DNA from: Levilactobacillus zymae
Lineage (GTDB): Bacteria > Bacillota > Bacilli > Lactobacillales > Lactobacillaceae
Assembly: GCF_032190635.1 (NCBI RefSeq)
Contig: NZ_JAVLAS010000001.1
Coordinates: 2,542,001-2,606,000 of the forward strand
Direction of reading: 5' to 3'
Length of the DNA: 64,000 nt
In this document: piece by piece, positions 1-64,000 of the stretch
Layout of the letters: each line of letters begins with the position of its first letter
How positions within the stretch are numbered: position 1 is the stretch's first letter
Notes under the pieces: model-generated
Told to the model about the DNA's origin: nothing
The model's database searches: none
The model's input: only the letters and a program-made list of their open reading frames with translations
Position numbers and translations under genes: made by a program

Positions 1-879
1 TCGGTCAAGTTGGTCTGGCGCGCCAAGATGGGCCGCCATGCCTACACGGCCACCCAGGGCGCACGTTATTCGAAACACCTGGGCGTTCGTTATAGTGCCA
101 ACCAGGCAACGGCCAACGTCACCTGGTACACCGACGCCCACGAGAAATTGTACGAAAAAGGCAAGTATAAATCCGCAATCTACTATCACGTGACCAGCGC
201 GGATGGCACCCTCCAGGGGTGGATCTGGCGCGGCTACCTGAAGGCCGGTAGCGGTAGCGCCACCACCACCACGACCACTACCCCGACCACGACGTCAACT
301 TCCAGTTCCCGGACGACTCCCCTGGCCTTTCCCACCAAGGATGGGGACACCTACCGCTGGTTTGGCGGCAAGCTCGCCCAAGCCGTCTCGGATCAGCTGA
401 CTCACGATGGCTACCATACCAGTCGCAACCTCGCCGAAGTCGAACAAAGTATTAATCTGTACTTTGACGATTGGTCCGGCACCATGACCTCCCAGACGAT
501 TACTCGCGAGAGCTGGGACGAATTCGATCTGATTACCGGAAAGCTGCAGCCCAGCGACGTCCACTTTGCCTTTTCCGGTAAGGGGGGCACCCTTGGGAGC
601 AGTGACCTCAAGGATGCCAATCAACCGACCAAGAGCGATTGGACCACTGACGAACTGGCTCGTAACACGGGGGCGGCACTGGATCAGCAACAGCGCACCA
701 CGGGAACCCTGGTGCCCCGGTTAGCCCGCTACTTCGAAAGTATTCTCGATAAACATCACGCCAGCTACTTTAATCTCGACCTGGATTACAACAATCCGAC
801 GCACACCGCCAACCACGATGCTCTAAACTTCGACTTTCTCTACACGGCGGTGCCTGACGGGCCCCACGCCGACAACTAA
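1..879 (+). CDS. Partial repeat-containing surface/secreted protein (5' end outside window)
   Basis: The frame is open to the first base, so the true start lies upstream and the ATG at 10 is internal. About 292 residues are visible. First comes one copy of a repeat of about 75 residues (begins SVKLVWR, ends GWIWRGYLKA), then a Thr/Ser-rich linker, then a C-terminal domain of about 185 residues. The repeat and the C-terminal domain both match the gene at 13507-14770, so the two are paralogues. That relative has a signal peptide, which suggests export of this one too. The repeat looks like a cell-wall-type module, but I cannot name the family. Function unknown. Confidence 0.8.
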   Translation, partial: SVKLVWRAKMGRHAYTATQGARYSKHLGVRYSANQATANVTWYTDAHEKLYEKGKYKSAIYYHVTSADGTLQGWIWRGYLKAGSGSATTTTTTTPTTTSTSSSRTTPLAFPTKDGDTYRWFGGKLAQAVSDQLTHDGYHTSRNLAEVEQSINLYFDDWSGTMTSQTITRESWDEFDLITGKLQPSDVHFAFSGKGGTLGSSDLKDANQPTKSDWTTDELARNTGAALDQQQRTTGTLVPRLARYFESILDKHHASYFNLDLDYNNPTHTANHDALNFDFLYTAVPDGPHADN

Positions 880-909
880 GTCCCGAGTTGGTACTCGTGA
901 ACCAAGCTC

Positions 910-949
910 AAAACGCCCCCTATTCCGGATGCGGAATAAGGGGCGTTTT
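910..949 (+). terminator. Rho-independent terminator
   Basis: A long GC-rich inverted repeat with a four-base loop (arms AAAACGCCCCCTATTCCG and its complement) is flanked by A and T runs on both sides. It can serve the plus gene ending at 879 and the minus gene ending at 983. Confidence 0.85.
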
Positions 950-982
950 GGCGTTCATCCTATGCTGGTTAGGTGACTTCGG

Positions 983-3900
983 CTAATCTTCTCGTCGGCG
1001 GTTACTGAACTGATAAGCGCCCACTAAGCCCGTCACGATGAGGCCCACCACCGTCAGGCCGACGCCCAACCGGAAGCCCGGCGTGTGATAGGTTAGGCGA
1101 ATTCGGTGCGTTCCCGCGGGCAACTGAGCACCCACGAAGCCGACGTTGACCCGCTTAACGGGCGTTGTCTTCCCATCCACGGTCAGGTGCCACCCCGCCG
1201 AATACGGCATCGAGGTGGTCAGAATCGTGGCTTGCGGGGACCGACTCGTCCCGGTGACCACGCCGTTGTTGACTCGCAACTGCTGGAGATTTTGGCGCTT
1301 CAGCTGGGTCATCTGCCGCGCGTAGGCTGACCCGAACGGGACGGCAATTAGCTTGGCCGACTTAAACGTCAAGCCTTGGACCCCCTGAAAGCTGACCGTG
1401 ACCTTGCGCCGCGGGGCCTTCGAGTAGCCTAGGTTGAGCAGAACCTTCCGTTTAGGTTGGTAGTCCGACAGGTTGGTCTGCCCCAGTTGACTGTAGCCGG
1501 TCACGTTCTTGAAGCTGGTGGCTTTCACCGTGTAGGCCCCGTCACTCTGCCGCCAGATGGCACTGCGCAGCGTGTTCAGTCGCTGAATCCCGGTAAACGC
1601 CTGATTCTGAAAAATCTCGGTATTGCGCTTAGCGTGATACTTATCGCGTACCGACAAGCGTTGGGCCTGAATCCCGTCGAGCTCCAGGTAGAGCTCTGTC
1701 TTGGCCGTTCGTTGCGGCTGGGTCAAGCGCAGCTGATAGGTGATGGGTTGGGCCTGAATATCACTGGTTACCGCCTTCAACCCGGTGCGATTCTGCCGCC
1801 GGCTTTGCTTTAAGATCTGCCGGTTCTGGTGAATTAACTGGCTGAGCCGGTGCCGGTCGGTGTGTACACTGACCGACCGATCCTGGTTCTTCTGGGTCAA
1901 CGCTCGTTGCGCCGTGGTGGCCAAGTCCGGATCGAGCTGATTGCCCTGTTGCCGGTAGGTCACCAGCTGGTCGAAACTATCGATCACCGTCTGATCACTG
2001 GGGTGGACCCGGTAAGCGAGTTGCCGCGCCGGGCTGTGGTACGTCGTGGTCGGCACCGCCGTGGTGGCCCCGTCGAGTAACGCGCCGGTGGTCAGGGCCC
2101 GCTCGCGGTCGACCCCGTTTAGCCGCGCGAACTGCCGCGCGCTGAGTTGGTGGGTCTGCAGGTAGGCCAACGGTAACGCGTACTTAGATTTTAAGATTAG
2201 GGTCCCGTAGTTGTTCCCGAAGGTGTGGACCGGCCGATCCCGATAGGTCAGTACCTTACCATTGCGTTTTACCGGATGATACCCGTACGGCAAGGCCTGT
2301 AGGTGCCGCTGGTTGGTCCGGGCGAAGAGGTACTTAACCCCTAACAGATTACTCATGGCGGTGCGACTATCCGCCTGATTGATGGGTTTATTCATCTTAA
2401 ATTGCGAATTCTCAAGGGCCGTACTAAAGTCCCCCACGGCACCATTTTGGACCGAGAAGTAGGACATGATGTCGTGGGTTCCCAGGTTCATCCCCAGGTT
2501 GGTTTTGGCCTCATTGGCGTAATAGTACTGGCGACTGAGACTGCTACGGGCGAACCCCTTTTGGCATTTCACGTAGGCCTGGGCCCCGTCATAGTAGTCC
2601 TTTTGAAACTTAGTGGCTACCCCGCGGGGCACCAATTGCTGACTGGCCCCACCGGAATTCGGACTGAAGTAACCGTAGCTATTGGCCACCAGGTTCAGCC
2701 CCAAAATGCCCACTAACAAGGTCATTTGTTGGCGGACGGTCCAGTGAAACAGGGCACTCAGTAAGATGGCCCCCAGCGTCAAGAACAGGAACCCGTAGAG
2801 GACCAAGTCGTGCGTATCGTTGTTCAAGATGAAGCCGTTGGCCGCCCAGACCACGACTACCAGCCCCACCGTGGCTAAGACCAAGGTCAGCAGATCGCGC
2901 TGAGTCAAATCGCCGAGGTGGTCACAAAAGGTCATCACGGCCAGGCCAAAGGCCAGACACCCCAGCAAGAGCCAACGTTGTGACGGGGTGGTCCCCCCGT
3001 TCATCACGGCCGCCACCGCCGGCAACAGTAACCCGATGCCCAGCACGACCAGCCCCAGGTTCAACCAGAGGTAGCGTTTGAAGTGCCGCAACGTGTAGAC
3101 TAACGCCAAAAACGTCAGCCCACTGACCCCCAGGTTGACCCAAAAACTCATCGGGTTTCCGGTGGTCACCAGCGCATTAGGCAGCCGCAGATAGTAGTTA
3201 AACGGGTAAAGCCAGTAACCGTTCGCAAACCCAGTTGTGGCCCGGGTTGAGTTGACGACGGCTAATGCGGACGGAATGAACAGGATGCTGCCCAGTAAAA
3301 AGCCTAGCCCTCCGGCGCCCAGCAATCGGGCCAGCAGGGTTCTTAACTTCAGCGTCAACGTGGCTTTAACGGCGCCGTAACGCAGGAGGGCGTATACCAG
3401 GCTCCCCAGCGCTAACACGTAGGCAAAATAAAAATTACTGATAAGCGCTAAGCCCGTTGCCCCCGCTAGCGGCAACCACGATTGTCCCCGGTACACGTGA
3501 TCGATCCCGTAAGCCAGCAAGGGAAAGAGGATCATCTGCAGCAGGAAGAATGGGTGACGAATGCTGACGTACAGCGAAAAGCCGGTAAACGTGTAAGCCA
3601 GCGTCCCGATCAGCCGGCTACTAGGCTTGAAGGCCCGTTGCCGGGCAAACAACATAAACGCCAACCCACTAAAATAGAGCCGCACTAGAATGAGCAAATT
3701 GTAGCCCATTTCTAAGTGCCGCTTAGGGAAAAACGCGATGAGGTAACTAAACGGGTCGCCTAACACGTAATATGAAAACGTGGTGAGTTTATCGGCGTCC
3801 AGGCCCAGATTCCACGACCACCCACCCAGGTTACCCTGGTGGAGCCAGTCGTAGAACCGAACTAGGATGGGATAGTGTTGCGCTAACCCATCTCCCTGCC

Positions 3901-4015
3901 AGATAAAGGATTTACCGGTCAGGATAAAAATACCGTACATGAGTCCCGCTAAGACCAGGAAGCCTAACGTGTAGGCTCCGTAAGCGAGTTTGAATTTTTT
4001 GGTGGAATTAAACAT
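983..4015 (-). CDS. YfhO-family multi-TM membrane protein
   Basis: About 1010 residues starting at MFNSTKKFKLAYG. I prefer the ATG at 4013-4015, which has an upstream GGGGAGGG and begins just before the first membrane helix. The frame is open to 4120, and an ATG at 4046-4048 is an alternative start. The N-terminal half has many hydrophobic helices with loops such as IWQGDGLAQHYP. After about residue 480 come soluble extracellular parts, and a last helix and RRRED tail end the protein. This layout and length fit YfhO/GT-C-like proteins. In Bacillus subtilis YfhO takes part in lipoteichoic acid glycosylation with CsbB. No CsbB-like gene is adjacent here, so a cell-envelope glycosylation role is inferred from the family. 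Confidence 0.8.
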   Translation of the reverse strand: MFNSTKKFKLAYGAYTLGFLVLAGLMYGIFILTGKSFIWQGDGLAQHYPILVRFYDWLHQGNLGGWSWNLGLDADKLTTFSYYVLGDPFSYLIAFFPKRHLEMGYNLLILVRLYFSGLAFMLFARQRAFKPSSRLIGTLAYTFTGFSLYVSIRHPFFLLQMILFPLLAYGIDHVYRGQSWLPLAGATGLALISNFYFAYVLALGSLVYALLRYGAVKATLTLKLRTLLARLLGAGGLGFLLGSILFIPSALAVVNSTRATTGFANGYWLYPFNYYLRLPNALVTTGNPMSFWVNLGVSGLTFLALVYTLRHFKRYLWLNLGLVVLGIGLLLPAVAAVMNGGTTPSQRWLLLGCLAFGLAVMTFCDHLGDLTQRDLLTLVLATVGLVVVVWAANGFILNNDTHDLVLYGFLFLTLGAILLSALFHWTVRQQMTLLVGILGLNLVANSYGYFSPNSGGASQQLVPRGVATKFQKDYYDGAQAYVKCQKGFARSSLSRQYYYANEAKTNLGMNLGTHDIMSYFSVQNGAVGDFSTALENSQFKMNKPINQADSRTAMSNLLGVKYLFARTNQRHLQALPYGYHPVKRNGKVLTYRDRPVHTFGNNYGTLILKSKYALPLAYLQTHQLSARQFARLNGVDRERALTTGALLDGATTAVPTTTYHSPARQLAYRVHPSDQTVIDSFDQLVTYRQQGNQLDPDLATTAQRALTQKNQDRSVSVHTDRHRLSQLIHQNRQILKQSRRQNRTGLKAVTSDIQAQPITYQLRLTQPQRTAKTELYLELDGIQAQRLSVRDKYHAKRNTEIFQNQAFTGIQRLNTLRSAIWRQSDGAYTVKATSFKNVTGYSQLGQTNLSDYQPKRKVLLNLGYSKAPRRKVTVSFQGVQGLTFKSAKLIAVPFGSAYARQMTQLKRQNLQQLRVNNGVVTGTSRSPQATILTTSMPYSAGWHLTVDGKTTPVKRVNVGFVGAQLPAGTHRIRLTYHTPGFRLGVGLTVVGLIVTGLVGAYQFSNRRRED

Positions 4016-4153
4016 AAGACGAACAAGCCCTCCCCTGGGTAAGATCATCTGCCAACCCGGTCCCTCCCGCAGAGGCCTAAAAGTTGGTGGGCTAACGGCA
4101 TCATTAAGCAGCGTGGTCACTGAGGCGCTTAACTATCGCCGGACCATCGCCCA

Positions 4154-4183
4154 ATATTAAACAATTGATTATCAATGAGTCAA
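4154..4183 (-). promoter_or_regulatory. Sigma-A promoter for the yfhO-like gene
   Basis: On the minus strand TTGACT (4178-4183) is followed after 18 bases by TATAAT-like TAATAT (4154-4159). It sits about 140 bases before the chosen start. Confidence 0.6.
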
Positions 4184-4189
4184 TGGTAC

Positions 4190-4500
4190 CACGCCCACGG
4201 GGGGCACTGCGGCACTGAAACCGCGCTGAACGCCCCTAAGTTCACTGATCTGCCTAATTCTTAAGTTTCCCTGATGATTTCCCCTGATTAGTGAGCAAGT
4301 TTACTAGTCATCCGTCACAAAACTATAACCAGCAGATGACAGTTCAGTGTCAAATGATGACAAGACCCCCTAATTCTCGCCGCAGCGACAATCTAATTTG
4401 ACGGTACACAAATTTAATGTGGGTAAAATAATGTCGTTAACCTCTCGGAATCTCACTGGCATCACAAAATGGGTGGGTCGCCAGTGGTCCACCCATAAAA
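4190..4500. other. Intergenic stretch without a recognisable gene
   Basis: No ORF with a ribosome binding site is visible. A short dyad TGACA-N6-TGTCA lies near 4335-4355. Nothing else stands out. Confidence 0.5.
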
Positions 4501-4506
4501 TTAAAA

Positions 4507-4539
4507 GGGCACCGTCATCCTCCCCGAATGACGGTGCCC
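4507..4539 (-). terminator. Terminator of the ABC exporter operon
   Basis: A 12-bp stem (GGGCACCGTCAT and its complement) with a 9-base loop is followed on the minus strand by TTTTAA. It lies directly after the stop of the small membrane protein at 4545. Confidence 0.85.
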
Positions 4540-4544
4540 GCTTC

Positions 4545-4727
4545 CTACACCTTAAAATATTTCCGCCGCGCGTAAGCGTCCCACAGTGCCATCACCAGTA
4601 AGACGATGCCGCTCAGCCCGAGACACAGGTGCCACTCCCACATGACGCCACCGAACGTATCTCGCCATAAGTTATAAAAATTCAACAACAAAATCATGGC
4701 TAACCAAAATTTCACGGATCTTAACAT
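4545..4727 (-). CDS. Small two-helix membrane protein
   Basis: 60 residues with two hydrophobic helices (roughly 5-20 and 34-50) and a basic tail (ARRKYFKV). It is the last gene of the ABC exporter operon, 17 bases after the third permease. It resembles the 74-residue protein at 9753-9977: both begin with a basic start then SVKFW/SVRFW and LLLNFYN/LLGNLRG. It may be an accessory of the exporter, but no function can be assigned. Confidence 0.65.
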   Translation of the reverse strand: MLRSVKFWLAMILLLNFYNLWRDTFGGVMWEWHLCLGLSGIVLLVMALWDAYARRKYFKV

Positions 4728-4744
4728 GTTTGCTTCCCCCGTTC

Positions 4745-5527
4745 CTAAACCCGGGCTTCCACCCAGTGACGCATCAGATACACGTTAACGCCACTCATCA
4801 CAACCGTCCAAAAGACGGGCACCCCTAAACTGATCCAATCTTGCGCCGTGTCGGACACGTGCCCCACGATACGGGTCTGCACGTCCAGCCCCCAACTCAC
4901 GACCATGATTCCCGCGTAAACCAGCAGGATGGCGAGCCCAATCTTGACCAATTTTTGCTGGAAGTTCGGTAAGCAGGCACTAATCGTGGTTACGATGAAC
5001 TGGACCAGAATAACGGCCGCCCACACCCATAGCGTCACCAGGACCACCATCGCGGCAAGATAACCCAGCGTCAAATATAAGCTGGTATCCCGATAGCTGC
5101 TAGCACCACTATTGCTGAGGACGAAATTCCGGACTTGGTCCCGTTCGTGCTGATCCAACCACGGCCAGTTAAACCCAATCACCGTGAGGCCTAACCCGAC
5201 GACCAGCACATAGACGTCGGCCATAAACGAACTGACTAAACTCGCCAGATACAGTTGCCACTCACGTACCGGCATTAACCGGTACGTCACACTCACCAAT
5301 TCTTGGCTGCCACGCCGAGCCAAGTCGATCAAGGTCACGAGACCCCAGACTCCCGCGAAGGCTAAAAACGTGCCGGGAACATCCATCTCCGTAACCCCGT
5401 CCAGCCAGACTTGCACCCCTAGACTGACTGCTACGGTAATCAAATACAATCCGACTAACAGATTAGCTCGATGTAATTTGGGCCGCCAAAGGACCCGTAA
5501 ACTCTCCTGAAACGTGGCCATGGCCAA
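4745..5527 (-). CDS. ABC-2-type permease-like membrane protein, paralogue 3
   Basis: 260 residues with about six membrane helices. The N-terminal signature FQESLRVLWRPKLHRANLL matches the other two permeases (FRTMFRALWRPKFH and FSETFRSMWRSKFR), as do the internal TYRLMPV loop and the C-terminal NVYLMRHWVEARV. It follows paralogue 2 by 16 bases. It is probably a subunit of an exporter or bacitracin/YtrB-like ABC system with the ATPase at 7080-7799. The substrate is unknown. Confidence 0.75.
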   Translation of the reverse strand: MAMATFQESLRVLWRPKLHRANLLVGLYLITVAVSLGVQVWLDGVTEMDVPGTFLAFAGVWGLVTLIDLARRGSQELVSVTYRLMPVREWQLYLASLVSSFMADVYVLVVGLGLTVIGFNWPWLDQHERDQVRNFVLSNSGASSYRDTSLYLTLGYLAAMVVLVTLWVWAAVILVQFIVTTISACLPNFQQKLVKIGLAILLVYAGIMVVSWGLDVQTRIVGHVSDTAQDWISLGVPVFWTVVMSGVNVYLMRHWVEARV

Positions 5528-5543
5528 CGCCTCCCCTAAAAAT

Positions 5544-6317
5544 TTAGTACTTAGCTTCCACCCAGTGTTTCAACAAATAAACGTTAAGGGTTCCCAATAC
5601 GATCGCCGCCAACACCACCGCGACAAAACTATACGCCATGATGGGGACCAGCTGTTCCGTTAAGCCGTTAAAGAGCGTGTGTTGTAGTTCAAACAGCCAG
5701 ACCATCACGCGAATAATCAGCCCAATCATCAGAACGGCGAGTACCAGCTTAATCAACCACTGTGCGACGTTGGGCAAGAAGGCGCTAATCGTGGTCACCA
5801 CAAAGTGAATCGTACTAATGAGCATCCAGGCCAGGACACCCACCAGAAAGAACAGCGCCACGATGTAGGCCACGATGCCCCCGAGTTGTAGCGGTGAATA
5901 GTCACTATGGGCGCCGCGAAATAACTCGGCCAGCAGTTGATGCACATTGCCACCGCGAAACCCGAAGTAACTCACTAACATGATGGCCGACCGCACCACC
6001 AAGAAATACAACGCCCCGAGTGTGGTCGCGACCAACTCAGCTAGATAAAAGCTGGTGTTGGTCGCCGGCATTAGCCGGTAGGTCGCACTGGTATAGTCCT
6101 TTTCCATCTGCCACGCCAGCCAGACAAAGACCAACAGCCCGAATCCCGAGCCACTACCGACCGCCGCATTCGCCAGACTCATCCCGCTTAAACCGTTATG
6201 GAATCCCTGTAGTACCAGTGAGATCACCATAAACAGCAGATACAAGCCTAGAATCGAGTTCATATCGTGAAACTTGGGCCGCCACAGGGCCCGAAACATG
6301 GTTCTAAATCCCGTCAC
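5544..6317 (-). CDS. ABC-2-type permease-like membrane protein, paralogue 2
   Basis: About 257 residues. The frame extends upstream to 6488, but that part overlaps the previous gene and has no similarity to the paralogues. I choose the GTG at 6315-6317. From there VTGFRTMFRALWRPKFH aligns without gaps to the start of paralogue 1 (MTSFSETFRSMWRSKFR), and AAGGGGA lies nine bases upstream. About six helices are present, with the TYRLMPATN loop and C-terminal LNVYLLKHWVEAKY shared with its neighbours. The gap to paralogue 1 is 20 bases. Confidence 0.75.
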   Translation of the reverse strand: MTGFRTMFRALWRPKFHDMNSILGLYLLFMVISLVLQGFHNGLSGMSLANAAVGSGSGFGLLVFVWLAWQMEKDYTSATYRLMPATNTSFYLAELVATTLGALYFLVVRSAIMLVSYFGFRGGNVHQLLAELFRGAHSDYSPLQLGGIVAYIVALFFLVGVLAWMLISTIHFVVTTISAFLPNVAQWLIKLVLAVLMIGLIIRVMVWLFELQHTLFNGLTEQLVPIMAYSFVAVVLAAIVLGTLNVYLLKHWVEAKY

Positions 6318-6337
6318 GTGTGTCACTCCCCTTCCCC

Positions 6338-7093
6338 TTAATACCGGGCTTCGACCCATCGCCGGAGCAGGTAAATGTTCACCCAGATTTCGACGGCCGC
6401 CCCGATCACGGCAATGACCAACAGATAAATCAGACTCGTTTGTAAGGCTTGGTGCGCCATCAATTGCGTCTGCAAGGCGCCCAGCCATTTATTCAGGAGG
6501 GTCAATAAACCAATCACCACGATGGCGATGATCACCTGGACCACCCGATTACGACCGTTGGGCAGAAAAGCACTCGCAACGTTGACCAGAAAATGAATCA
6601 GGGTAATGGAGATCCAGCCGGTAATCGTTAAGGCCACCAGGAGCAGGCCCACCAAGATTGCCCAATGCCACTCGTCCGCACCCATGTGCCGCGTCGTTTC
6701 GTGGATCATCTGTCCCAAACCGCTGTCCCGGTGCTCAAAGATTAGCCCAAGGCCCAAAATCCCTAAGCGAATTGCTGCCAGATAAGCAAAGGCGACGACC
6801 GTCGTGGCCAAGCCGGCCAGGTAGACCGTCGCGTTGGTCGCCGGAAACAGCCGGTAGGTGTCGCTCACGTAATCGCGTTCCGTCTGCACCGTTAACCAGA
6901 TGAAGGCCACCAAGCCCCAGCCAAAGCCGACACCGCCACTAACGCTGGTGAAGTCCAGATTAGCCCAGCCGTCACTCCACAACTGACCACCCAAGGTCAC
7001 CGCCAGAAGCAGCAGATAAATCACCAATAAAATGTTGACGATGCGAAATTTCGACCGCCACATGCTCCGAAAGGTTTCGCTAAAGCTCGTCAT
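6338..7093 (-). CDS. ABC-2-type permease-like membrane protein, paralogue 1
   Basis: 251 residues with about six helices. The start overlaps the 3' end of the ATPase gene by 14 bases, which indicates translational coupling. It shares the N-terminal FRSMWRSKFR, the TYRLFPATN loop and the C-terminal RRWVEARY with the two permeases downstream, so the three arose by tandem duplication. It is probably the primary membrane partner of the ATPase. Confidence 0.75.
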   Translation of the reverse strand: MTSFSETFRSMWRSKFRIVNILLVIYLLLLAVTLGGQLWSDGWANLDFTSVSGGVGFGWGLVAFIWLTVQTERDYVSDTYRLFPATNATVYLAGLATTVVAFAYLAAIRLGILGLGLIFEHRDSGLGQMIHETTRHMGADEWHWAILVGLLLVALTITGWISITLIHFLVNVASAFLPNGRNRVVQVIIAIVVIGLLTLLNKWLGALQTQLMAHQALQTSLIYLLVIAVIGAAVEIWVNIYLLRRWVEARY

Positions 7094-7799
7094 CGTGAAT
7101 ATCCCCTCCGTACACGCTTTCGTAGAAGTCTTCGACCCCGATGCCGAACTGGCTGCGGATCTCCTCGCTACTCTTATGCGTGCAAACCGTGCGGTCCTTG
7201 ATAATCACCACTTCGTCGAGTAACGCCGCAATCTCGGTGACGTAGTGGTCACTGATCAGCATGGTGGCGTCGTCGGCCTTCCACTTGATGATGCTGCTGA
7301 TGATGCGCTTACGACTCATACTGTCGATCCCATTAAAGGGTTCGTCCAGCAAGTAAACGGCGGCTTGGCGCGCTAGGGTCAACGCGATGATGAACTTCTC
7401 GCGGGTCCCGCGGGACAACTTGTTCAATTCCAAGTCGTCGTCAATCTGTAAGAACGTCACTAAATCTATGTACTTCTTAGCGGAGAAATCCGGGTAGACC
7501 GTCGCGTAGACGTCGCGAATCTGACTCAGCTTGCTCCCCGGCCGAAACCCCTGTAAGGCTTCGGTGAAGCTGATCAACCCGCGGCGTTGGGTCCCGTCGG
7601 TCTTTTGATTGATGGCGATGGTGCCCTTGGCCCCCTTGGCGACATCGGCCATCAGGCGCATCAAGGTGGTTTTCCCGGCACCGTTTTCCCCTAACAGGCC
7701 GACCACCTTCCCCGTCGCAATCTGTAAGTTGACGTGTTCCAAAATCGTTTTGGTGTTCTTGCGGTACGTTAAATCCGTAATTTCGATGGCGTTAGTCAT
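7080..7799 (-). CDS. ABC transporter ATP-binding protein
   Basis: 239 residues. Walker A is GLLGENGAGKTT (about 34-45), the signature is LSRGTREK (LSRG rather than LSGG), Walker B is AVYLLDEPFNGID, and the switch His is in ISDHYVTE. The architecture resembles YtrB-like exporter ATPases. GGAGGAGTAGCGG precedes the ATG. It is first in an operon with three membrane paralogues and a small membrane protein. A role in drug or peptide export, or in envelope stress, is inferred from the family only. Confidence 0.85.
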   Translation of the reverse strand: MTNAIEITDLTYRKNTKTILEHVNLQIATGKVVGLLGENGAGKTTLMRLMADVAKGAKGTIAINQKTDGTQRRGLISFTEALQGFRPGSKLSQIRDVYATVYPDFSAKKYIDLVTFLQIDDDLELNKLSRGTREKFIIALTLARQAAVYLLDEPFNGIDSMSRKRIISSIIKWKADDATMLISDHYVTEIAALLDEVVIIKDRTVCTHKSSEEIRSQFGIGVEDFYESVYGGDIHDDEL

Positions 7800-7963
7800 C
7801 CGCTACTCCTCCTTATTTGCCGGTATATCGGCTTAACTGGCTGCGTGCAACCTGGGCCTCAGGGCGGTGCTGCCGAATCCACGACCAAGTTCCCTACGCC
7901 GTAACCAACGCACTTGATCATCGTCACGAGCTCCACTCAACTAGTGTTCTACTTCTCTATTAC

Positions 7964-7992
7964 ACAATAACATACGATTTCTGATGTGCCAA
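7964..7992 (-). promoter_or_regulatory. Likely promoter of the ABC exporter operon
   Basis: On the minus strand TTGGCA (7987-7992) is followed after 17 bases by TATTGT (7964-7969). The leader would be about 155 bases. I saw no clear GntR-type operator. Confidence 0.45.
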
Positions 7993-8074
7993 CCCCCCTG
8001 GCCCAATTCACCGGGAAATGCGTGATTGTGAACGTGCACAATCCTAGAGCCTGGTCCCGAATCTCGGGTGCCCC

Positions 8075-8107
8075 TTCGGAGAAAAGTGCGGTATAATGAA
8101 CTCCGAA
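8075..8107. promoter_or_regulatory. TATAAT box inside a 7-bp inverted repeat
   Basis: TATAAT at 8092-8097 lies between TTCGGAG (8075-8081) and CTCCGAA (8101-8107). No good -35 is seen. The arrangement could be an operator over a -10 box that drives the hairpin RNA just downstream. Confidence 0.35.
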
Positions 8108-8186
8108 AAGTAATGATGGAAACCCACGGGCAAAAGGTGTTGGCGCTTAGGGGCACCAGGGCTTGTTTTCATCATTTTCATGCTGG
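8104..8186 (+). ncRNA. Candidate small hairpin RNA upstream of uspA
   Basis: AATGATGGAAAC (8112-8123) pairs with GTTTTCATCATT (8165-8176), giving 12 pairs with one G-U. An inner GGTG/CACC pairing exists, and the hairpin ends in ATTTTCA. It follows a TATAAT box and contains no credible ORF. The Rfam Lacto-usp RNA is known from leaders of usp genes in lactic acid bacteria, but I cannot confirm a match. Confidence 0.3.
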
Positions 8187-8205
8187 TCGCTAGGAAATTA
8201 AGGGC

Positions 8206-8233
8206 TTACATGGTCGATAATAAATGATATAGT
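8206..8233 (+). promoter_or_regulatory. Promoter of the universal stress gene
   Basis: TTACAT (8206-8211), 16 bases, TATAGT (8228-8233). The gene starts 45 bases further on. Confidence 0.55.
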
Positions 8234-8277
8234 ATAAGTAAGGTTTCTACATGCATCGTGAAGGGGTGGCATCCATT

Positions 8278-8733
8278 ATGTTACAACAATATCAAAATAT
8301 TCTGGTTCCCGTTGATGGTTCAAAAGCAACCCAACCAGTTCTCGAAAAAGCAATTGAAGTCGCGAAGCGGAACAAAACGCACCTGGACATTTTAAATGTG
8401 CTGGAAGTCAACCAATTCAGCGATACTTACGGTGGCGCTGTTAGTGGCGACGTCATCTACAAGTTATCGCAAGATGTCCAGGACCGCCTAGATGCGCTGA
8501 AGCAAAAGGCCATCGACGCCGGGGTACCCGACGTCAGCATCCACGTTCGGTTCGGGAATCCTAAGCCCGTCATCGCCCGCGAATTCCCTGCGGACCACGA
8601 TACGGAACTGATCGTGATTGGCTCCACCGGGTTAACCGCCGTGGAACGCCTGATGGTCGGCTCCGTCACCAACTACGTCAGTCGCTCCGCCATCTGCGAC
8701 GTGCTGATTGTTAAGCCAACACCGACGAAATAA
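8278..8733 (+). CDS. Universal stress protein, UspA family
   Basis: 151 residues starting MLQQYQNILVPVDGS. The ATG at 8278 has AAGGGGTGG upstream, so I prefer it to the in-frame ATG at 8251. The ATP-binding UspA motif is complete near the C-terminus (GSTG, nine residues, GS), and the N-terminal NILVPVDGS strand is typical. A single domain of the usual length. It is monocistronic between its own promoter and a terminator at 8748. It is expected in the cytoplasm as a nucleotide-binding stress protein. Confidence 0.9.
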   Translation: MLQQYQNILVPVDGSKATQPVLEKAIEVAKRNKTHLDILNVLEVNQFSDTYGGAVSGDVIYKLSQDVQDRLDALKQKAIDAGVPDVSIHVRFGNPKPVIAREFPADHDTELIVIGSTGLTAVERLMVGSVTNYVSRSAICDVLIVKPTPTK

Positions 8734-8747
8734 TCTTTCTAATGACG

Positions 8748-8775
8748 GAACCTGCCATCCGCGGACGGCAGGTTC
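8748..8775 (+). terminator. Terminator after uspA
   Basis: The 9-bp stem GAACCTGCC/GGCAGGTTC is followed by TTTTGTT. Confidence 0.85.
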
Positions 8776-8806
8776 TTTTGTTATCCCCAAGGAGGACTCC
8801 CTAATC

Positions 8807-9697
8807 ATGCATTGGACGTACACCCGTCACTACCCGTTAGACCAACCCGCCCGCACCGTGCGGGCGTTACTAAGCGCCTGGTTGATTCCTAGTCACCTGA
8901 TTCACAGCCTACGCGTGGGCCAACGGGTGCTGGTCAACGACCGCTACCGCTCGATGAACCAACTGGTCTACCCCGGCGAGCGGCTCACGTTGACCTTCGT
9001 GCCGACCGACTTCACGCACCCGTTTCCGGCCGTCGACCCGGACAGCGCGGCCACGGTCAGCGTGCTGTACGAAACGGCCGACCTGCTGGTCATCAATAAG
9101 ACCCGCGGCAGTAAGACCCACCCCAACCAACCGGGCGAACGGGGGACCACACTGAACCACGTGGCGGCCTACCTGGGGCCGGACCAGCCGGGGCCCTACA
9201 TTCTGAGCCGTCTGGACCAGGAAACCACCGGCGCATTACTGATGACCAAGACGCCGGCCGTGGTGCCCCTCATGGTCCGCAATATTGCCGAAAAGCGCGT
9301 GCAACGCACCTACCTGGCCTGGGTCCACGGTACTTTGACCGACGAGGGCACCTTTGACGCCCCGATCGGCCGCGACCCGTTGGATAAGCGCAAGCGTCAA
9401 GTCAACGGCGACCACGCCCAACGCGCCGTCACCCATTACCGGGTGGTCGACCACCAGCCGGGCGCGACGTTGGTTCAGCTCTGGTTGGAGACCGGCCGGA
9501 CCCACCAACTGCGGGTTCACCTGGCCGCCAGCGGTCATCCCCTGGTGGGTGACCCGCTCTACGGCCCGGGTGACGGTCGTCGCTTACGGCTGCATTGCTG
9601 GCGGTTGGCCTTTCCGCAGCCGTTTACCCTGGGCGATGAGTTGACCACGGTCACGGCGCCGGTCCCCAGTGAGTTCGACGAATTGAATTTAGGTTAA
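8807..9697 (+). CDS. RluA/RluD-family pseudouridine synthase
   Basis: 296 residues from MHWTYTRHYPLDQPA. AAGGAGGACTCCCTAATC precedes the ATG at 8807, which decides the start over the longer frame. The N-terminal part is S4-like (residues 1-75). The catalytic motif is SRLDQETTG, with the active Asp in RLD, and the RTHQLRVHL strand is also typical. It converts a uridine to pseudouridine in rRNA or tRNA. The target site cannot be told from sequence. A stand-alone gene. Confidence 0.9.
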   Translation: MHWTYTRHYPLDQPARTVRALLSAWLIPSHLIHSLRVGQRVLVNDRYRSMNQLVYPGERLTLTFVPTDFTHPFPAVDPDSAATVSVLYETADLLVINKTRGSKTHPNQPGERGTTLNHVAAYLGPDQPGPYILSRLDQETTGALLMTKTPAVVPLMVRNIAEKRVQRTYLAWVHGTLTDEGTFDAPIGRDPLDKRKRQVNGDHAQRAVTHYRVVDHQPGATLVQLWLETGRTHQLRVHLAASGHPLVGDPLYGPGDGRRLRLHCWRLAFPQPFTLGDELTTVTAPVPSEFDELNLG

Positions 9698-9703
9698 AAA
9701 TAA

Positions 9704-9734
9704 GGCCTTCTCGGCTGGTTAATCCGGGAAGGCC
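9704..9734. terminator. Bidirectional terminator
   Basis: An 11-bp stem (GGCCTTCTCGG with its partner, one G-U pair) has T runs on both sides. It separates the convergent pseudouridine synthase and small membrane gene. Confidence 0.8.
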
Positions 9735-9752
9735 ACTTTTAATTTCAATTGT

Positions 9753-9977
9753 TTAATGCAGATACCCCCGATGATTAACGTGGGTTGGCCGGTGTTCCGT
9801 CCCCAACCAAACATCATAGACCACCGAAACCAGCAGAATGATGGCCCCACCACCAACCACTAGACTAAACCACCAGTTGAACTGCGCGGGCGTTGCTTGA
9901 AAAATTCCCCGTAGATTGCCCAACAATACTAACGCAACCCAAAACCGTACCGATTTAACCAGCTTCAATACCCGCAT
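9753..9977 (-). CDS. Small membrane protein related to the one at 4545
   Basis: 74 residues starting MRVLKLVKSVRFW. AAAGGGG lies nine bases before this ATG (9975-9977), so the upstream in-frame start is rejected. Two hydrophobic helices are followed by a His-rich soluble tail (HRPTHVNHRGYLH). Its similarity to the exporter-linked 60-residue protein suggests a small lineage-specific family. Confidence 0.65.
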   Translation of the reverse strand: MRVLKLVKSVRFWVALVLLGNLRGIFQATPAQFNWWFSLVVGGGAIILLVSVVYDVWLGTEHRPTHVNHRGYLH

Positions 9978-10017
9978 GGTAATTTCCCCTTTCAAGCAAG
10001 GTAATACTGTTATTTTC

Positions 10018-10046
10018 AGTCTACCACGGCAGTTTTTAGTTGTTAA
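10018..10046 (-). promoter_or_regulatory. Promoter for the small membrane gene at 9753
   Basis: On the minus strand TTAACA (10041-10046), 17 bases, TAGACT (10018-10023). Confidence 0.5.
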
Positions 10047-10089
10047 ATACCAGACACTAGTATGGGACTCAACTAGTTGTCAGCATCGT

Positions 10090-10118
10090 TTGCTCGTCCC
10101 AACAGATGAGCGTATACT
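10090..10118 (+). promoter_or_regulatory. Promoter for the small gene at 10177
   Basis: TTGCTC (10090-10095), 17 bases, TATACT (10113-10118). Confidence 0.55.
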
Positions 10119-10176
10119 AAAATTATTAGATATAGTCTTCACAATTTATCAATCACCTTGTTAGGAGTGGGTGCGA

Positions 10177-10371
10177 ATGTTTCGTCAATTTTTAGCTCGC
10201 TGGGGGAACAGCTTGAGCTTGCTGCTGGTTTTAGGCCTGGGCTTACACACGGCCACAACGCTACCGGTAGGTCCGAAATTAGTCGTGGATTTAGGTGGCG
10301 TGGCGCTGTTAGGCTTCGGGTTATGGCAGGTTAACCATCAGTCGATCGCCGAAAAACGGTCATTAAAATGA
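10177..10371 (+). CDS. Small membrane protein, hypothetical
   Basis: 64 residues, MFRQFLARWGNSLSLLL onward, with two hydrophobic stretches and a basic tail. The ATG at 10177 is nine bases after AGGAG. A GTG at 10171 would be too close to it. It has its own promoter and a strong terminator. No family recognised. Several similar small membrane genes lie between 9.7 and 13.4 kb. Confidence 0.6.
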   Translation: MFRQFLARWGNSLSLLLVLGLGLHTATTLPVGPKLVVDLGGVALLGFGLWQVNHQSIAEKRSLK

Positions 10372-10380
10372 AAACCAAAA

Positions 10381-10421
10381 CAGATTAGGGACGTTTACCA
10401 ATCGTAAACGTTCCTAATCTG
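10381..10421. terminator. Bidirectional terminator
   Basis: An 18-bp near-perfect stem with a 5-base loop and T runs on both sides lies between convergent genes. Confidence 0.85.
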
Positions 10422-10434
10422 TTTTTACTAGCGA

Positions 10435-10874
10435 CTAATCCAGTTCTATGCGAATGACCTGATACCGTACGCGCAACCCCAATGGCACCACGCGTTGTTG
10501 AGTCATTATCACCTTGACATCCCGGTGTCCATCTAACACCACCAACGATGAGGCCCCCACAAACCAGACTGGTAGCGACAATTCTGCCATCATCAATAGG
10601 CTGCCCCAAGGTACCATGATCCGTTCTGCTGAAGCCTGCAAGTTCAACCCCCGTGGTGACCCGTAAATAAACGTAATACGCCATGAAAGTAAGCACCCCG
10701 AATCACCGAAATCCAGAACAAAATCAGAAACGGCCACCCAAATGGTCCCCGCGGCCGATTATAGGCAATTACGGGTGTTACCACTCGCCAGCCAAACGTC
10801 ATCCCCGCCCAGACAAAGTTTCCAATCAAAAGGGCCCATAACCCGACAAGTAACCACCCTGTTTTTCGACGCAA
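10435..10874 (-). pseudogene. Membrane protein gene interrupted by a frameshift
   Basis: The upstream part reads from a TTG at 10872-10874, preceded by GGGGAGG, through two hydrophobic helices to FTGHHGG and a stop at 10644. From a run of five G on the coding strand (CCCCC at 10648-10652), one extra base would continue into a second frame that runs to 10435. That part reads LNLQASAERIMVPWGSLLMM and ends RYQVIRIELD. Both halves look coding and together give about 145 residues. A real frameshift, a sequencing error in the homopolymer or a -1 recoding event would all fit. Function unknown. Confidence 0.5.
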
Positions 10875-11111
10875 ATTTTTGACCTCCCCAGTCAGTTTGT
10901 CAGCCAAATACGCCTTAAGTATAGACCATTAGTCACTCATTCGATTAATAGTTATCATAAATAAATAATCCTATTGAGCGATTCATCATAAGGAAGATCA
11001 ACTACTAATACCTCGCGACCAATAAACGCCTTATTTACCGTTCTCTGTCGTTTCAAAATCACCCTATTTCCCAACGATTTTTACGTTTTGACCGGTTCAA
11101 TCTAGCCTGGA

Positions 11112-11120
11112 TGCTATAGT
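11112..11120 (+). promoter_or_regulatory. Extended -10 promoter
   Basis: TGCTATAGT is an extended -10 element. TTGACC at 11088-11093 is 21 bases upstream of the -10 hexamer, which is long for a -35. Confidence 0.4.
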
Positions 11121-11178
11121 TGATTTTGTCGGGCCTGCGTCCGGCAATAATCTAACTGGATTGGAGAAATGACACTAA

Positions 11179-11385
11179 ATGAAAGCTAAACTTAGCGCTT
11201 TGTGGCTCACAATCTGCTATGCCAACCTGACTGGCCTGTTCGCTCACTTCATGACCAACCTCATCACCGATCGCTGGTCCGGAATTGCTCTGGCCTTACG
11301 CCTACTGCTCATCATTGCCATGGGCTTAAGTGTCGTGGGAACCGTCCGTCATTTTCTAAAATTAATCACGCCTCATCGGGCCTAA
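11179..11385 (+). CDS. Small membrane protein, hypothetical
   Basis: 68 residues with two hydrophobic helices (about 8-28 and 37-55) and a basic tail. GGAG lies about a dozen bases before the ATG. It is bounded by its own promoter and a terminator at 11390. No family recognised. Confidence 0.6.
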   Translation: MKAKLSALWLTICYANLTGLFAHFMTNLITDRWSGIALALRLLLIIAMGLSVVGTVRHFLKLITPHRA

Positions 11386-11389
11386 TCTA

Positions 11390-11417
11390 ACGACCGTGGG
11401 AATCTTTCCACGGTCGT
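11390..11417 (+). terminator. Terminator
   Basis: A stem of about ten pairs, ACGACCGTGG with its complement, is followed by TTTTTC. Confidence 0.85.
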
Positions 11418-11433
11418 TTTTCAATGCACTCAA

Positions 11434-11461
11434 AAACGCCCAACCCAAAAGTTAGGCGTTT
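11434..11461 (-). terminator. Terminator of the YxeA-like gene
   Basis: An 11-bp stem (AAACGCCCAAC with GTTAGGCGTTT, one wobble) is followed on the minus strand by a T-rich tail. Confidence 0.7.
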
Positions 11462-11474
11462 CGCACGCTCAATT

Positions 11475-11828
11475 CTAATAGTGCTGAGCAGATTTGAGTA
11501 CCCGGTAATGGGTCACCCCATAATGGGCGTTCACCGTCACGCGCACCCACTGGCCATACCGAAACGGTCCCGGATTGTCACTGTTGGTCTTTAGCGTCAC
11601 CATCCGCGAATGGCCCGCCGCGTTCACCGCGCGGCCCTGGTAAACGGATCCCGTGATTGGATAGTTGACGGGCTGACTTAACGGCCGCGTCCCCACCCTG
11701 TGGGTGATGCGCAGGTCATAGGTCGTCCCGCCATAACGATAAACACTCCAGCCGGCTAAGCCTAACCCTTCCAGCACCAACAAGCCCGTCGCTAGCCATC
11801 CCCAATATCGTCCGATGAAATTTTTCAA
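11475..11828 (-). CDS. YxeA/DUF1093-like exported small protein
   Basis: About 117 residues from a TTG at 11826-11828 with GGGGGA seven bases upstream. The frame also has an ATG at 11850-11852, but no ribosome binding site precedes it. One N-terminal helix (YWGWLATGLLVLEGLGL) is followed by an extracellular beta-rich domain, with YDLRITHRVG and ending VTHYRVLKSAQHY. This pattern of a single anchor and a small OB-like domain resembles the YxeA family, of unknown function. Confidence 0.55.
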   Translation of the reverse strand: MKNFIGRYWGWLATGLLVLEGLGLAGWSVYRYGGTTYDLRITHRVGTRPLSQPVNYPITGSVYQGRAVNAAGHSRMVTLKTNSDNPGPFRYGQWVRVTVNAHYGVTHYRVLKSAQHY

Positions 11829-11897
11829 ATTCAGTTCCCCCAAGGTCATCAATGGTGGATCGGCCCGTCAGCCACCCGCTGCCGCGGTTCCCCGTGG

Positions 11898-11909
11898 TTG
11901 ACCGGTCAA
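11898..11909. repeat. Perfect 12-bp palindrome
   Basis: TTGACCGGTCAA, about 70 bases before the YxeA-like gene. It may be an operator or a -35 element. No matching -10 was found. Confidence 0.35.
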
Positions 11910-12102
11910 TCCTCATTTCTAGACTAACCTATCCGCCCATTCCCGGCAACGTTTACCAAAGCGCTCGTCAAATCCTAAGTAAATCGTTAGAAACGTAGCG
12001 GTCAATCTTTTTTCGACTAATCACTTAAATCGATTAATGATTAAATAAATCCCGGAATTTTTTTTAAGCGTTACCAATTAATTAGATTCTTCTCATTTTC
12101 GA

Positions 12103-12111
12103 TGGTACACT
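12103..12111 (+). promoter_or_regulatory. Extended -10 promoter
   Basis: TGGTACACT lies 21 bases before the start of the next gene. The -35 region is weak. Confidence 0.4.
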
Positions 12112-12131
12112 AAGGCTAAGGAAGTGACCAA

Positions 12132-12404
12132 ATGATGCTTAAACCACCGGCTCGCCACGAATGTTTCGCCCTACCACAGAAAAGTGGTGCGCTTCTCTTG
12201 ATTCCCGCCACGCAACGACTCCTATTTGCCGACTTACTGACGTACCAAGAAATTGCCGCCGACCTCAACGATACCTTCGATGATCCGGGGATTGATGAAG
12301 CGGCCCGCAGCCAATGGTTAACCTACCTCGACGAACGGGCCACCCAAGCGGGGCAACCGCTAGACGTGGCCGCCTTGGAGGATTGTCTCTTTTTACTCGA
12401 TTGA
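12132..12404 (+). CDS. Hypothetical acidic cytoplasmic protein
   Basis: 90 residues without membrane segments, strongly acidic in the second half (DLNDTFDDPGIDEAARSQW). AAGGAAGTG precedes the ATG. An ATG one codon later is possible. No family recognised and no operon partner. Confidence 0.6.
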   Translation: MMLKPPARHECFALPQKSGALLLIPATQRLLFADLLTYQEIAADLNDTFDDPGIDEAARSQWLTYLDERATQAGQPLDVAALEDCLFLLD

Positions 12405-12419
12405 CTCACCATTAACCGG

Positions 12420-12839
12420 TTAGCGCCGGTGCTTCCCCCACTGATACCCCAGCACAAAAATGCCGGCTGCCACCAGAAATAGGCGATAAATCAAGCTGGT
12501 GCCCCAGCGGATCACGGCAAATTCATGCTCCCCGGCATCCCCGATTCGGGCCACCCCAAAGTGCCCGGTATTGGCATAAGCTGATCCGGTGCGCACAGCC
12601 TCTTGATCTGCGTTGTCCCGGGGATGCTGTAGCTGACGCCCCGGGTCCTTGCTCTGGTTGAACGACCCGACCGTGCGACGGTAAGCCGCCGGAAAAACTA
12701 GTAGATAGCTCAACAGGTAGTAACCGTCCCACCCATTTAGGCCCCAGCTAAACGACATGGGGGTAAGCGTCATCCCGCTAAAAAAGATCAGTAAGGCTGC
12801 TGGCAATAAACCCTTTAAATATAAGTATAGTCGTTGCAT
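12420..12839 (-). CDS. Membrane protein, hypothetical
   Basis: About 139 residues. GAGGGGG lies seven bases before the ATG at 12837-12839. The adjacent ATG at 12840-12842 is an alternative. Two hydrophobic segments at the N-terminus (LLPAALLIFFSGMTL, YYLLSYLLVFPAAY) are followed by a polar loop and a C-terminal helix (LIYRLFLVAAGIFVLGY). No family recognised. Confidence 0.6.
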   Translation of the reverse strand: MQRLYLYLKGLLPAALLIFFSGMTLTPMSFSWGLNGWDGYYLLSYLLVFPAAYRRTVGSFNQSKDPGRQLQHPRDNADQEAVRTGSAYANTGHFGVARIGDAGEHEFAVIRWGTSLIYRLFLVAAGIFVLGYQWGKHRR

Positions 12840-13057
12840 CATTAATCCCCCTCGATATTCTTTCATCATACGCGTTCTCCCCCACAATGGGAAGCTGCGC
12901 GGTAAAGCGCGGGTTTCTTCAGTAACCCCATTTGGTGAACATACTCAGGGATTTAGAGCCTTAATTGCTGCACATTTGGGCACCTTCTTCTATGCTGTAG
13001 GTAAGCTCACTTTCAGGACTAGCTAAGTTTGGGTTTGAGAATAGGAGGATGGGCACC

Positions 13058-13327
13058 ATGACTAAAATTTATTATCCCGTTAACGTTGCGAAAATTGTCA
13101 TGATCTTATTTAACCTAGCCATCTTAGTCGCGGGCCTCGCCGTTCACGACGCCCTGTGGTTATCCGGCGTTTTCTTCTGTGGCTTGATTGGTGTGCAGTC
13201 CCACTTCACCGTCTTCGAAGACACCCGCGATACCAACTGGGTGAACCGGTTGGATATCTGGTTGTCGCTCCTCACACTCCTGTTTCTCCTCTGTAAATTT
13301 TTCGTGGTCACCGCCGTCCCCGCTTAA
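13058..13327 (+). CDS. Small three-helix membrane protein, hypothetical
   Basis: 89 residues from MTKIYYPVNVAKIVMIL. AGGAGG is nine bases before the ATG at 13058. The in-frame ATG at 13049 abuts the ribosome binding site and is rejected. Helices lie at roughly 10-28, 33-48 and 66-82. A charged loop (FEDTRDTNWVNRLD) separates the last two. A terminator follows. Confidence 0.65.
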   Translation: MTKIYYPVNVAKIVMILFNLAILVAGLAVHDALWLSGVFFCGLIGVQSHFTVFEDTRDTNWVNRLDIWLSLLTLLFLLCKFFVVTAVPA

Positions 13328-13343
13328 CTCGACCGATTTACCC

Positions 13344-13369
13344 AGGATTGGGCTTGATTGCCCAATCCT
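13344..13369 (+). terminator. Terminator
   Basis: A 10-bp stem (AGGATTGGGC/GCCCAATCCT) is followed by TTTTTG. Confidence 0.9.
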
Positions 13370-13471
13370 TTTTGTCTGGAAACCGCTGCTTAGCGGATTA
13401 ATCGTCCCTAACAATTATTACAATACCAATTCGTTTGGCGATTTAGCCTAGTGTGGAATTTCTCCCGGTGC

Positions 13472-13477
13472 TACACT
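13472..13477 (+). promoter_or_regulatory. Extended -10 box of the repeat protein gene
   Basis: TGCTACACT (hexamer at 13472-13477) lies 29 bases before the start codon. The -35 is weak. Confidence 0.4.
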
Positions 13478-13506
13478 GAAAGTAAGTCTAAAGGAGGAAT
13501 TTTGAG

Positions 13507-14770
13507 ATGCGCAAAATTGTTCAAGGCGCGCTGGTTTGCGGTCTGGGGCTCGGCGCGTGGTTCGGTATGACCGCCACCACCGCCCACGCCGCCAGTTACT
13601 CGGCCACGCGTAGTCAATCCGTCAAGCTGGTCTGGCGCAAGAGTATGGGACAAAAGACCTACACCGCCACCACTGGCGCCCGGTATTCCAAACACCTGGG
13701 AACCAAGTACGGCAATAACTCGGCCACTCAAGCGGTGGTCTGGGTCACCGATGCCCACGAAAAGCTCTACCGGCCGGCCAAGGGCACGTCCGCCATTTAC
13801 TATCACGTCAAAAGCAGTGACGGGAAGCTTCAGGGCTGGATCTGGCGCGGTTACCTCAAGGCCACCACGGACCACACCACGACCACGCAGGGACAGTACT
13901 CCAAGGCCCGGTCGAATTCCGTCAAGCTGGTCTGGCGTAAGAGCATGAAGCAACACGCCTACACCGCCACCACCGGCGCCCGGTACTCCAAGCACCTGGG
14001 GACCAAGTACGGCAACAACGCCGATACGGCCGACGTGACCTGGTTAACCGACGCTCACGAGAAACTCTACCGCAAGGCCAAGGGCAACTCAGCCATCTAT
14101 TACCACGTTACCAGCGAAGATGGCACCTTACAGGGCTGGATCTGGCGCGGTTACTTGAAGGCCGGCAAGGCAGATCAAACCACGACCGACGATTCCACCA
14201 CCCAATCCGCTGCTAACTTTACGGTCCAAAAGACCACCAGCAGCGGCCAGCCAAGACCGGCAATTTACCAAGTTGGTCACCGCCCAAATGGTCAAGGACG
14301 GTTTCAAGGTCAGTCAGGATCTCCAGGGCGCCTACGAGGGCTTAGCCCAGATTGACGACTGGGATGGCGCTTTAACCACCGATGCCTTTGCCGATAATTT
14401 CGATCCTTACGACGAAGTCACCGGCAAGCTCAAAGCCAAGGACATCCACTACCTATATTCCAGCACGGCTGGTCGGGTGGGCTCGAGCGACGATAAGCTC
14501 ACCGCCAACATGGACCCTTGGTTCCCCGCAGGCATTGAAAAGACGTTAGGTACCAAGGTCGATGCCGAGACCGGTGAAACGCAGACCCTGGTTAAGGATC
14601 TCGCGAAGTACTTAGAAAAGACGTTGACGCAGCATAAAATGAAGAATTTCTACTTAAACACCGCTGTGGGTTACCCCGCTAGCATGGGGTACACCACTTA
14701 CAACACCGATACGGATCTCTCCGTAGAGTTCCAACTGTTGTACACCAAGGTCGCCGACGGTAAACACTAA
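13507..14770 (+). pseudogene. Secreted repeat protein with a frameshift
   Basis: AAAGGAGG precedes the ATG. A clear signal peptide (MRKIVQGALVCGLGLGAWF to THAASYS) is followed by two tandem repeats of about 75 residues. Each runs from SVKLVWR through GARYSKHLGTKYGNN and TDAHEKLY to GWIWRGYLK. A Thr-rich linker follows. Near 14240-14262 the coding sense moves to the +1 frame. That frame runs to 14770 as a domain (VKDGFKVSQDLQ to LLYTKVADGKH) homologous to the C-terminus of the gene at 1-879. Restored length would be about 420 residues. The first frame otherwise ends at 14355. It is either a recent frameshift or a sequence error. It may be a surface protein. Confidence 0.75.
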
Positions 14771-14775
14771 GATTC

Positions 14776-14803
14776 AACAGGCTTGGCTCCGGCCAAGCCT
14801 GTT
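14776..14803 (+). terminator. Terminator
   Basis: A 12-bp stem (AACAGGCTTGGC and complement) with a 4-base loop is followed by seven T. Confidence 0.95.
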
Positions 14804-14856
14804 TTTTTACCGCCGATGTTATCCCGCCCCCGGCCGGAATCACTCCAAAAACCCCA

Positions 14857-14890
14857 AATAGCGTTGCCGTCAACGACGACAACGCTATTT
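14857..14890. terminator. Second hairpin with flanking A and T runs
   Basis: AAATAGCGTTG pairs with CAACGCTATTT. It is terminator-like in the plus direction. No gene lies between it and the previous terminator. Confidence 0.5.
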
Positions 14891-14894
14891 TTAG

Positions 14895-15345
14895 AATGGT
14901 CTCCGATGACCAACTTTACTCTTCGGCACAAAATACAATAATCCAGTTTTGATGGGCAACAATTATCGATGACACAACCGTTCTCCACGGCATACGTGGT
15001 TCTCGACCACCCGTCCGACATCCCCCCGGTGTTCGGTACGGCTGGCCGCAATGGCGTAACCCCACAGGGGCGCGCTTATCGACGGCGTCATTGTTTTCTC
15101 CCAAAAACTATGTATTGAATAGAACAGTTTCACTATAGCCTTCATTGGTCCCGGTGACAAGCTTTTAAATATTACATTTGTCATAAAGGAAGGCAATCTG
15201 CCTAGACCGATTTCGGTCAATCCGCGTTAAGTCCGGGTCTACTCCCCCTGATTAAGTAAGACCGGTCCTCGTTCGCGCGCCCTCACTTCTCGGAGCCATG
15301 ACCATTATTTTTGACGACCGCAACGTGGCGGGCCTTCTTTGCCCG
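14895..15345. other. Intergenic stretch without a supported gene
   Basis: Minus-strand frames here have no ribosome binding site, unusual composition and no recognisable domains. A small GC hairpin (GCGGGC/GCCCGC) lies at 15329-15347. Otherwise nothing was recognised. Confidence 0.5.
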
Positions 15346-15353
15346 CCCCAGCA

Positions 15354-15385
15354 AAAGAGCCTGGAATGAAAATCCCAGACTCTTT
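15354..15385 (-). terminator. Likely terminator of the basic secreted protein gene
   Basis: AAAGAGCCTGG pairs with CCAGACTCTTT, with a short T run on the minus side. The adjoining 15393-15420 resembles the end of the interspersed repeat (ACGAAACGTGCGCTAA). Confidence 0.55.
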
Positions 15386-15443
15386 GATGACGAAACGTGC
15401 GCTAAGGTGGTGGCTAGATTGACCCCCCGCCAGCTAACTGCGT

Positions 15444-15887
15444 TTACGCCAGTTTCGCCTCGTCGATCAAATGAACGTTAACCACCCGGTGACGGTGTGG
15501 ATTTTGCACCGTCTTGAGCTTACCGTGGGGCGAATAGATGGCCAACCGCCGCGGCACCACTCCGGCGGCGAAGTGGTAACGGCCGTGACGCACCACGGCT
15601 CGGTGGCGGCCCGCCTTGACCAGCAGGCCAGCGGTTGACGCGTGGTCCGACAACACGATATAGCGGCGGTGCCGAATATAATGGTATCGCAAATGACCAT
15701 TTCGAATTCGTAACAGCCGGCTAACCTCTGAGCGGTTGTGTGCGGTCACCCGAATGGGCCGTCCGCGCAGCTCTAACGTCACTCGTCCCCGAACGTCGTG
15801 ACTCGCTTGGCCCGACTGCGCCGGTAAGCTACAGCCAAGCATGATTCCCACTAGCAGTAACCACCATGTTCCCCGTAAATTTTGCAT
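15444..15887 (-). CDS. Exported, very basic hypothetical protein
   Basis: About 147 residues from MQNLRGTWWLLLVGIMLGC. The ATG at 15885-15887 has GGGGAGGGG upstream, and the longer frame to 15998 runs through a terminator, so it is rejected. The signal region could be a lipoprotein signal (LGC) or could be cleaved after GQA. The rest is rich in His and Arg (RHRRYIVLSDHAS, NPHRHRVVNVHL) and predicted beta-rich. No family recognised. Confidence 0.6.
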   Translation of the reverse strand: MQNLRGTWWLLLVGIMLGCSLPAQSGQASHDVRGRVTLELRGRPIRVTAHNRSEVSRLLRIRNGHLRYHYIRHRRYIVLSDHASTAGLLVKAGRHRAVVRHGRYHFAAGVVPRRLAIYSPHGKLKTVQNPHRHRVVNVHLIDEAKLA

Positions 15888-15954
15888 GTGTTCCCCTCCC
15901 CGCTCCCAGCTTACCGATTTTGGGCGGGAATCACAATCCTTTTTGTGAACACAA

Positions 15955-16222
15955 CAAAAAAACCGGAGTAACCACACTCCGGTTCCCACTAGCATCATTA
16001 GAGTTTCAGCGTATCAAGTTTGTAGTCAGGAAACGTTGTTGCTCAAATTAGCTAAAACCTCAATATGTTATATTGAGCTTGTTCAGTATCTCTTCGACCA
16101 ACACACCGTTAGTCGAAGTATGAATGAATTCTAATCGTCACAATTAGGATAAATTCACAAAATCAAGAAACCGTAAATCAGGGTGATTTTGCAGCTTCTC
16201 TGAAAGATTGATTGGTATTACA
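15955..16222 (-). ncRNA. Candidate structured small RNA under cre control
   Basis: A good promoter upstream and a strong terminator at the end bracket about 265 bases with no ORF that has a start and ribosome binding site. Three hairpins lie inside: 16059-16066 with 16070-16077 (perfect 8 bp), 16093-16102 with 16108-16117 (10 bp, one wobble) and 16126-16135 with 16143-16156 (10 bp with a 4-base bulge). It could be an independent sRNA or an attenuating leader of the gene starting at 15887. No known Rfam signature such as a T-box GGTGG motif was recognised. Confidence 0.5.
15961..15983 (-). terminator. Strong terminator of the structured RNA
   Basis: The 9-bp stem AACCGGAGT/ACTCCGGTT is followed on the minus strand by eight or more T. 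Confidence 0.9.
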
Positions 16223-16228
16223 ACTCCT

Positions 16229-16256
16229 AGTATAGCAGACGAACTCGCAATTGCAA
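16229..16256 (-). promoter_or_regulatory. Promoter of the structured RNA
   Basis: On the minus strand TTGCAA (16251-16256), 16 bases, TATACT (16229-16234). Confidence 0.7.
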
Positions 16257-16266
16257 GCGCTTTCTT
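16251..16266. promoter_or_regulatory. cre site (CcpA) over the -35 box
   Basis: TTGCAAGCGCTTTCTT fits the CcpA consensus TGNAANCGNWNNCA except for the last base. It overlaps the -35 hexamer, so repression on rich sugars is expected. Confidence 0.55.
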
Positions 16267-16331
16267 TACAATTATAAATCCCTAAATTAAACAATAAGTT
16301 ATGTCTTAGTTTGTGAAACTTTTTTTGCCGG

Positions 16332-17651
16332 TTAGTCCATCGGCAGGGTCACCAACAACCGTCCCCAGTGGAGTTTGGTTTCTAGTTGCAGGGTAATGGC
16401 GGACGGTAACCCCTTCAGAACTTCCGAGAAATCGAGTTGGAACCCCTCCCCGACCAGGCGATTGCCGTGAATGATTTGCACGTTAGTCGGCAGGGGGAAG
16501 GTCAACTCCACCCAGGTCAGTTCCACCGATTCCGTGATCTTCAGGTTCACCATGGCGGGCTCTAAGGCCACCACCGCGTGAATCGTGGCCGGTAACGACC
16601 GCTCCAGGACCCGTCCGACTCGCCGACCGACCGCGACCGTCGCGGTCAAGGGTTTCGGAATGTTGACGAACAGGTTGACCCCCAGACGCTGGGCCAGCAG
16701 ATAATCGTGGTAAATGCTGTATTGGACCACGCCCCTGGGCATGTTATGCAGGTCGTCGATGGTCAGATCCGCCGCGTTGCTAGTCTCCCACTTCGAGCGA
16801 ATATCGATGTAGTACTGCCGAAAACCCGCGTAATCCCGTTCATTAAGGTACCCCCCTAGGCCCAACAGGATGTTTTGATAATCGTGGCGGAACTTCCGGA
16901 CCAGGACCGACTGGCGTTGCAGCTCGGCCGTATACTGCTGATGATAGGCCTGATGCTGGGCTTGAATCCGGGCGTGTTCCTGTTGCAGGTGGGTCTGTAA
17001 CAACAGGTAGATGCTGACCGAGAAGCCGACCATCACCACCCCCGTGATACCGACCAGAAAGAAGAGGTAGCCGGTCGAGCGGTGTAGGAGCCGTAAGGTC
17101 GACAGAAACAGGATGAACACGGCCCACATCAGCGTCATGAACAGGAGCAACAGGTACTGTGTCCGCCGGGTAATCACGGCTTCCATGAAGTTTTCCATGG
17201 GCGCCTGGGTGCCTAATAACCCCAACGAAATCATGGCAAACAGGATGGTACTAAAGGTCAGCATGGTCGTCAGCCCCCAGGTCGACACGGTAAACCGATA
17301 CGAGGTCAGTAAGGTGGTCAGGGTGACCCCCACACTATTGACGAAGGCACTGAGCAGGTAGTCCAAGATCGACACCGATAAGAAGGCCGGAATCAGCCGC
17401 TGCTGACGCCGATAAACGAACCAGCCTAACTCCACGGCAAGGATCAACAGGACGGACGCACCGCGCAGCCAGCCCCACTCGACCTGTTTGGCGACCAGGT
17501 TTAAGCCCGTAAACCCGGCCGCTAGTCCCAGGTAAGCCCCCTGAAACCAGCGGGTGCGCAGACTGGGAAACCAGTAAAATTGAAACGAAATGAACCACGC
17601 ACACATCACAAAGTTAGTTAACCAAAAATCACTACCGCTCGGCGTTAACAT
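16332..17651 (-). CDS. AgrC-like kinase homologue with phosphoacceptor His but no ATP boxes (HK1)
   Basis: 439 residues. The ATG at 17649-17651 has GGGGGAGG upstream, so the longer frame is rejected. The N-terminal part has about six helices. A cytoplasmic helix pair carries FRHDYQN with His256, the HPK10-type phosphoacceptor motif. The C-terminal region should be the GHKL ATPase, but it has no LDNAIEA-like N box and no GxGLG G box. It ends in beta-strand-like sequence (KLHWGRLLVTLPMD) shared with HK2. It is the last gene of the operon RR-HK3-HK2-HK1, 16 bases after HK2. It probably receives phosphate from HK3 and passes it to the response regulator. Confidence 0.8.
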   Translation of the reverse strand: MLTPSGSDFWLTNFVMCAWFISFQFYWFPSLRTRWFQGAYLGLAAGFTGLNLVAKQVEWGWLRGASVLLILAVELGWFVYRRQQRLIPAFLSVSILDYLLSAFVNSVGVTLTTLLTSYRFTVSTWGLTTMLTFSTILFAMISLGLLGTQAPMENFMEAVITRRTQYLLLLFMTLMWAVFILFLSTLRLLHRSTGYLFFLVGITGVVMVGFSVSIYLLLQTHLQQEHARIQAQHQAYHQQYTAELQRQSVLVRKFRHDYQNILLGLGGYLNERDYAGFRQYYIDIRSKWETSNAADLTIDDLHNMPRGVVQYSIYHDYLLAQRLGVNLFVNIPKPLTATVAVGRRVGRVLERSLPATIHAVVALEPAMVNLKITESVELTWVELTFPLPTNVQIIHGNRLVGEGFQLDFSEVLKGLPSAITLQLETKLHWGRLLVTLPMD

Positions 17652-17667
17652 CCCGGCGTGCCTCCCC

Positions 17668-18996
17668 CTAGTTTTGTTCGTTCTTCGGTAAGACAATCTC
17701 TAATTGACCCCAGTGTAATTTCACTCGGAGCATCGTACTGGTATCTAGCGTCAAGTGGCGGGTTACCCGACTAAAGTCCAGATTCCCCTGCGCGCTGGTC
17801 AACCGGTGCTGGGTCAGGACGCGCGCGTCATCGCCCACCGGAAAGGTCAGACGAAAGTGCACGTCGTACTGTGTTTCGATCAACTCCAAGGTTACCACGG
17901 CCGGTTGAAGCTGCGCGGCGTAAGGTAACACGATGGGGAATGTCCGGGCCACGATCCGGGCCAACTGCCGCAGGGCTTCCATGGTCAACGTCAACGGTTC
18001 AGGCGTCTTCACGAACATGTCCACACCCAACCGGCGGGCCTCTAAGTATTGATGATAAACCTCGTAGCGTACCCCAATCTTGGGAATATTGGCCAAGTCA
18101 TCGATCGTTAAGTCAGCGGCGTTACTGGTGACCCACCGCGAGCGAATATCCACATACAACTGCTGGAATCCGGCATAGTCGTGATCGGCCAGGTAGCCCC
18201 CCAGGCCCAACAACATGTTTTGATAATCGTGCTGGAACTTCCGAACCAGCGAGATCTGCCGGTGTAGCTCCGCTTCGTACTGGTCGTGAAAGCGCCGATC
18301 CTGTAACTGGGCGTAGGTATGCTCGGACTGGAGGTGGCTTTGGACCAAGATGTAGGTGCTCAGGGTGATGCCCAACATGAACACCCCCGAGATGCCCATC
18401 AAAAAGATCAGGGCTTCAACCGACCAATTCAAGGCCTGCAGGGCGTATTCGAACAGGCTAAAGACCAGCATCATTACCGACATCAGGGCCAGAAATAAGT
18501 ATTCCGCATCGCGGCCCAACAGGGACTGAACGAGATTTTCAATGGGGGCCTGGGTGGATAAAGTGGCCAGCAGAATCAGGGTGAAAAGTACCGAGTCGAA
18601 GGTTAACGTCACCACGCTGCCCGGAAAGCTGGCCATAAAGGACACGTTCGTCAGCAACATGGTGGCCGTCAGACTGACGGTATCAATGAACTCAATCAGC
18701 AGGTAAGCTAGAATCGTTAGGCTGATAAACGCCGGAAAGTACCGGCCGTTGCGCCGCACTAAGACCGCTCCCTCGACGCCCACCAATAGTAAGGCCGGTA
18801 GCGAGCTAACTAACGCGTGGTGGGCCGTTAACCGTAGCCAGGTATCTAGACTCGCATAGGCCAAGGCCAACCCCCCAGCGTACGCGAGGAAATGCCGCGG
18901 TCGTAACTGCGGCAACCAGTAGTATTGAAAATAGATAAACCAAAAGCCCATGATGACGTCGGCGACCCAGAAGCTGGGGACAGTTACGGCTAACAC
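17668..18996 (-). CDS. AgrC-like kinase homologue with phosphoacceptor His but no ATP boxes (HK2)
   Basis: 442 residues from a GTG at 18994-18996 with GGAGG eight bases upstream. About six N-terminal helices are followed by FQHDYQN with His256, identical in position to HK1. The two share most cytoplasmic sequence (DLTIDDLxNxP, RRLGVxxFVxxPxPLT, KLHWGxLxxxLP) and arose by duplication. Neither N box nor G box is present where HK3 has them. Its start lies one base past the HK3 stop, so translation is coupled. Role inferred: sensor and phosphoacceptor partner of HK3. Confidence 0.8.
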   Translation of the reverse strand: MLAVTVPSFWVADVIMGFWFIYFQYYWLPQLRPRHFLAYAGGLALAYASLDTWLRLTAHHALVSSLPALLLVGVEGAVLVRRNGRYFPAFISLTILAYLLIEFIDTVSLTATMLLTNVSFMASFPGSVVTLTFDSVLFTLILLATLSTQAPIENLVQSLLGRDAEYLFLALMSVMMLVFSLFEYALQALNWSVEALIFLMGISGVFMLGITLSTYILVQSHLQSEHTYAQLQDRRFHDQYEAELHRQISLVRKFQHDYQNMLLGLGGYLADHDYAGFQQLYVDIRSRWVTSNAADLTIDDLANIPKIGVRYEVYHQYLEARRLGVDMFVKTPEPLTLTMEALRQLARIVARTFPIVLPYAAQLQPAVVTLELIETQYDVHFRLTFPVGDDARVLTQHRLTSAQGNLDFSRVTRHLTLDTSTMLRVKLHWGQLEIVLPKNEQN

Positions 18997-18997
18997 A

Positions 18998-20332
18998 CTA
19001 CTCGCCTCCCGTCTTGGTTAGAATGATCGTAAAGTAGAGATGCTGCCGCTTAATCATAATCTGGAGGGAGGCGTTGGCCGTCTGGTCGATGATCTCCTGC
19101 ACCGTACTCAACCCCAGACCGTGGCCGCCCCCCTTGGTGGTGTAACCGGCCCGCATAAATTGCGTAATGGCCGGGGGATGCTCCGCCGACACCGGGTTGG
19201 CCACCGCCAGTTCTACGGCGTCCGGATAATCCAGAATCGCACAGTAAATCTCGGGCAGTTCCCCCACCCGGGGCGCTTCGATGGCGTTATCCAGGAGAAT
19301 ACCCAGAATGCGCAACAATTGGACGTTATTCATGGGAATCATTTGAATCGGGTCCGGGACCTCTAAGCGAAAATGCCATTGGCGATTCTGGGCCGCCAGA
19401 ATCTTCTGGAACAACAGGTTCTTGAGGGGCGGGTCATTCAACCGCTGCAACCCATCGATTTCTAGCCCCGCCAGTTGGTTAGTGGTCTGCCACCGCGTGT
19501 TGAGCGTTTGGTAATAACGCTCTAGACCGTCATAGTCTTCCGCGTCCAGATAATCCCCCAGCCGCAGCATCTGTTTCTGGTAGGTCTGCTTAAAGTCCCG
19601 GATGTTTTGCACCTGATCCGAGATGCGTCGGTCGTAGCGACTCTGCAACATCGCCGTCTGGTAATCGGCCTTGACCCGCTGCCGAATCATGAAGCTCCGC
19701 AAGAAGACGAAGAGACTCACCACGATCAGGCCAATCATCAGGACCTCGATCCCCAGTGCAAACGTCAGCATCCCCTGGCTCAGGTTCATCTGGTGAATAA
19801 TACTTGACGACAACCCGACCAACGACGCTAGACTTAACAGGAGTGCCAGAACGGTCCACTGCTCCTTATGACTCAACGCCAATTGATCCAGGTTGCCGGG
19901 TTGAATGTGCATCTCGGCGACCCCTAGTGAGATCATCGAGTAGACCATCAGCTGCACCGTCAGCCGACTCGCCACCCCCATCACGCTTTGGGCCACGCCA
20001 TCCCCCCACAGTTGTCGCATGAGTTCCCAGGAGAAGTCGTTGACCAACACCACAATCAAAAAGATGATAATCGTGGCGTTCATAAAAATCAGGGCGAGGT
20101 TACGGCGGTGGCGCACCAAATACGTCAGTGCCGCTAACGGGGGGATGATTAGGCTCCACCCCTCACCGATGACTGCCGGGATTAACGCCCAGAGGACCCA
20201 TTTCAGGGGCAACGACCAGTTTTGGGGCCGAATCTCCCCAATCCAGATGGTCCAGAACCACTGCATGGTCATCGCCAGCACGAAGTTGACCCAGAAATTT
20301 TGATCAAATAAATGGAAAGCCACGTCTATCAC
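18998..20332 (-). CDS. AgrC-like kinase with ATPase domain but without phosphoacceptor His (HK3)
   Basis: 444 residues from a GTG at 20330-20332. A GTG at 20321-20323 with AGGTG upstream is an alternative. About six N-terminal helices. At the place of the phosphoacceptor it reads DFKQTYQKQM. Gln249 replaces His, Thr replaces Asp and Lys replaces Asn of HDYxN. The ATP domain is complete, with LLDNAIEA (N box) and TTKGGGHGLGLSTV (G box). It therefore should bind ATP but cannot autophosphorylate at the usual site. It starts three bases after the response regulator stop. Confidence 0.85.
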   Translation of the reverse strand: MIDVAFHLFDQNFWVNFVLAMTMQWFWTIWIGEIRPQNWSLPLKWVLWALIPAVIGEGWSLIIPPLAALTYLVRHRRNLALIFMNATIIIFLIVVLVNDFSWELMRQLWGDGVAQSVMGVASRLTVQLMVYSMISLGVAEMHIQPGNLDQLALSHKEQWTVLALLLSLASLVGLSSSIIHQMNLSQGMLTFALGIEVLMIGLIVVSLFVFLRSFMIRQRVKADYQTAMLQSRYDRRISDQVQNIRDFKQTYQKQMLRLGDYLDAEDYDGLERYYQTLNTRWQTTNQLAGLEIDGLQRLNDPPLKNLLFQKILAAQNRQWHFRLEVPDPIQMIPMNNVQLLRILGILLDNAIEAPRVGELPEIYCAILDYPDAVELAVANPVSAEHPPAITQFMRAGYTTKGGGHGLGLSTVQEIIDQTANASLQIMIKRQHLYFTIILTKTGGE

Positions 20333-20335
20333 CTA

Positions 20336-21097
20336 TCATTCGTTGAGATGCTTCTGAACTAGGGTCTTGACTTCGTGAAAGCGGCGGGTGGCAACGTCGG
20401 TCTGATCGCCATTGGGAAAGATCAGCCGGCGGTTCTCCGAATCGATACCGCTCACGTTGTCGAGGTTCACCAGAAAACTCTTATCCGTGCGATACAGGTC
20501 CGGGTACTGATCCGCAATGTCTTTTAAGAAACCCGGAAACTCCACCAACTGGTTGGCGGCGTGCACCGAAACCTTATGAGGGGTGTCCGCGGTCGAGACA
20601 AAGTAAACGTCCCCCATGGGCAAACTAAAGGTGCGCCCCCCAATGGTGTACTGGAACAAGTTTTCCGTATTTTCGAGGTAGTTGGTATACCGTTGAAAGC
20701 CGTAATCCACGTTTTCGCGTAGTTTTTGATCGATCTGTTCTCGACCCAAATCTTTAACCACGAAGTCCATCGGTTCCACCTTACGTTCAAACGTCAATAG
20801 CGCCATCTCCGAGTGGGTGGTGACGAACACAATCTCCGCAAACCCCAGCTGTTGACGAATCGCAATCGCCGTTTCCAGACCGTTCATGTCCTCAGCCGGA
20901 AATTCGATATCTAAAAATAGCAGAGCATACTTTGGTGCATCCGTCTCCAGTGCCGCCAACAATTCCTTAGGACTGACCGTCGCGAGTTTAATCTGCATGT
21001 TGTAATCGTTAATCATAATGTAGCGCTGAACAACTTCCTGATAGTGAGCCAGCTGTTCAGGGTTATCCTCACAGAAATAGACCGATAACACCGCCAT
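20336..21097 (-). CDS. LytTR-family response regulator (AgrA/ComE type)
   Basis: 253 residues. The receiver domain has the acidic pair ED (residues 10-11), phosphoacceptor Asp63 in LLFLDIEF, and Thr in VFVTTHS. After a linker with ENLFQYTIGG, a LytTR DNA-binding domain runs from about residue 148 (YFVSTADTPHKVSVHA, YRTDKSFLVNLDNVSGID) to the C-terminus. It is first in the operon with three AgrC-like kinases. By family it activates promoters carrying direct repeats in response to a peptide signal. No agrB or agrD-like gene and no double-glycine peptide was found nearby. Confidence 0.9.
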   Translation of the reverse strand: MAVLSVYFCEDNPEQLAHYQEVVQRYIMINDYNMQIKLATVSPKELLAALETDAPKYALLFLDIEFPAEDMNGLETAIAIRQQLGFAEIVFVTTHSEMALLTFERKVEPMDFVVKDLGREQIDQKLRENVDYGFQRYTNYLENTENLFQYTIGGRTFSLPMGDVYFVSTADTPHKVSVHAANQLVEFPGFLKDIADQYPDLYRTDKSFLVNLDNVSGIDSENRRLIFPNGDQTDVATRRFHEVKTLVQKHLNE

Positions 21098-21121
21098 CGT
21101 CTCCCTTCACTAATTACCTTT

Positions 21122-21150
21122 AATGTAACGTGATTTAGGATTCGTTGCAA
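21122..21150 (-). promoter_or_regulatory. Promoter of the regulator-kinase operon
   Basis: On the minus strand TTGCAA (21145-21150), 17 bases, TACATT (21122-21127). The leader is about 20 bases. Confidence 0.65.
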
Positions 21151-21293
21151 TCCTTTTGGTGGGTAAAATGCACTGATACTTTACATTATCGTGACCAGCG
21201 ACCAGCGCTGCTCACGCCAAATTCATCGCTTAATCCCGTGACCATGTGGTAACGCCACCATGGGCGACGACCGTGATCAAGCCCCTTAATGAC

Positions 21294-21324
21294 AAAAAAA
21301 GTACCGCCCCCAACGGACGATACT
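21294..21324 (-). terminator. Minus-strand terminator without an assigned gene
   Basis: AGTATCGTCC pairs with GGGCGGTACT, with wobble pairs only possible on the minus strand. Seven T follow. It ends a transcript coming from 21325-21640. Confidence 0.7.
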
Positions 21325-21638
21325 CTAAGCAGATTATCCCATTAATTAGTAGGTAAAATTTAGCACTCCCCCAAGTTCTTAATTTTAATCACTGACTACA
21401 TTTGGTAATAATCCGTTATTTAGTGAATCTTACTCCTTAGCACATTGTGACGTTCCAAAAAGTCCCTCAACTAGGTGTCTATGAAGCGGGGTGCATGATC
21501 CCCACTTGGTTAGGGCCCACGTCCTGAAGTGGTTGGTCCCTTCCAACTGCATTAAGAATATCATGGAATGAACCATTCAGACGATAAGAGGCAAAAACGT
21601 CGTTAAATGCACGTTAAAGTGCCTAATTTCAGAGCAAT
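21325..21638. other. Intergenic region, possibly an RNA on the minus strand
   Basis: There is no convincing ORF. On the minus strand AAGTGGGG and CCCCGCTT (21484-21508) form a stem, and GTTGG/CCAAC another near 21535-21550. CGTTAAA occurs twice, 11 bp apart, near 21601 and 21612. A terminator follows at 21294. It could be a long 3' UTR of the gene at 21639 or a separate RNA. Confidence 0.35.
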
Positions 21639-22046
21639 TTAATTGTGTCTTATTAGATAGGACACAAAACCAACTAAAACCAAGGGGCTCCCCAGTGCTA
21701 AAAAAATATCGATCAATACTAGCCAGTAAACCTTCAATGGTGCCCGGGGCGCGGCCTGGACCCGGCGAACTGGCTGATGACGTTCATAGACGGAGCTCGT
21801 CTGTTCGGCAGCTCGGTGTCGTTTGCGGTGGAAAGTTGGGGCGGTCACGGCGCGGTGATCTTCCAACAAAATCCACTTGGCAAAGGGAAAGCCTAACCAA
21901 CAGATGATCAAGTAGACATCCCCCCAGGTTACCTGGGGCATCACCCGGAACTGGGCCGCATTAAAGTGCCCTAGCAACCCCAGAACGAGGCCCATCACGA
22001 GACCAATGCTTGCCTGACGAAGCCAATATCGGCCAGTTAACTTCAC
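21639..22046 (-). CDS. Membrane protein, hypothetical
   Basis: 135 residues from a GTG at 22044-22046 with AGGAAGGAAA upstream. Two N-terminal helices (QASIGLVMGLVLGLLGHF, VYLIICWLGFPFAKWILL) are followed by a basic loop (HRKRHRAAEQ) and a C-terminal helix. No family recognised. It is divergent from the greA-like gene. Confidence 0.6.
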   Translation of the reverse strand: MKLTGRYWLRQASIGLVMGLVLGLLGHFNAAQFRVMPQVTWGDVYLIICWLGFPFAKWILLEDHRAVTAPTFHRKRHRAAEQTSSVYERHQPVRRVQAAPRAPLKVYWLVLIDIFLALGSPLVLVGFVSYLIRHN

Positions 22047-22085
22047 AACGGTTTCCTTCCTTCTACAAACTGCGTTAAACTGTGC

Positions 22086-22113
22086 TTAGACGTCACCGGC
22101 GTCACATTATTCT
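22086..22113 (+). promoter_or_regulatory. Promoter of the greA-like gene
   Basis: TTAGAC (22086-22091), 16 bases, TATTCT (22108-22113). Confidence 0.5.
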
Positions 22114-22130
22114 ACCCAGAGGTGTTGCAC

Positions 22131-22619
22131 ATGGCTAATCAGCGAGACTTTAACCCTATCACGGCGGCGGGGTACCACCAAATCGAACGGGAAATTGCGG
22201 CACTGGAGGCCGACCGACCGCATAAGATCGCCAGTCTAGCGGAGGCGCGGGCCCACGGCGACCTCTCCGAAAACGCGGAGTATAGTGCCGCCAAACGGGA
22301 CCTGCGGCACTTAGAGAGTCGGTTACGCTTCTTAAATAAAGAGCGCCAGTACGCCCGCATCGTGACGCCCAGTGACGATCCGGTGGTCGAGCTAGGCAAA
22401 TGGGTGACCTTGGCGTTTCTCGACGACCACGAGACGGTCACCTACCAGATTGTGGGAACCGCCGAAGCCGACCTGGACGCGGGGAAGACCACCCGCGTTT
22501 CACCGTTGGGCCGCGCCGTGATGGGCCACCGGGCGGGCGATGTCGTGACGGTGCACGCCCCCGCAGCTAGTTATCAGGTTAAGCTGGTACGCGTCAGCCT
22601 GACCGCACCGCAGAAGTAA
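22131..22619 (+). CDS. GreA/GreB-family transcript cleavage factor
   Basis: 162 residues from MANQRDFNPITAAGY. AGAGGTG is six bases before the ATG at 22131, preferred over a start at 22122. The N-terminal coiled coil carries the tip motif GDLSENAEY, whose Asp and Glu act in cleavage of backtracked RNA by RNA polymerase. The C-terminal FKBP-like domain has TRVSPLGRAVMGHRAGDVV. Sequence is divergent and GC-rich relative to typical GreA, so it may be a second paralogue. The main greA would lie elsewhere. Confidence 0.85.
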   Translation: MANQRDFNPITAAGYHQIEREIAALEADRPHKIASLAEARAHGDLSENAEYSAAKRDLRHLESRLRFLNKERQYARIVTPSDDPVVELGKWVTLAFLDDHETVTYQIVGTAEADLDAGKTTRVSPLGRAVMGHRAGDVVTVHAPAASYQVKLVRVSLTAPQK

Positions 22620-22727
22620 GGTCCGGCAATTTAAATTCGTTACATCTTAGTATACCAGTCCCAACGATGGCTGTCGCTGGGGTAATGACTGCCGGAAAGT
22701 GCCCGCAACTTTTATCATTGAAACCAA

Positions 22728-22771
22728 CTAGCCCCCGCCATTTTCAACATACCGAAAATGGCGGGGGCTAG
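22728..22771. terminator. Strong bidirectional terminator
   Basis: A perfect 18-bp stem with an 8-base loop has T runs on both sides, between convergent genes. Confidence 0.9.
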
Positions 22772-22838
22772 TTATTATTCTTAAAATAGTGTGACTTACC
22801 AGCAGCCGTTAGCCATCAGTGGGCGTAGCGGTTACTGG

Positions 22839-23357
22839 TTATTTGATATGGGCATAGGCATGCGCTAAATCGCTGCGATCCGTGGCCGGGACTATGTTCG
22901 TCTCCCAGTCAATTTCGTTATCGCGCAACCCTAAGGTGTGGCCCACGACACAGATGGCAATACTGGTGCGTTGTTCCTTAGAATAAAGGAATTTCGACAT
23001 CACACCGCCGTGCATGTACCCCTTCGCCCACGAGGTCTTCCGTTTACCTGATAAGATATACGTGTAGACATACGGACAGATCCCCGCCGATTTTTTGTCA
23101 ATGGCAAATTGGATCTTGGCCTTCTTCTTGGTAGTCGGCTTAAGCTTAACCACCTTGGTGCTGTTCCAAGCCTTGACGGCGTTGGTCCACACCTGATGAT
23201 AGTACGACGATTTCCCATTAATATGATAGGTGATCTTCCGGGTAGCAAAGTGCGTGTTAGCGGCTTGAGCCGAAGTCCCCCCGGCGAATCCCAGTCCCCA
23301 GACGATGGCCAGTAACATCAATCCCCATTGCCAGCCAGCTAAGTGTTTACTCCTCAT
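22839..23357 (-). CDS. Secreted matrixin-like protein with degenerate zinc site
   Basis: 172 residues from MRSKHLAGWQWGLMLL. GGAGG lies eight bases before the ATG at 23355-23357. A signal peptide ends near SAQA-ANT. The mature protein has ITYHINGKSSYYHQVWTNAVKAWN, like the start of matrixin-type metalloproteases, and ICVVGHTLGLRDNE where a protease would have HExGHxLGLxH. The first His and catalytic Glu are Cys and Val, and the last His is Asp. It is probably inactive as a protease. A binding or remodelling role is possible. Confidence 0.65.
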   Translation of the reverse strand: MRSKHLAGWQWGLMLLAIVWGLGFAGGTSAQAANTHFATRKITYHINGKSSYYHQVWTNAVKAWNSTKVVKLKPTTKKKAKIQFAIDKKSAGICPYVYTYILSGKRKTSWAKGYMHGGVMSKFLYSKEQRTSIAICVVGHTLGLRDNEIDWETNIVPATDRSDLAHAYAHIK

Positions 23358-23449
23358 GGTTAATTCCTCCAATTTTCCTGGATAGCTCTCAGTACCCCGA
23401 ACCGAAGCGGGCCCCTAGTAGGCCTGCTTCGCTCGGGGGGGAACGTTGA

Positions 23450-24013
23450 TTAACCCGGGTAGTCTTCTTCTGCGCCGGTCGGGTTAAAGGCTTTGGCTTG
23501 GGCCTTGGTCTTGTAATAGTGGAATAAGTGACATTCCCCATTCCCATAGTTCCACATACTATTAATAATAAGTGACTTCACCTTTTTACCTTGGTAGTGT
23601 CGCGTCACCACTTTGTAGCCTTCAGTCCCCATCGAATGGAACTTGGCCCCTTTGCGATAAGTTTCCCGGTCCGCGTTCATCAACCAGCCTTGGCTCATGA
23701 ACAACACTTCATCGTAGCGGTTGCTCTTATTCGACTTCGGCGTCTTATTCAACGCAATCGACTTGACCAGTCCCTCTCCGGTTTGCCACTTTTTGTTGAC
23801 GTAATTCCGGACGGTCGTTTTCTTCGCCGCAACGGTGAACCGGTTGTAGTGGCCCTTTTGGTAATAGTACCAGGTGCCCCGATACTTGGCCGGATACTGG
23901 GCTAGACTCATCTTCGTGCTGGCTTGCGCCGTGACCTCTGGGGTGGCCACGGTCATCACAGCCGCCAAGCTAAGTGCGGCTAAGACGGCACCGAAAATTT
24001 TGGTTAGTTTCAT
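23450..24013 (-). CDS. Secreted hypothetical protein, paralogue of 24049
   Basis: 187 residues from MKLTKIFGAVLAALS. GAGGAGG precedes the ATG at 24011-24013. A signal peptide ends near VTAQA. The mature part begins with YPAKYRGTWYYYQKGHYNRF and ends with KTKAQAKAFNPTGA. Both motifs recur in the next gene (LRGTWYHYQ and KTQAQ-like KTKAQ/FNPVGA). A beta-rich lipocalin-like fold is possible but not shown. Function unknown. Confidence 0.75.
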   Translation of the reverse strand: MKLTKIFGAVLAALSLAAVMTVATPEVTAQASTKMSLAQYPAKYRGTWYYYQKGHYNRFTVAAKKTTVRNYVNKKWQTGEGLVKSIALNKTPKSNKSNRYDEVLFMSQGWLMNADRETYRKGAKFHSMGTEGYKVVTRHYQGKKVKSLIINSMWNYGNGECHLFHYYKTKAQAKAFNPTGAEEDYPG

Positions 24014-24048
24014 GGAAAGATTCCTCCTCAATAGTTGATCATCCAAGT

Positions 24049-24600
24049 TTACTTATGTAGTGCCCCAACGGGATTAAAGAACTTGGCCTGGGCCTTAGTC
24101 TGGTAGAAGTGGTCCGTAAACCCATAGTTTGTTTTGTTGGTTAAGACCTTAACCGACTTACCTTGATAGGTCTGGTGGCTCACCTTGTAGTTACCATGAC
24201 CGACGGAATCAAAGCCAAAGTTCCAGTTATCAATCTCGGTGTACCCGTTCTTACGAGTCGCGGCGTACATCCACTTAGCCGTCTTTTTGGTAATGTAGTC
24301 GCCGTTTGTGATCTTATTGACATCCTTAGCGACGTGCAACGTGTAGGTCTTCTTAGCGTGCTTACGCCCATATGCATCATAAGCGTTGCGGACGGTCATC
24401 TTCTTGGCCCCTAAATTCAGGGATTCGTAAAAGTAGCCGTTAGCTTCTTGGTAATGGTACCAAGTGCCGCGTAAGCTCTGCGGGACTGCCGCTAAACTGC
24501 TCTTAGCCTTAGCCTGGGCAACGTCCGGCGTGGTCACCGCCAGCGAGACCCCTAGCGTTGTGGCCGCAACCAATGCGCCCGCAATCGTGGTTAATTTCAT
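24049..24600 (-). CDS. Secreted hypothetical protein, paralogue of 23450
   Basis: 183 residues with AAGGAGG before the ATG. The signal peptide ends near AQAKA. Shared features with its neighbour are SLRGTWYHYQ, KKMTVRNAYD and the C-terminal QTKAQAKFFNPVGA. The gap between the two genes is 35 bases, so they are probably cotranscribed. TATAAT on the minus strand at 24668-24673 is a candidate -10 box. Function unknown. Confidence 0.75.
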   Translation of the reverse strand: MKLTTIAGALVAATTLGVSLAVTTPDVAQAKAKSSLAAVPQSLRGTWYHYQEANGYFYESLNLGAKKMTVRNAYDAYGRKHAKKTYTLHVAKDVNKITNGDYITKKTAKWMYAATRKNGYTEIDNWNFGFDSVGHGNYKVSHQTYQGKSVKVLTNKTNYGFTDHFYQTKAQAKFFNPVGALHK

Positions 24601-24806
24601 ATGTATTTCCTCCTTATAAATCTATCATCCGTTAATTGCTTAATTATTAACTTAACGGTCAAGCTTTATTATATCGATTCCCCATGACATAATTTGGCGC
24701 GAGCGACCCACGGGTAAAATTTTTTTAAAACTAAGCGTGTCACTCTAATTTCAGGAGCATTGGTTTCTCCGAACATTGGGTGCTGAATTTTCCCATCGGC
24801 GCAAAA

Positions 24807-24841
24807 AAGCCCCCAGGACGGTTAAACCGTTCCCGGAGGCT
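24807..24841 (-). terminator. Terminator of the SDR gene
   Basis: AGCCTCCGGGAACGG on the minus strand pairs with CCGTCCTGGGGGCT, with an AAAC-type loop, then six T. Confidence 0.8.
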
Positions 24842-24861
24842 CTTAATTGTTTAGCTGATTT

Positions 24862-25677
<816 letters not shown>

Positions 25678-25688
25678 TCAATAACGAA

Positions 25689-25717
25689 AGTATACTGGTA
25701 CTTTGTTCAAAAATCAA
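25689..25717 (-). promoter_or_regulatory. Promoter of the SDR gene
   Basis: On the minus strand TTGATT (25712-25717), 17 bases, TATACT (25689-25694). Confidence 0.65.
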
Positions 25718-25843
25718 GCGAAAAATCTGTAAATAAGTTTCATTGTCATAATTAATGAAAGGGTGCCGCTAATCCATCATGCGACCACAATCCCCGTCAC
25801 TCCGGGCATTAATTGCCATTAGTTTTCAATATTTTGCCAAAAA

Positions 25844-25857
25844 TGTAAGCGTAATCA
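25844..25857. promoter_or_regulatory. cre-like site upstream of the SDR gene
   Basis: TGTAAGCGTAATCA is a full match to TGNAANCGNWNNCA. It lies 127 bp upstream of the SDR -35 box and 45 bp past the phosphoketolase terminator. The position suits activation more than roadblock repression. Confidence 0.5.
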
Positions 25858-25901
25858 TTACAAGAAAATTATATTTTCAACCCGCACCAAATGGGGCCAA
25901 A

Positions 25902-25947
25902 AAAGACGCGTTGACCCCACTTCATCGTGTGGAATCAACGCGTCTTT
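25902..25947 (-). terminator. Terminator of the phosphoketolase gene
   Basis: The 13-bp stem AAAGACGCGTTGA/TCAACGCGTCTTT has a T run on the minus side. Confidence 0.9.
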
Positions 25948-25995
25948 AATTATTCAGGTTTTAACAGGTTTGGTTACCCAGCAGTTATCCGCAGA

Positions 25996-28383
25996 TTACT
26001 TCAAAGGCTTCCATTCCCAGTTGTTAACTTCTGGTAAGTCAGTCCCGACTTCACGAATGTAAGCCGTGTGCTTAGCCACCATGTCATCCATCCGTTGAAC
26101 GAAGTAAGCGCCCTTAACAGCGTATTCTGGGATGTCATTGACAGCTTCCTTAGCCAAGTCGAAGCGATCCAACTGGTTAAGAACCCGCATGTCAAATGGC
26201 GTGGTGATATCACCGTTTTCACGGTAACCATGAACGTGTAAGTTGTGGTTGTGACGGTCGAAGAACAGACCCTTGATCATGTCTTCGAAGCCGTGCCATG
26301 CAAAGATGATTGGCTTGTCGGTCGTGAACAGACGGTCGAATTCTTCATCAGAGATGGCCCGTGGGTCCAACTTAGGCGAACGCAACTTCAGCACGTCGAC
26401 CACGTTGATAAAGCGGATCTTCATTTCTGGGAATTCGTCGTGCAACAGGGAAATCGCAGCTAAGGATTCCCAAGTTGGTTCAGTACCAGCAACGGCAAAG
26501 ACGATGTCTGGTTCTTGACCTTGGTCGGTCGAAGCCCAGTCGATGTAGCCTAACCCGTTGTTAACCAGGTTCGTGGCTTCATCAATCGTGAACCATTGTG
26601 GACGTGGGTGCTTGGAGGTCACAATCAAGTTGATCTTGCTGCGACTCTGGAAGGCCACGTTCCCAACGGCTAACAGGGTGTTGGCATCGGCTGGCAAGTA
26701 TTCACGGATTAATTCCGGCTTCTTTTCAGCCAAGTGCGTCAACATACCTGGGTCTTGGTGAGTGTAACCGTTGTGGTCTTGTTGGAACACAGTCGAAGTG
26801 TCGACAAAGTTCAAGGATGGGTAATCATGACGCCATGATTGTTCACCCGCCTTACGCAACCACTTCATGTGTTGCGTCAACATGGAGTCAACGACCCGGC
26901 CAAAGGATTCGTAAGTGGCGAAGAACCCGTGACGACCAGTCAGAACGTAACCTTCCAACCAACCTTCAGCTTGGTGTTCGGACAATTGTGAATCGATAAT
27001 CCGGCCTTCGTGGGCCATGTTTTCGTCGTTTGGTTCGTGGATGTCTTCCATCCATTGACGCTTCCCGTAATCCAGAGCGGCATATAACCGGTTGGACTTG
27101 GTTTCGTCAGGACCAAAACCACGGAAGTTATTTGGATTCAACTTCATCATTTCGGCCAGGTAGTCAGACCAAACCAACATGTCTTGGGCAATCGTCTTGC
27201 CGTGTTCCTTAACGTCAACGGCAAACTTCTTGTAGTCAGGCATCTTCAATGGTTCAGGCTTGATCCCGCCGTTAGTGATTGGGTTCATGGCCATCCGTTG
27301 GTCACCCTTAGGCGCCATATCACGGATTTCTGCCTTCACAGAACCGTCTTCGTTAAAGAGTTCTTCTGGCTTGTAAGACTTCAGCCAGTTGACCAATAAG
27401 TCGGCGTGTTCCATGTCACCAGCAGCCACTGGAATTGGCACTTGGTGAGCCCGGAAGGACCCTTCGATTGGGTTACCATCCAGGTCATGCTTAGGACCAG
27501 TCCAGCCCTTAGGGGAACGGAAGACGATCATTGGCCATTGTGGCAACGTTTCGTCGTTGTTTTCCCGGGCATTCTTTTGGATAGCCTTAATCTTTTCGAT
27601 GACTTCGTCCATGGTCTTGGCCATGTCTTCAGTCACCCGCATGTAGTCAGTATCATTTTCGTCGATTTCAACGAAGTGAGGTTCCCAACCCATCCCAGTA
27701 AAGTATTCGGTCAATTCCTTGTCGCTCATGCGCGAAAGAATCGTTGGGTTAGAAATCTTGAACCCGTTCATGTTGATGATTGGCAGAACCGCACCATCTT
27801 TGATTGGGTTGATGAACTTGTCAGAGAACCAAGAAGCGGCCAATGGGCCAGTTTCGGATTCCCCGTCACCAATTTCAACGGCGGCAATCACGTCGGGGTT
27901 ATCTAAGATAGCACCCGTCCCGTGAGACAAGCTGTAACCAAGTTCCCCACCTTCGTGGATGGAACCTGGTGTTTCGGGAGCAGCGTGGGAAGCCACACCA
28001 CCTGGGAAGGAGAATTGCTTGAACAGACGCTTCAGGCCTTCTTCATCCTGCGAGATGTTGGGATAAATTTCACTGTAGCTACCATCAAGATATGAGTTAG
28101 ATACCATAACTTGGCCACCGTGACCTGAACCTTCAATATAGAACATGTTCAAATCGTACTTTTGGATGACCCGGTTCAAGTGAGCATAGATAAAGTTTTG
28201 AGAAACAATGGTTCCCCAGTGCCCAATAGGCTTAATTTTGACATCGTCAGAAGTTAAGTCGCGCTTTAACAGCGGGTTGTCACGCAAGAATAATTGACCT
28301 ACAGAAAGGTAATTAGCTGCGCGCCAGTACTTGTCAACGCCTTCCAAGTAAGCCTTGGAGTCGAAGTTTGTATTTGCTGCCAT
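25996..28383 (-). CDS. xpkA: Xylulose-5-phosphate/fructose-6-phosphate phosphoketolase
   Basis: 795 residues, the family's normal length. The thiamine diphosphate motif is GDGESETGP. Other conserved parts are [47 protein letters not shown] and [14 protein letters not shown]. It cleaves xylulose 5-phosphate with phosphate into acetyl phosphate and glyceraldehyde 3-phosphate. This is the key step of heterolactic fermentation and the sink for the gluconate pathway encoded farther on. AAGAAGGAGTG-like sequence precedes the ATG. A GntR regulator lies just upstream on the same strand. Codon use is strongly biased, as in a highly expressed gene. Confidence 0.97.
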
Positions 28384-28488
28384 GTAATTAACACTCCTTC
28401 TTTGAAATCGTCACTGCATAATCTAGTTGATAGAAAATGGCGTAAAATTTATCTCGTAGTGGCTACCGGGACGCTTTTTACAATTCCT

Positions 28489-28516
28489 ATAATACCGTAT
28501 TTTGGCAAAAAGTCAA
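28489..28516 (-). promoter_or_regulatory. Promoter of xpkA
   Basis: On the minus strand TTGACT (28511-28516), 16 bases, TATTAT (28489-28494). The leader is about 100 bases. Confidence 0.7.
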
Positions 28517-28534
28517 CCTTTTAGAAAATTGATA

Positions 28535-28545
28535 CGGTCCAATTA
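28535..28545. promoter_or_regulatory. Possible GntR operator before xpkA
   Basis: CGGTCCAATTA lies 18 bp upstream of the -35 box. The same 11 bases occur at 29749-29759 before the gntR gene. On the minus strand it reads AATTGGACCGTATCAATT, an AATTG/CAATT dyad. Confidence 0.4.
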
Positions 28546-28559
28546 ATGTAAAGATAGAG

Positions 28560-28815
28560 CCATAGTCACTCAACAGCTTCATTATCCCAAGAATCGGCGT
28601 AAAATGCGACTAAAGCCCCTTATTTTCGTGAAGTTTCCCGTGGTTTTTCGGGGTAACAACTATACCAATTCGATTTATGGTCTAGATAAATTAATCGCAT
28701 CAATTATTACCGATTGTAGACCAATTAAAAAGGCCCCAACGGCTTGTCTGGGACCTGAAAGAGAGTCTACTATAATTGCTATTCCCCGCAACCGTTTGAG
28801 GCAGCCCGTCCCCTA
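28560..28815. other. Intergenic stretch between gntR and xpkA
   Basis: AT-rich with no supported ORF. A weak AATTGG-type half-site lies near 28722. Nothing else was recognised. Confidence 0.5.
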
Positions 28816-28820
28816 GTGCC

Positions 28821-28908
28821 GCACGTTAAAAGAGCAAGCCTCCACAACCCGAAGACTTGCTCTTTTAACGTGCATGCTCACCGGCTAGGCGCCTGGGTCC
28901 GCATGCTT
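28821..28908 (-). repeat. Interspersed repeat copy A with long hairpin
   Basis: A perfect 18-bp stem (28821-28838 with 28856-28873) is followed in plus coordinates by the conserved box around GCTCACCGGCTAGGCGCC. It lies directly after the gntR stop and probably also terminates transcription. Copies B, C and D are at 43132, 56857 and 63043. Confidence 0.6.
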
Positions 28909-29634
28909 TTATTCTTCATCCAACGACACAAAGGTGTTATAGTTCAAATATCGGTAATGCAACCGCATGTTCGACACCTCAAACGGCGTCCCGTCGTCCA
29001 GAAAGAAAATCCCTTCCATGATGCCGACCGGTTCCACCGGCGTTAACTTCAAGAGATCCTGATCGTCCGCCGTCGACGGCGCCGCCTGAATCGACATAAA
29101 CGATTTCGTAACCACCTTGCCCTGACTTTCCAGGTAATTAAAAATGGAACTCGAAACCGTCTGCTGAGACAAGTTCGGGGCGATCTTGATGGGAATGTAC
29201 CCCGTTTCAATCATAAAGGGCTGATCATTGAACAGCCGCAACCGTTTGATCTCGTAGACAAAATCTCCCGGTAATAAAAAGAGGTCTTGCTGGATTTCCT
29301 TGCTCGCGGGCACCACATTGAACCCTAATAATCGGATCCCCGGCGTGTTGCCGGCCGACTTCATACTGTCGGTAATTCCGAGATTTGACCCCTCATATTG
29401 AAAAATTGTTTGGTTTTTCATATATAATGGATTAATGAAGGTCCCGGAACCCCGTTTTTTAAAAATAATGCCCTGATTAGCCAAAATGCTCAACGCCCGC
29501 TTTACCGAGCTACGGCTCACCCCGTAGGCTTCACTAAGGCTCCGCTCATCGGGCAACCGCTTATTGGGAAATTCATTCTGGTGGATCCGCTGCTTTAAAT
29601 CGCGCATGACCTGTCGATAAACTAAATCTGCCAT
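28909..29634 (-). CDS. GntR-family transcriptional regulator with UTRA domain
   Basis: 241 residues. The N-terminal winged helix has RLPDERSLSEAYGVSRSSV (about 26-44) and a wing GTFINP. The C-terminal UTRA-like effector domain begins near residue 85 (VVPASKEIQQDLFLLPGDFVYEIKRLR) and ends FEVSNMRLHYRYLNY. UTRA domains of this HutC subfamily bind small sugars or their phosphates. It precedes xpkA on the same strand, and the two upstream regions share an 11-base motif. It is therefore a likely regulator of phosphoketolase and of itself. Confidence 0.85.
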   Translation of the reverse strand: MADLVYRQVMRDLKQRIHQNEFPNKRLPDERSLSEAYGVSRSSVKRALSILANQGIIFKKRGSGTFINPLYMKNQTIFQYEGSNLGITDSMKSAGNTPGIRLLGFNVVPASKEIQQDLFLLPGDFVYEIKRLRLFNDQPFMIETGYIPIKIAPNLSQQTVSSSIFNYLESQGKVVTKSFMSIQAAPSTADDQDLLKLTPVEPVGIMEGIFFLDDGTPFEVSNMRLHYRYLNYNTFVSLDEE

Positions 29635-29678
29635 GATATCTCCTCATTACTCATTCACTAAACGCTTCACTGGTGTAA

Positions 29679-29687
29679 AGTATAGCA
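29679..29687 (-). promoter_or_regulatory. Extended -10 promoter of gntR
   Basis: TGCTATACT on the minus strand, 45 bases before the start codon. Confidence 0.55.
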
Positions 29688-29719
29688 GGTTTTCGCAACA
29701 GTGTCTGCTTTTTCATAAA

Positions 29720-29759
29720 AATTGACCGTTCCAGTTCATTTTAAAGTGCGGTCCAATTA
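29720..29759. promoter_or_regulatory. Paired AATTG(G)ACCG half-sites, putative GntR operator
   Basis: AATTGACCG (29720-29728) and CGGTCCAATT (29749-29758) face each other between the divergent gntR and ybaK genes. Confidence 0.4.
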
Positions 29760-29816
29760 CAAATATTTTTAAGAAAGGGACGGAACCTTAATTCCGTCAA
29801 TCAGGTAATTTCCTTT

Positions 29817-30320
29817 ATGGCTAAGAAGAAAAAAACAAAACGGTTACACAAAACCCTCGTCGAACAAATCCTCGATAAACACAAAATTGCGTACCAGCAA
29901 TACGAATTTGCGACCCACATGGCCGGGGATACCGCCCAAATGGAAGTCGATCACGCCGCCGTCGATGAGCATCACATCTATAAGACCCTGGTACTCAGCG
30001 GCAACGTTACCGGACCCCTAGTCGGCGTCTTACCCATCGACGAACACCTCGACGAGAAGAAACTCGCCAAGGCCTCCGGCAACAAGAAGGTCGACATGCT
30101 GCCCTTAAAGAACCTGGTTAAGACCACCGGTTACGAGCACGGCGCCAACACCCCCGTGGGCATCTGGGAAAAGAAACAGTTCCCAATTTTTCTGGATAAC
30201 ACCGCTCACGAACAGGGACAGATCCTGGTTTCTTCCGGACAAATCGGGCGGTCCGTCGAGCTCAATGCTGACGACTTAGCCACGCTGGTTCACGGCACCT
30301 TCACCGACCTGCTGGAGTAA
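29817..30320 (+). CDS. ybaK: YbaK-family Cys-tRNA(Pro)/aminoacyl-tRNA deacylase
   Basis: 167 residues with a basic N-terminus (MAKKKKTKRLHKT). Typical YbaK features are HHIYKTLVLSG, GVLPIDEHLDEKKLAKASGNKKVDML and a C-terminal GQILVSSGQIGRSVEL. The family removes mischarged Cys from tRNA(Pro) in trans. AGGTAA is the only ribosome binding site-like element before the ATG. The next gene starts four bases after its stop, so the two are cotranscribed. Confidence 0.9.
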   Translation: MAKKKKTKRLHKTLVEQILDKHKIAYQQYEFATHMAGDTAQMEVDHAAVDEHHIYKTLVLSGNVTGPLVGVLPIDEHLDEKKLAKASGNKKVDMLPLKNLVKTTGYEHGANTPVGIWEKKQFPIFLDNTAHEQGQILVSSGQIGRSVELNADDLATLVHGTFTDLLE

Positions 30321-30323
30321 CCG

Positions 30324-31130
30324 ATGACCGTTGATTACGCGTTACTCGTCAAGAACCTCGCCCTGATTGTCTTTTGGCTCCTGGTGCTTCCGGGGGCCTT
30401 TATTGCCCTGTTGACCGGGATCAACCGTAATACTAAGCAATACCTGGCCAACGGGTTTGGAATTAATAGTGAACTGTATTTAGGGTTCATCGGCATCTTT
30501 TTTCACGAACTCAGTCACCTCTTAGTGGCCCTGCTTTTCGGTCACCAGATCACTAAGTTCCGGCTGCTCAAACGGCCCCATCCCCACCAACGAGATGCTA
30601 ACGGTGAGAAAGATCTGGCCCTCGGTTACGTCAATCACACCTGGAACCAACATAGCTGGTACCAAAGCACCGGCAATCTCTTTATCGGGATTGCCCCCAT
30701 CTTCGGCTGCAGTCTGGTCTTATTGGGCCTGACCGCCTGGCTCTTACCCGACCTGTTTAGTGGGTTGATGACCGTTGTCAGCCATCCCCTTGATCTGCAT
30801 TGGGAAGGCCTCAGAGAAGCCGTGGTGGGGGCCCACGATAGTTGGTGGCGGTGGTTGGTCATGGGGGTATTGCCCATGAACATTAGCGTCGGGGGCTTTG
30901 ACCTGAGCAGCGCCGATTTTGCCAATTCGCAGATGGGCCTGATTGGGTTCGTGACGCTGATCATGGTACTCACCGCCGGCTGGACCCTGGTCAACGGCGC
31001 CGCGGGTTGGCTAACCGGTGTGGCCACGGTCATGTCCCTACTAACCATCGTGTTGACCTGTTCACTTCTCATCTCCGGGGCAACGAACTTCTTCGTCCGC
31101 ATCGTCCTGCACATTAAATGGCATCATTAG
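30324..31130 (+). CDS. Membrane protein with HExxH motif, metalloprotease-like
   Basis: 268 residues with about six helices. GGAGTAACC precedes the ATG inside the ybaK end. The second helix contains FFHELSHLLVALLFGH, an HExxH zinc motif in a membrane setting as in M50/site-2-type proteases. A later GIAPIFG segment could supply the second part of the site. I did not see a clear LDG motif, so the family is not certain. A membrane zinc protease acting in or near the bilayer is the best guess. Confidence 0.65.
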   Translation: MTVDYALLVKNLALIVFWLLVLPGAFIALLTGINRNTKQYLANGFGINSELYLGFIGIFFHELSHLLVALLFGHQITKFRLLKRPHPHQRDANGEKDLALGYVNHTWNQHSWYQSTGNLFIGIAPIFGCSLVLLGLTAWLLPDLFSGLMTVVSHPLDLHWEGLREAVVGAHDSWWRWLVMGVLPMNISVGGFDLSSADFANSQMGLIGFVTLIMVLTAGWTLVNGAAGWLTGVATVMSLLTIVLTCSLLISGATNFFVRIVLHIKWHH

Positions 31131-31152
31131 CTCACCACGTTTGAGGTGAGCT
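31129..31152 (+). terminator. Terminator
   Basis: The 8-bp stem AGCTCACC/GGTGAGCT is followed by TTTTTG. Confidence 0.85.
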
Positions 31153-31200
31153 TTTTGTCGTCAACTACAGTAAAATAGAACTGAAAGGAGGTGGCGGCCC

Positions 31201-31974
31201 TTGTCCACAGCCACCAGTACCAGCACCATTACCATCACCAACTTGATTTGGAGTTTTGACCGGACCACTAACCACGTCAAGCTCCTATTACTTTCCCGGG
31301 ATCAGGCCCCCTTTAAGGGTTACTGGGCGTTACCCGAAACCACCATGCGTGCCGACGAAAGTGCCGATGCGGCGGCCTTACGCCTGGTCCGTGAAAAAAT
31401 CGGTCTAGCGCTGGATAGCTTGCATACCGAACAACTGGCGACCTTTACCCAGCCCCACCGAACGCCCGGTCAACGGCACGTCGCGCTCGCCTACATGACC
31501 TTCTTACCAGAAATGCCCCCGCTGACGCCCGGGTACGGCGCTCGGGCCGCGCAATGGTTCGAATTTCGGGACCAGTCCGCCGCCTATCAGGTCCACCACG
31601 GGACCGCAACCTTCACCACACCAACCGTACCGGCAGCGACCTACTACGCCACCCTCGCCACCCATATGACCGCACCGACAACCCACCTCGCCTTCGATCA
31701 CGCTTGGATGATTGCCGTGGCTAGCCAACGGATCCGTAACAAGCTCGACTACCAGCCCAATATCTTGCTGACGCTGGGAACGGCCTTCACCCTTCGTGAG
31801 GCCCGGACCGTCTTTGCGACCTTCTTGCGTTGCCCGCTAAGTGCGCTCGACAACTCGAATTTCAAGAAGAACCACCGTCACCTATTCACCGCCGTCGGCA
31901 CCACCGCGGCCAAGCGGGCGGGCCGCCCCGCAACCCTTTACCGGCTAAACTATCTCCCCTTGACAAACGCGTAG
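31201..31974 (+). CDS. nrtR: NrtR-type transcriptional regulator (Nudix-related)
   Basis: 257 residues from a TTG at 31201 with AAAGGAGG upstream. The N-terminal Nudix-like domain (about 8-140) has a damaged Nudix box. Where hydrolases read RExxEExG, this reads RLVREKIGL, so it likely binds rather than cleaves its ligand. The C-terminal part is a winged helix (NILLTLGTAFTLREARTVF, KKNHRHLFTAVG). NrtR proteins repress NAD genes and respond to ADP-ribose or related ligands. The two downstream genes (NiaP-like and NadC) and the two palindromes before them support the call. Confidence 0.85.
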   Translation: MSTATSTSTITITNLIWSFDRTTNHVKLLLLSRDQAPFKGYWALPETTMRADESADAAALRLVREKIGLALDSLHTEQLATFTQPHRTPGQRHVALAYMTFLPEMPPLTPGYGARAAQWFEFRDQSAAYQVHHGTATFTTPTVPAATYYATLATHMTAPTTHLAFDHAWMIAVASQRIRNKLDYQPNILLTLGTAFTLREARTVFATFLRCPLSALDNSNFKKNHRHLFTAVGTTAAKRAGRPATLYRLNYLPLTNA

Positions 31975-31988
31975 AAACCGCCTATATT
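31960..31988 (+). promoter_or_regulatory. Promoter of niaP-nadC
   Basis: TTGACA (31960-31965), 17 bases, TATATT (31983-31988). It lies over the last codons of nrtR. Confidence 0.8.
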
Positions 31989-32001
31989 TAGCTCTAAGTT
32001 A

Positions 32002-32026
32002 AATAAAAGTCGTTTCTACTTTTATT
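32002..32026. promoter_or_regulatory. NrtR operator 1
   Basis: AATAAAAGT, 7 bases, ACTTTTATT: a perfect dyad just past the expected transcription start. Confidence 0.7.
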
Positions 32027-32033
32027 TTAATTT

Positions 32034-32058
32034 AATAAAAGTAAATATTACTTTTATT
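32034..32058. promoter_or_regulatory. NrtR operator 2
   Basis: The same 9-base arms and 7-base spacing as operator 1, exactly 32 bp (about three helical turns) downstream. Confidence 0.7.
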
Positions 32059-32079
32059 ATAATTCTGGGGAGGATTTAT

Positions 32080-33285
32080 ATGTCGAAATCGAAATATCAC
32101 TTATTGTTCGTAGTGGGGACCGCCTGGCTGTTTGATGCCATGGACGTCGCCATTCTCTCGTTTATCATGCCGTTGTTAAAGGCTGAATGGCAACTTTCAC
32201 CGGTCCAATTGGGGACCGTGGGAGCTGCGACTTCCGTCGGGATGATTATTGGCGCCCTACTGTGTGGTTACCTGGCCGACCGGATTGGGCGTAAGCAGGT
32301 TCTGATTTACACCCTGGCCCTCTTTTCACTGGGGAACTTAGCCCTAACCTTAGCCCCCAACGTGACCGTCTTCATCCTGATTCGCTTCATCACGGGAATT
32401 GGGCTGGGGGGCGAACTGCCCGTGGCGGCCACGTTAATCGCCGACAGTTACCACGGCACGCAGCGCTCTCGAATGTTAGTCATGGCCGACAGCTTCTGGG
32501 CCATCGGTTGGATCCTGGCGTCGGTATTGGCCTTTGGGGCAATGCCCGCCATCGGTTGGCGCTGGACCGTCTTGATTACGGCCCTGACCGTCCTGTACGC
32601 CTTGCCGTTACGCAAGCATTTACCCACGACACCGGTCAAGCCCATGGTCAAATCTTCCTATAAGGTGTTGTGGCAACCGGAACACCGGCAACAAACCTTG
32701 CTTCTGAGTGCGCTGTGGTTCATCGTGATGCTCACCTACTACGGCATGTTCTTGTGGTTACCCAGCATTCTGGTCTTACGTGGGTTTCCCATCGTGCATA
32801 GTTTTAACTACACCCTTCTCATGAGTCTCGCCCAATTACCAGGGTACTACTTAGCCGCCTACTTGATGGGGAAGCTCCGGCAGAAAACTGTCTTACTAAT
32901 CTACTTAGGGGGAACCATTGTCAGTGTCCTGGCTTTCAGTATGGCGACCAGCAACTTGGCGATCCTGGTCAGCGGCGCTTGGCTTTCCTTCTTCGACTTG
33001 GGAGCTTGGGGGACGCTAATCGCTCTGACACCGGGGCAGTTTCCCCAAGCCATCCGGGGAACCGGGATGGGCTCCGCGCAATCCATTGGCCGAGTCGGCG
33101 CCACGATCGGTCCCTACATGGTCGGTCTGTTGATCCAGCTTAAGTTTTCAATCAGCACCATCCTCGGCCTGTTCGTGGTCCTGCTGGTCTTCGGTGCCTT
33201 GCTCTTAGCCGTGGGGGTAACCGATACCACCGTGGTTTCAAAGGAGGCCGTCACCCATGACGCTAAGTCCGAAACGACTCACTGA
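32080..33285 (+). CDS. niaP: NiaP-like MFS niacin transporter
   Basis: 401 residues with 12 predicted helices. GGGGAGG precedes the ATG. The MFS signature DRIGRKQ after helix 2 and GIGLGGELPVAATL are typical of the sugar-porter-like branch that includes NiaP. Control by NrtR sites and overlap with nadC indicate uptake of a pyridine precursor such as nicotinate. Quinolinate cannot be excluded. Confidence 0.75.
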   Translation: MSKSKYHLLFVVGTAWLFDAMDVAILSFIMPLLKAEWQLSPVQLGTVGAATSVGMIIGALLCGYLADRIGRKQVLIYTLALFSLGNLALTLAPNVTVFILIRFITGIGLGGELPVAATLIADSYHGTQRSRMLVMADSFWAIGWILASVLAFGAMPAIGWRWTVLITALTVLYALPLRKHLPTTPVKPMVKSSYKVLWQPEHRQQTLLLSALWFIVMLTYYGMFLWLPSILVLRGFPIVHSFNYTLLMSLAQLPGYYLAAYLMGKLRQKTVLLIYLGGTIVSVLAFSMATSNLAILVSGAWLSFFDLGAWGTLIALTPGQFPQAIRGTGMGSAQSIGRVGATIGPYMVGLLIQLKFSISTILGLFVVLLVFGALLLAVGVTDTTVVSKEAVTHDAKSETTH

Positions 33286-34090
33286 GTTACTGGCAACCTT
33301 TCTCGAAGAGGACCTAGCCACCGGCGATCTTAGTACCAGCGCCTTACCACCCCAAGTGGTGTACGGCGACTTTACGGCCAAACGCGCGGGCATCCTGGTG
33401 GGCCAGTGCATTCCCAGCGCCGTTTACGCGCGCTTAAGTTCTCAGGCAACCTACACCCCCACGGTCCCAGACGGAACGTTGGTCCAAGCCGGCACCATCG
33501 TGGGCCACGCCACCGGTCCCGCAACCACCCTGTTAGCTGGCGAACGGGTAACACTCAACCTGATGCAGCGCATGAGTGGCATCGCCACGGCGACCCACTT
33601 AGCCGTAGACGCCCTCAACGACCCGTCCATCGGCATTCTGGACACCCGCAAGACGGCTCCCGGCCTACGACTCTTCGACAAGTACGCCGTGCAGTGCGGC
33701 GGTGGTCTGAATCACCGCATGGGATTGTACGATGCCGTGATGCTCAAAGATAATCATTTACGCTTGATTACTGATTTGCCCGCTACGGTGCAGCGCTTAC
33801 GGCAATTGATCGGCCCCACCAAGTTAATTGAAGTCGAGGTGGAATCCTTAGATCAGTTACAACTTGCCATCACTAGTCGCGTCGACATGATTATGTTCGA
33901 TAACCAGTCGCCCGCAACGGTACGGGAATGGCGCCAGTTGGTGCCTCCGACCATCCAAGTTGAAGCGTCCGGGGGCATTACGCCCGCCAAATTACCGAGC
34001 TATGCGGGGACCGGCGTGGACTTCATCTCGTTAGGCTACCTCACCAATAGCGTTCAGGCACTCGATATTTCCTTTAACTTAACCGACTGA
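33257..34090 (+). CDS. nadC: Nicotinate-nucleotide pyrophosphorylase (quinolinate phosphoribosyltransferase)
   Basis: 277 residues, normal length. Motifs are EEDLATGDLS, NLMQRMSGIAT, DTRKTAPGLR, HRMGLYDAVMLKDNH, EVEVES and the C-terminal SGGITP and DFISLGYLTNS phosphate site. It forms nicotinate mononucleotide from quinolinate and PRPP. The gene overlaps the transporter by 29 bases and has AAAGGAGG inside it. No nadA or nadB is seen here, so the source of quinolinate is unclear. Confidence 0.92.
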   Translation: MTLSPKRLTELLATFLEEDLATGDLSTSALPPQVVYGDFTAKRAGILVGQCIPSAVYARLSSQATYTPTVPDGTLVQAGTIVGHATGPATTLLAGERVTLNLMQRMSGIATATHLAVDALNDPSIGILDTRKTAPGLRLFDKYAVQCGGGLNHRMGLYDAVMLKDNHLRLITDLPATVQRLRQLIGPTKLIEVEVESLDQLQLAITSRVDMIMFDNQSPATVREWRQLVPPTIQVEASGGITPAKLPSYAGTGVDFISLGYLTNSVQALDISFNLTD

Positions 34091-34118
34091 TTTATGATGA
34101 ATCAGTCCGTCAACATTC

Positions 34119-34144
34119 GGGCCTGGGACAAAAATCCCGGGCCC
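34119..34144 (+). terminator. Terminator of the NAD module
   Basis: A 10-bp stem (GGGCCTGGGA/TCCCGGGCCC) is followed by TTTAG. Confidence 0.75.
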
Positions 34145-34164
34145 TTTAGTGTCTCCAAATATTG

Positions 34165-34205
34165 GGTGTCGCAACGTGCGCCAAAGGGCAGCTGGTTGCG
34201 CGCTC
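34165..34205. repeat. Partial copy of the interspersed repeat
   Basis: CAACGTGCGCCAAAGGGCAG and CTGGTTGCGC resemble AAACGTGCGCTAAAAGGCAG and CTAGTTGCGC of copy B at 43163. Confidence 0.45.
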
Positions 34206-34299
34206 TTACTTATCCCCTCGACAGTCACGCTGAACAATATCAGTTTCCCGTGGCTTCTCAGGTTTACCGGTCACATTTTTACTTAATCGTCTTCGATTA

Positions 34300-34376
34300 A
34301 GCGTTTTCATAGTTGGACGTCCCCAGAATGAATCCTGCTCAACCGGTTATGAAAGCGGTCGGAGCGTTTTCATAGT
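34300..34376. repeat. Direct repeats AGCGTTTTCATAGT
   Basis: Two exact 14-base copies (34300-34313 and 34363-34376), 63 bp apart, lie upstream of the small peptide gene. Each overlaps a cre-like sequence (TTAAGCGTTTTCAT at the first), so CcpA or another regulator could bind both. Confidence 0.5.
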
Positions 34377-34496
34377 CAACTATTAGCTAAAATAGTCGCT
34401 AACCCCTTGCAATAAAACGATTACATAAAATATTTTTAAATGTAATCCTTTACATGACCAATTAATTCTTGATTTAATTTTCTGAAAGAATTATGA

Positions 34497-34510
34497 TGTT
34501 CACGTTAACA
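34497..34510. promoter_or_regulatory. Hexuronate-type operator palindrome
   Basis: TGTTCACGTTAACA matches the dyad before uxuB (TGTTAACGTGAACA at 59808-59821, reverse complement identical) and nearly matches that before the GPH transporter. It lies 65 bases before the peptide start. Confidence 0.5.
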
Positions 34511-34574
34511 AATGTTGAAAACACGAAACTTAAAAAAGTTAAAGCGAGTTAAGCTGAAAGGATATGTTTATTAA

Positions 34575-34748
34575 ATGCGTTTATCTAAAGTTATTGCACT
34601 GATCGTTGTTGTTGCCGTTGTTGTTTCTGGAGCTTTTGTCAGCACCCAAGCTTTCGCTGCGTCCAACTCGAACCCTGCCGTGGCTAATCATTCCTTCTCA
34701 TCTGCTTACACGGCGTTGGTTCAAAAGCAAACGCAAGCTTTAAAGTAG
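34575..34748 (+). CDS. Small secreted peptide, 57 residues
   Basis: MRLSKVIALIVVVAVVVSGA begins a classic signal peptide with cleavage after AFA. The mature part would be 28 or 29 residues (about ASNSNPAVANHSFSSAYTAL then VQKQTQALK), without Cys. AAAGGAT lies about 13 bases before the ATG, a little far. A terminator follows, so it is a stand-alone unit. It carries long upstream control DNA: two direct repeats and an operator-like palindrome. It may be a signalling peptide, a small envelope factor or an antimicrobial. No family recognised. Confidence 0.65.
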   Translation: MRLSKVIALIVVVAVVVSGAFVSTQAFAASNSNPAVANHSFSSAYTALVQKQTQALK

Positions 34749-34777
34749 TTTTTAACGCTTCCTTCAATGTGAACCCC

Positions 34778-34812
34778 TTAGCCACCGTGGACCCCCATCC
34801 GCGGTGGCTATT
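34778..34812 (+). terminator. Terminator of the peptide gene
   Basis: AGCCACCGTGGA pairs with the CGCGGTGGCT arm, followed by ATTTTAC. Confidence 0.7.
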
Positions 34813-34870
34813 TTACTAGCTGCACGTCGCGGCACCCTCCATGAGAGTTCCCCCAAAAATCAGCAATTTA

Positions 34871-34906
34871 AAACGACCAGCCGAGGAGAGTTCGACTGGT
34901 CGTTTT
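34871..34906 (-). terminator. Terminator of the PTS operon
   Basis: AAAACGACCAG pairs with CTGGTCGTTTT, with T runs in both directions. It lies just after the ptsI stop. Confidence 0.85.
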
Positions 34907-34933
34907 TATGGAATCAACAAATTTAAGTGTCGC

Positions 34934-36658
34934 TTAGGCTTTGGTGGCCCCTTCAACTAGCTGTTTAACTTCGTCGCAGGTGTCACAAGTGTCAATCGCC
35001 TTTTGGGCTAAAGCAGCGGCTTGCTTGGTGTCGATGGTCTTCATTAAGCCCCGCGTCCGTAAAATCGACGTGGCACTCATGGAGAACTCATCCAGACCCA
35101 AGCCCATCAATAGTGGAACCGCAATCTTGTCACCCGCCATTTCACCACACATGGCAACGGTGGTGCCTTCACGGTGGGCACAGTCAATCACGTGCTTGAT
35201 CAACCGCAACAAGGCTGGATGGTAAGGTTGATACAGGTAAGAAACCCGTTCGTTCCCCCGGTCGGCCGCAAACGTGTATTGAATCAGGTCATTGGTCCCG
35301 ATACTGAAGAAATCAACTTCCTTAGCGAAGCGGTCCGCAAAGAGCGCCGAGTTAGGAATTTCAATCATCATTCCCAGCTGGATATCGTCGCCCACCTTCA
35401 CGCCGGCTTCCACTAACTTCGTCTTTTCTTCGTTAAAGATGGCCTTGGCCTGGCGCAATTCTTCTAGCGTCGCAATCATGGGGAACATAATCCCCAGTTT
35501 GCCGTACGCCGAAGCCCGGAGTAACGCCCGCAGCTGCGTCCGGAAGATGTCTTGCCGGTCCAACGAAATCCGAATGGCCCGGTAGCCCAAGAACGGATTC
35601 ATTTCTTTAGGCAACTTCCAGTAAGACAGGTTCTTGTCCCCACCGATGTCCATGGTCCGAATCACAACCGGCTTCCCGTTCATCTGTTGAACGACCGTCT
35701 TGTAAGCTTCGAACTGTTGATCTTCCGTTGGGAGTTGGTCACTATCCATGTAGAGAAATTCCGTCCGGAAGAGGCCAATGGCTTCGGCCCCAAAGTTGGT
35801 GACCCCGTCCATATCCTTAGGGGTCCCGATGTTGGCGGCCACCGTAAAGTGCTGGCCGTCCGCCGAAACACTGGCCTGGGTCTTCAGTTGCTTCAAGGCT
35901 TCTTGTTGCGCACTGAAGTCCGCTTGCCGTTGCTGGTAATCCGCCAATTCGGCATCGCTCGGGTTAATCAAGCCGACCCCGTTGGACCCATCCACAATGG
36001 CCATATCTCCATTCTTCACCGTCTTCGTAACGGTTTCCGTCCCCACAATGGCGGGGATTTCTAGAGTTCTGGACATGATGGCGGAGTGACTGGTCCGACC
36101 GCCCAAATCAACCAGAATGCCTTTGACAAACTGCTTGTTAATTTGTGCCGTAACGGATGGCGTCAGGTCGTGCGAAACCACAATGACCGGTTCCTGAATC
36201 AACGCTAGATTCGGCAATGGCCGATCTAACAAGTGGCTTAACACCCGCTTGGTCACATCTTCCACGTCCGTAGCCCGTTCTTGCATATACGCATTGTCCG
36301 TCATGGCCCGCAACGTATCGGCAAACTGCTTAGCGACGGATTGGAGAGCCTGTTCCGCGTTGCAGGATTGTTGGTCGATCACGGATTGCACTTGCTTGAT
36401 AAACTCAGGATCACTGAGCATGGCCAAGTGCGCATCAAAGATCTCCGCTTCATCCTGGCCAAAGTTTTCAAGTGCCTTGGCCCGAATCAAGTTCAGTTCC
36501 TTCTCGGTGACCGCCCGAGCATCATCGTAACGTTTCTTTTCTGCTTCGGTATCTTGCACCGTGGTGGCGTCAAAACTCAAATCGGGATCGGTCAACATGT
36601 AGACCTTCGCAATTCCGATACCGTCACTCGCTGCGATGCCAGAAATTTTTGTTGCCAT
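34934..36658 (-). CDS. ptsI: PTS enzyme I
   Basis: 574 residues, full length. The phosphorylated His is in GGRTSHSAIMSR. The PEP-binding barrel has GLFRTEFLYM, FSIGTNDLIQYT and the catalytic Cys in VAMCGEMAG. It takes phosphate from PEP and passes it to HPr. Unusually there is no ptsH next to it. Instead it is the last gene of a mannose-class EII operon. HPr must come from another locus. It could be the only ptsI moved here, or a second copy. Confidence 0.95.
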   Translation of the reverse strand: MATKISGIAASDGIGIAKVYMLTDPDLSFDATTVQDTEAEKKRYDDARAVTEKELNLIRAKALENFGQDEAEIFDAHLAMLSDPEFIKQVQSVIDQQSCNAEQALQSVAKQFADTLRAMTDNAYMQERATDVEDVTKRVLSHLLDRPLPNLALIQEPVIVVSHDLTPSVTAQINKQFVKGILVDLGGRTSHSAIMSRTLEIPAIVGTETVTKTVKNGDMAIVDGSNGVGLINPSDAELADYQQRQADFSAQQEALKQLKTQASVSADGQHFTVAANIGTPKDMDGVTNFGAEAIGLFRTEFLYMDSDQLPTEDQQFEAYKTVVQQMNGKPVVIRTMDIGGDKNLSYWKLPKEMNPFLGYRAIRISLDRQDIFRTQLRALLRASAYGKLGIMFPMIATLEELRQAKAIFNEEKTKLVEAGVKVGDDIQLGMMIEIPNSALFADRFAKEVDFFSIGTNDLIQYTFAADRGNERVSYLYQPYHPALLRLIKHVIDCAHREGTTVAMCGEMAGDKIAVPLLMGLGLDEFSMSATSILRTRGLMKTIDTKQAAALAQKAIDTCDTCDEVKQLVEGATKA

Positions 36659-36698
36659 ATGTGATTCACCTCAACCTAACTGTAAACATCCCTCGTCG

Positions 36699-37256
36699 TT
36701 ACTTTTCTCGACCCACGTTGTAGCCGCTCACTAAAATTTTAGGATTATGCTGCACGCCCTGTCGTTGTAACTCTTCAAAAATCGCGAGGAAGTGTTTCTT
36801 ACTGTATTTAAACCCGTCAATCATGACCGAATAAAACGCCATGTTGCCGTTAGTAAACAAGTTTTTGGTCAGGACATGGGTTTTCTCCGTCTGACTGGTA
36901 ACCGTTTTTTGCGCCAAAATACCAATCTGCATCACGGCGTTGTTGGGCACCATCTCGATCTTCATCATCTCGGCCCACGGCACCACGACGGGGACCTTTT
37001 GCGTATTATCCGTAACCCCCGTGGCGTTGATCACGTAAGCCGGGGTCTTCACCCACAACTCCTTAAAGATGCGCACCGCGGCGATCATGAATAGTACGGC
37101 AAAAATCACCGCCAAGATCTTCCATACAAAGTTCGTCCTTAATAACGTAATGGCCCCGATGGCAATCGCAAAGAACGCGAACGTGGTCCCCGTCATGATA
37201 ATCCGAAACTTGTCCGGGAAAATCTCATAGTCCTGATTCTTGTTCATAAACTTCAC
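36699..37256 (-). CDS. STM3941-like membrane protein, hypothetical
   Basis: 185 residues. An N-terminal YEIFPDKFRIIMTG motif precedes two close helices (about 20-42 and 46-64). A cytoplasmic PH-like beta domain follows, with AYVINATGVTD, VPVVVPWAEMMKIEMV and the KKHFLAIFEELQ helix. This matches the STM3941-type layout, unknown function. It lies between EIIB and ptsI in the PTS operon. An ATG at codon 4 is an alternative start. Confidence 0.65.
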   Translation of the reverse strand: MKFMNKNQDYEIFPDKFRIIMTGTTFAFFAIAIGAITLLRTNFVWKILAVIFAVLFMIAAVRIFKELWVKTPAYVINATGVTDNTQKVPVVVPWAEMMKIEMVPNNAVMQIGILAQKTVTSQTEKTHVLTKNLFTNGNMAFYSVMIDGFKYSKKHFLAIFEELQRQGVQHNPKILVSGYNVGREK

Positions 37257-37270
37257 CTAATTCACATTAA

Positions 37271-37753
37271 TTATTTGATAACTGAATCGTATTCGACCCG
37301 CTTAGAATCTGGCACCGTCTGGAAGTAAACTTCAATGCCGCTGTCGTGGATTTCCTTTAACAGGGCCTTTTCGTCGGCACCGACCGCTACCGTTGGGATC
37401 ACGAAGTCCGTGTTAGGCTTCTTGGAGACCCCACCAACGTTTAAGGCGTCGATTTCTAACCCGGCATCCAAGGCTTCCTTGACTTCCTTGATGTACTTGA
37501 AGACCACGACGACCTTATCGTCACCGAATTGGTTCTTCTTCCATTCGTCGGCAACTTCCGTCGAACTGTAAACCTTGATCTTCAACCCACCGGTCGAGTT
37601 CGTGCTGACGTAGATATCCTTCATGAAGTCGTCCGCAGCCGTGGCGTTATCCACCACGTAAACGGAGTTCGTGCCGAACCCTTTGGTCCACTTAGTCATC
37701 ACTTGGCCGTGAATCATCCGATCGTCAACTCGTGCTAAATTAATTTTTCCCAT
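37271..37753 (-). CDS. PTS mannose-class EIIB
   Basis: 160 residues. The phosphorylated His is in RVDDRMIHGQV (His15), and VYVVDNATAADDFMK is typical of the ManX/LevE EIIB domain. It transfers phosphate from EIIA to the incoming sugar. AGGAGG precedes the ATG. The order IIC-IID-IIA-IIB is unusual for this class. Confidence 0.93.
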   Translation of the reverse strand: MGKINLARVDDRMIHGQVMTKWTKGFGTNSVYVVDNATAADDFMKDIYVSTNSTGGLKIKVYSSTEVADEWKKNQFGDDKVVVVFKYIKEVKEALDAGLEIDALNVGGVSKKPNTDFVIPTVAVGADEKALLKEIHDSGIEVYFQTVPDSKRVEYDSVIK

Positions 37754-37770
37754 GATTTAGTCCTCCTAGA

Positions 37771-38184
37771 TTAATGCTTCAAAAAGTTCTTGTCGATCAA
37801 CTTAATGCCGTCTTTGGCCACCTCAATGGATGAGTTAATCAATTTATCGGTGTCCGCTTCTCCTTCAGAGAAGTTTAACAAGTTAATCAGCAGCGGCAAG
37901 TTAACCCCCGTGACCATCTTTAAATCGTGGTACGTTGCCAACATCGTTAACGATGCGTTAGATGGGCTGCCCCCGAGGACATCCACCAGGATCACCGTTT
38001 CGTCATAGTCCTTCGCGTTGTCCGCTAAGACCTGACTGATGCTTTCCTTTAAACTATCAACCGATTCACCAGGATGCAAGCCTAACGCCTTCACATTTTC
38101 CTGGGGACCCATCAAGAGTTCCATACTTTTAACCGTTTCAATTCCCATGTCACCGTGTGTGACTACCAGAAATGCGCGTTTCAT
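37771..38184 (-). CDS. PTS mannose-class EIIA
   Basis: 137 residues. The active His10 is in LVVTHGDMG, and VILVDVLGGSPSNASL is the standard EIIA-Man motif. A separate EIIA and EIIB resemble the fructose/sorbose-type Lev systems rather than fused glucose/mannose ManX. Confidence 0.93.
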   Translation of the reverse strand: MKRAFLVVTHGDMGIETVKSMELLMGPQENVKALGLHPGESVDSLKESISQVLADNAKDYDETVILVDVLGGSPSNASLTMLATYHDLKMVTGVNLPLLINLLNFSEGEADTDKLINSSIEVAKDGIKLIDKNFLKH

Positions 38185-38205
38185 GTTTTATCCCACCTTA
38201 ATTAA

Positions 38206-39111
38206 TTACAGAATGTAGAAGCTACTCAAGATGACCAAGGCTAAGGTTAAGTAAACTAACCCACGGGTAATCTTAAGCCCTTGTTTCTGGAAGTACCAGT
38301 ACAGTGCTAACACGGCAACCAGTGGTAAGGCCCCTGGCAGGATCGTGTTCAGAATCTGTTGAATATCGAAGGTCTTGTGCGAGATCGTAAACTTCAGGTA
38401 ACTTTGAATCTTAATGTATTGCCCGGCTAAGATCCCCATCATGTAGAGCCCTAAGACCCCTAAACCATCGATGATACCGGCCATTCGACCACCCGTCATA
38501 ATTTCCTTAGCGGCGGAACGTCCCAGTGAATACCCCATCTTGGTAAAGTAGAACCCGTAAGTAAAGGTCGCAATCGCGAAACACAGGAATGGGAGCAAGG
38601 CCCCTAAGAAGTTCCCTTGTTGGGCGAACGGTAAGAAGATGGCGATAAAGATGTATTGCACGGTCCCGGAGTCAATTGAGTCCCCAATCCCGGCTAACGG
38701 GCCCATCAGCCCAACCTTGGTGTTGTTGATCATGTCTTCAGAAATTGGTTCTTCACCGTTAGCTAAGGCCTTGGCCCGCGCTTCTTCCAAAGAAATCGTA
38801 ACCCCGGTCAGCGTCCCACCACCCCAAGTTGCTTGGGTGTTGAAGAACAGTAAGTGCCGTTGGAACGCTTTGGCTAATTCATCTTTGTCCTTGTACAACT
38901 TCTGTAAGGTTGGAATCAACCCGAAACAGAAGGCTGGTGCTAACATTCTATCGAACGTGTGGGGAATTTCGTTAGTCCACCACCAACCGAACCAAGACTT
39001 CATTAAATCTTTGTTAGTAATCTTATCCGGTTGCGGGATGCGTTTTGGTTCATCCGTTTCCGGCGTTGCAACATTTTCATCGTTTGCTGCTACAGCATTT
39101 TCTTCACTCAT
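38206..39111 (-). CDS. PTS mannose-class EIID
   Basis: 301 residues. The family core is complete, with LMKSWFGWWWTNEIPHTFDRM, FFNTQATWGGGTLTGV, EEARA, GLMGPLAGIGDSID and a C-terminal membrane region. A 30-residue acidic N-terminal extension (MSEENAVAANDENVATPETD) is present. It forms the membrane channel with EIIC. Confidence 0.94.
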   Translation of the reverse strand: MSEENAVAANDENVATPETDEPKRIPQPDKITNKDLMKSWFGWWWTNEIPHTFDRMLAPAFCFGLIPTLQKLYKDKDELAKAFQRHLLFFNTQATWGGGTLTGVTISLEEARAKALANGEEPISEDMINNTKVGLMGPLAGIGDSIDSGTVQYIFIAIFLPFAQQGNFLGALLPFLCFAIATFTYGFYFTKMGYSLGRSAAKEIMTGGRMAGIIDGLGVLGLYMMGILAGQYIKIQSYLKFTISHKTFDIQQILNTILPGALPLVAVLALYWYFQKQGLKITRGLVYLTLALVILSSFYIL

Positions 39112-39125
39112 TGAATTTACCTCCT

Positions 39126-39899
39126 CTACTGCTTATCGGATGCCTTGGACGTAAACATGACGTACAGAATGGCGAAGATGGCCCCAAAGATGGCGTAAAT
39201 CGTCATGTTGATCTGTAACTTGGCAAAAGCCACACTCATGAAGTAGGCCAGGAAGAAGAACGGTAACAGTTGCTTTTTCCCGATAACCTGCATAATTACG
39301 GCAATCCCTAACGCTGCTAAACCGCCACCAACACTGTTAAGGACGTGAATTAACGTCCCGTGTTCGATGTTAGCCACAACGCCGGAAATTACGGGTGCCC
39401 CGAAGTAAAGAGCAATAAACATCAGTGGAATAAATAAGACAAAAGAAATCATTGTTGGAATCGCAACAATGGAAAACTTCAAGCCCCGTGCATTTCCTTC
39501 AGCAGCGTACTTATCCATTGGCTTCAACGCGAACGTGTTGAGGAAGAATCTAAATTGATACAGGTAGCTTCCTAATAACCCAACGGGAACGGCAATCGCA
39601 ATGGCCCCTTGTGGACTCATGTGCCCGAGCAATGCGACCGGAACGGCAATGGCCGTTGCAATACATGGCTCAGCGGGTAACGCACCACCTGGTGCCACGA
39701 ATCCCATGTAAACCAGTTGGATGGCAGCGGTTACAATCATGGCTTGTTTAATATCACCCATGATGAACCCAACCATCATCCCCGTCATCAGCGGACTAAA
39801 CCGCATCGTTAACGTTGAAAACCCTAAAATCCGAGATTCAACCAGCGCAACCCATAAGGCAATTAACAACGCTTGCCAAATTGTTAAAGTTACATGCAT
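39126..39899 (-). CDS. PTS mannose-class EIIC
   Basis: 257 residues with several helices. Family features are WVALVESRILGFSTLTMRFSPLMTGMMVGF, QLVYMGFVAPGGALPAEP and a hydrophobic C-terminus. It is the first gene of a six-gene operon IIC-IID-IIA-IIB-orf-ptsI. The sugar cannot be told from sequence. Lev/Sor-like systems move fructose, sorbose, mannose or related sugars. Confidence 0.93.
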   Translation of the reverse strand: MHVTLTIWQALLIALWVALVESRILGFSTLTMRFSPLMTGMMVGFIMGDIKQAMIVTAAIQLVYMGFVAPGGALPAEPCIATAIAVPVALLGHMSPQGAIAIAVPVGLLGSYLYQFRFFLNTFALKPMDKYAAEGNARGLKFSIVAIPTMISFVLFIPLMFIALYFGAPVISGVVANIEHGTLIHVLNSVGGGLAALGIAVIMQVIGKKQLLPFFFLAYFMSVAFAKLQINMTIYAIFGAIFAILYVMFTSKASDKQ

Positions 39900-39971
39900 T
39901 ATGTACAGCCTCCTTAAATAACATTTAATAATAAATGTCGCTATATATATAACATATAGTTCCTACGCTCT

Positions 39972-39999
39972 ATTATAAATGAAACCGGATTCATTACAA
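39972..39999 (-). promoter_or_regulatory. Promoter of the mannose-class PTS operon
   Basis: On the minus strand TTGTAA (39994-39999), 16 bases, TATAAT (39972-39977). The leader is about 65 bases. Confidence 0.75.
39980..39993. promoter_or_regulatory. cre-like palindrome inside the PTS promoter spacer
   Basis: TGAAACCGGATTCA fits TGNAANCGNWNNCA and is nearly symmetrical. It fills the space between -35 and -10, so a bound repressor would block RNA polymerase. CcpA or a dedicated regulator are both possible. Confidence 0.5.
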
Positions 40000-40092
40000 G
40001 GTTGAATATTAAAAATTCTTTATATATGATGGAGATAAGACGTGCTAACTTAAATATTTAAGTCATTATCCTACAAAGTGAAGGTGAATTAT

Positions 40093-40740
40093 TTGAGTAC
40101 TACAATCTACATTGTTCGTCATGGTGAAACGTTCATGAACCGGTTCAATCGGATGCAGGGCTGGATTGATGCTGATTTAACGACTAAGGGTCGCCAACAA
40201 GCCGTTCAAACCGGTCAAGAATTACATGCCGTCCATTTTGATAGTCTCTACTCGTCTGATCTTAACCGGGCGGTCAACACCCGCGACCTCATCGCCCAGC
40301 AGTTCGACCATCCGGTGGCCCGTGTTGTGGCCGATCGCGTCTTTCGGGAGGTTTTCTTTGGGTACTTCGAGGGCCTAGACTCCGATGAAACCTGGCGGCA
40401 AGTCGGCGCCAGTAAACACCTGACCACCCAGACCGCCATCATGCAAGAATATGACTTCCGTACGTCCCGCCAGTTGATGCACGAGCTAGATCCCGAACAT
40501 TTAGCCGAAACCTACGACCAAGTCATCCATCGTTGGCAACGGGGGATTCAAACCATTTATCGGCAAAATCAACCCAATTCACGGGTCCTGTTGGTGACTC
40601 ACGGGACATTTATTCGCACTCTAGCCGATTTTAAGGGCATTAATACCCTCGACAACTACCCGAAAAACGGTAGCGTCTCTAAAATTGTGGTGACTGACGC
40701 CGGCTTTGACTTTAGTCAATATAATGGGGAGCCGCTCTAA
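40093..40740 (+). CDS. Histidine phosphatase / phosphoglycerate mutase family protein
   Basis: About 215 residues from a TTG at 40093 with GAAGGTG six bases upstream. The catalytic motif is IYIVRHGETFMN, with phosphohistidine in RHG. The second His is in VLLVTHGTF. Conserved LYSSDLNRAVNT and FREVFFGYFEG are present. Such proteins dephosphorylate small sugars or phosphoglycerate. The substrate is unknown. It is divergent from the PTS operon and 27 bases ahead of a LysR gene. Confidence 0.85.
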   Translation: MSTTIYIVRHGETFMNRFNRMQGWIDADLTTKGRQQAVQTGQELHAVHFDSLYSSDLNRAVNTRDLIAQQFDHPVARVVADRVFREVFFGYFEGLDSDETWRQVGASKHLTTQTAIMQEYDFRTSRQLMHELDPEHLAETYDQVIHRWQRGIQTIYRQNQPNSRVLLVTHGTFIRTLADFKGINTLDNYPKNGSVSKIVVTDAGFDFSQYNGEPL

Positions 40741-40767
40741 AAAATGTGCTGATTGGGACGTGATTAA

Positions 40768-41673
40768 TTGAATTCGGAACTGCTACAAACCTTTTTAAAA
40801 ATCGTCGAATATAAACAAATTTCTCAGGCCGCGGACTCCCTGTACATCACCCAGGCCGCGGTGAGTAACCGACTCAGACGAATGGAGAGCCTCTCCGGTG
40901 TGAAACTGATCAACCGAGGCAAGGGGAACAACACCATCTCGCTGACCAAGTATGGGGAAAAGCTGGTGCCGATTGCCCAACAATGGCTCCAGCTCAATCA
41001 ACAATTCAATCATCTTAACAAGCTAGCGGACTACCACCTGATTAGAGTTGTTGCCAGCACCGACATCACCACCACGATCCTGACACCAAATTGTAATCGC
41101 TTACTCGCAGACGATCCTTTGCTGCACCTCTCCCTATCGTTGACCCACAACTTGGACGTCTACCAACGGGTTGCCGACGGGGTCGCGGATGTTGGCTTTT
41201 CCTTCTCGGATTCGGCCCGTCACGGCCTGGAGACCCACCGTGTGGGCCAGGAGCGCCTGGTCGTCATCGCTTCGCCGGATAGTTCCTACCCCGACAAGCT
41301 ATCGGCGGATAACCTCTCCCGTCACGATGAACTCTTCATCCCGTATAACGATGAGTATGCCAATTGGCACATGCTTTGCTGGGACGCCCAAGAGTCACCG
41401 TTAATCCAGCTGGACTCCAGTCTGCTGGTGGGGGAATTCTTACAGTCGCCACTCAATTGGGCCATCATTCCCGAATCGGTCGCCGCTTACCTGTTGCAAC
41501 ATCACGTGGCCTTACGGATTCTCAAGCTCTTAGAGAACCCCCCACTGCTCCCGGTCATCGCCGTTAACCGGGATGCGCAGAAGGGCTCCGCGGACCTCAA
41601 TCGGTTAATTATGACCATGAAATCAACCCTCTTCAAAGATAATCACGCCCACGACAGCCTTTTGTTTCACTAA
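40768..41673 (+). CDS. LysR-family transcriptional regulator
   Basis: 301 residues from a TTG at 40768. The N-terminal helix-turn-helix is QISQAADSLYITQAAVSNRLRR (within residues 17-40). The C-terminal substrate-binding domain has IRVVASTDI and GVADVGFSFSD. No strong ribosome binding site, consistent with coupling to the phosphatase gene 27 bases upstream. Target unknown. The divergent PTS operon is a candidate. Confidence 0.85.
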   Translation: MNSELLQTFLKIVEYKQISQAADSLYITQAAVSNRLRRMESLSGVKLINRGKGNNTISLTKYGEKLVPIAQQWLQLNQQFNHLNKLADYHLIRVVASTDITTTILTPNCNRLLADDPLLHLSLSLTHNLDVYQRVADGVADVGFSFSDSARHGLETHRVGQERLVVIASPDSSYPDKLSADNLSRHDELFIPYNDEYANWHMLCWDAQESPLIQLDSSLLVGEFLQSPLNWAIIPESVAAYLLQHHVALRILKLLENPPLLPVIAVNRDAQKGSADLNRLIMTMKSTLFKDNHAHDSLLFH

Positions 41674-41706
41674 GCCGCCGGTGGGTTAATCCTTCACCAA
41701 AATCTA

Positions 41707-41747
41707 AAAGGTGACCTGAGCGGAAATTCCGCGCGGGTCACCTTTTT
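41707..41747 (+). terminator. Terminator
   Basis: AAAGGTGACCTGAGCGG pairs with the CCGCGCGGGTCACCTTT arm with few mismatches, followed by TTTTCG. Confidence 0.85.
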
Positions 41748-41823
41748 CGTCATTAAATTTTAGTCTGCCACTCAGTTTCGCTATCTCTAATCAGCCGTTA
41801 ACGCGGCGGTTGTTCATACCAGC

Positions 41824-43071
41824 CTAATTTAGCGTCTGGGTCGCGGCCGCTTGCGGGTCAATGAAGTCCTCAATGCGCCCCGCCATGGCCCGAGCCAGGT
41901 CACGACCGAACTGGACTTCTTGGGCGGTTCCCACCATGTTGAAGCCCAGGGTCAATTGGCCCTTAAACGTACTGCAGGCAATCTGATACATCGGGGCAAT
42001 CCGGAAGGACCCGGTCATGGTCACCGCCGTCATCTCGGTGTCGGCCCACCGTAACCGCTGATCGTCGATAATGCCGAAGTTGGTGTAGCCAATCGGCCGG
42101 ACGTGATAGTTGGCTTCCACAATCTGTTGCAGTTGTTCGATACTTTCGTGCTGGTATTGTGCCATTAGCGACCGGACGGAATCCAGGAACTGGTCCCGGT
42201 CCTTTAACGCCGCCATCCCCGCGTGCATCTTCTGTACAGAGTCCCGGATGGGTTCGGTCAAGGGCGCCGCAATCGCGGGATTGTACCGCGCCGTATGGTT
42301 GGCGATCCGCCAGCTAGCCTGATCGTTTACAATACTCTGGCGCATATCCGTGGGACAGGCAATCGCAATCTCTGGTACTTCGGGTACGTAGGCCTGAATG
42401 GTCTTCCCGAAGGTGGCCATCAACACGTCGTTGACCGTCACGTGCTGGTCGTGAGTCGCGTGTAGCAACTGGTGAGTCAAAGCGGCACTCAACCGCACGC
42501 CGCTGACGTGGGCCTCACGCTGAGCCGTGGTGGCCGCCAGACGCGGCAAACTCAACGCATGGGTCGGGTGGTCGACGTTGGCCCCCTTTGCCGGTGCCGG
42601 ATGCGTTTTTAGTAGCGCCTTGAGCCAGTCTAAGTCCACCGTATTGTGTTGGCCTTTAACGGCCGCCGCTCCCCGGTTATAGCAATCGCTTAAGAGATAG
42701 AGGTACTGCTTGAACCCACTCCCATCGGTTAAAATGTGGCTCATGGTCAGCACCAGGGTGGTCGTAGACCCGGGTTCGATGAAAACCCGGAGTTGGGGCT
42801 GCGTGAACCAGTCGGGATTGCTGTCTAATCCCGGGGTCAGTCGGTCGACCACGGTCACCATGGTCGTGGCGTCGTCCACCACGGGCGTCCAACTATTATC
42901 CGCCAAGTTATAGCGACAAAAGAGCTCGGGCACGACCTTGGCGGATAAGGTCACGGCCCGCCGGAACCGATCAATGTCGAAATGACCGGTCAGTTGAATT
43001 TGACACCGAATAATCGGGTAAAGTTCTTTCAACCCGATGGTGTGTAGAATATTTAAAGGATTTTGAGTCAT
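41824..43071 (-). CDS. Condensation/PapA-like acyltransferase
   Basis: 415 residues. The HxxxDG motif is MSHILTDGSGF (about residue 110). A second-half motif NDVLMATFGKTI and the IACPTDMRQS stretch match the chloramphenicol acetyltransferase-like fold of condensation and PapA5/WS-type acyltransferases. It is a stand-alone domain with no carrier protein or adenylation domain near. It should move an acyl group to an alcohol or amine. Substrates are unknown. A start GAGGCG-type ribosome binding site is present. Confidence 0.75.
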   Translation of the reverse strand: MTQNPLNILHTIGLKELYPIIRCQIQLTGHFDIDRFRRAVTLSAKVVPELFCRYNLADNSWTPVVDDATTMVTVVDRLTPGLDSNPDWFTQPQLRVFIEPGSTTTLVLTMSHILTDGSGFKQYLYLLSDCYNRGAAAVKGQHNTVDLDWLKALLKTHPAPAKGANVDHPTHALSLPRLAATTAQREAHVSGVRLSAALTHQLLHATHDQHVTVNDVLMATFGKTIQAYVPEVPEIAIACPTDMRQSIVNDQASWRIANHTARYNPAIAAPLTEPIRDSVQKMHAGMAALKDRDQFLDSVRSLMAQYQHESIEQLQQIVEANYHVRPIGYTNFGIIDDQRLRWADTEMTAVTMTGSFRIAPMYQIACSTFKGQLTLGFNMVGTAQEVQFGRDLARAMAGRIEDFIDPQAAATQTLN

Positions 43072-43131
43072 CTAAAACGCCTCCTACTAGATACTAAGTG
43101 ACCCGTTACTTTCGCCGACACCAGCGGCTTG

Positions 43132-43343
43132 ACCCTTGCGGCTCCAATCGCCTGGGGCCGAAACGTGCGCTAAAAGGCAGCTAGTTGCGCTTAATCCCTG
43201 CGCTCCAATCGCCTGGTGCCGAAACGTGTTCACCCAGGCAGCCAGCTCCGCTTAACCCCATTTGGGTAATTATCCAAACCCAGGATAATCACCCAAATGA
43301 CGTTAATGCTCACTGGCTAACCGCCTGGGGTCACACTCTTATA
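43132..43343 (-). repeat. Interspersed repeat copy B with a 61-bp tandem duplication
   Basis: The unit GCTCCAATCGCCTGG-GCCGAAACGTG occurs at 43141 and again at 43202. Then comes a hairpin (43259-43275 with 43283-43299) and the conserved box ACGTTAATGCTCAC to GTCACACTCTT (43300-43340). It lies after the uxaC terminator. Confidence 0.65.
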
Positions 43344-43350
43344 ATTTCAA

Positions 43351-43395
43351 AAAAAATCTCGGCCGACCGCTAAGCAGTCGTCCGAGAAATTTTAG
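43351..43395 (-). terminator. Terminator of uxaC
   Basis: AATCTCGG and CCGAGAAATT arms enclose further pairing GACCGC/GCAGTC-like, followed on the minus strand by a long T run. Confidence 0.8.
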
Positions 43396-43413
43396 TCGTC
43401 TATTTATCAGTAA

Positions 43414-44880
43414 TTACTTACTGGTTGAATAACTCGTGTTAAATAACTCATCTGGCGTCTTGTCTGGGAAGAACCCAAAGAAGTTGTAGGCGTTGTTGTA
43501 GGAAATGTCTTGCACGATCTTCCCCAACGTTGCTTCGTCGTTAGGTACCCGACCTTGTTCAACTAACTTACCGTAGAAGTTGCAAAGTACTCGCCGGAAG
43601 TATTCGTGACGTGGGTAGGATAAGAAGCTCCGTGAGTCGGTCAACATCCCAACGAAGTTAGGTAACAGACTCTCTTGAGCAAAGATCCGCAATTGGTTGT
43701 CCATTCCTTCGGCCGTATCGTTGAACCACCAGCCAGCACCTAATTGTAAGCGTTGCTTGCCGCCTTCTTGGAACGAGCCCATCATGGTTGCTAATTGCAT
43801 CCAATCGTTGTCGTTCAAGGAGTAGAAGATACTCTTAGGAATGTCGTTAGTATCCCGCATCTTGGTGTAGAGCTTTTGGATCTCACCCGCGATGTCGGGT
43901 TGCGTCCCAACCGCATCGTACCCGGTATCAGCACCCAGCTTCTTAAACATTGGCCGGTTAAGATCCCGGACAGAGTTGATGTGGAATTGCATGGTCCAGT
44001 TGAATTCCTTGTTAAACTTCATCAAGTTTTCCAACAACATGGTGATGTATTGGTCTAATTCCTTCGGCGTCAGGTCTTGGTTATTGATCCCCTTGTTGAC
44101 AATGGCATCCAGCTCGCTGTCCGAAGCCTCAACAAAGTGGTAGGTCAATAAGGAGTGGTCGGACAACCGACCGCCCATGTCGTTAAAGAAGCTAAACCGC
44201 TGCTTAACCGCTGCCATGATGTCCATGAAACCGTTGATCTTAACGCCGGAGACGTCACTCAACTTCTTCAAGTAGTCCGCATAACCGCCCCGATCAATTT
44301 GGATCAACTTATCTGGCCGCATGGCTGGTAAGGTCCGGAAGCCGTTTTCGGCTTCGGTTTCCTTCAGCAACTTGTGGTAACGTAAGTCGTCGGCAGGGTC
44401 GTCCGTGGTGCAGACCGCCTTGACGTTCATGTTCTTGATCAAGTTACGTGGCTTGAAGGCTTCCGTTTGGAGTAAAGCGTTGGCTTTCTTCCAGATGGCC
44501 GGTGCCGTCTTCCGGTTAAAGACGTCGTCGATGTGGAAGAAACGCTTTAATTCCAAGTGGGTCCATTCGTACAACGGGTTCCCCATTGATTGTTCGATGG
44601 TGCCAGCCCAGGCCATGAACTTGTCATAGTCGTCGCCGTCACCCGTAATCAATTCTTCAGGGACACCGTTGGCCCGCATCAGGCGCCACTTGTAGTGGTC
44701 CCCGTAAGTGCCTTCGTTCAACCAAATCCGCGTAATGTTCGGGTAGTTTTTGTTTTCGTAAATTTCTACCGGGTTCAAGTGGCAGTGGAAGTCAATGATC
44801 GGCATGTCTTTGGCGTAATCATTAAACAACTTCTTGGCCATCTCATTGCCGAGTAAGAAATCGTCATCAAGCAAATCCAT
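43414..44880 (-). CDS. uxaC: Uronate isomerase (glucuronate/galacturonate isomerase)
   Basis: 488 residues, normal length. The metal motif DFHCHLNP is near residue 31. Later conserved parts are [25 protein letters not shown] and [19 protein letters not shown]. It converts galacturonate to tagaturonate or glucuronate to fructuronate. AAGGAGG lies before the ATG. It follows uxaE by 32 bases, in one transcript with the transporter. Confidence 0.95.
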
Positions 44881-44912
44881 GGGTGTTGTCCTCCTTTAAG
44901 ACGTCTTCAGAA

Positions 44913-46487
44913 TTAGTCCTTTGGTTCGTACTTAGCTTGAACTTCAGCCTTAGTCTTAGCCTTGCCTTGTAACAAGTCAATGTGTTGGGCAATGTGGGCA
45001 ATCAAGTACTTGTCGTATTGTGCTTGGTTTTCCTTCAAGATCTTGAAGAACTTGTCACGGAAGACGTAACGGTAGCTCTTCTGGTAGTTCAAGATGGAGC
45101 CGTACATGGTGTGCAGAACCTGACGAGCATCGTCGTCTTGTAACAACGTCATGACATTGCTGTCGTTGATGGTTTCTGGCTTTGGTGCCTTGCCATCGGT
45201 TTGGGCGTTGAAGACGTAGAAGGCGGCCACATCATCCAAGTTTTCGTAAGAGAACTTGTAGATTTCTTGCATCAACTTTGGATCGGCGTGGGCAATGACC
45301 CGCAGCGCTTCCAACCAGTTGGTCCCGGCAGTCTTAACGTGCCAGCCGTGCTTGTTGGATAAGCGACCGATGATTTCGTAAACGGAAAGCTTATCGGAAC
45401 CGGAGTGGATACTCAACTTGTAGCCGAAGTGTTCCGCAATGGCTTCGTGAATCACGAATTCACGTTCGAAGCGCTTAACGTCACCGATGTAGTCGATGGC
45501 CTTCTGGAATTCACCGTAGAACCGTGGCGCAATGGTTTCAGGGGTGATGCCGGCTTCGTGTAATTCGTTAGCAAAGAAGTAGTGGTTAGCTGGCGTCGTT
45601 GGGACGATCGCTTCATCCATGGAAATTTCGAAGTCCAAGTTGTAAGGCTTGATGAACTTGTGGTAGATGAAGATGGCGTATTGAACGGCCCCGTTGAAGA
45701 TTAAGACGGATTGTTCAACGTCCTTCTTGCTGAAGTGAACGGAAGCTTGGTCGTTGATTTGGAACGTCTTGTCCAAGTAAGTATCGTTGAAGTACTTAAC
45801 CAGGTCGTCGTCCAAAGCGTTGTACTTAGCATCCAATTGTTCGTCAGTTAAGTCAGCGATTTCGTTGTGAATCTTTTCAGTGGAGTCCAGGGTGATCATG
45901 GTGCAACCAGCCTTGATGGCGTAATCCACTTCGTGAGGGTTCTTAACGTGGTCACCATCATCGGCCCAGCCAGTGGTGAAGCCTTCGTCGAAGACGGCCC
46001 AGCCGGCATCCAACAGAACGTCGGTTTCAGTCCGGTTGGTCAAAAGGAGTTCCCGGATGGATTGTTGAGCCAGAACAGGCATGATGCCGCGGCCCTTGAA
46101 TAAGCGCAAGTGAGCATTGGAAGCTAAGCCTAAACGGTCACCTAACCCAAAGGTGTACTTGTGGCCGTGACGAGAAGTTGGCTTCAACCAGTTGAAGCGC
46201 TTCGTCAAAGCGTGCCAGTTTTGTTCGTTCAAGTCACCGACGATCAACGTCTTATCAGCATCGGCAATGCTTTCACGGGCATCGAAGTCCTTGACATCGT
46301 CGCGGTCTTCGTAAACCACTAAGCTCTTAACCGTTTGCTTGTTAACCGTTTGGTGTAAGTCAAAGTACACGTTACGAACGTCAACTTGGATTGAGTTCAC
46401 GTAAATGTCTTTGTCTGACAGGTTTGAGTAGTCGCCGTTTGCGGCTAAGATTTCATGGACGTCTGAAACTAATTTTTGTAAATCCAT
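44913..46487 (-). CDS. uxaE: Tagaturonate/fructuronate epimerase
   Basis: 524 residues from MDLQKLVSDVHEIL. GGAGG is eight bases before the ATG at 46485-46487, so the longer frame is rejected. Family features are FGLGDRLGLASNAHLRLFKG, DEGFTTGWADDGDHVKN and HSGSDKLSVYEIIG. UxaE, first described in Thermotoga, links the galacturonate branch to fructuronate. With it the cell needs only UxuB and UxuA, not UxaB and UxaA, for both uronates. Context with uxaC and a hexuronide transporter supports this. Confidence 0.85.
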   Translation of the reverse strand: MDLQKLVSDVHEILAANGDYSNLSDKDIYVNSIQVDVRNVYFDLHQTVNKQTVKSLVVYEDRDDVKDFDARESIADADKTLIVGDLNEQNWHALTKRFNWLKPTSRHGHKYTFGLGDRLGLASNAHLRLFKGRGIMPVLAQQSIRELLLTNRTETDVLLDAGWAVFDEGFTTGWADDGDHVKNPHEVDYAIKAGCTMITLDSTEKIHNEIADLTDEQLDAKYNALDDDLVKYFNDTYLDKTFQINDQASVHFSKKDVEQSVLIFNGAVQYAIFIYHKFIKPYNLDFEISMDEAIVPTTPANHYFFANELHEAGITPETIAPRFYGEFQKAIDYIGDVKRFEREFVIHEAIAEHFGYKLSIHSGSDKLSVYEIIGRLSNKHGWHVKTAGTNWLEALRVIAHADPKLMQEIYKFSYENLDDVAAFYVFNAQTDGKAPKPETINDSNVMTLLQDDDARQVLHTMYGSILNYQKSYRYVFRDKFFKILKENQAQYDKYLIAHIAQHIDLLQGKAKTKAEVQAKYEPKD

Positions 46488-46562
46488 CAATATTGCCTCC
46501 AATATAGTTGTAAGTACCTAGTTTTAAGGAACATAAACCCGAATTAATCATGAAACTAAATG

Positions 46563-48032
46563 TTACTTGATGTTACCCTTCAACTTACCGCCTTCCCAAC
46601 GACCGTGATCCAAGTCGTCGGCAATTTCAGCAAACCGCTTTTCATCCAGCTTGTATAAGAAGCCGATGACCACGGCAGCCAATAACAGACAGAAGCCTGG
46701 GTAAAGCGTCATCGCCGCCTTGATCCCCCGGAGGGCCCCCGCAGTTTGATGTGCGTTGGCCACGTAACCGGTCAAAGCCAGCACCCCGGCACTCACCAGA
46801 GCCGCCAAGGATTGCGCAATCTTCCGGGAGAAGTTGAACGCCGCGTACGTGATGGCTTCCTTCCGCTTCCCAGAACGCCATTCACCGTAGTCGATGGCGT
46901 TGGACACCATGGCCCAAGTAATCCCGTTAGGAATAGCTAACGCCGTATAACCGATGGTAACCAGGACGATGAAAACGATGACATTTTCGGGTAAGAAGAA
47001 GTTTAAAATGTTGGCAATCGCGCCAATCACGAAGCTCCACATTGCCGTCCGCTTTTGCCCGAAGTGCTTCGTCAGCGTTGGAATCATGAAGACCCCGACG
47101 ATCGAGCAGCCCATCATAATCGCGTTGATTAATGGCTGTAAGCCGATGTTACCTAAGTTGTATTGTGCGTAGAACACCATCATTTGGTTGTTGGTGTTCA
47201 TGGCAGAAATCGTGAACAAGGTCATCAGAATTAAGGCACCCAAAGGACCGTTCTTAAAGATAACTTTGATGTAATCTTTGAACCCTTCCTTTTCGGCGGT
47301 GGCCCCAGTGTTTCGGTGAACCTTCACGTTTTCTCGCGTTCCGAAGTAACAAACGGCAAACATCAGAACCCCGATAACGGCGAAGATGGCGGCTGCCCAG
47401 AAGTAACCGTGTTCTTCTTTGACCCCGGTGTTGCCGTTAGCAATCATCCCCATCAACGGAATGAAGGCTACCCCGGCGATGAATTGAGCCCCAACGGACC
47501 CAACCTGCCGTGACGTCGCCATGAAGCTCCGGTCTTGGGAGTTCCGGGACATTACGGACGCTAGCGACCCGTACGGATCGTTAGTAAATGAATAAACCAA
47601 GCCCCAGATCATGTAAGCCGCGTAGGCGTAGATGACCTTTTGCGTTCCACTCAACCCACTAGGCATCGTGAAGGTAACGACTGTCATAATCCCAAGAATA
47701 ATAGCTGAAATCATCATGACTGGTCGGAATTTCCCAGCCTTACCGATCTTCTTCCGGTTATCAATGACGGAACCGGCGATGGGATCCATAAACGCATCGA
47801 AAATCTTGGTAAAGGCGAAGATTCCGGCAACTGCACCGGCACCGATACCACACGCATCAATCCAGAACTTTGTCAGGTATGCTTGCCCTAAGTCAAACAT
47901 GAACCCGTTCCCGAAGTCCCCAAACCCATACGCAATCTTTTGCCGCATCGGAATGTGACGAGATGAATCATTAATCATTTCGTCTTTGGTTTCTTCGGTC
48001 TCTGAATGGGGACTAGTTACTGCCTCGCTCAT
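46563..48032 (-). CDS. GPH-family hexuronide/glycoside symporter
   Basis: 489 residues from MSEAVTSPHSETEETK. AAGGAGG precedes the ATG at 48030-48032. The longer frame lies in the leader. About 12 helices follow an acidic N-terminus. The GPH signature is IPMRQKIAYGFGDFGNGFMFDL, then IFDAFMDPIAGSVIDNRK. It imports sugars with a cation. Linkage to uxaE and uxaC points to hexuronates or their glycosides. First gene of the operon. Confidence 0.88.
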   Translation of the reverse strand: MSEAVTSPHSETEETKDEMINDSSRHIPMRQKIAYGFGDFGNGFMFDLGQAYLTKFWIDACGIGAGAVAGIFAFTKIFDAFMDPIAGSVIDNRKKIGKAGKFRPVMMISAIILGIMTVVTFTMPSGLSGTQKVIYAYAAYMIWGLVYSFTNDPYGSLASVMSRNSQDRSFMATSRQVGSVGAQFIAGVAFIPLMGMIANGNTGVKEEHGYFWAAAIFAVIGVLMFAVCYFGTRENVKVHRNTGATAEKEGFKDYIKVIFKNGPLGALILMTLFTISAMNTNNQMMVFYAQYNLGNIGLQPLINAIMMGCSIVGVFMIPTLTKHFGQKRTAMWSFVIGAIANILNFFLPENVIVFIVLVTIGYTALAIPNGITWAMVSNAIDYGEWRSGKRKEAITYAAFNFSRKIAQSLAALVSAGVLALTGYVANAHQTAGALRGIKAAMTLYPGFCLLLAAVVIGFLYKLDEKRFAEIADDLDHGRWEGGKLKGNIK

Positions 48033-48144
48033 GAGAGCACCTCCTTGAATTATCCGCTGCGGGGTTGCGTAATCGGTTTCATTCCCTAATACACACGGTA
48101 ACACATTTTTGTGGTGCGTACCAGTCAATGCCCAAAACTCAACC

Positions 48145-48180
48145 CCGAAACGTCATTAGCAGCCAGCTCTTAAAAGTTTA
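48145..48180. repeat. Partial interspersed repeat in the transporter leader
   Basis: CCGAAACGTCATTAGCAGCC then AGCTCTTAA resembles CCGAAACGTGTTCACCCAGG and the CAGCCAGCTCCGCTTAA end of copy B. Confidence 0.45.
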
Positions 48181-48192
48181 GTTATGCCGCTC

Positions 48193-48206
48193 CGTAAGCG
48201 CTTTCT
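48193..48206. promoter_or_regulatory. cre site near the transporter transcription start
   Basis: CGTAAGCGCTTTCT fits the core of the CcpA consensus with differences at the two outer bases. It begins just past the expected start point, suited to roadblock repression. Confidence 0.5.
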
Positions 48207-48221
48207 ATCTAACAAAGCTTA

Positions 48222-48251
48222 TCTTATCACAAAATCTTGCACACGTTAACA
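48222..48251 (-). promoter_or_regulatory. Promoter and overlapping hexuronate operator of the transporter operon
   Basis: On the minus strand TTAACG, 17 bases, TAAGAT with an upstream TG. The -35 is part of TGTTAACGTGTGCA (48238-48251), close to the TGTTAACGTGAACA dyad of uxuB. The leader is about 175 bases. Confidence 0.55.
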
Positions 48252-48397
48252 TTTATTTGTAAAAAGACCCAACAAATATATCAATTTGCTTGCTCAAAAA
48301 ACAGCTTAAGGCTGGCCCAGCAACCCGAAGGCCCTCACAAATTTGACTGGATAAATTTTAAATTTTTAAAATTCATCAGGCCCATTCTCGGTCCCAT

Positions 48398-48428
48398 TAA
48401 AAAAGCCCACCCGTCACGGCGGCTTTTT
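48398..48428 (-). terminator. Terminator of the lacI-type gene
   Basis: AAAAAAGCC and GGCTTTTTT arms with a GC-rich centre. It ends the regulator transcript before the transporter promoter. Confidence 0.75.
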
Positions 48429-48441
48429 TCAGCACGTTGTC

Positions 48442-49449
48442 CTATTCTCGTAAGTCTTTTACGGAATCACGCACGATCAGTGTCGGTTCCACGACCTTCT
48501 GCACCGGCGACATGGTGGGATCGTTTAGTAGCTGCGTCAACGCGCTCACGCCCTCTTGCACCAGATCATCGGTTGGCTTACGCACCGTGGTCAACCGGGG
48601 CACCAGGTATTTCGAGTAACTCATGTCATCGTACCCGATAATGGAAATATCGGCCGGTACCTTGTACCCCAGATCCTGACAGGCCCGCACTGCGCCAGCG
48701 GCCATATCATCGTTAGTCGCAAAGACACAGGTCGGTGTTTCGGCGGCACTTAAGATCTGCCGCATCGCCTGGTAGCCACTCTCGGGTAGGTAGTTCCCTT
48801 CCCGTTGCCACTCCGACCGCGTCTCGGCCCCGTTGTCCCGAATGACATCAGCGAAACCCCGTTGCCGATCCCCGGCAGAAACGAAGCTCGCCGCCCCGCC
48901 GATCAGCCCAAACCGGCGGTGACCCATCCGGATAGCGTACTCCAAGATCTTCTTGGCCCCCAAATACTCGTTGGTGGCAAAGTTGAACACATCGTTACGC
49001 GCAATGATCCGGTTCAAGACCACCACGGGTAAGTGCCGTTGGATCAAGGTTTCGATAAACGCATCGTCGTCTTTGGATTGACTGACCACAATGGCGCCGT
49101 CAAACTGGTGCCGTGAGACGTTACCACTCGCACTTAGCGATTCCACACTATCGAGGGATAACGAATAGCCCTTCGGCAAAAAGTTCCGGGCCCGCTTAAT
49201 CACATCCACCAAGAAACTAGGTGAAGTCCCCGTATCTAGGTCGGAGAAGAACACCCCAATCAAAAAGGAGTGCTGCTCTACCAACCCCTTTGCGTTTAGG
49301 TTTGGCACATAGCCCAATTCATCGGCCAATTGCCGAATCTTCTGCTTGGTGGCTGCCTTGACTAACGGGCTGTCGTTCAGCGCTCGCGAGACCGTGGTAT
49401 GCGAGACGTTGGCCCGTTGTGCAATGGTTCTTATCGTGACTTCTTCCAT
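48442..49449 (-). CDS. LacI-family transcriptional regulator
   Basis: 335 residues from MEEVTIRTIAQRANVSHTTV. GGGAGGG is before the ATG at 49447-49449, which decides the start. The helix-turn-helix and hinge are canonical (TIRTIAQRANVSHTTVSRAL, then YVPNLNAKGLV). The periplasmic-binding-like domain has FDGAIVVSQSKDD, VVLNRI and CVFATNDDMAAGA. It lies just upstream of the uronate transporter operon and is the likely owner of the TGTTMACGTKAACA-type palindromes in this window. Confidence 0.88.
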   Translation of the reverse strand: MEEVTIRTIAQRANVSHTTVSRALNDSPLVKAATKQKIRQLADELGYVPNLNAKGLVEQHSFLIGVFFSDLDTGTSPSFLVDVIKRARNFLPKGYSLSLDSVESLSASGNVSRHQFDGAIVVSQSKDDDAFIETLIQRHLPVVVLNRIIARNDVFNFATNEYLGAKKILEYAIRMGHRRFGLIGGAASFVSAGDRQRGFADVIRDNGAETRSEWQREGNYLPESGYQAMRQILSAAETPTCVFATNDDMAAGAVRACQDLGYKVPADISIIGYDDMSYSKYLVPRLTTVRKPTDDLVQEGVSALTQLLNDPTMSPVQKVVEPTLIVRDSVKDLRE

Positions 49450-49607
49450 ATTGGTTCCCTCCCAAAGCCGGTATCTCACGCCAGCATAAATTAATTATCA
49501 GTTAGCTTTTCTCGCCTGGGTACCGGCGATTCAGCATTGGTGGCCCGTTCCGCGCCAAGATTTGCTCACAGAATAGGTGACCTGACTTAACGTCGTATGT
49601 AGTTGAC

Positions 49608-49665
49608 TAAAAAGGAATCCCACGGCGGCCCGTTCGCTTAGTGGCCACGACCGAAAGCGGGATTC
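49608..49665 (-). terminator. Terminator of the kdgK operon
   Basis: AGGAATCCC pairs with GGGATTCCT around a structured loop, with a T run on the minus side. Confidence 0.7.
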
Positions 49666-50628
49666 CTAATCTTGCGTCTGATGGTTGCGATAAAACGCGT
49701 CCAGTTGTGCGGGCGTCGGGTAACCGTCGTTGTCGCCCATGACCTGAACTGCCATGGCGCCAATCGCACAGGCCCGCCGGAGTGCGGCAGGTAATGACTG
49801 CTTTTCCTGTAACGCCGAAATCAATCCCACGGCAAAACCGTCCCCCGCGCCGACCGTGTCAACCACGGGCGCCACGTGAAAACCGGGGACCCACAGTTTT
49901 TCGCCGGTCGCCCGTTGAGCATAGGCCCCCCGTGCGCCCAGCTTAACCACGACAAGTTGGGTGACCTCACTTTGCTGCAGGTAAAAGTCAGCAATGGCTG
50001 CCGGATCCCGCGACCCGGTCAACGTTTCGCCTTCCCCTAAACCAGGAAGTACCACCGTAGCCGTCTGGGCCAACTGATTGGTAACCCGCACCATCTCGGC
50101 GGTGGAGGACCACAAAGTCGGCCGCAGGTTCGGGTCAAAGGTCACCGGAATATTGTGCTGTAAGAGCTCGCGGTTTAATTGCCGGTACACCGCCAGGCTC
50201 TCCGCGGATAACGCCGCAAAGATCCCCGACAGGTGGGCTAATTTAACCTGAGTCAGGTCGACGCCCCGTAGATCGTTGAGGTCGTAATGGGCCGCCGCCG
50301 ACCCACGTCGGAAGTAGTAGACCGCCGGATCACCGTGGTCCACGTTTTGTTTCAGATAAAAGCCGGTCGGATAAGCCGCCTTGGTCACCAGATTAGTGAC
50401 CCCCACGTGGTTACGGCGCATTTCGGCCTGCAGGTAGGCACCAAAAGGGTCTTGACCGACCGCCGACACATACTCCGTGGCGTGCCCTAGCCGCGCAAGC
50501 CCTAGCGCGACGTTCAACTCGGCACCCGCCGAAAACTTCTGGAAGTTGGCGGCGTCCGTCAGGCTAGCATTAGCCTCTTGGGCCTTAAACACCACCATGG
50601 GTTCGCCAATGGTTAGAATCGTTCCCAC
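49666..50628 (-). CDS. kdgK: 2-keto-3-deoxygluconate kinase
   Basis: 320 residues, PfkB fold. The N-terminal LTIGEPMVVF, sugar-binding SAGAELNVALGLARLG and the catalytic DTVGAGDGFAVG are all present. It phosphorylates KDG to KDPG. Last gene of the operon gntR-uxuA-kdgK, 11 bases after uxuA. KDPG aldolase, the next enzyme, is not in the window. Confidence 0.9.
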   Translation of the reverse strand: MGTILTIGEPMVVFKAQEANASLTDAANFQKFSAGAELNVALGLARLGHATEYVSAVGQDPFGAYLQAEMRRNHVGVTNLVTKAAYPTGFYLKQNVDHGDPAVYYFRRGSAAAHYDLNDLRGVDLTQVKLAHLSGIFAALSAESLAVYRQLNRELLQHNIPVTFDPNLRPTLWSSTAEMVRVTNQLAQTATVVLPGLGEGETLTGSRDPAAIADFYLQQSEVTQLVVVKLGARGAYAQRATGEKLWVPGFHVAPVVDTVGAGDGFAVGLISALQEKQSLPAALRRACAIGAMAVQVMGDNDGYPTPAQLDAFYRNHQTQD

Positions 50629-50639
50629 ACTACCGCCTC

Positions 50640-51710
50640 CTACTTGGTCTTACTAATGGCTTCCCACAGCCCGTTAAGGTAGGCAATCCCTAAGGCGCGG
50701 TCATAGAGCCCGTAGCCGGGACGCCCTTGTTCTCCCCAGATATCACGGCCGTGATCGGGGCGAATAATCCCGTCAAACCCGGTATCGTGTAGGGCCTGCA
50801 TGATGGCAAACATGTCTAACGAACCGTCTTTAGACAGGTGACCGGACTCGTGAAAGTCCTGGTGTTGCCCCATATGTTTAATGTTCCGGGCGTGAACGAA
50901 CGGTACCCGGCCCGTGGGCACGAACTCACGGATGATCGCCGGCACGTCATTATCGGGGTTTTCGCCCAGGCTTCCCGTACAGATGGTAAAGCCGTTCATG
51001 GGCGACGGATTGAGCGCCACGATGGCCCGCATGTCGGCCGCATTCTTGTAGATTCGCGGTAAGCCAAAAATCGGCATCGGCGGATCATCTGGGTGCAGTG
51101 CCATCTGAACGTGACACTCCTCACACACCGGCATGATGGTGTCCAAAAAGTACTTGAGGTTCGCACTTAACCGGGCCGCATCCACGTCGGCGTAGGCGGT
51201 AAACAACCGCTGTACCTCGGCCAAGCGATCGGGTTCCCACCCGGGTAAGACGTAGCCGTTCGCCTGACTTTGCACGTCGTGGATGATCTCTTCGGGGGCC
51301 TTTTGCGTGTAACGTTCCTCAAAGGCCAGCGCCGTCGAGCCATCCGCTAGCGGATAGTGCAGGTTAGTCCGGACCCAGTCAAAAATCGGCATAAAATTGT
51401 AGCAAATCGTGGTCACACCGACCTGAGCCAAGTTGCGAATCGTGGCTTGGTAGTTCGCGATGTAGTGATCCCGACTAGGCCGGCCAATCTTGATATCATC
51501 GTGAATGTTGACCGATTCTACCGTGGTAAATTTCAAACCGGCAGCCTCAATTTGACGTTTAAGGTCCAGAATCTTATCGAGCGGCCAAACGTCGCCCACC
51601 GGAATATCGAATAGCGCCCCCACCACTTGGGTGACGTTGGGAATTTGGCGAATGTTCGCCAGGGAAATGGCATCGTCGTGTTGACCATACCACCGAAATC
51701 CCATCTCCAT
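50640..51710 (-). CDS. uxuA: Mannonate dehydratase
   Basis: 356 residues, normal length. It starts MEMGFRWYGQHDDAISLANIR after GAGGAGG. Metal-site regions include CYNFMPIFDWVRTNL, HPDDPPMPIFGLPRI, CTGSLGENPDND, VHARNIKHMG, FHESGHL and RPDHGRDIWGE. It dehydrates mannonate to KDG. Fifteen bases separate it from the GntR gene. Confidence 0.95.
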   Translation of the reverse strand: MEMGFRWYGQHDDAISLANIRQIPNVTQVVGALFDIPVGDVWPLDKILDLKRQIEAAGLKFTTVESVNIHDDIKIGRPSRDHYIANYQATIRNLAQVGVTTICYNFMPIFDWVRTNLHYPLADGSTALAFEERYTQKAPEEIIHDVQSQANGYVLPGWEPDRLAEVQRLFTAYADVDAARLSANLKYFLDTIMPVCEECHVQMALHPDDPPMPIFGLPRIYKNAADMRAIVALNPSPMNGFTICTGSLGENPDNDVPAIIREFVPTGRVPFVHARNIKHMGQHQDFHESGHLSKDGSLDMFAIMQALHDTGFDGIIRPDHGRDIWGEQGRPGYGLYDRALGIAYLNGLWEAISKTK

Positions 51711-51724
51711 GTTTGCGACCTCCT

Positions 51725-52489
51725 CTAATCGTGTTTCGTTGGTGTTTCTGCTAAAATTCCCCGCACGTCCAGGGTGCCCGGTTCGTGGGCCGGAACATCT
51801 GCCGAGGTCAAGTCCTCGGGTCGGACGTTCACGAAATAGTCGGGGAACTTATTGAGTAAGTACTTCCGCTCGCTCAGCATTAAGCGTAAGTGCTTGGTGA
51901 TGCTGTAGCGCACATCATCGAGCTCGCGTCGCCGGACCGCATCCAAAATGGCCTGGTGTTGATCCAACAACGTCTGCCAATCCAGGTTGGTCACCTTTAG
52001 GCGCATCCAACGGAACCGGTTCAGGTGCATGTTTAGCGTCTGTAGCCAGTCCCAGACCACTTCGCGATCCGCCGCTAGGTAGAAAGTCTTATGGAAGGCC
52101 TCGTCCAGATCGAAGAACGCATCGGGATCTCCCTGTTGGGCCACCACCACTTGGTTCGCCAGGTTTTGTTGCAGCTTACGGTACCAGTCGTCGTTCATCT
52201 TGCCAGTGGCTTCCAGCATGATTTCGACCTCCAAGATTTGACGGACAAACCGGGCATTGTTCGCCATGGCCATGTCAATCCGCGAAACGTAGGTCCCACT
52301 TTGCGGCACCACGTCAATCAGCCCGTCCCGTTCCACCCGAATCACCGCTTCACGGACCGGTGTTCGGCCGATCCCCAGCTCGTCAGAAATCACCTTTTCG
52401 GAAATTTTCTGTCCCGGCGTGTATTTATTGTGCATAATTCGGTAACGAAGTTGACTGTACGCTTCGCTTCGCATATTTTTTAATTGCAT
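51725..52489 (-). CDS. GntR-family regulator with FCD domain (UxuR-like)
   Basis: 254 residues. The winged helix has GQKISEKVISDELGIGRTPV and REAVIRVERDGL. The all-helical FCD domain has metal-type ligands FDLDEAFHKTFY and HQAILDAV. FCD regulators of this type often respond to hexuronates (ExuR/UxuR). It heads the uxuA-kdgK operon, so autoregulation together with those genes is likely. AAGGA lies 13 bases before the ATG. Confidence 0.85.
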   Translation of the reverse strand: MQLKNMRSEAYSQLRYRIMHNKYTPGQKISEKVISDELGIGRTPVREAVIRVERDGLIDVVPQSGTYVSRIDMAMANNARFVRQILEVEIMLEATGKMNDDWYRKLQQNLANQVVVAQQGDPDAFFDLDEAFHKTFYLAADREVVWDWLQTLNMHLNRFRWMRLKVTNLDWQTLLDQHQAILDAVRRRELDDVRYSITKHLRLMLSERKYLLNKFPDYFVNVRPEDLTSADVPAHEPGTLDVRGILAETPTKHD

Positions 52490-52762
52490 CGCGAATGAAC
52501 CATCCTTTTCCAGTTTTTCGTCTTCGTCTCTTTGCCTACGACCCGCTGATCTTCATGGTCGACTTTCCCCTCCAGTCGGCGCTTACGCTTTGGCGTCGGG
52601 GCCCCTGGTCGTCATCGGCCAAGTGCCTAGGGTCCCTTTAGTGTAGCATAGGTGTCGGTTAATTTTCACCGGTTAGTCGAATTATCAGCTCAACCCGGTC
52701 TGCGCCAAATGCCTACACCTAACACCCGAAAATCTTGTCATGTTTATTCACAAGCCCTTTTT
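52490..52762. other. Leader and promoter region of the uxuA operon
   Basis: An extended -10 element TGCTACACT on the minus strand lies near 52642-52652, giving a leader of about 145 bases. No ORF is supported. Confidence 0.45.
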
Positions 52763-52795
52763 CAAAAAAGGCAGTACCCAAAAGTACTGCCTTTC
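52763..52795 (-). terminator. Terminator of gnd
   Basis: AAAGGCAGTAC pairs with GTACTGCCTTT, with six A/T on the minus 3' side. Confidence 0.9.
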
Positions 52796-52814
52796 AGATG
52801 GTATTAACTTTAAG

Positions 52815-53717
52815 TTAGGCTTTGTCGACCGCGTGGCCACCAAACCCATTCCGGAGAGCGGAAACGACCTTACCCGTAAAGGTATCGTCTTCCATTGACC
52901 GGTAACGCATCATTAAGGACAGGGCAATGACCGGCGTTGGCACTTGTTGGTCCATGGCCTCTTGTAAGGTCCACATCCCTTCGCCGGAGCTGTGCATGGT
53001 TCCCTTGATTTCGTCCAGGTTGGCATCCTTGGCAAAGGCTTCTTGAGCCAATTCCATCAGCCAGGACCGGACCACAGAACCAGAATTCCACAACCGGGCA
53101 ACGGCTTCGTTGTCGTAGTTGAATTCGCTGTGTTCCAGCACGTCGAAGCCTTCACCGATGGCTTCCATCATCCCGTATTCGATCCCGTTGTGAACCATCT
53201 TCAGGTAGTGACCGGAACCCGCAGCCCCCGTGTAGAGGTAACCGTTGGTTTGAGCGATACCTTCAAAGATTGGCTTCAAAACGGCGTCAAAGGATTCTTG
53301 GGACGTTCCCCCGATCATGAAGTGCCCGTCGTGACGAGCGCCAGACTTCCCACCAGACGTTCCGCAATCGAAGAAGTTGATGTTCTTAGCTTCGGCCTTC
53401 TTGGCGTCTTCTACGGAGTTCTTCCAGAAGGAGTTCCCCCCGTCAACGATGTAGTCGCCGGCGGCCAAAACATCGGTTAACGTGGCAATCGTGCTTTCGG
53501 TTGGCTTACCGGCTGGCAGCATCAGCCAAACCACTTTAGGGGATGGCAACTTGCTTAGCAGGTCGTCCAGTGACGTTGCGGCCTCGGCGCCAAAACCAGA
53601 AGCGGCAGTCACAAAGTCCTGGTTCAAGTCGAACCCCACAACCTCGGTGCCGTGATCCATCATGTTTTGGGCCAAGTTCAAGCCCATCTTGCCTAATCCA
53701 ACTAATCCAATTTTCAT
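52815..53717 (-). CDS. gnd: 6-phosphogluconate dehydrogenase, decarboxylating (short form)
   Basis: 300 residues, the short GndA/YqeC type rather than the 470-residue form. Cofactor motif GLVGLGKMGLNLAQNM, substrate site DCGTSGGKSGARHDG and the catalytic Lys region GSGHYLKMVHNGIEYGMM. It oxidises 6-phosphogluconate to ribulose 5-phosphate and CO2, feeding the phosphoketolase. It lies after gntK, with its own promoter. Confidence 0.93.
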   Translation of the reverse strand: MKIGLVGLGKMGLNLAQNMMDHGTEVVGFDLNQDFVTAASGFGAEAATSLDDLLSKLPSPKVVWLMLPAGKPTESTIATLTDVLAAGDYIVDGGNSFWKNSVEDAKKAEAKNINFFDCGTSGGKSGARHDGHFMIGGTSQESFDAVLKPIFEGIAQTNGYLYTGAAGSGHYLKMVHNGIEYGMMEAIGEGFDVLEHSEFNYDNEAVARLWNSGSVVRSWLMELAQEAFAKDANLDEIKGTMHSSGEGMWTLQEAMDQQVPTPVIALSLMMRYRSMEDDTFTGKVVSALRNGFGGHAVDKA

Positions 53718-53774
53718 GCGTGTAATTTCCTCTCTCTCGGTAAAGTGCTAAGGTCCGTTTTTTAAGTCGTCCTT

Positions 53775-53803
53775 ATCATATTAAAAAAAGTTACATATTT
53801 CAA
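53775..53803 (-). promoter_or_regulatory. Promoter of gnd
   Basis: On the minus strand TTGAAA (53798-53803), 17 bases, TATGAT (53775-53780). Confidence 0.6.
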
Positions 53804-53949
53804 GAAAAACGATGAAAAAATGTTACATTTCGCTAAATTGATTCGTGATTAAACCGGCGCAATCCAATGCACCCCTGTTTTACAACGGATAATTTAACTG
53901 GCATGTTCAGTATTCAGCCCGGAGGCGAGCAGGGGCTCAGCCGGTGAAA

Positions 53950-54070
53950 TTATGGTTAGTCGGCGTTTTTCGTCGGCTTACCATAAGGCCAAGCTTTGAG
54001 ACTTGCGGGTTTAGCGAGGCTCAAAGTTATGCCCACTGGCGGTCCAGCCCCTGACGACCAGTTTCATCCA
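53950..54070 (-). repeat. Hairpin region with a repeat shared with 56839
   Basis: Two hairpins: 53950-53986 (16-bp arms, TTATGGTTAGTCGGCG with its near complement) and 53994-54026 (CTTTGAG/CTCAAAG). GACGACCAGTTTCATCC near 54053-54069 recurs at 56838-56854 next to repeat copy C. The hairpins may terminate gntK transcription. Confidence 0.5.
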
Positions 54071-54077
54071 GCGAAGT

Positions 54078-55610
54078 TTATTCCTTCGGTTCCCGTTTCC
54101 GTTGATACTCCGCAATGGCGGTGTATTCGGATTCCAGCTTCCGGCCCAACCGGATGTAAATCGGCATGATTTCCCGGTAGTTGGCGTAAGTTTCTGGGTT
54201 GGGTTGGTAGGTATTGGTCTTCCCGATAAAGTTCTTGACCACGGAAAGGTTGTCGGCCAGTCCCAAACTGATTTGGGCAATCACCATGGCTCCTAAACAG
54301 CCGGCTTCAAAGGACTCCGCAATTGTGACGGGTTCTTCGAAGATATCGGCTAACATTTGCCGCCAGAGTGGTGAACGGGCAAAGCCACCGGAAGCCATGA
54401 CCTTCTTAGGTTCACCGGCGGCTTCCTTGAGGGCCAATTCAACCGTGTACAGGTTGTAAACGATGCCTTCCAGCGCCGCTCGAACCATGTGGGAGCGGTT
54501 GTGTTGCCGGGTCAAGCCAAAGAAGGAAGCCCGGGCATTTCCGTCCCAGATTGGGGCCCGTTCGCCACCCAAGAATGGGTGGAAGATCAGGCCATCGGAA
54601 CCGGCAGGAACTTGGCTGGCAATCTTGGTCAGCAGGTCGTATGGGTCTTCGCCCATTTCCTTAGCCAACGCCTTTTCGGGCGCAAAGAGGTTGTCGCGAA
54701 CCCAACGGAAGACGATCCCCCCGTTGTTAACGGGTCCCCCGATGATCCACTTGCCGTCCATGACTGGGTAGCAGTAGATCCGGCCTTTCGGGTCGATTTG
54801 TGGCTTGTCCACGAAGGTCCGGACCACGCCAGAAGTCCCGATGGTGACGGACACTTCGCCGTCGCCAATCGCACCGGAACCGATCCCGGAAAGGGCCCCA
54901 TCGGTCCCCCCCATGATGAACGGCATGTCTTCGTCAAACCCAATTTCCTTGGCGTATTCGGGCTTCAAGCCCTTGACCTGGTAAGTGGCTTCTACTAACT
55001 CAGGCAATTGGTCGCGGGTCACACCCGTCAACTTCAAAGATTCTTCGTCCCAATCCATGGTGTGGATGTTGAACAGACCGGTGGCCGCAGCCATCCCGTA
55101 TTCTTCCTTTAATTGACCGAAGTAGCGGTAGATCAGGTATTCCTTCAAGCCAACCCAGTAACGGGTTTGCTTGTAGATGTCTGGATGTTCATTCTTCAAC
55201 CAAAGAATCTTGTAAACGGGGCCCATCGGGTGGTTCGGCAGACCGGTCCGCTTGTAGAGTTCCAGGCCGGAGCCGTCCTTATCCATCGCCGAAGCGTACT
55301 TTTCGGAGCGGTTATCGGCCCAAGTGATGGCGTTAGTCAGTGGCTTGTGGTCCTGGTCTAAGGCAATCAGACTGTGCTGTTGCGTCGACCAGGAAACCCC
55401 TAAGATCTTGCCATCAACTTTACCCGTAACTTCCTTTAAAGCGGCGACCGTGGCGTCAAAGATCACGTCTGGATCTTCTTCGGCCATGTCGGCGTTTTCT
55501 TGAATTAACGGATACAGCTTGTTGGCGTAGCCGTAAATCTTGCCTTTTTTGTCGTAGATGACCGCTTTGGTACTCGTGGTCCCAACATCAATTCCAATTA
55601 AATAGTCCAT
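54078..55610 (-). CDS. gntK: Gluconate kinase, FGGY family
   Basis: 510 residues. ATP-binding N-terminus IGIDVGTTSTKAVIYD, then SWSTQQHSLIALD, AITWADNR and the FGGY-signature region ALEGIVYNLYTVELALKEA with MASGGFARSPLWRQMLAD. It phosphorylates gluconate to 6-phosphogluconate. Neighbours gnd and the distant gntP make gluconate the likely substrate. Some members act on xylulose. Confidence 0.88.
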   Translation of the reverse strand: MDYLIGIDVGTTSTKAVIYDKKGKIYGYANKLYPLIQENADMAEEDPDVIFDATVAALKEVTGKVDGKILGVSWSTQQHSLIALDQDHKPLTNAITWADNRSEKYASAMDKDGSGLELYKRTGLPNHPMGPVYKILWLKNEHPDIYKQTRYWVGLKEYLIYRYFGQLKEEYGMAAATGLFNIHTMDWDEESLKLTGVTRDQLPELVEATYQVKGLKPEYAKEIGFDEDMPFIMGGTDGALSGIGSGAIGDGEVSVTIGTSGVVRTFVDKPQIDPKGRIYCYPVMDGKWIIGGPVNNGGIVFRWVRDNLFAPEKALAKEMGEDPYDLLTKIASQVPAGSDGLIFHPFLGGERAPIWDGNARASFFGLTRQHNRSHMVRAALEGIVYNLYTVELALKEAAGEPKKVMASGGFARSPLWRQMLADIFEEPVTIAESFEAGCLGAMVIAQISLGLADNLSVVKNFIGKTNTYQPNPETYANYREIMPIYIRLGRKLESEYTAIAEYQRKREPKE

Positions 55611-55712
55611 TTCGTTTCCCAGCTTTCTGTTTAACTAACCCGCGGTTACCCGCCAATTTAGCTCCCAAATGGGCTTATTTCCCGTCATTTAGGCGAATTG
55701 AGGGTAAAGAAC

Positions 55713-55744
55713 GGGACCATGCCGTGTTGAACGCACATGGTCCC
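55713..55744 (-). terminator. Hairpin after the 2-hydroxyacid dehydrogenase gene
   Basis: The 9-bp perfect stem GGGACCATG/CATGGTCCC. The T tract after it is weak. Confidence 0.5.
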
Positions 55745-55758
55745 ATTCGGTAACGTCA

Positions 55759-56751
55759 TTAGGCCAACGTGCTCGTTAATTCCCGAACCAGTGGCTTGTT
55801 TGCAATTAAGTTCTTCACATCGCTGACACACTTTTCACCCATGCCGTGTAAGCATTCGTAAGTGTAAGCGGAGGTGTGTGGCGTCAATAAGACGCGGTCG
55901 TTGTGTAAGAATGGGTGGCTAGCACGAACGGGTTCAACTTCAACGGCATCGGCAGCGTAACCGGACAACTGACCGGACTTGATCCCATCCAAGATGGCCG
56001 TTTCGTCAACTAAAGCACCCCGGGCGTTGTTGCAGATGTAAGCGCCCTTCTTCATTTCGGCAACCTTTTCGGCGTTGATCAAGTGGTAGTTGCCATCGTT
56101 CAAGGAAGCGTTCAGGGAAACGTAGTCACAGTTCTTCAACAATGTGTCCAGATCGACCCGTTGCACGTTGTGGTTCTTCAACCAGCCTTCTGGGGCCTTA
56201 GGATCTGGATCGGCGATGAAGACTTGGCCACCAAAGACACTGAATAATTCAGCAACCCGGCTACCGATGTTCCCACAGCCGATGACCCCAAAGGTCTTCC
56301 CGCTGAGTTCGTTACCCATGAACTCGGCCCGGTCTTCGTAACGGTCATCCCGTTCGCGTTCCGCAGCAGCGACCGTTTGGCGAACCAACGTCATCAAGTT
56401 AGCCAATTCGTTTTCGGCAACGGAGTCCCGTTCAACCAATTGTGGCACAATGGCAACCTTGACTCCGTGTTCCTTAGCGGCCTTGATATCAACGTTGTTA
56501 AAACCAATCCCGTGACGGGAAATCAGTAATAAGCCTTCCGTGTTATCGAAGAATTCTTGATCAAACATTGGCGTTACGGACGCAATGATGATGTTGTAAC
56601 CCTTCAGCTTAGCGGCTAAGGACTTACCGTCGATGTCGGTTGGCAGCATGAAGCGCTTGACTTCACCGATTTCTTCGAGTTCCTTCCAGTGTTCCGTGAA
56701 AACTTGACCAAAACTACTTGAGTTCACAACCGCAATCTTATATTCTGACAT
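55759..56751 (-). CDS. D-isomer 2-hydroxyacid dehydrogenase
   Basis: 330 residues from MSEYKIAVVNSSSFG. GGAGG precedes the ATG at 56749-56751. Substrate Arg region SRHGIGFNNVD, NAD motif VIGCGNIGSRVAE and the catalytic His in LLTPHTSAYTYE are present. It reduces a 2-keto acid with NAD(P)H. Its place between the uronate and gluconate genes suggests a sugar-acid substrate such as 2-ketogluconate, but this is inferred from context only. Confidence 0.82.
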   Translation of the reverse strand: MSEYKIAVVNSSSFGQVFTEHWKELEEIGEVKRFMLPTDIDGKSLAAKLKGYNIIIASVTPMFDQEFFDNTEGLLLISRHGIGFNNVDIKAAKEHGVKVAIVPQLVERDSVAENELANLMTLVRQTVAAAERERDDRYEDRAEFMGNELSGKTFGVIGCGNIGSRVAELFSVFGGQVFIADPDPKAPEGWLKNHNVQRVDLDTLLKNCDYVSLNASLNDGNYHLINAEKVAEMKKGAYICNNARGALVDETAILDGIKSGQLSGYAADAVEVEPVRASHPFLHNDRVLLTPHTSAYTYECLHGMGEKCVSDVKNLIANKPLVRELTSTLA

Positions 56752-56856
56752 CTTTAATTGACCTCCATATTTTTGGTGATACATCAGATATTAATAATAG
56801 ATTAACTACTTAAGGTAGACGATGCTGATTGCCGAAAGACGACCAGTTTCATCCCC

Positions 56857-56981
56857 GCCGAAACGTGCTCCTGACGGGCAACCGGTTCCGCTTAACCCCA
56901 AGTCAGTCATTATCCAAAGTTCAGGATAATCACTGACTTGACGTTAATGCTCACCGGCTAAACACCCTTCGTCACACTCTT
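56857..56981 (-). repeat. Interspersed repeat copy C
   Basis: GCCGAAACGTGCTC and CCGCTTAACCCC are followed by a hairpin (56899-56915 with 56924-56940, one mismatch). The box ACGTTAATGCTCACCGGCTA to GTCACACTCTT then reaches the stop codon of the epimerase gene. Confidence 0.65.
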
Positions 56982-57858
56982 AATTTACGTGAATCGTGTA
57001 CTGCATGGTTTCTTGTTGGCCAGCCGCTAAGTGGTGGTTGGCTTCCTTCGTCGCTAGTTCCCGTAAATCGCCGCTGACATCAGGCAACCCGTTGAACGGT
57101 TCGAGACACAGGAACGGGGCCTTGGCACCTTCCTTGGTCCACAGTGTGACGTAATCGAAGTCCGTCAAGTCTAACTTGATGGTGTGGGCGTTCTTCTTGG
57201 AACGTAGCGTAATGCTCTTCAAGGCCGAGTCGTCCAAGATAATCAGGCCAGCGTCGAACATCTGGTAGTTCAACGCGATCACCCCATCCATTTGCGCAAC
57301 TGGTAACTGCTTACCAGAACGGTAAGGGTTTGGCGTTTTTACAATTTCAAATTGTGCCAACTTTGCCGGCTTGGGATCTAAGACCAGCTCGTAGTCGTCG
57401 AAGGTTTCCCCGTCTTCAAATGGCACGTTGAACGCCGGGTGGGAGCCTAAGGAGTACGACAGGTCTTGGGTGTCTTGGTTGTCGACCGTGAAGCTCAGGT
57501 GCAAGCCGTCCGCCACGACCGTAAAGGTAATGTCCAGCTCGTACTTGAAAGGGTAATATTGTTGCGTTTCCGCATTGCCCTTAGTGCTTAACGTGACGTG
57601 GTCGACCGCTTGGTCCTTGACGTCAAACCGTAAGCCGCTGACAAACCCGTGTTGGGGCATCTCGTGTCTTTGCCCGTTGATCAGGTAAGCGTCATCGTTG
57701 GACCGGCCAATCGCGGGAAACAAGACTGGCGCGTGCTTAGGCCATAAATCGTTGTTCCAGATCAGGTCGCGGTCAGTGGTGCGGTCCACCAGGTGCGTTA
57801 ATTCGGCACCGACTTCGTTGATAATGGCTCGGAATTGATCATTTTGAATCGTAATCAT
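56980..57858 (-). CDS. Aldose 1-epimerase family protein (LacX-like)
   Basis: 292 residues. Family features are GAELTHLVDRTTDRDLIW, PQHGFVSG (His), YSLGSHPAFNVPF (catalytic His) and CLEPFNGLPD (catalytic Glu region). It interconverts alpha and beta anomers of a sugar. It follows uxuB by 31 bases, so it may act on a uronate or its product. Confidence 0.82.
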   Translation of the reverse strand: MITIQNDQFRAIINEVGAELTHLVDRTTDRDLIWNNDLWPKHAPVLFPAIGRSNDDAYLINGQRHEMPQHGFVSGLRFDVKDQAVDHVTLSTKGNAETQQYYPFKYELDITFTVVADGLHLSFTVDNQDTQDLSYSLGSHPAFNVPFEDGETFDDYELVLDPKPAKLAQFEIVKTPNPYRSGKQLPVAQMDGVIALNYQMFDAGLIILDDSALKSITLRSKKNAHTIKLDLTDFDYVTLWTKEGAKAPFLCLEPFNGLPDVSGDLRELATKEANHHLAAGQQETMQYTIHVN

Positions 57859-57889
57859 AATGGCTCATTCCTCCAATAGTGGGATGACG

Positions 57890-59527
57890 TTAGGCAATCG
57901 GCTTGGCGTGGTCAGCTAACGCCTTTTCCAGCGTTGCAACAATCGCACCCTTGCCCGCGATCATTTGCTTGAAGTAACCTTCAACCTTAGTGCCCAGCCC
58001 AACGGCGTAAAGGTCTTGGCCGAAGATGGACGTGTTGGTCAAGATGTCCTTCAGGTGAGCGTGCACGTCGGTGTCTTCACCCAACTTGATGTCGCCCACG
58101 TACTTCTTCAAGTCATCCATCATTGGATCTGGACTTGGTTCGAAGGCTTGACCTTCGTCGTTAACAGCCATTAAGTAACGGAACCATGCGGCGATCGTCA
58201 ATGGGATGAATTCCAACGTTGCTGGGTCAAAGCCGTCACGCGCCACGTATTGCTTGATGGTTTCGCCGTAACGAACTGGGATCTTCTGGGAAGTATCCGT
58301 GGCGATCCGTTGTGGCGTATCTGGGATGTATGGGTTAGGCAGGCGCTTGTTGACCAATTGGTCGATGAAGTCCTTGGGGTTGATGACCTTAGGATCCGTC
58401 ACCACTGGCAAGCCTTCAACATAACCAATTTGCTTAATCAAAGCGACCAAGTCTTTGTCTTGTAATTCCTTGGAAATCGCCGTGAAGCCCAGAACACTTC
58501 CGTAAATGGCCAAAGCCGTGTGTAATGGGTTCAGGCAAGTGGTAACCTTCATTTGATCGGCATCGTTCACCGTGTCGCGGTCAGTGACGATCACGCCGGC
58601 GTCTTCAAACTTCGGCCGACCATTTGGAAATGCGTCTTGAACCACTAAGTAGTGCACTTCTTCAGTGTTGGTAAATGGCGCAATGTTGGTGTGCCGCGCG
58701 GTGTGCACGATTTGGTAATCTTCGAAACCGCTGTCCTTTAATTTGTCGCTGACAGCTTCGGCTGGGTTCGGCGTAATCCGGTCAATCATGGAGATTGGGA
58801 AGCTGATTTGCTTAGGATCTTGTAAGTAAGCTAAGAAGGCATCGTCGACGAAACCGTTTTCCTTCCAGCCCTTAGCAATGGTCAAGACGCTGTCCTTTAA
58901 CCGGTCCCCGTTTTGGGAGAAGTTATCGGTACTGAGTAAAGCTAATGGCGTCTTGCCGTTTTGGTAACGAGCCAGTAATAAGGAAACTAAGCCGGCCATG
59001 TTACCCTTAGGCTTTTCGGGACCGTTGGCGATGTCGGCCTTGGTCAGGTCGTTTAAGGCACCGTCGACCGTCCGTAAGTTGTAACCCTTTTCAGTAATGG
59101 AGAAAGTCACGACTTGTAAGGAAGCATTCTTGAAGATTTCAAACATCCGGTCCCAACCAGCTTGATCGGCTGGACTGAAGAAGTGGGCTTCCCCAACGGA
59201 CGCGATGAGTTCCTTATCAAAGTTCCCGTCGGCCTTGGTCACCACCCGTAAGATCCGGTTGTTGTAGGCGTTGTAGATGTCCTTCACCACGCCACCATCA
59301 TAGGTTTCAGCAACGACGACCCCGGAATCCAGCTCGCCCTTTTCAATTAAAGTGTTCGCAATTGCGGCGTGGAATGCCCGGAACAGGTTCCCCCCACCAA
59401 AGTGAACCCAGCGAGGATGGTCAGCAGTTGCTTGCTTGATCTTGGCTTGGTCATAAGTTGGCACCTTGATGCCAGCCTGTTCAAAGGCGGCTTTATTGTT
59501 TAAGTAATCGTCGTTTAATTTAACCAT
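57890..59527 (-). CDS. uxuB: Fructuronate reductase / mannonate oxidoreductase
   Basis: 545 residues in the mannitol dehydrogenase family. It begins MVKLNDDYLNNKAAFEQAGI. Features are HFGGGNLFRAFHAA (NAD region), NFSQNGDRL, MIDRITPNP and the substrate Lys area MKVTTCLNPLHTALAIYGS. It reduces fructuronate to mannonate with NADH. First gene of a unit with the epimerase. Two promoters, a cre site and an operator lie upstream. Confidence 0.93.
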   Translation of the reverse strand: MVKLNDDYLNNKAAFEQAGIKVPTYDQAKIKQATADHPRWVHFGGGNLFRAFHAAIANTLIEKGELDSGVVVAETYDGGVVKDIYNAYNNRILRVVTKADGNFDKELIASVGEAHFFSPADQAGWDRMFEIFKNASLQVVTFSITEKGYNLRTVDGALNDLTKADIANGPEKPKGNMAGLVSLLLARYQNGKTPLALLSTDNFSQNGDRLKDSVLTIAKGWKENGFVDDAFLAYLQDPKQISFPISMIDRITPNPAEAVSDKLKDSGFEDYQIVHTARHTNIAPFTNTEEVHYLVVQDAFPNGRPKFEDAGVIVTDRDTVNDADQMKVTTCLNPLHTALAIYGSVLGFTAISKELQDKDLVALIKQIGYVEGLPVVTDPKVINPKDFIDQLVNKRLPNPYIPDTPQRIATDTSQKIPVRYGETIKQYVARDGFDPATLEFIPLTIAAWFRYLMAVNDEGQAFEPSPDPMMDDLKKYVGDIKLGEDTDVHAHLKDILTNTSIFGQDLYAVGLGTKVEGYFKQMIAGKGAIVATLEKALADHAKPIA

Positions 59528-59612
59528 TTAGATGCATCCTTTCTTCTATCCGTATCCTGCGTTAAGCCTAACTATTCTGCGGTTTAAATGAACTTATATA
59601 TCAGTAATGGCT

Positions 59613-59626
59613 TGTAACCGATTTCA
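59613..59626. promoter_or_regulatory. cre site before uxuB
   Basis: TGTAACCGATTTCA is a full match to TGNAANCGNWNNCA and touches the -10 box of the proximal promoter. Confidence 0.55.
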
Positions 59627-59653
59627 TCTTACAATACACGTCTCAAATGTCAA
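59626..59653 (-). promoter_or_regulatory. Proximal promoter P2 of uxuB
   Basis: On the minus strand TTGACA (59648-59653), 16 bases, TAAGAT (59626-59631). Confidence 0.65.
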
Positions 59654-59804
59654 GTCGCATTTAGGAGGAAGCAGCTTGAAAGGGCATTCAAATCGTTGTA
59701 ATATCAGCGGTTAACCCCGCTTAAATAAAATCAATTTATTTGCAAATCTAATATGTTAGTTGTTTTTTAGTCCGCAAATTCGTTAGTTATTTTGCGTAAT
59801 TTCA

Positions 59805-59824
59805 AAATGTTAACGTGAACATTT
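59805..59824. promoter_or_regulatory. Hexuronate operator before uxuB
   Basis: AAATGTTAACGTGAACATTT is an almost perfect 20-bp palindrome with the LacI-type centre ACGT, a few bases past the distal promoter. Confidence 0.6.
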
Positions 59825-59834
59825 CTATAAACCC

Positions 59835-59862
59835 AGTATAACACGTCTGTTAAAATCTGCAA
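59835..59862 (-). promoter_or_regulatory. Distal promoter P1 of uxuB
   Basis: On the minus strand TTGCAG (59857-59862), 16 bases, TATACT (59835-59840). Confidence 0.7.
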
Positions 59863-59864
59863 TC

Positions 59865-60310
59865 CCATCAGCTGATATATTACTTCCGTTCTTGGACCCC
59901 GCCCGCGGCGAACCCCCAAACATCCCCATTTCCCGCAATTTACTCCCAACGAATTAGTTGCCGCGGCTACTCACTCTCCTCCATGACCTAACTTGGCAAC
60001 GAAGGCTCTTGGCGATCCTAACTAGCGTGCACATGCTGCCCGAAATTTTTTGGTAATTTAGATTCTTTCCACTTAATAGTTTGATTGATTATTGATTCAT
60101 CATAAGCAATCAATAATCGACTGGTATGCTAGTTCCCCGTTAATTCAGCCGTCGTTTTCATGAATTTTAACGATGCTGCCACTCATCGCTCCTCAGCAAT
60201 CCGATCAGTTAATCCGGTCCCCGGCGCAAGCTTCCCGCGACTATTCCCGGTCTAGCCCACCTGGTTAGTAAAAAGTTGCCTAAAATTTTACCCAGCTATG
60301 ATTATATTTT
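59865..60310. other. Intergenic stretch between divergent uxuB and gntP
   Basis: No supported gene. It contains a 32-bp dyad at 60087-60118. The frame on the minus strand at 59767-59949 crosses the promoter and lacks a ribosome binding site. Confidence 0.5.
60087..60118. repeat. Long dyad in the uxuB-gntP gap
   Basis: GATTATTGATT (60087-60097) and AATCAATAATC (60108-60118) are exact complements with a 10-base centre. AT-rich, without T tract: operator-like or a cruciform. Confidence 0.45.
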
Positions 60311-60316
60311 AATTAA

Positions 60317-60330
60317 TGTAAGCGTTGACA
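60317..60330. promoter_or_regulatory. cre site before gntP
   Basis: TGTAAGCGTTGACA is a full match to the CcpA consensus, 77 bases before the start codon. Confidence 0.65.
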
Positions 60331-60406
60331 TGGCTTTTCAAAGATGCTAGGATTAACGAGATTCTAACATATCAGTTTAAGATTTTACATATTGGAGGTT
60401 TTATAG

Positions 60407-61744
60407 ATGGGTGCTGATTTTCTCGCCCTCCTGTGGGTTGTCGTCGGGATCGTGCTACTGGTCCTGATGATTGTTAAGTTTAAGATGCACAACGTGGTCG
60501 CCCTATTAATTTCCGGGTTGTTCATCGCGTTTGCGGAAGGCATGTCGCTCACCAAGATTGTGCCAACAATTGAAAGCGGTTTAGGTAGCGTGCTATCGAC
60601 GCTGGCCCTAATCGTGGTCTTCGGGGCCATCATCGGGAAACTGATGACTGAATCCGGGGCCTCGCAACAAATCGCCGACACCATCGTCAACGCCATGGGT
60701 GTCAAGATGTTGCCGTTCGCATTGCTGATCGTCGGGACCATCTTCGGGATGTCCATGTTCTACGAAGTAGCCTTCCTGATTACCGTACCACTGGTGATTA
60801 GTATTGCTAAGGAAGCCAACATCCCTTACATGCGCCTGATTATCCCCACCATCGCCGGGGCAACCATGGGGCACAGTATCTTCCCGCCCCAACCAGGCCC
60901 AATGGCGTTAGTCACCGCCTTTCACGCCGATATCGTTCAGGTTTACATCCTAGGGTTCATCGTGATTGTGCCAACCATTCTGTGTTCCGGTGTCTTGATT
61001 CGGCGGTTCATCCCCGGCCTAGACGGTATGCCACTAGGTAACGTGATGAAGCCGGCACCAAAGATGCCATCCGACCAACTTCCCAGCTTTGGAATTAGTA
61101 TCCTGGTTCCTTTATTACCTGCTATTTTAATGATTATTTCGTCGGTCGCTAAGCTATTCACGTCCGCAAATTCCACGCTGTACAAGTTTGCGACCTTCAC
61201 CGGAAGTGCCGAAATCAGTATGCTAATCACGGTCCTCATTGCGATGTGGGTCTTCGGTTACCGCCGCGGGCAATCCGGGGCGCAAGTCACCAAGCACCTC
61301 TCTTCAGCGATCGAAGGAATTTCCAACGTGTTGCTGGTCATCGCTGCTGGTGGGGTTATGAAGGAAGTTATCATTGACGCCGGGATCGGGAACAAGATTG
61401 TTAACCTGGTCGGGCACTTCAACATTTCTCCACTGATCCTGGCTTGGATCATCACCGTCTTGATTCGGTTGCTGACCGGGCAAGGGGCCGTATCGGCCAT
61501 TACCGCTGCCGGAATCGTGGCTCCCATGATTGCCGCCTTCCACGTCAACCCCGCTTTAATGGTCTTGGCCTGTGCCTGTGGGAGTAACACCACGACGTTG
61601 ATGTACGACGCCGGGTTCCTTCTGTTCCAACAATCCTTCGGTATTTCTTTGAAGGATACCTTCAAGACTTGGGGTGTGCTAGAATTCGTCAACTCGTTCG
61701 TCGGGTTGCTGGTTGTGTTAGCCCTCAGTTTGGTTGTAAAATAA
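60407..61744 (+). CDS. gntP: Gluconate permease, GntP family
   Basis: 445 residues with about 12 helices. TTGGAGG precedes the ATG. GntP features are LTKIVPTIESGLGSVLSTLAL, GMSMFYEVAFLITVPLV, HSIFPPQPGP and the C-terminal LACACGSNTTTLMYDAGFLL. It imports gluconate by proton symport. Divergent from the uronate/gluconate genes and followed by a terminator. Confidence 0.93.
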   Translation: MGADFLALLWVVVGIVLLVLMIVKFKMHNVVALLISGLFIAFAEGMSLTKIVPTIESGLGSVLSTLALIVVFGAIIGKLMTESGASQQIADTIVNAMGVKMLPFALLIVGTIFGMSMFYEVAFLITVPLVISIAKEANIPYMRLIIPTIAGATMGHSIFPPQPGPMALVTAFHADIVQVYILGFIVIVPTILCSGVLIRRFIPGLDGMPLGNVMKPAPKMPSDQLPSFGISILVPLLPAILMIISSVAKLFTSANSTLYKFATFTGSAEISMLITVLIAMWVFGYRRGQSGAQVTKHLSSAIEGISNVLLVIAAGGVMKEVIIDAGIGNKIVNLVGHFNISPLILAWIITVLIRLLTGQGAVSAITAAGIVAPMIAAFHVNPALMVLACACGSNTTTLMYDAGFLLFQQSFGISLKDTFKTWGVLEFVNSFVGLLVVLALSLVVK

Positions 61745-61756
61745 ACACCGTAATTT

Positions 61757-61790
61757 AAAAAATGACTAGTCCTGTGGCTAGTCATTTTCT
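61757..61790 (+). terminator. Terminator of gntP
   Basis: AAAATGACTAG pairs with CTAGTCATTTT. Confidence 0.85.
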
Positions 61791-61807
61791 GTGTGAAGGA
61801 GGCCCCT

Positions 61808-63004
61808 ATGGCGAAAAAAATTGAACACACCACCGAAATCCTACTGGTGGTCCTGGCGATTGGGATTTTAATGCGTTCCCCCATCACCACGCTTCCTTTA
61901 GTCCTGACCCAGCTGGCCCACCACCTAGCCGTATCGACCGGGAGTCTGGGCATTCTCACCACCCTTCCTTTGGTGATGTTCCTGCTCTTCTCGAACTTCG
62001 CTGCGGTGCCCTTAGCGAAACTGGGAATTAAGCCAGCCATGACTATCGCGCTGGTGCTCCTCTTAGCCGGTTCGGCGTTACGACTGGTGGTGACGCTCCC
62101 GACCATGCTACTAGGAACCATCTTCATCGGCATCAGTATCGCCCACCTAAACGTCTTCATGCCGGCGTTTATCAAGGCCTATTTTCCCTTAAAAATTGCG
62201 TTGTACACCACCCTATACTCGTTTTCGATGAACTTAGGGAGCGCTGGCTTTAACCTGGTCACCGCGCCGGTCGTCACCCATTGGGGCTGGCAGGCCATCC
62301 TGGTGATTCTGACCGTGGTTCCGCTGTTGGTCGTGATCTTCTGGGGACTGATGAGCCGTCACCTGCCCGAAAAAATGAAAACGACGGCGACCACGCCAAC
62401 CCAGCGGGCTCCCCACCGCAGTATCTGGGCTAATCCACACGCTTGGCTGTTTCTGATCACCTTCGGCTGTCAATCGTTACTGAACTACACCATGGCCGCG
62501 TGGTTTCCCGTCCTCATGGGTTACCATCACCTCAGCGCCGGCCACATCGGGATCATCATGGCGGTCTATTCGCTGGTCGGCATTCCCGTGTACATCCTGA
62601 CGCCCCACCTCTTAACGGCGTTAGGCCCTGCTGGCGTGAAGACGCTGATTGCCATCCCCGGTAGTTGCGGGATCATCGCCGGGCTGATGTTGTTCTTTCA
62701 AAATACCGCCTCGTTTGGCTTCTGGCTGACCGAAAACATCCTGGTCGGCATCGCCATTAGCTTTTTCTTCATCTACACCACGACCATGTTCGGTCTCAAG
62801 ACCGCCGATCCCCTGACCACCGCCCGGCTATCGGGAATGGCGCAGGCCGGTGGCTACTTCATGGCCGCCCTGGGGCCGTCGCTATACGGCTGGGCCTTCC
62901 GGGTGAATCCCACCGGGCTCCCCCAGAACCTGGTCTACGTAGGGTTAATTGTGGTCGCCATTCTCGGCGCTCTGGGCATTCAACGCCTGAATAAGGTGGC
63001 CTAA
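61808..63004 (+). CDS. MFS transporter, CynX/NimT-like
   Basis: 398 residues from MAKKIEHTTEILLVVLAIGI. AAGGAGG precedes the ATG at 61808, better placed than the GTG at 61793. About 12 helices. The N-terminal MRSPITTLPLVLTQLAHHL and LPLVMFLLFSNFAAVPLAKLG are like the cyanate/nitroimidazole permease branch. Substrate unknown. It may be read through from gntP. Confidence 0.8.
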   Translation: MAKKIEHTTEILLVVLAIGILMRSPITTLPLVLTQLAHHLAVSTGSLGILTTLPLVMFLLFSNFAAVPLAKLGIKPAMTIALVLLLAGSALRLVVTLPTMLLGTIFIGISIAHLNVFMPAFIKAYFPLKIALYTTLYSFSMNLGSAGFNLVTAPVVTHWGWQAILVILTVVPLLVVIFWGLMSRHLPEKMKTTATTPTQRAPHRSIWANPHAWLFLITFGCQSLLNYTMAAWFPVLMGYHHLSAGHIGIIMAVYSLVGIPVYILTPHLLTALGPAGVKTLIAIPGSCGIIAGLMLFFQNTASFGFWLTENILVGIAISFFFIYTTTMFGLKTADPLTTARLSGMAQAGGYFMAALGPSLYGWAFRVNPTGLPQNLVYVGLIVVAILGALGIQRLNKVA

Positions 63005-63042
63005 TCGCCAACGCAACCTCCCCCACGCTTCCATATAACTCA

Positions 63043-63125
63043 AAAGTGACCGTTATTCCAACTTCGGGAATAATGGTCACTTTAACGTTAAGGCTCACTA
63101 ACTAAACACCTTGGCGCATACTCTT
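63043..63125 (-). repeat. Interspersed repeat copy D
   Basis: A hairpin (63043-63059 with 63067-63083, 17 bp) is followed by AACGTTAAGGCTCACTAACT and CGCATACTCTTTT up to the stop of the MFS gene. Stem sequence differs fully from copies A-C. Confidence 0.6.
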
Positions 63126-63127
63126 TT

Positions 63128-64000
63128 TCAGTTATCATTCTTCTGGTACCGAAACACAATCGCGTAAAAGCCAAAGTTCACGATACTCAACACTAGAATC
63201 AAGCCAAAGGCCAGTTGGCTCCCCAGCGCCGTCGCGTGGGCGTAGGACAACCCACCGCCCTTAACCGACGACATCAACGCCGCGAGAATCGTGGTCCCCA
63301 ACGACCCGGCAAACTGTTGGCCGGTGTTGTAAATCGCGTTCGCATCGGCCCGTTGCGCAAGGGTAACCTCTTTTAAACCGTTGGTCATGGTATTACTGAA
63401 GGCCATCGACCGCCCAATACTATAAATGATATAGAAGATGGCAATCACCACCACGGAAAGGTGTTGGCCCCACACCGTAAAGCCCAGAGCGGCCACCAGA
63501 AACAGGCTACTCCCGAGTAAAATCGGTAACTTGGCCCCGTGTTCGTCGAGTAGATGGCCGAACCAGGGTTGGAGAATCGCGGTAATCAAGCTCCCGGGAA
63601 GTAACATCAACCCACCGGCTAGTGAGCTTGCCCCCACCACGATCTGCGCGTAGTTGGGCAAAGCGAAGTTAATCCCGATATTACAGAATTGCAAAATCAC
63701 GTAGGCAAAAAAACTATACGTAAAAATCGGATTACGGAAGATTTCGAGTTTCAATAACGGCCGATCGCTGGTCTTGGCCACCCGTACGTACCCCCACAGG
63801 GCCAGGCCACCTAAGAGCAGTCCACCGAGAAACTGCCAGCTGAGCCACCCGGCCGTGGTCAGGCTATTGAAGCCCAACATGACGGCCACAAAGGCCACCG
63901 CTAGCAAGGCAAATTGGCGCCAATCGAATTTGACGGTCTTGGTCGGCGTATACTGCTGAATCGCGCGGACCCCAAAAATCAGGACCAGCGCTTCTACGGG
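63128..64000 (-). CDS. MFS drug transporter, DHA2-like (5' end outside window)
   Basis: The frame is open to base 64000, so the N-terminal part lies beyond the window. About 290 residues are visible, starting PVEALVLIFGVRAIQQYTPT. The visible part has eight or so helices and matches the C-terminal half of 14-helix EmrB/QacA-type transporters (DRPLLKLEIFRNPIFTYSFF, LLPGSLITAILQPWFGHLLD, SIGRSMAFSNTMTNGL). The family exports drugs by proton antiport. Confidence 0.85.
   Translation of the reverse strand, partial: PVEALVLIFGVRAIQQYTPTKTVKFDWRQFALLAVAFVAVMLGFNSLTTAGWLSWQFLGGLLLGGLALWGYVRVAKTSDRPLLKLEIFRNPIFTYSFFAYVILQFCNIGINFALPNYAQIVVGASSLAGGLMLLPGSLITAILQPWFGHLLDEHGAKLPILLGSSLFLVAALGFTVWGQHLSVVVIAIFYIIYSIGRSMAFSNTMTNGLKEVTLAQRADANAIYNTGQQFAGSLGTTILAALMSSVKGGGLSYAHATALGSQLAFGLILVLSIVNFGFYAIVFRYQKNDN

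Follow-up and report, generated by a model that had tools for sequence, protein, structure and literature searches.

In Levilactobacillus zymae, the functions of an AgrC-type histidine kinase (HK) appear to be divided between proteins encoded in one operon: HK3 has a GHKL-type ATPase domain with Gln249 at the acceptor position, whereas HK2 and HK1 retain the His-containing HDYQN motif without the N and G boxes. No single protein of the operon combines all three boxes. These complementary losses, described in an initial annotation of the 64,000-nucleotide stretch of DNA analyzed here (the window), are real. They probably reflect an obligately asymmetric sensor of the AgrC/HPK10 type, in which the sole functional ATP-binding domain would be that of HK3 and the sole His-Asp phospho-acceptor would come from HK2 or from HK1, a copy of HK2 specific to one subclade. 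Paired with HK3 in the membrane through the DHp helices, HK2 or HK1 would be phosphorylated in trans on its His residue and would pass the phosphate to the LytTR-type response regulator (RR). The latter would then probably activate a conserved RNA beside its own gene, as proposed for FasA and fasX.

All four genes are open and lie on the minus strand, as initially annotated. The AgrA/ComE-like RR (20336..21097) contains the Pfam LytTR and Response_reg domains, with the receiver aspartate in the sequence ALLFLDIEFP; in a profile search, the AgrA model NF046049 matched it at 8e-38, which is under the curated cut-off of that model. HK3 (K3; 18998..20332) carries the motif FKQTYQK, with the Gln249 codon at 19586..19588, followed by the N box LLDNAIEA (19274..19297) and the G box GHGLGL (19109..19126). 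The predicted His-donor pseudokinase HK2 (K2; 17668..18996) has the motif FQHDYQN, with the His256 codon at 18229..18231. A second predicted His-donor pseudokinase, HK1 (K1), occupies positions 16332..17696 when its open frame is counted from the first TTG, with the acceptor His codon at 16884..16886 in the motif FRHDYQN; its likely start is the ATG at 17651, which gives a protein of 439 aa, the same length as the copy in L038. The six-helix membrane part initially assigned to these kinases is plausible, but the number of helices is not fixed, as a simple hydropathy scan gave 6, 8, and 5 hydrophobic segments in HK1, HK2, and HK3, respectively.

Comparison with the HPK10 families, suggested in the initial annotation, places the ATPase in HK3 alone. 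Pfam domains HATPase_c_5 (3.8e-10) and HATPase_c scored above the cut-off in HK3, and neither matched HK1 or HK2. HATPase families were matched by all 22 aligned HK3 orthologs (E up to 1), whereas 23 HK2/HK1 sequences yielded matches to other families but to none of these. The structure of the AgrC kinase module (6e52) aligned with the HK3 profile across the DHp and CA domains (3.2e-35), with HDY of AgrC falling opposite QTY of HK3, and aligned more weakly with the HK2 profile. HK2 and HK3 are homologous over their full length (hhalign probability 99.6), and the relationship to AgrC/HPK10 kinases extends over the membrane, DHp, and CA parts. The NF046015 model matched HK3 at 1.3e-43, HK1 at 3.5e-16, and HK2 at 1.5e-9, all of them under its curated cut-off of 500 bits.

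The same division is conserved in other members of the genus Levilactobacillus, a group of food-fermenting bacteria. HK3 adjoins HK2 in all 25 Levilactobacillus genomes sampled, and both frames are open in each of them. The HDYQN motif is kept in 80 of the 80 unique HK2/HK1 sequences, none of which has the N-box Asn; every one of the 64 HK3 rows extending over this position has it. The dN/dS values for RR, HK3, HK2, and HK1 range from 0.019 to 0.080 (whole genes of this genome versus L038, with dS above 1), and all four genes are under purifying selection. Since every sampled genome keeps both HK3 and HK2 and the genes are under such selection, the pattern is more than a chance occurrence. A tightly coupled operon with complementary losses retained across the genus is best read, judging from the sequences, as one in which one protein phosphorylates another. 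A search for HK2-type proteins in a large protein database (8000 candidates scored) yielded 47 matches, and all the named ones were from Levilactobacillus.

The trio initially viewed as a three-part system is conserved only in part. The HK3-HK2 pair is found throughout the sampled genomes, but HK1 is found in just 3 of the 25, as an extra HK2-like copy in a single subclade, so that the core consists of the pair and the regulator. The DHp domain is the most conserved part of HK2, with a mean pairwise identity of 0.80, compared to 0.61 for the membrane part and 0.55 for the CA part; in HK3, identity is even throughout (0.70, with 0.73 for DHp and 0.69 for CA). The CA remnant of HK2 has dN/dS values of 0.025 to 0.075 in the three pairs where these were computable. 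Being under purifying selection, this remnant must do something that the proposed model leaves unexplained.

A His in the HK3 proteins of relatives, which the initial annotation regarded as evidence against a split, does occur at the acceptor site in 3 of the 25 genus genomes and in 14 of 65 unique HK3 sequences, but it reads HN or HT, never His-Asp. These 14 sequences are the exception to the placement of the acceptor His and the ATPase on separate, individually incomplete proteins, and the respective HK3s might phosphorylate themselves at this site. In the tree, they are nested among Gln- or Arg-bearing relatives, and their His has apparently been regained.

To the initial annotation, no AgrC-family case of this kind was known; one is FasB/FasC/FasA of group A Streptococcus (PMC12675982, October 2025). 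FasBCA includes two AgrC/ComD-type kinases with complementary roles, the acceptor His being on the pseudokinase FasC (H246) and the ATPase on FasB. The system depends on this FasC His, two-hybrid and mutant data support the design, and the LytTR-type (ComE-like) regulator is proposed to switch on the neighboring small RNA FasX. The Levilactobacillus operon likewise combines a His-less ATPase kinase, a His-bearing pseudokinase, and a LytTR regulator. Unlike in Fas, the kinase genes follow the regulator gene rather than precede it, a second His donor exists (in one subclade), and the predicted RNA has a different sequence. Among 21 streptococcal loci selected for their tandem kinases, 16 likewise display these complementary losses. 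The residue numbers in the loci L157/L158 match the published H246, D60, H241, and H284, and position 254, the canonical acceptor position of the FasB-like proteins of these loci, is Asn or Ser, so that their sequences predict the absence of the canonical acceptor site from FasB.

Several other explanations of the operon have been considered. HK3, with its complete ATPase, could be a non-canonical enzyme, a kinase or a phosphatase, whose target is the regulator or some other residue and which needs no His partner, leaving HK2 and HK1 as decoy or scaffold receptors. Indeed, 52 of 60 HK3 rows have some His in residues 216-287, mostly near the ends of this region (including 12 at the acceptor site). 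However, HK3 of the window has no His there at all, a decoy would not need the HDYQN motif that all HK2/HK1 sequences keep, and in the Fas system the pseudokinase His is indispensable. This explanation is unlikely, and slightly more so is phosphorylation of HK2 and HK1 by another cellular kinase, with HK3 merely modulating them. In its favor, the same genome has four further PF14501 matches above the cut-off, but the genus-wide coupling of HK3 to HK2 and the conservation of the HK3 ATPase speak against it, and an HK3 query against this genome matched only HK3, HK1, and HK2 (E up to 0.001).

The complementary losses could also represent the decay of a dying set of duplicated kinases. The regulator gene is interrupted in G201 (where both kinases are still present), an ORF is inserted between RR and HK3 in G234, and the HK2 frame appears broken in L. 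namurensis DSM 19117. Against these cases stand the open frames of both kinases in the 25 sampled genomes, the near-invariant motifs, and dN/dS ratios far under 1 in all four pairs computed; decay is disfavored and, in our estimate, very improbable. Ordinary tandem duplication, another general account, fits the control loci L123 and L124, where both kinases have all boxes, but not this operon.

The asymmetric HK3-HK2 sensor can be compared with several characterized systems. In the Rhodobacter CheA3/CheA4 pair, the parallel drawn in the initial annotation, one part of a bipartite kinase phosphorylates the His domain of the other, from which the phosphate moves on to the regulator, but these are chemotaxis kinases split by whole-domain loss and do not belong to the AgrC family (PMC3591291). 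Hik36-Hik43 of Synechocystis, together with its regulator, is by two-hybrid analysis also a split histidine kinase, but it is of the CheA type and its genes are at distant loci (PMC7656254). The ChrS variant of Corynebacterium glutamicum has lost its CA domain and works through a paralogous kinase, but that pseudokinase is laboratory-evolved, its own His is not relevant, and the two-hybrid signal of truncated ChrS with the paralog was not significant (PMC9491836). The four-component BlpS system of S. gallolyticus was rejected as a precedent, as it has a single kinase. In the staphylococcal AgrC/AgrA/RNAIII system, the LytTR regulator is likewise encoded beside an RNA and the AgrC kinase module aligns with HK3, but AgrC is a kinase complete in itself and works as a dimer (PMC6755735). 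Another difference from agr is that the window proteins and flanks tested yielded no gene resembling AgrB or AgrD. Mixed AgrC dimers of complementary mutants were reportedly studied by Cisar in 2009.

The split pair was absent from ten regions of other Lactobacillaceae (L177-L186, some with a single kinase), where 13 of 15 kinase rows have all three boxes; of the remainder, the second ORF of L177 lacks sequence at the G-box position and an ORF of L181 is fragmentary. The distant His-less kinase P0162 had no match in 301 Lactobacillaceae genomes at E up to 1e-25. In the tree, HK2 and HK3 group together beside complete RR-linked kinases, although their sisterhood has a support of 85, is not starred, and comes with a long-branch warning. 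AU tests on a quick tree, with long branches in play, rejected grouping with the streptococcal ATPase-only subunits (p 1.5e-6) or with the His-bearing ones (p 7e-4). As a common origin of the Levilactobacillus and streptococcal subunits is rejected by the trees, the design looks convergent. The split probably goes back to the Levilactobacillus ancestor, in which an ordinary kinase would have been duplicated and the two copies would have undergone complementary losses, separately from the streptococcal pairs. We tentatively propose, with somewhat less than even confidence, that this is an independently evolved obligate heterodimeric receptor driving the adjacent RNA, with HK1 providing one subclade with two alternative receptors that share a common ATPase. 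If so, duplication with complementary loss would be a recurrent way for HPK10 kinases to become heterodimers. The Levilactobacillus operon suggests that the Fas design is no peculiarity of a single pathogen. Kept genus-wide and apparently derived independently, this division of labor offers a convenient model of the transition from a homodimeric receptor kinase to an obligate heterodimer, and the evolutionary path can be tested through the phylogeny and through the His that reappears within HK3 in two motif contexts.

The initial annotation took the operon for a peptide sensor, but the flanks tested contained no convincing gene for a peptide. Clustering was applied to small ORFs that have a ribosome-site-like motif and lie in the intergenic regions or downstream of HK2/HK1. 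Among the six largest clusters, the top one (9 sources) resembled a repeated DNA sequence translated in several frames and was discarded for its appearance; the others had 3 or 2 sources each. Downstream flanks from 17 relatives and intergenic regions from 20, with the L. zymae sequence added to each set, gave no convincing conserved small ORF, and no AgrB family was found among the ten window proteins scanned.

The region just upstream of the regulator gene contains a new candidate RNA with its own predicted promoter, repeats, and terminator, an arrangement that recalls FasA-FasX. The candidate effector RNA (21294..21548, minus strand) ends in a putative rho-independent terminator at ∼21294-21323; its 5' motif served to delimit it in 20 of the 21 intergenic regions (all except L039), and 19 sequences were used for its alignment and folding. 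No Rfam family was detected in the window at the gathering threshold, nor in the 21000-22100 segment at E up to 1. The predicted RNA promoter has an extended -10-like element, CATGATATTCT (21555..21565, minus strand), in which all 21 loci have CATGNTA at a distance of 26 bp from the repeats. The direct repeats TTAACGTG-N8-GACGTTTTTGC (21591..21617, minus strand), which may serve as a LytTR-type operator, read ACGT or TCGT and then GACGTTT in all 21 loci and occur as one exact copy in the L. zymae genome. For the kinase operon, the predicted promoter TTGCAA-17-TACATT (21122..21150, minus strand) follows a pattern shared with the relatives: TTGCAA, TTGCAC, or TTGAAA, separated by 17 bp from TACATT or TATATT, in 20 of 21 loci, whereas L050 gave a match only with TTGCA and a spacing of 18 bp. 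In many relatives, a putative cre-like box can be seen overlapping this promoter.

The split AgrC-type histidine kinase of Levilactobacillus is real and genus-wide, and it is probably functional. In the window from L. zymae, four ORFs read from the sequence lie in close succession on the reverse strand (positions 16332 to 21097) and encode a LytTR-type response regulator (RR), the ATPase-bearing kinase HK3, which has Gln249 at the acceptor position, and its His-bearing relatives HK2 and HK1. Pfam recognizes receiver and LytTR domains in the RR and a GHKL ATPase in HK3 (HATPase_c_5, 3.8e-10) and gives no match to ATPase families in HK1 or HK2. The NCBIfam AgrC model matches all three kinases, in each case under its own cut-off, and the alignment of HK3 with the solved AgrC module covers both the His-bearing (DHp) and the ATPase (CA) domains.

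The initial annotation, which placed the ATPase in HK3 and described HK1 and HK2 as devoid of N and G boxes, is borne out by an alignment of 65 unique HK3 and 80 unique HK2/HK1 sequences (genomic loci and database proteins pooled, identical copies removed). All 80 HK2/HK1 proteins keep the HDYQN motif; none has the N-box Asn, and none of the 79 with letters at the G-box column has a G box there, and two rows have a GxGL string elsewhere, beyond residue 300. The LLDNA and YxTKG motifs are kept in 64 of 64 HK3 rows with letters at these positions, the remaining row being a fragment without the region. The HK3 acceptor position is occupied by Gln (45 sequences), His (14), or Arg (6), and His followed by Asp occurs there in none of the 65. 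Matches to Pfam HATPase families were obtained for all 22 aligned HK3 and for none of the 23 HK2/HK1 proteins. As a yardstick, 85 more distant HK3 homologs were aligned, of which 83 have His-Asp at the acceptor position and all 85 the N-box Asn; the two exceptions, P0141 and P0162, are distant HPK10 proteins that have no His at the acceptor position and keep the N-box Asn.

In a sample of 397 genomes of the family, HK3 orthologs (61 to 93% identity) are present in 25 of 25 same-genus genomes, each time adjoining an HK2-type gene. In 24 of these an RR gene precedes the kinases; in the other, L040, the sequence starts within the operon. Two of the 24 have insertions: a 391-amino-acid ORF interrupts the RR gene in L043 (10617 to 12750), where HK3 reads FTHNYQQ, and in L053 a 429-amino-acid ORF on the opposite strand, perhaps a transposase, lies between RR and HK3 (7877 to 9166). 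A scan of genome contigs with the HK3 alignment provided 30 named loci, of which 28 carry the title Levilactobacillus and 2 Lactobacillus sp. Conservation in relatives holds for the HK3-HK2 pair and not for HK1: the latter, found in 3 of the 25 genomes and 4 of the 30 named loci (L. zymae, L. acidifarinae, L. suantsaii, and L. namurensis), is therefore an addition of one subclade. In L. namurensis DSM 19117 (L072, 7321 to 7530), the HK2 frame looks broken compared with the open copy in L039, possibly through an assembly error.

One result goes against the proposed split, and the initial annotation itself had named it as such a sign: His is present in HK3 of 3 of the 25 genus genomes, and 3 of the 30 named loci (L. 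hammesii, L. tujiorum, and Lactobacillus sp. HBUAS51381), in the contexts FTHNYQQ and FKHTYQK; the HK2 partners in the three genus genomes still lack the N and G boxes. A quick tree was built from 60 HK3 rows and two outgroups (fragments under 430 amino acids left out); on it, His versus not-His costs 3 changes and the His rows are nested in Gln or Arg groups, which suggests that His was regained rather than retained.

Mean pairwise identity in HK2 is highest in the DHp domain (0.80, versus 0.61 in the membrane part and 0.55 in CA); the respective HK3 values are 0.73, 0.70, and 0.69. Whole-gene dN/dS in four species pairs is 0.009 to 0.080, rough values because dS exceeds 1 in 12 of 13 estimates; three region-level estimates were lost to saturation. 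The HK2 CA remnant has dN/dS of 0.025 to 0.075 in the three computable pairs, so it is under selection as well.

This kind of split kinase has been known since Fas, contrary to the initial annotation, which knew of no described AgrC-family case. For group A Streptococcus, Baral and others (PMC12675982) report that FasB and FasC form heterodimers and no homodimers by two-hybrid, that H246 of FasC is required and the kinase domain of FasC dispensable, and that FasA is phosphorylated at D60. In their proposal FasC is a pseudokinase, and H284 of FasB is left as a possible site. The published numbers recur in the streptococcal loci L157 and L158: residue 246 is the acceptor of the FasC-like protein, the regulator has its Asp at position 60, and residues 241 and 284 of the FasB-like protein are His. 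This agreement suggests that these are fas loci. Their FasB-like proteins have Asn (L157) or Ser (L158) at the canonical acceptor position, 254, and thus lack the canonical His, the same loss as in HK3.

We compared 21 streptococcal regions: L122 and 20 chosen for neighbouring matches when 118 genomes of one genus, which we infer to be Streptococcus, were searched. In 16 of them (L122, L157 to L167, L169, L170, L172, and L173), a share that reflects selection by adjacency and not frequency in the genus, a His-less ATPase lies beside a His-bearing protein without the N box, the G box, or both. Five His-donors (L157, L158, and L161 to L163) have lost only the G box and retain the N-box Asn; L161 to L163 each carry two split pairs back to back, and in L163 the His-donor retaining this Asn is a broken gene. 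L174 (4492 to 5382) and L175 (4596 to 5486) encode a 296-amino-acid His-bearing AgrC-type protein without CA near a His-less ATPase, L168 and L171 an apparently complete kinase near such an ATPase, and L176 two complete kinases. In the controls L123 and L124 both duplicates are complete, and none of 10 regions from other Lactobacillaceae (L177 to L186) has a split pair.

In a quick tree built from 103 kinases after removal of the motif columns, HK3 groups with HK2/HK1 (support 85, not starred); L125/L126, which are complete RR-linked kinases, lie beside this group (98, starred), and the streptococcal pairs lie apart from it. AU tests rejected placing HK3 with the streptococcal ATPase-only rows (p-AU 1.45e-6) and HK2/HK1 with the His-bearing ones (p-AU 7.4e-4). 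The Levilactobacillus split is thus likely, though not proven, to be independent of the streptococcal pairs, as long branches meet in this tree. No description of the Levilactobacillus operon was found in the open-licence literature, which covers few subscription papers; as far as the searches show, the novelty lies in the lineage, in an origin that is probably independent, in the additional His-donor, and in a candidate RNA.

This candidate RNA (21294 to 21617, reverse strand), with operator-like repeats, a promoter, and a terminator, is conserved and has no match in Rfam. Intergenic regions between the preceding gene (low end 21639) and RR were compared in the L. zymae genome and 20 relatives, a set outside which L040, L043, L051, and L053 fall. 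In all 21, ACGT or TCGT followed by GACGTTT makes up the repeats, and a -10-like box, CATGNTA, lies past them at a constant distance of 26 bp. The element that follows, 255 to 343 bases ending in a T-run, could be delimited in 20 of the 21, the exception being the divergent L039. Across 19 aligned copies (L058, a near-copy of L059, was omitted), the stretch CTTGGGGGAGTGCTAA is invariant. Structural support is modest because only 6 of the 38 pairs predicted by RNAalifold have two-sided changes, three of them in the terminator. BLAST detected the element in 12 of 301 family genomes, all Levilactobacillus; the sample held 15 genomes of the genus, and the three missed are the HK1 subclade, including L. 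zymae with its divergent copy. RR has a separate promoter-like sequence downstream of the RNA terminator. Position, repeats, and the analogy with Fas suggest that the regulator may act at the repeats and promoter of the RNA. In the L. zymae genome (8 contigs, 2.89 Mb), the operator pattern is matched perfectly at a single site, and at two others with three mismatches.

Elsewhere in the window, two neighbouring secreted-protein-like ORFs (23450 to 24600, reverse strand) share an RGTWYxYQ stretch and belong to no Pfam family, and two overlapping ORFs in different frames (13507 to 14770, forward strand) may be one secreted repeat protein with a broken frame.
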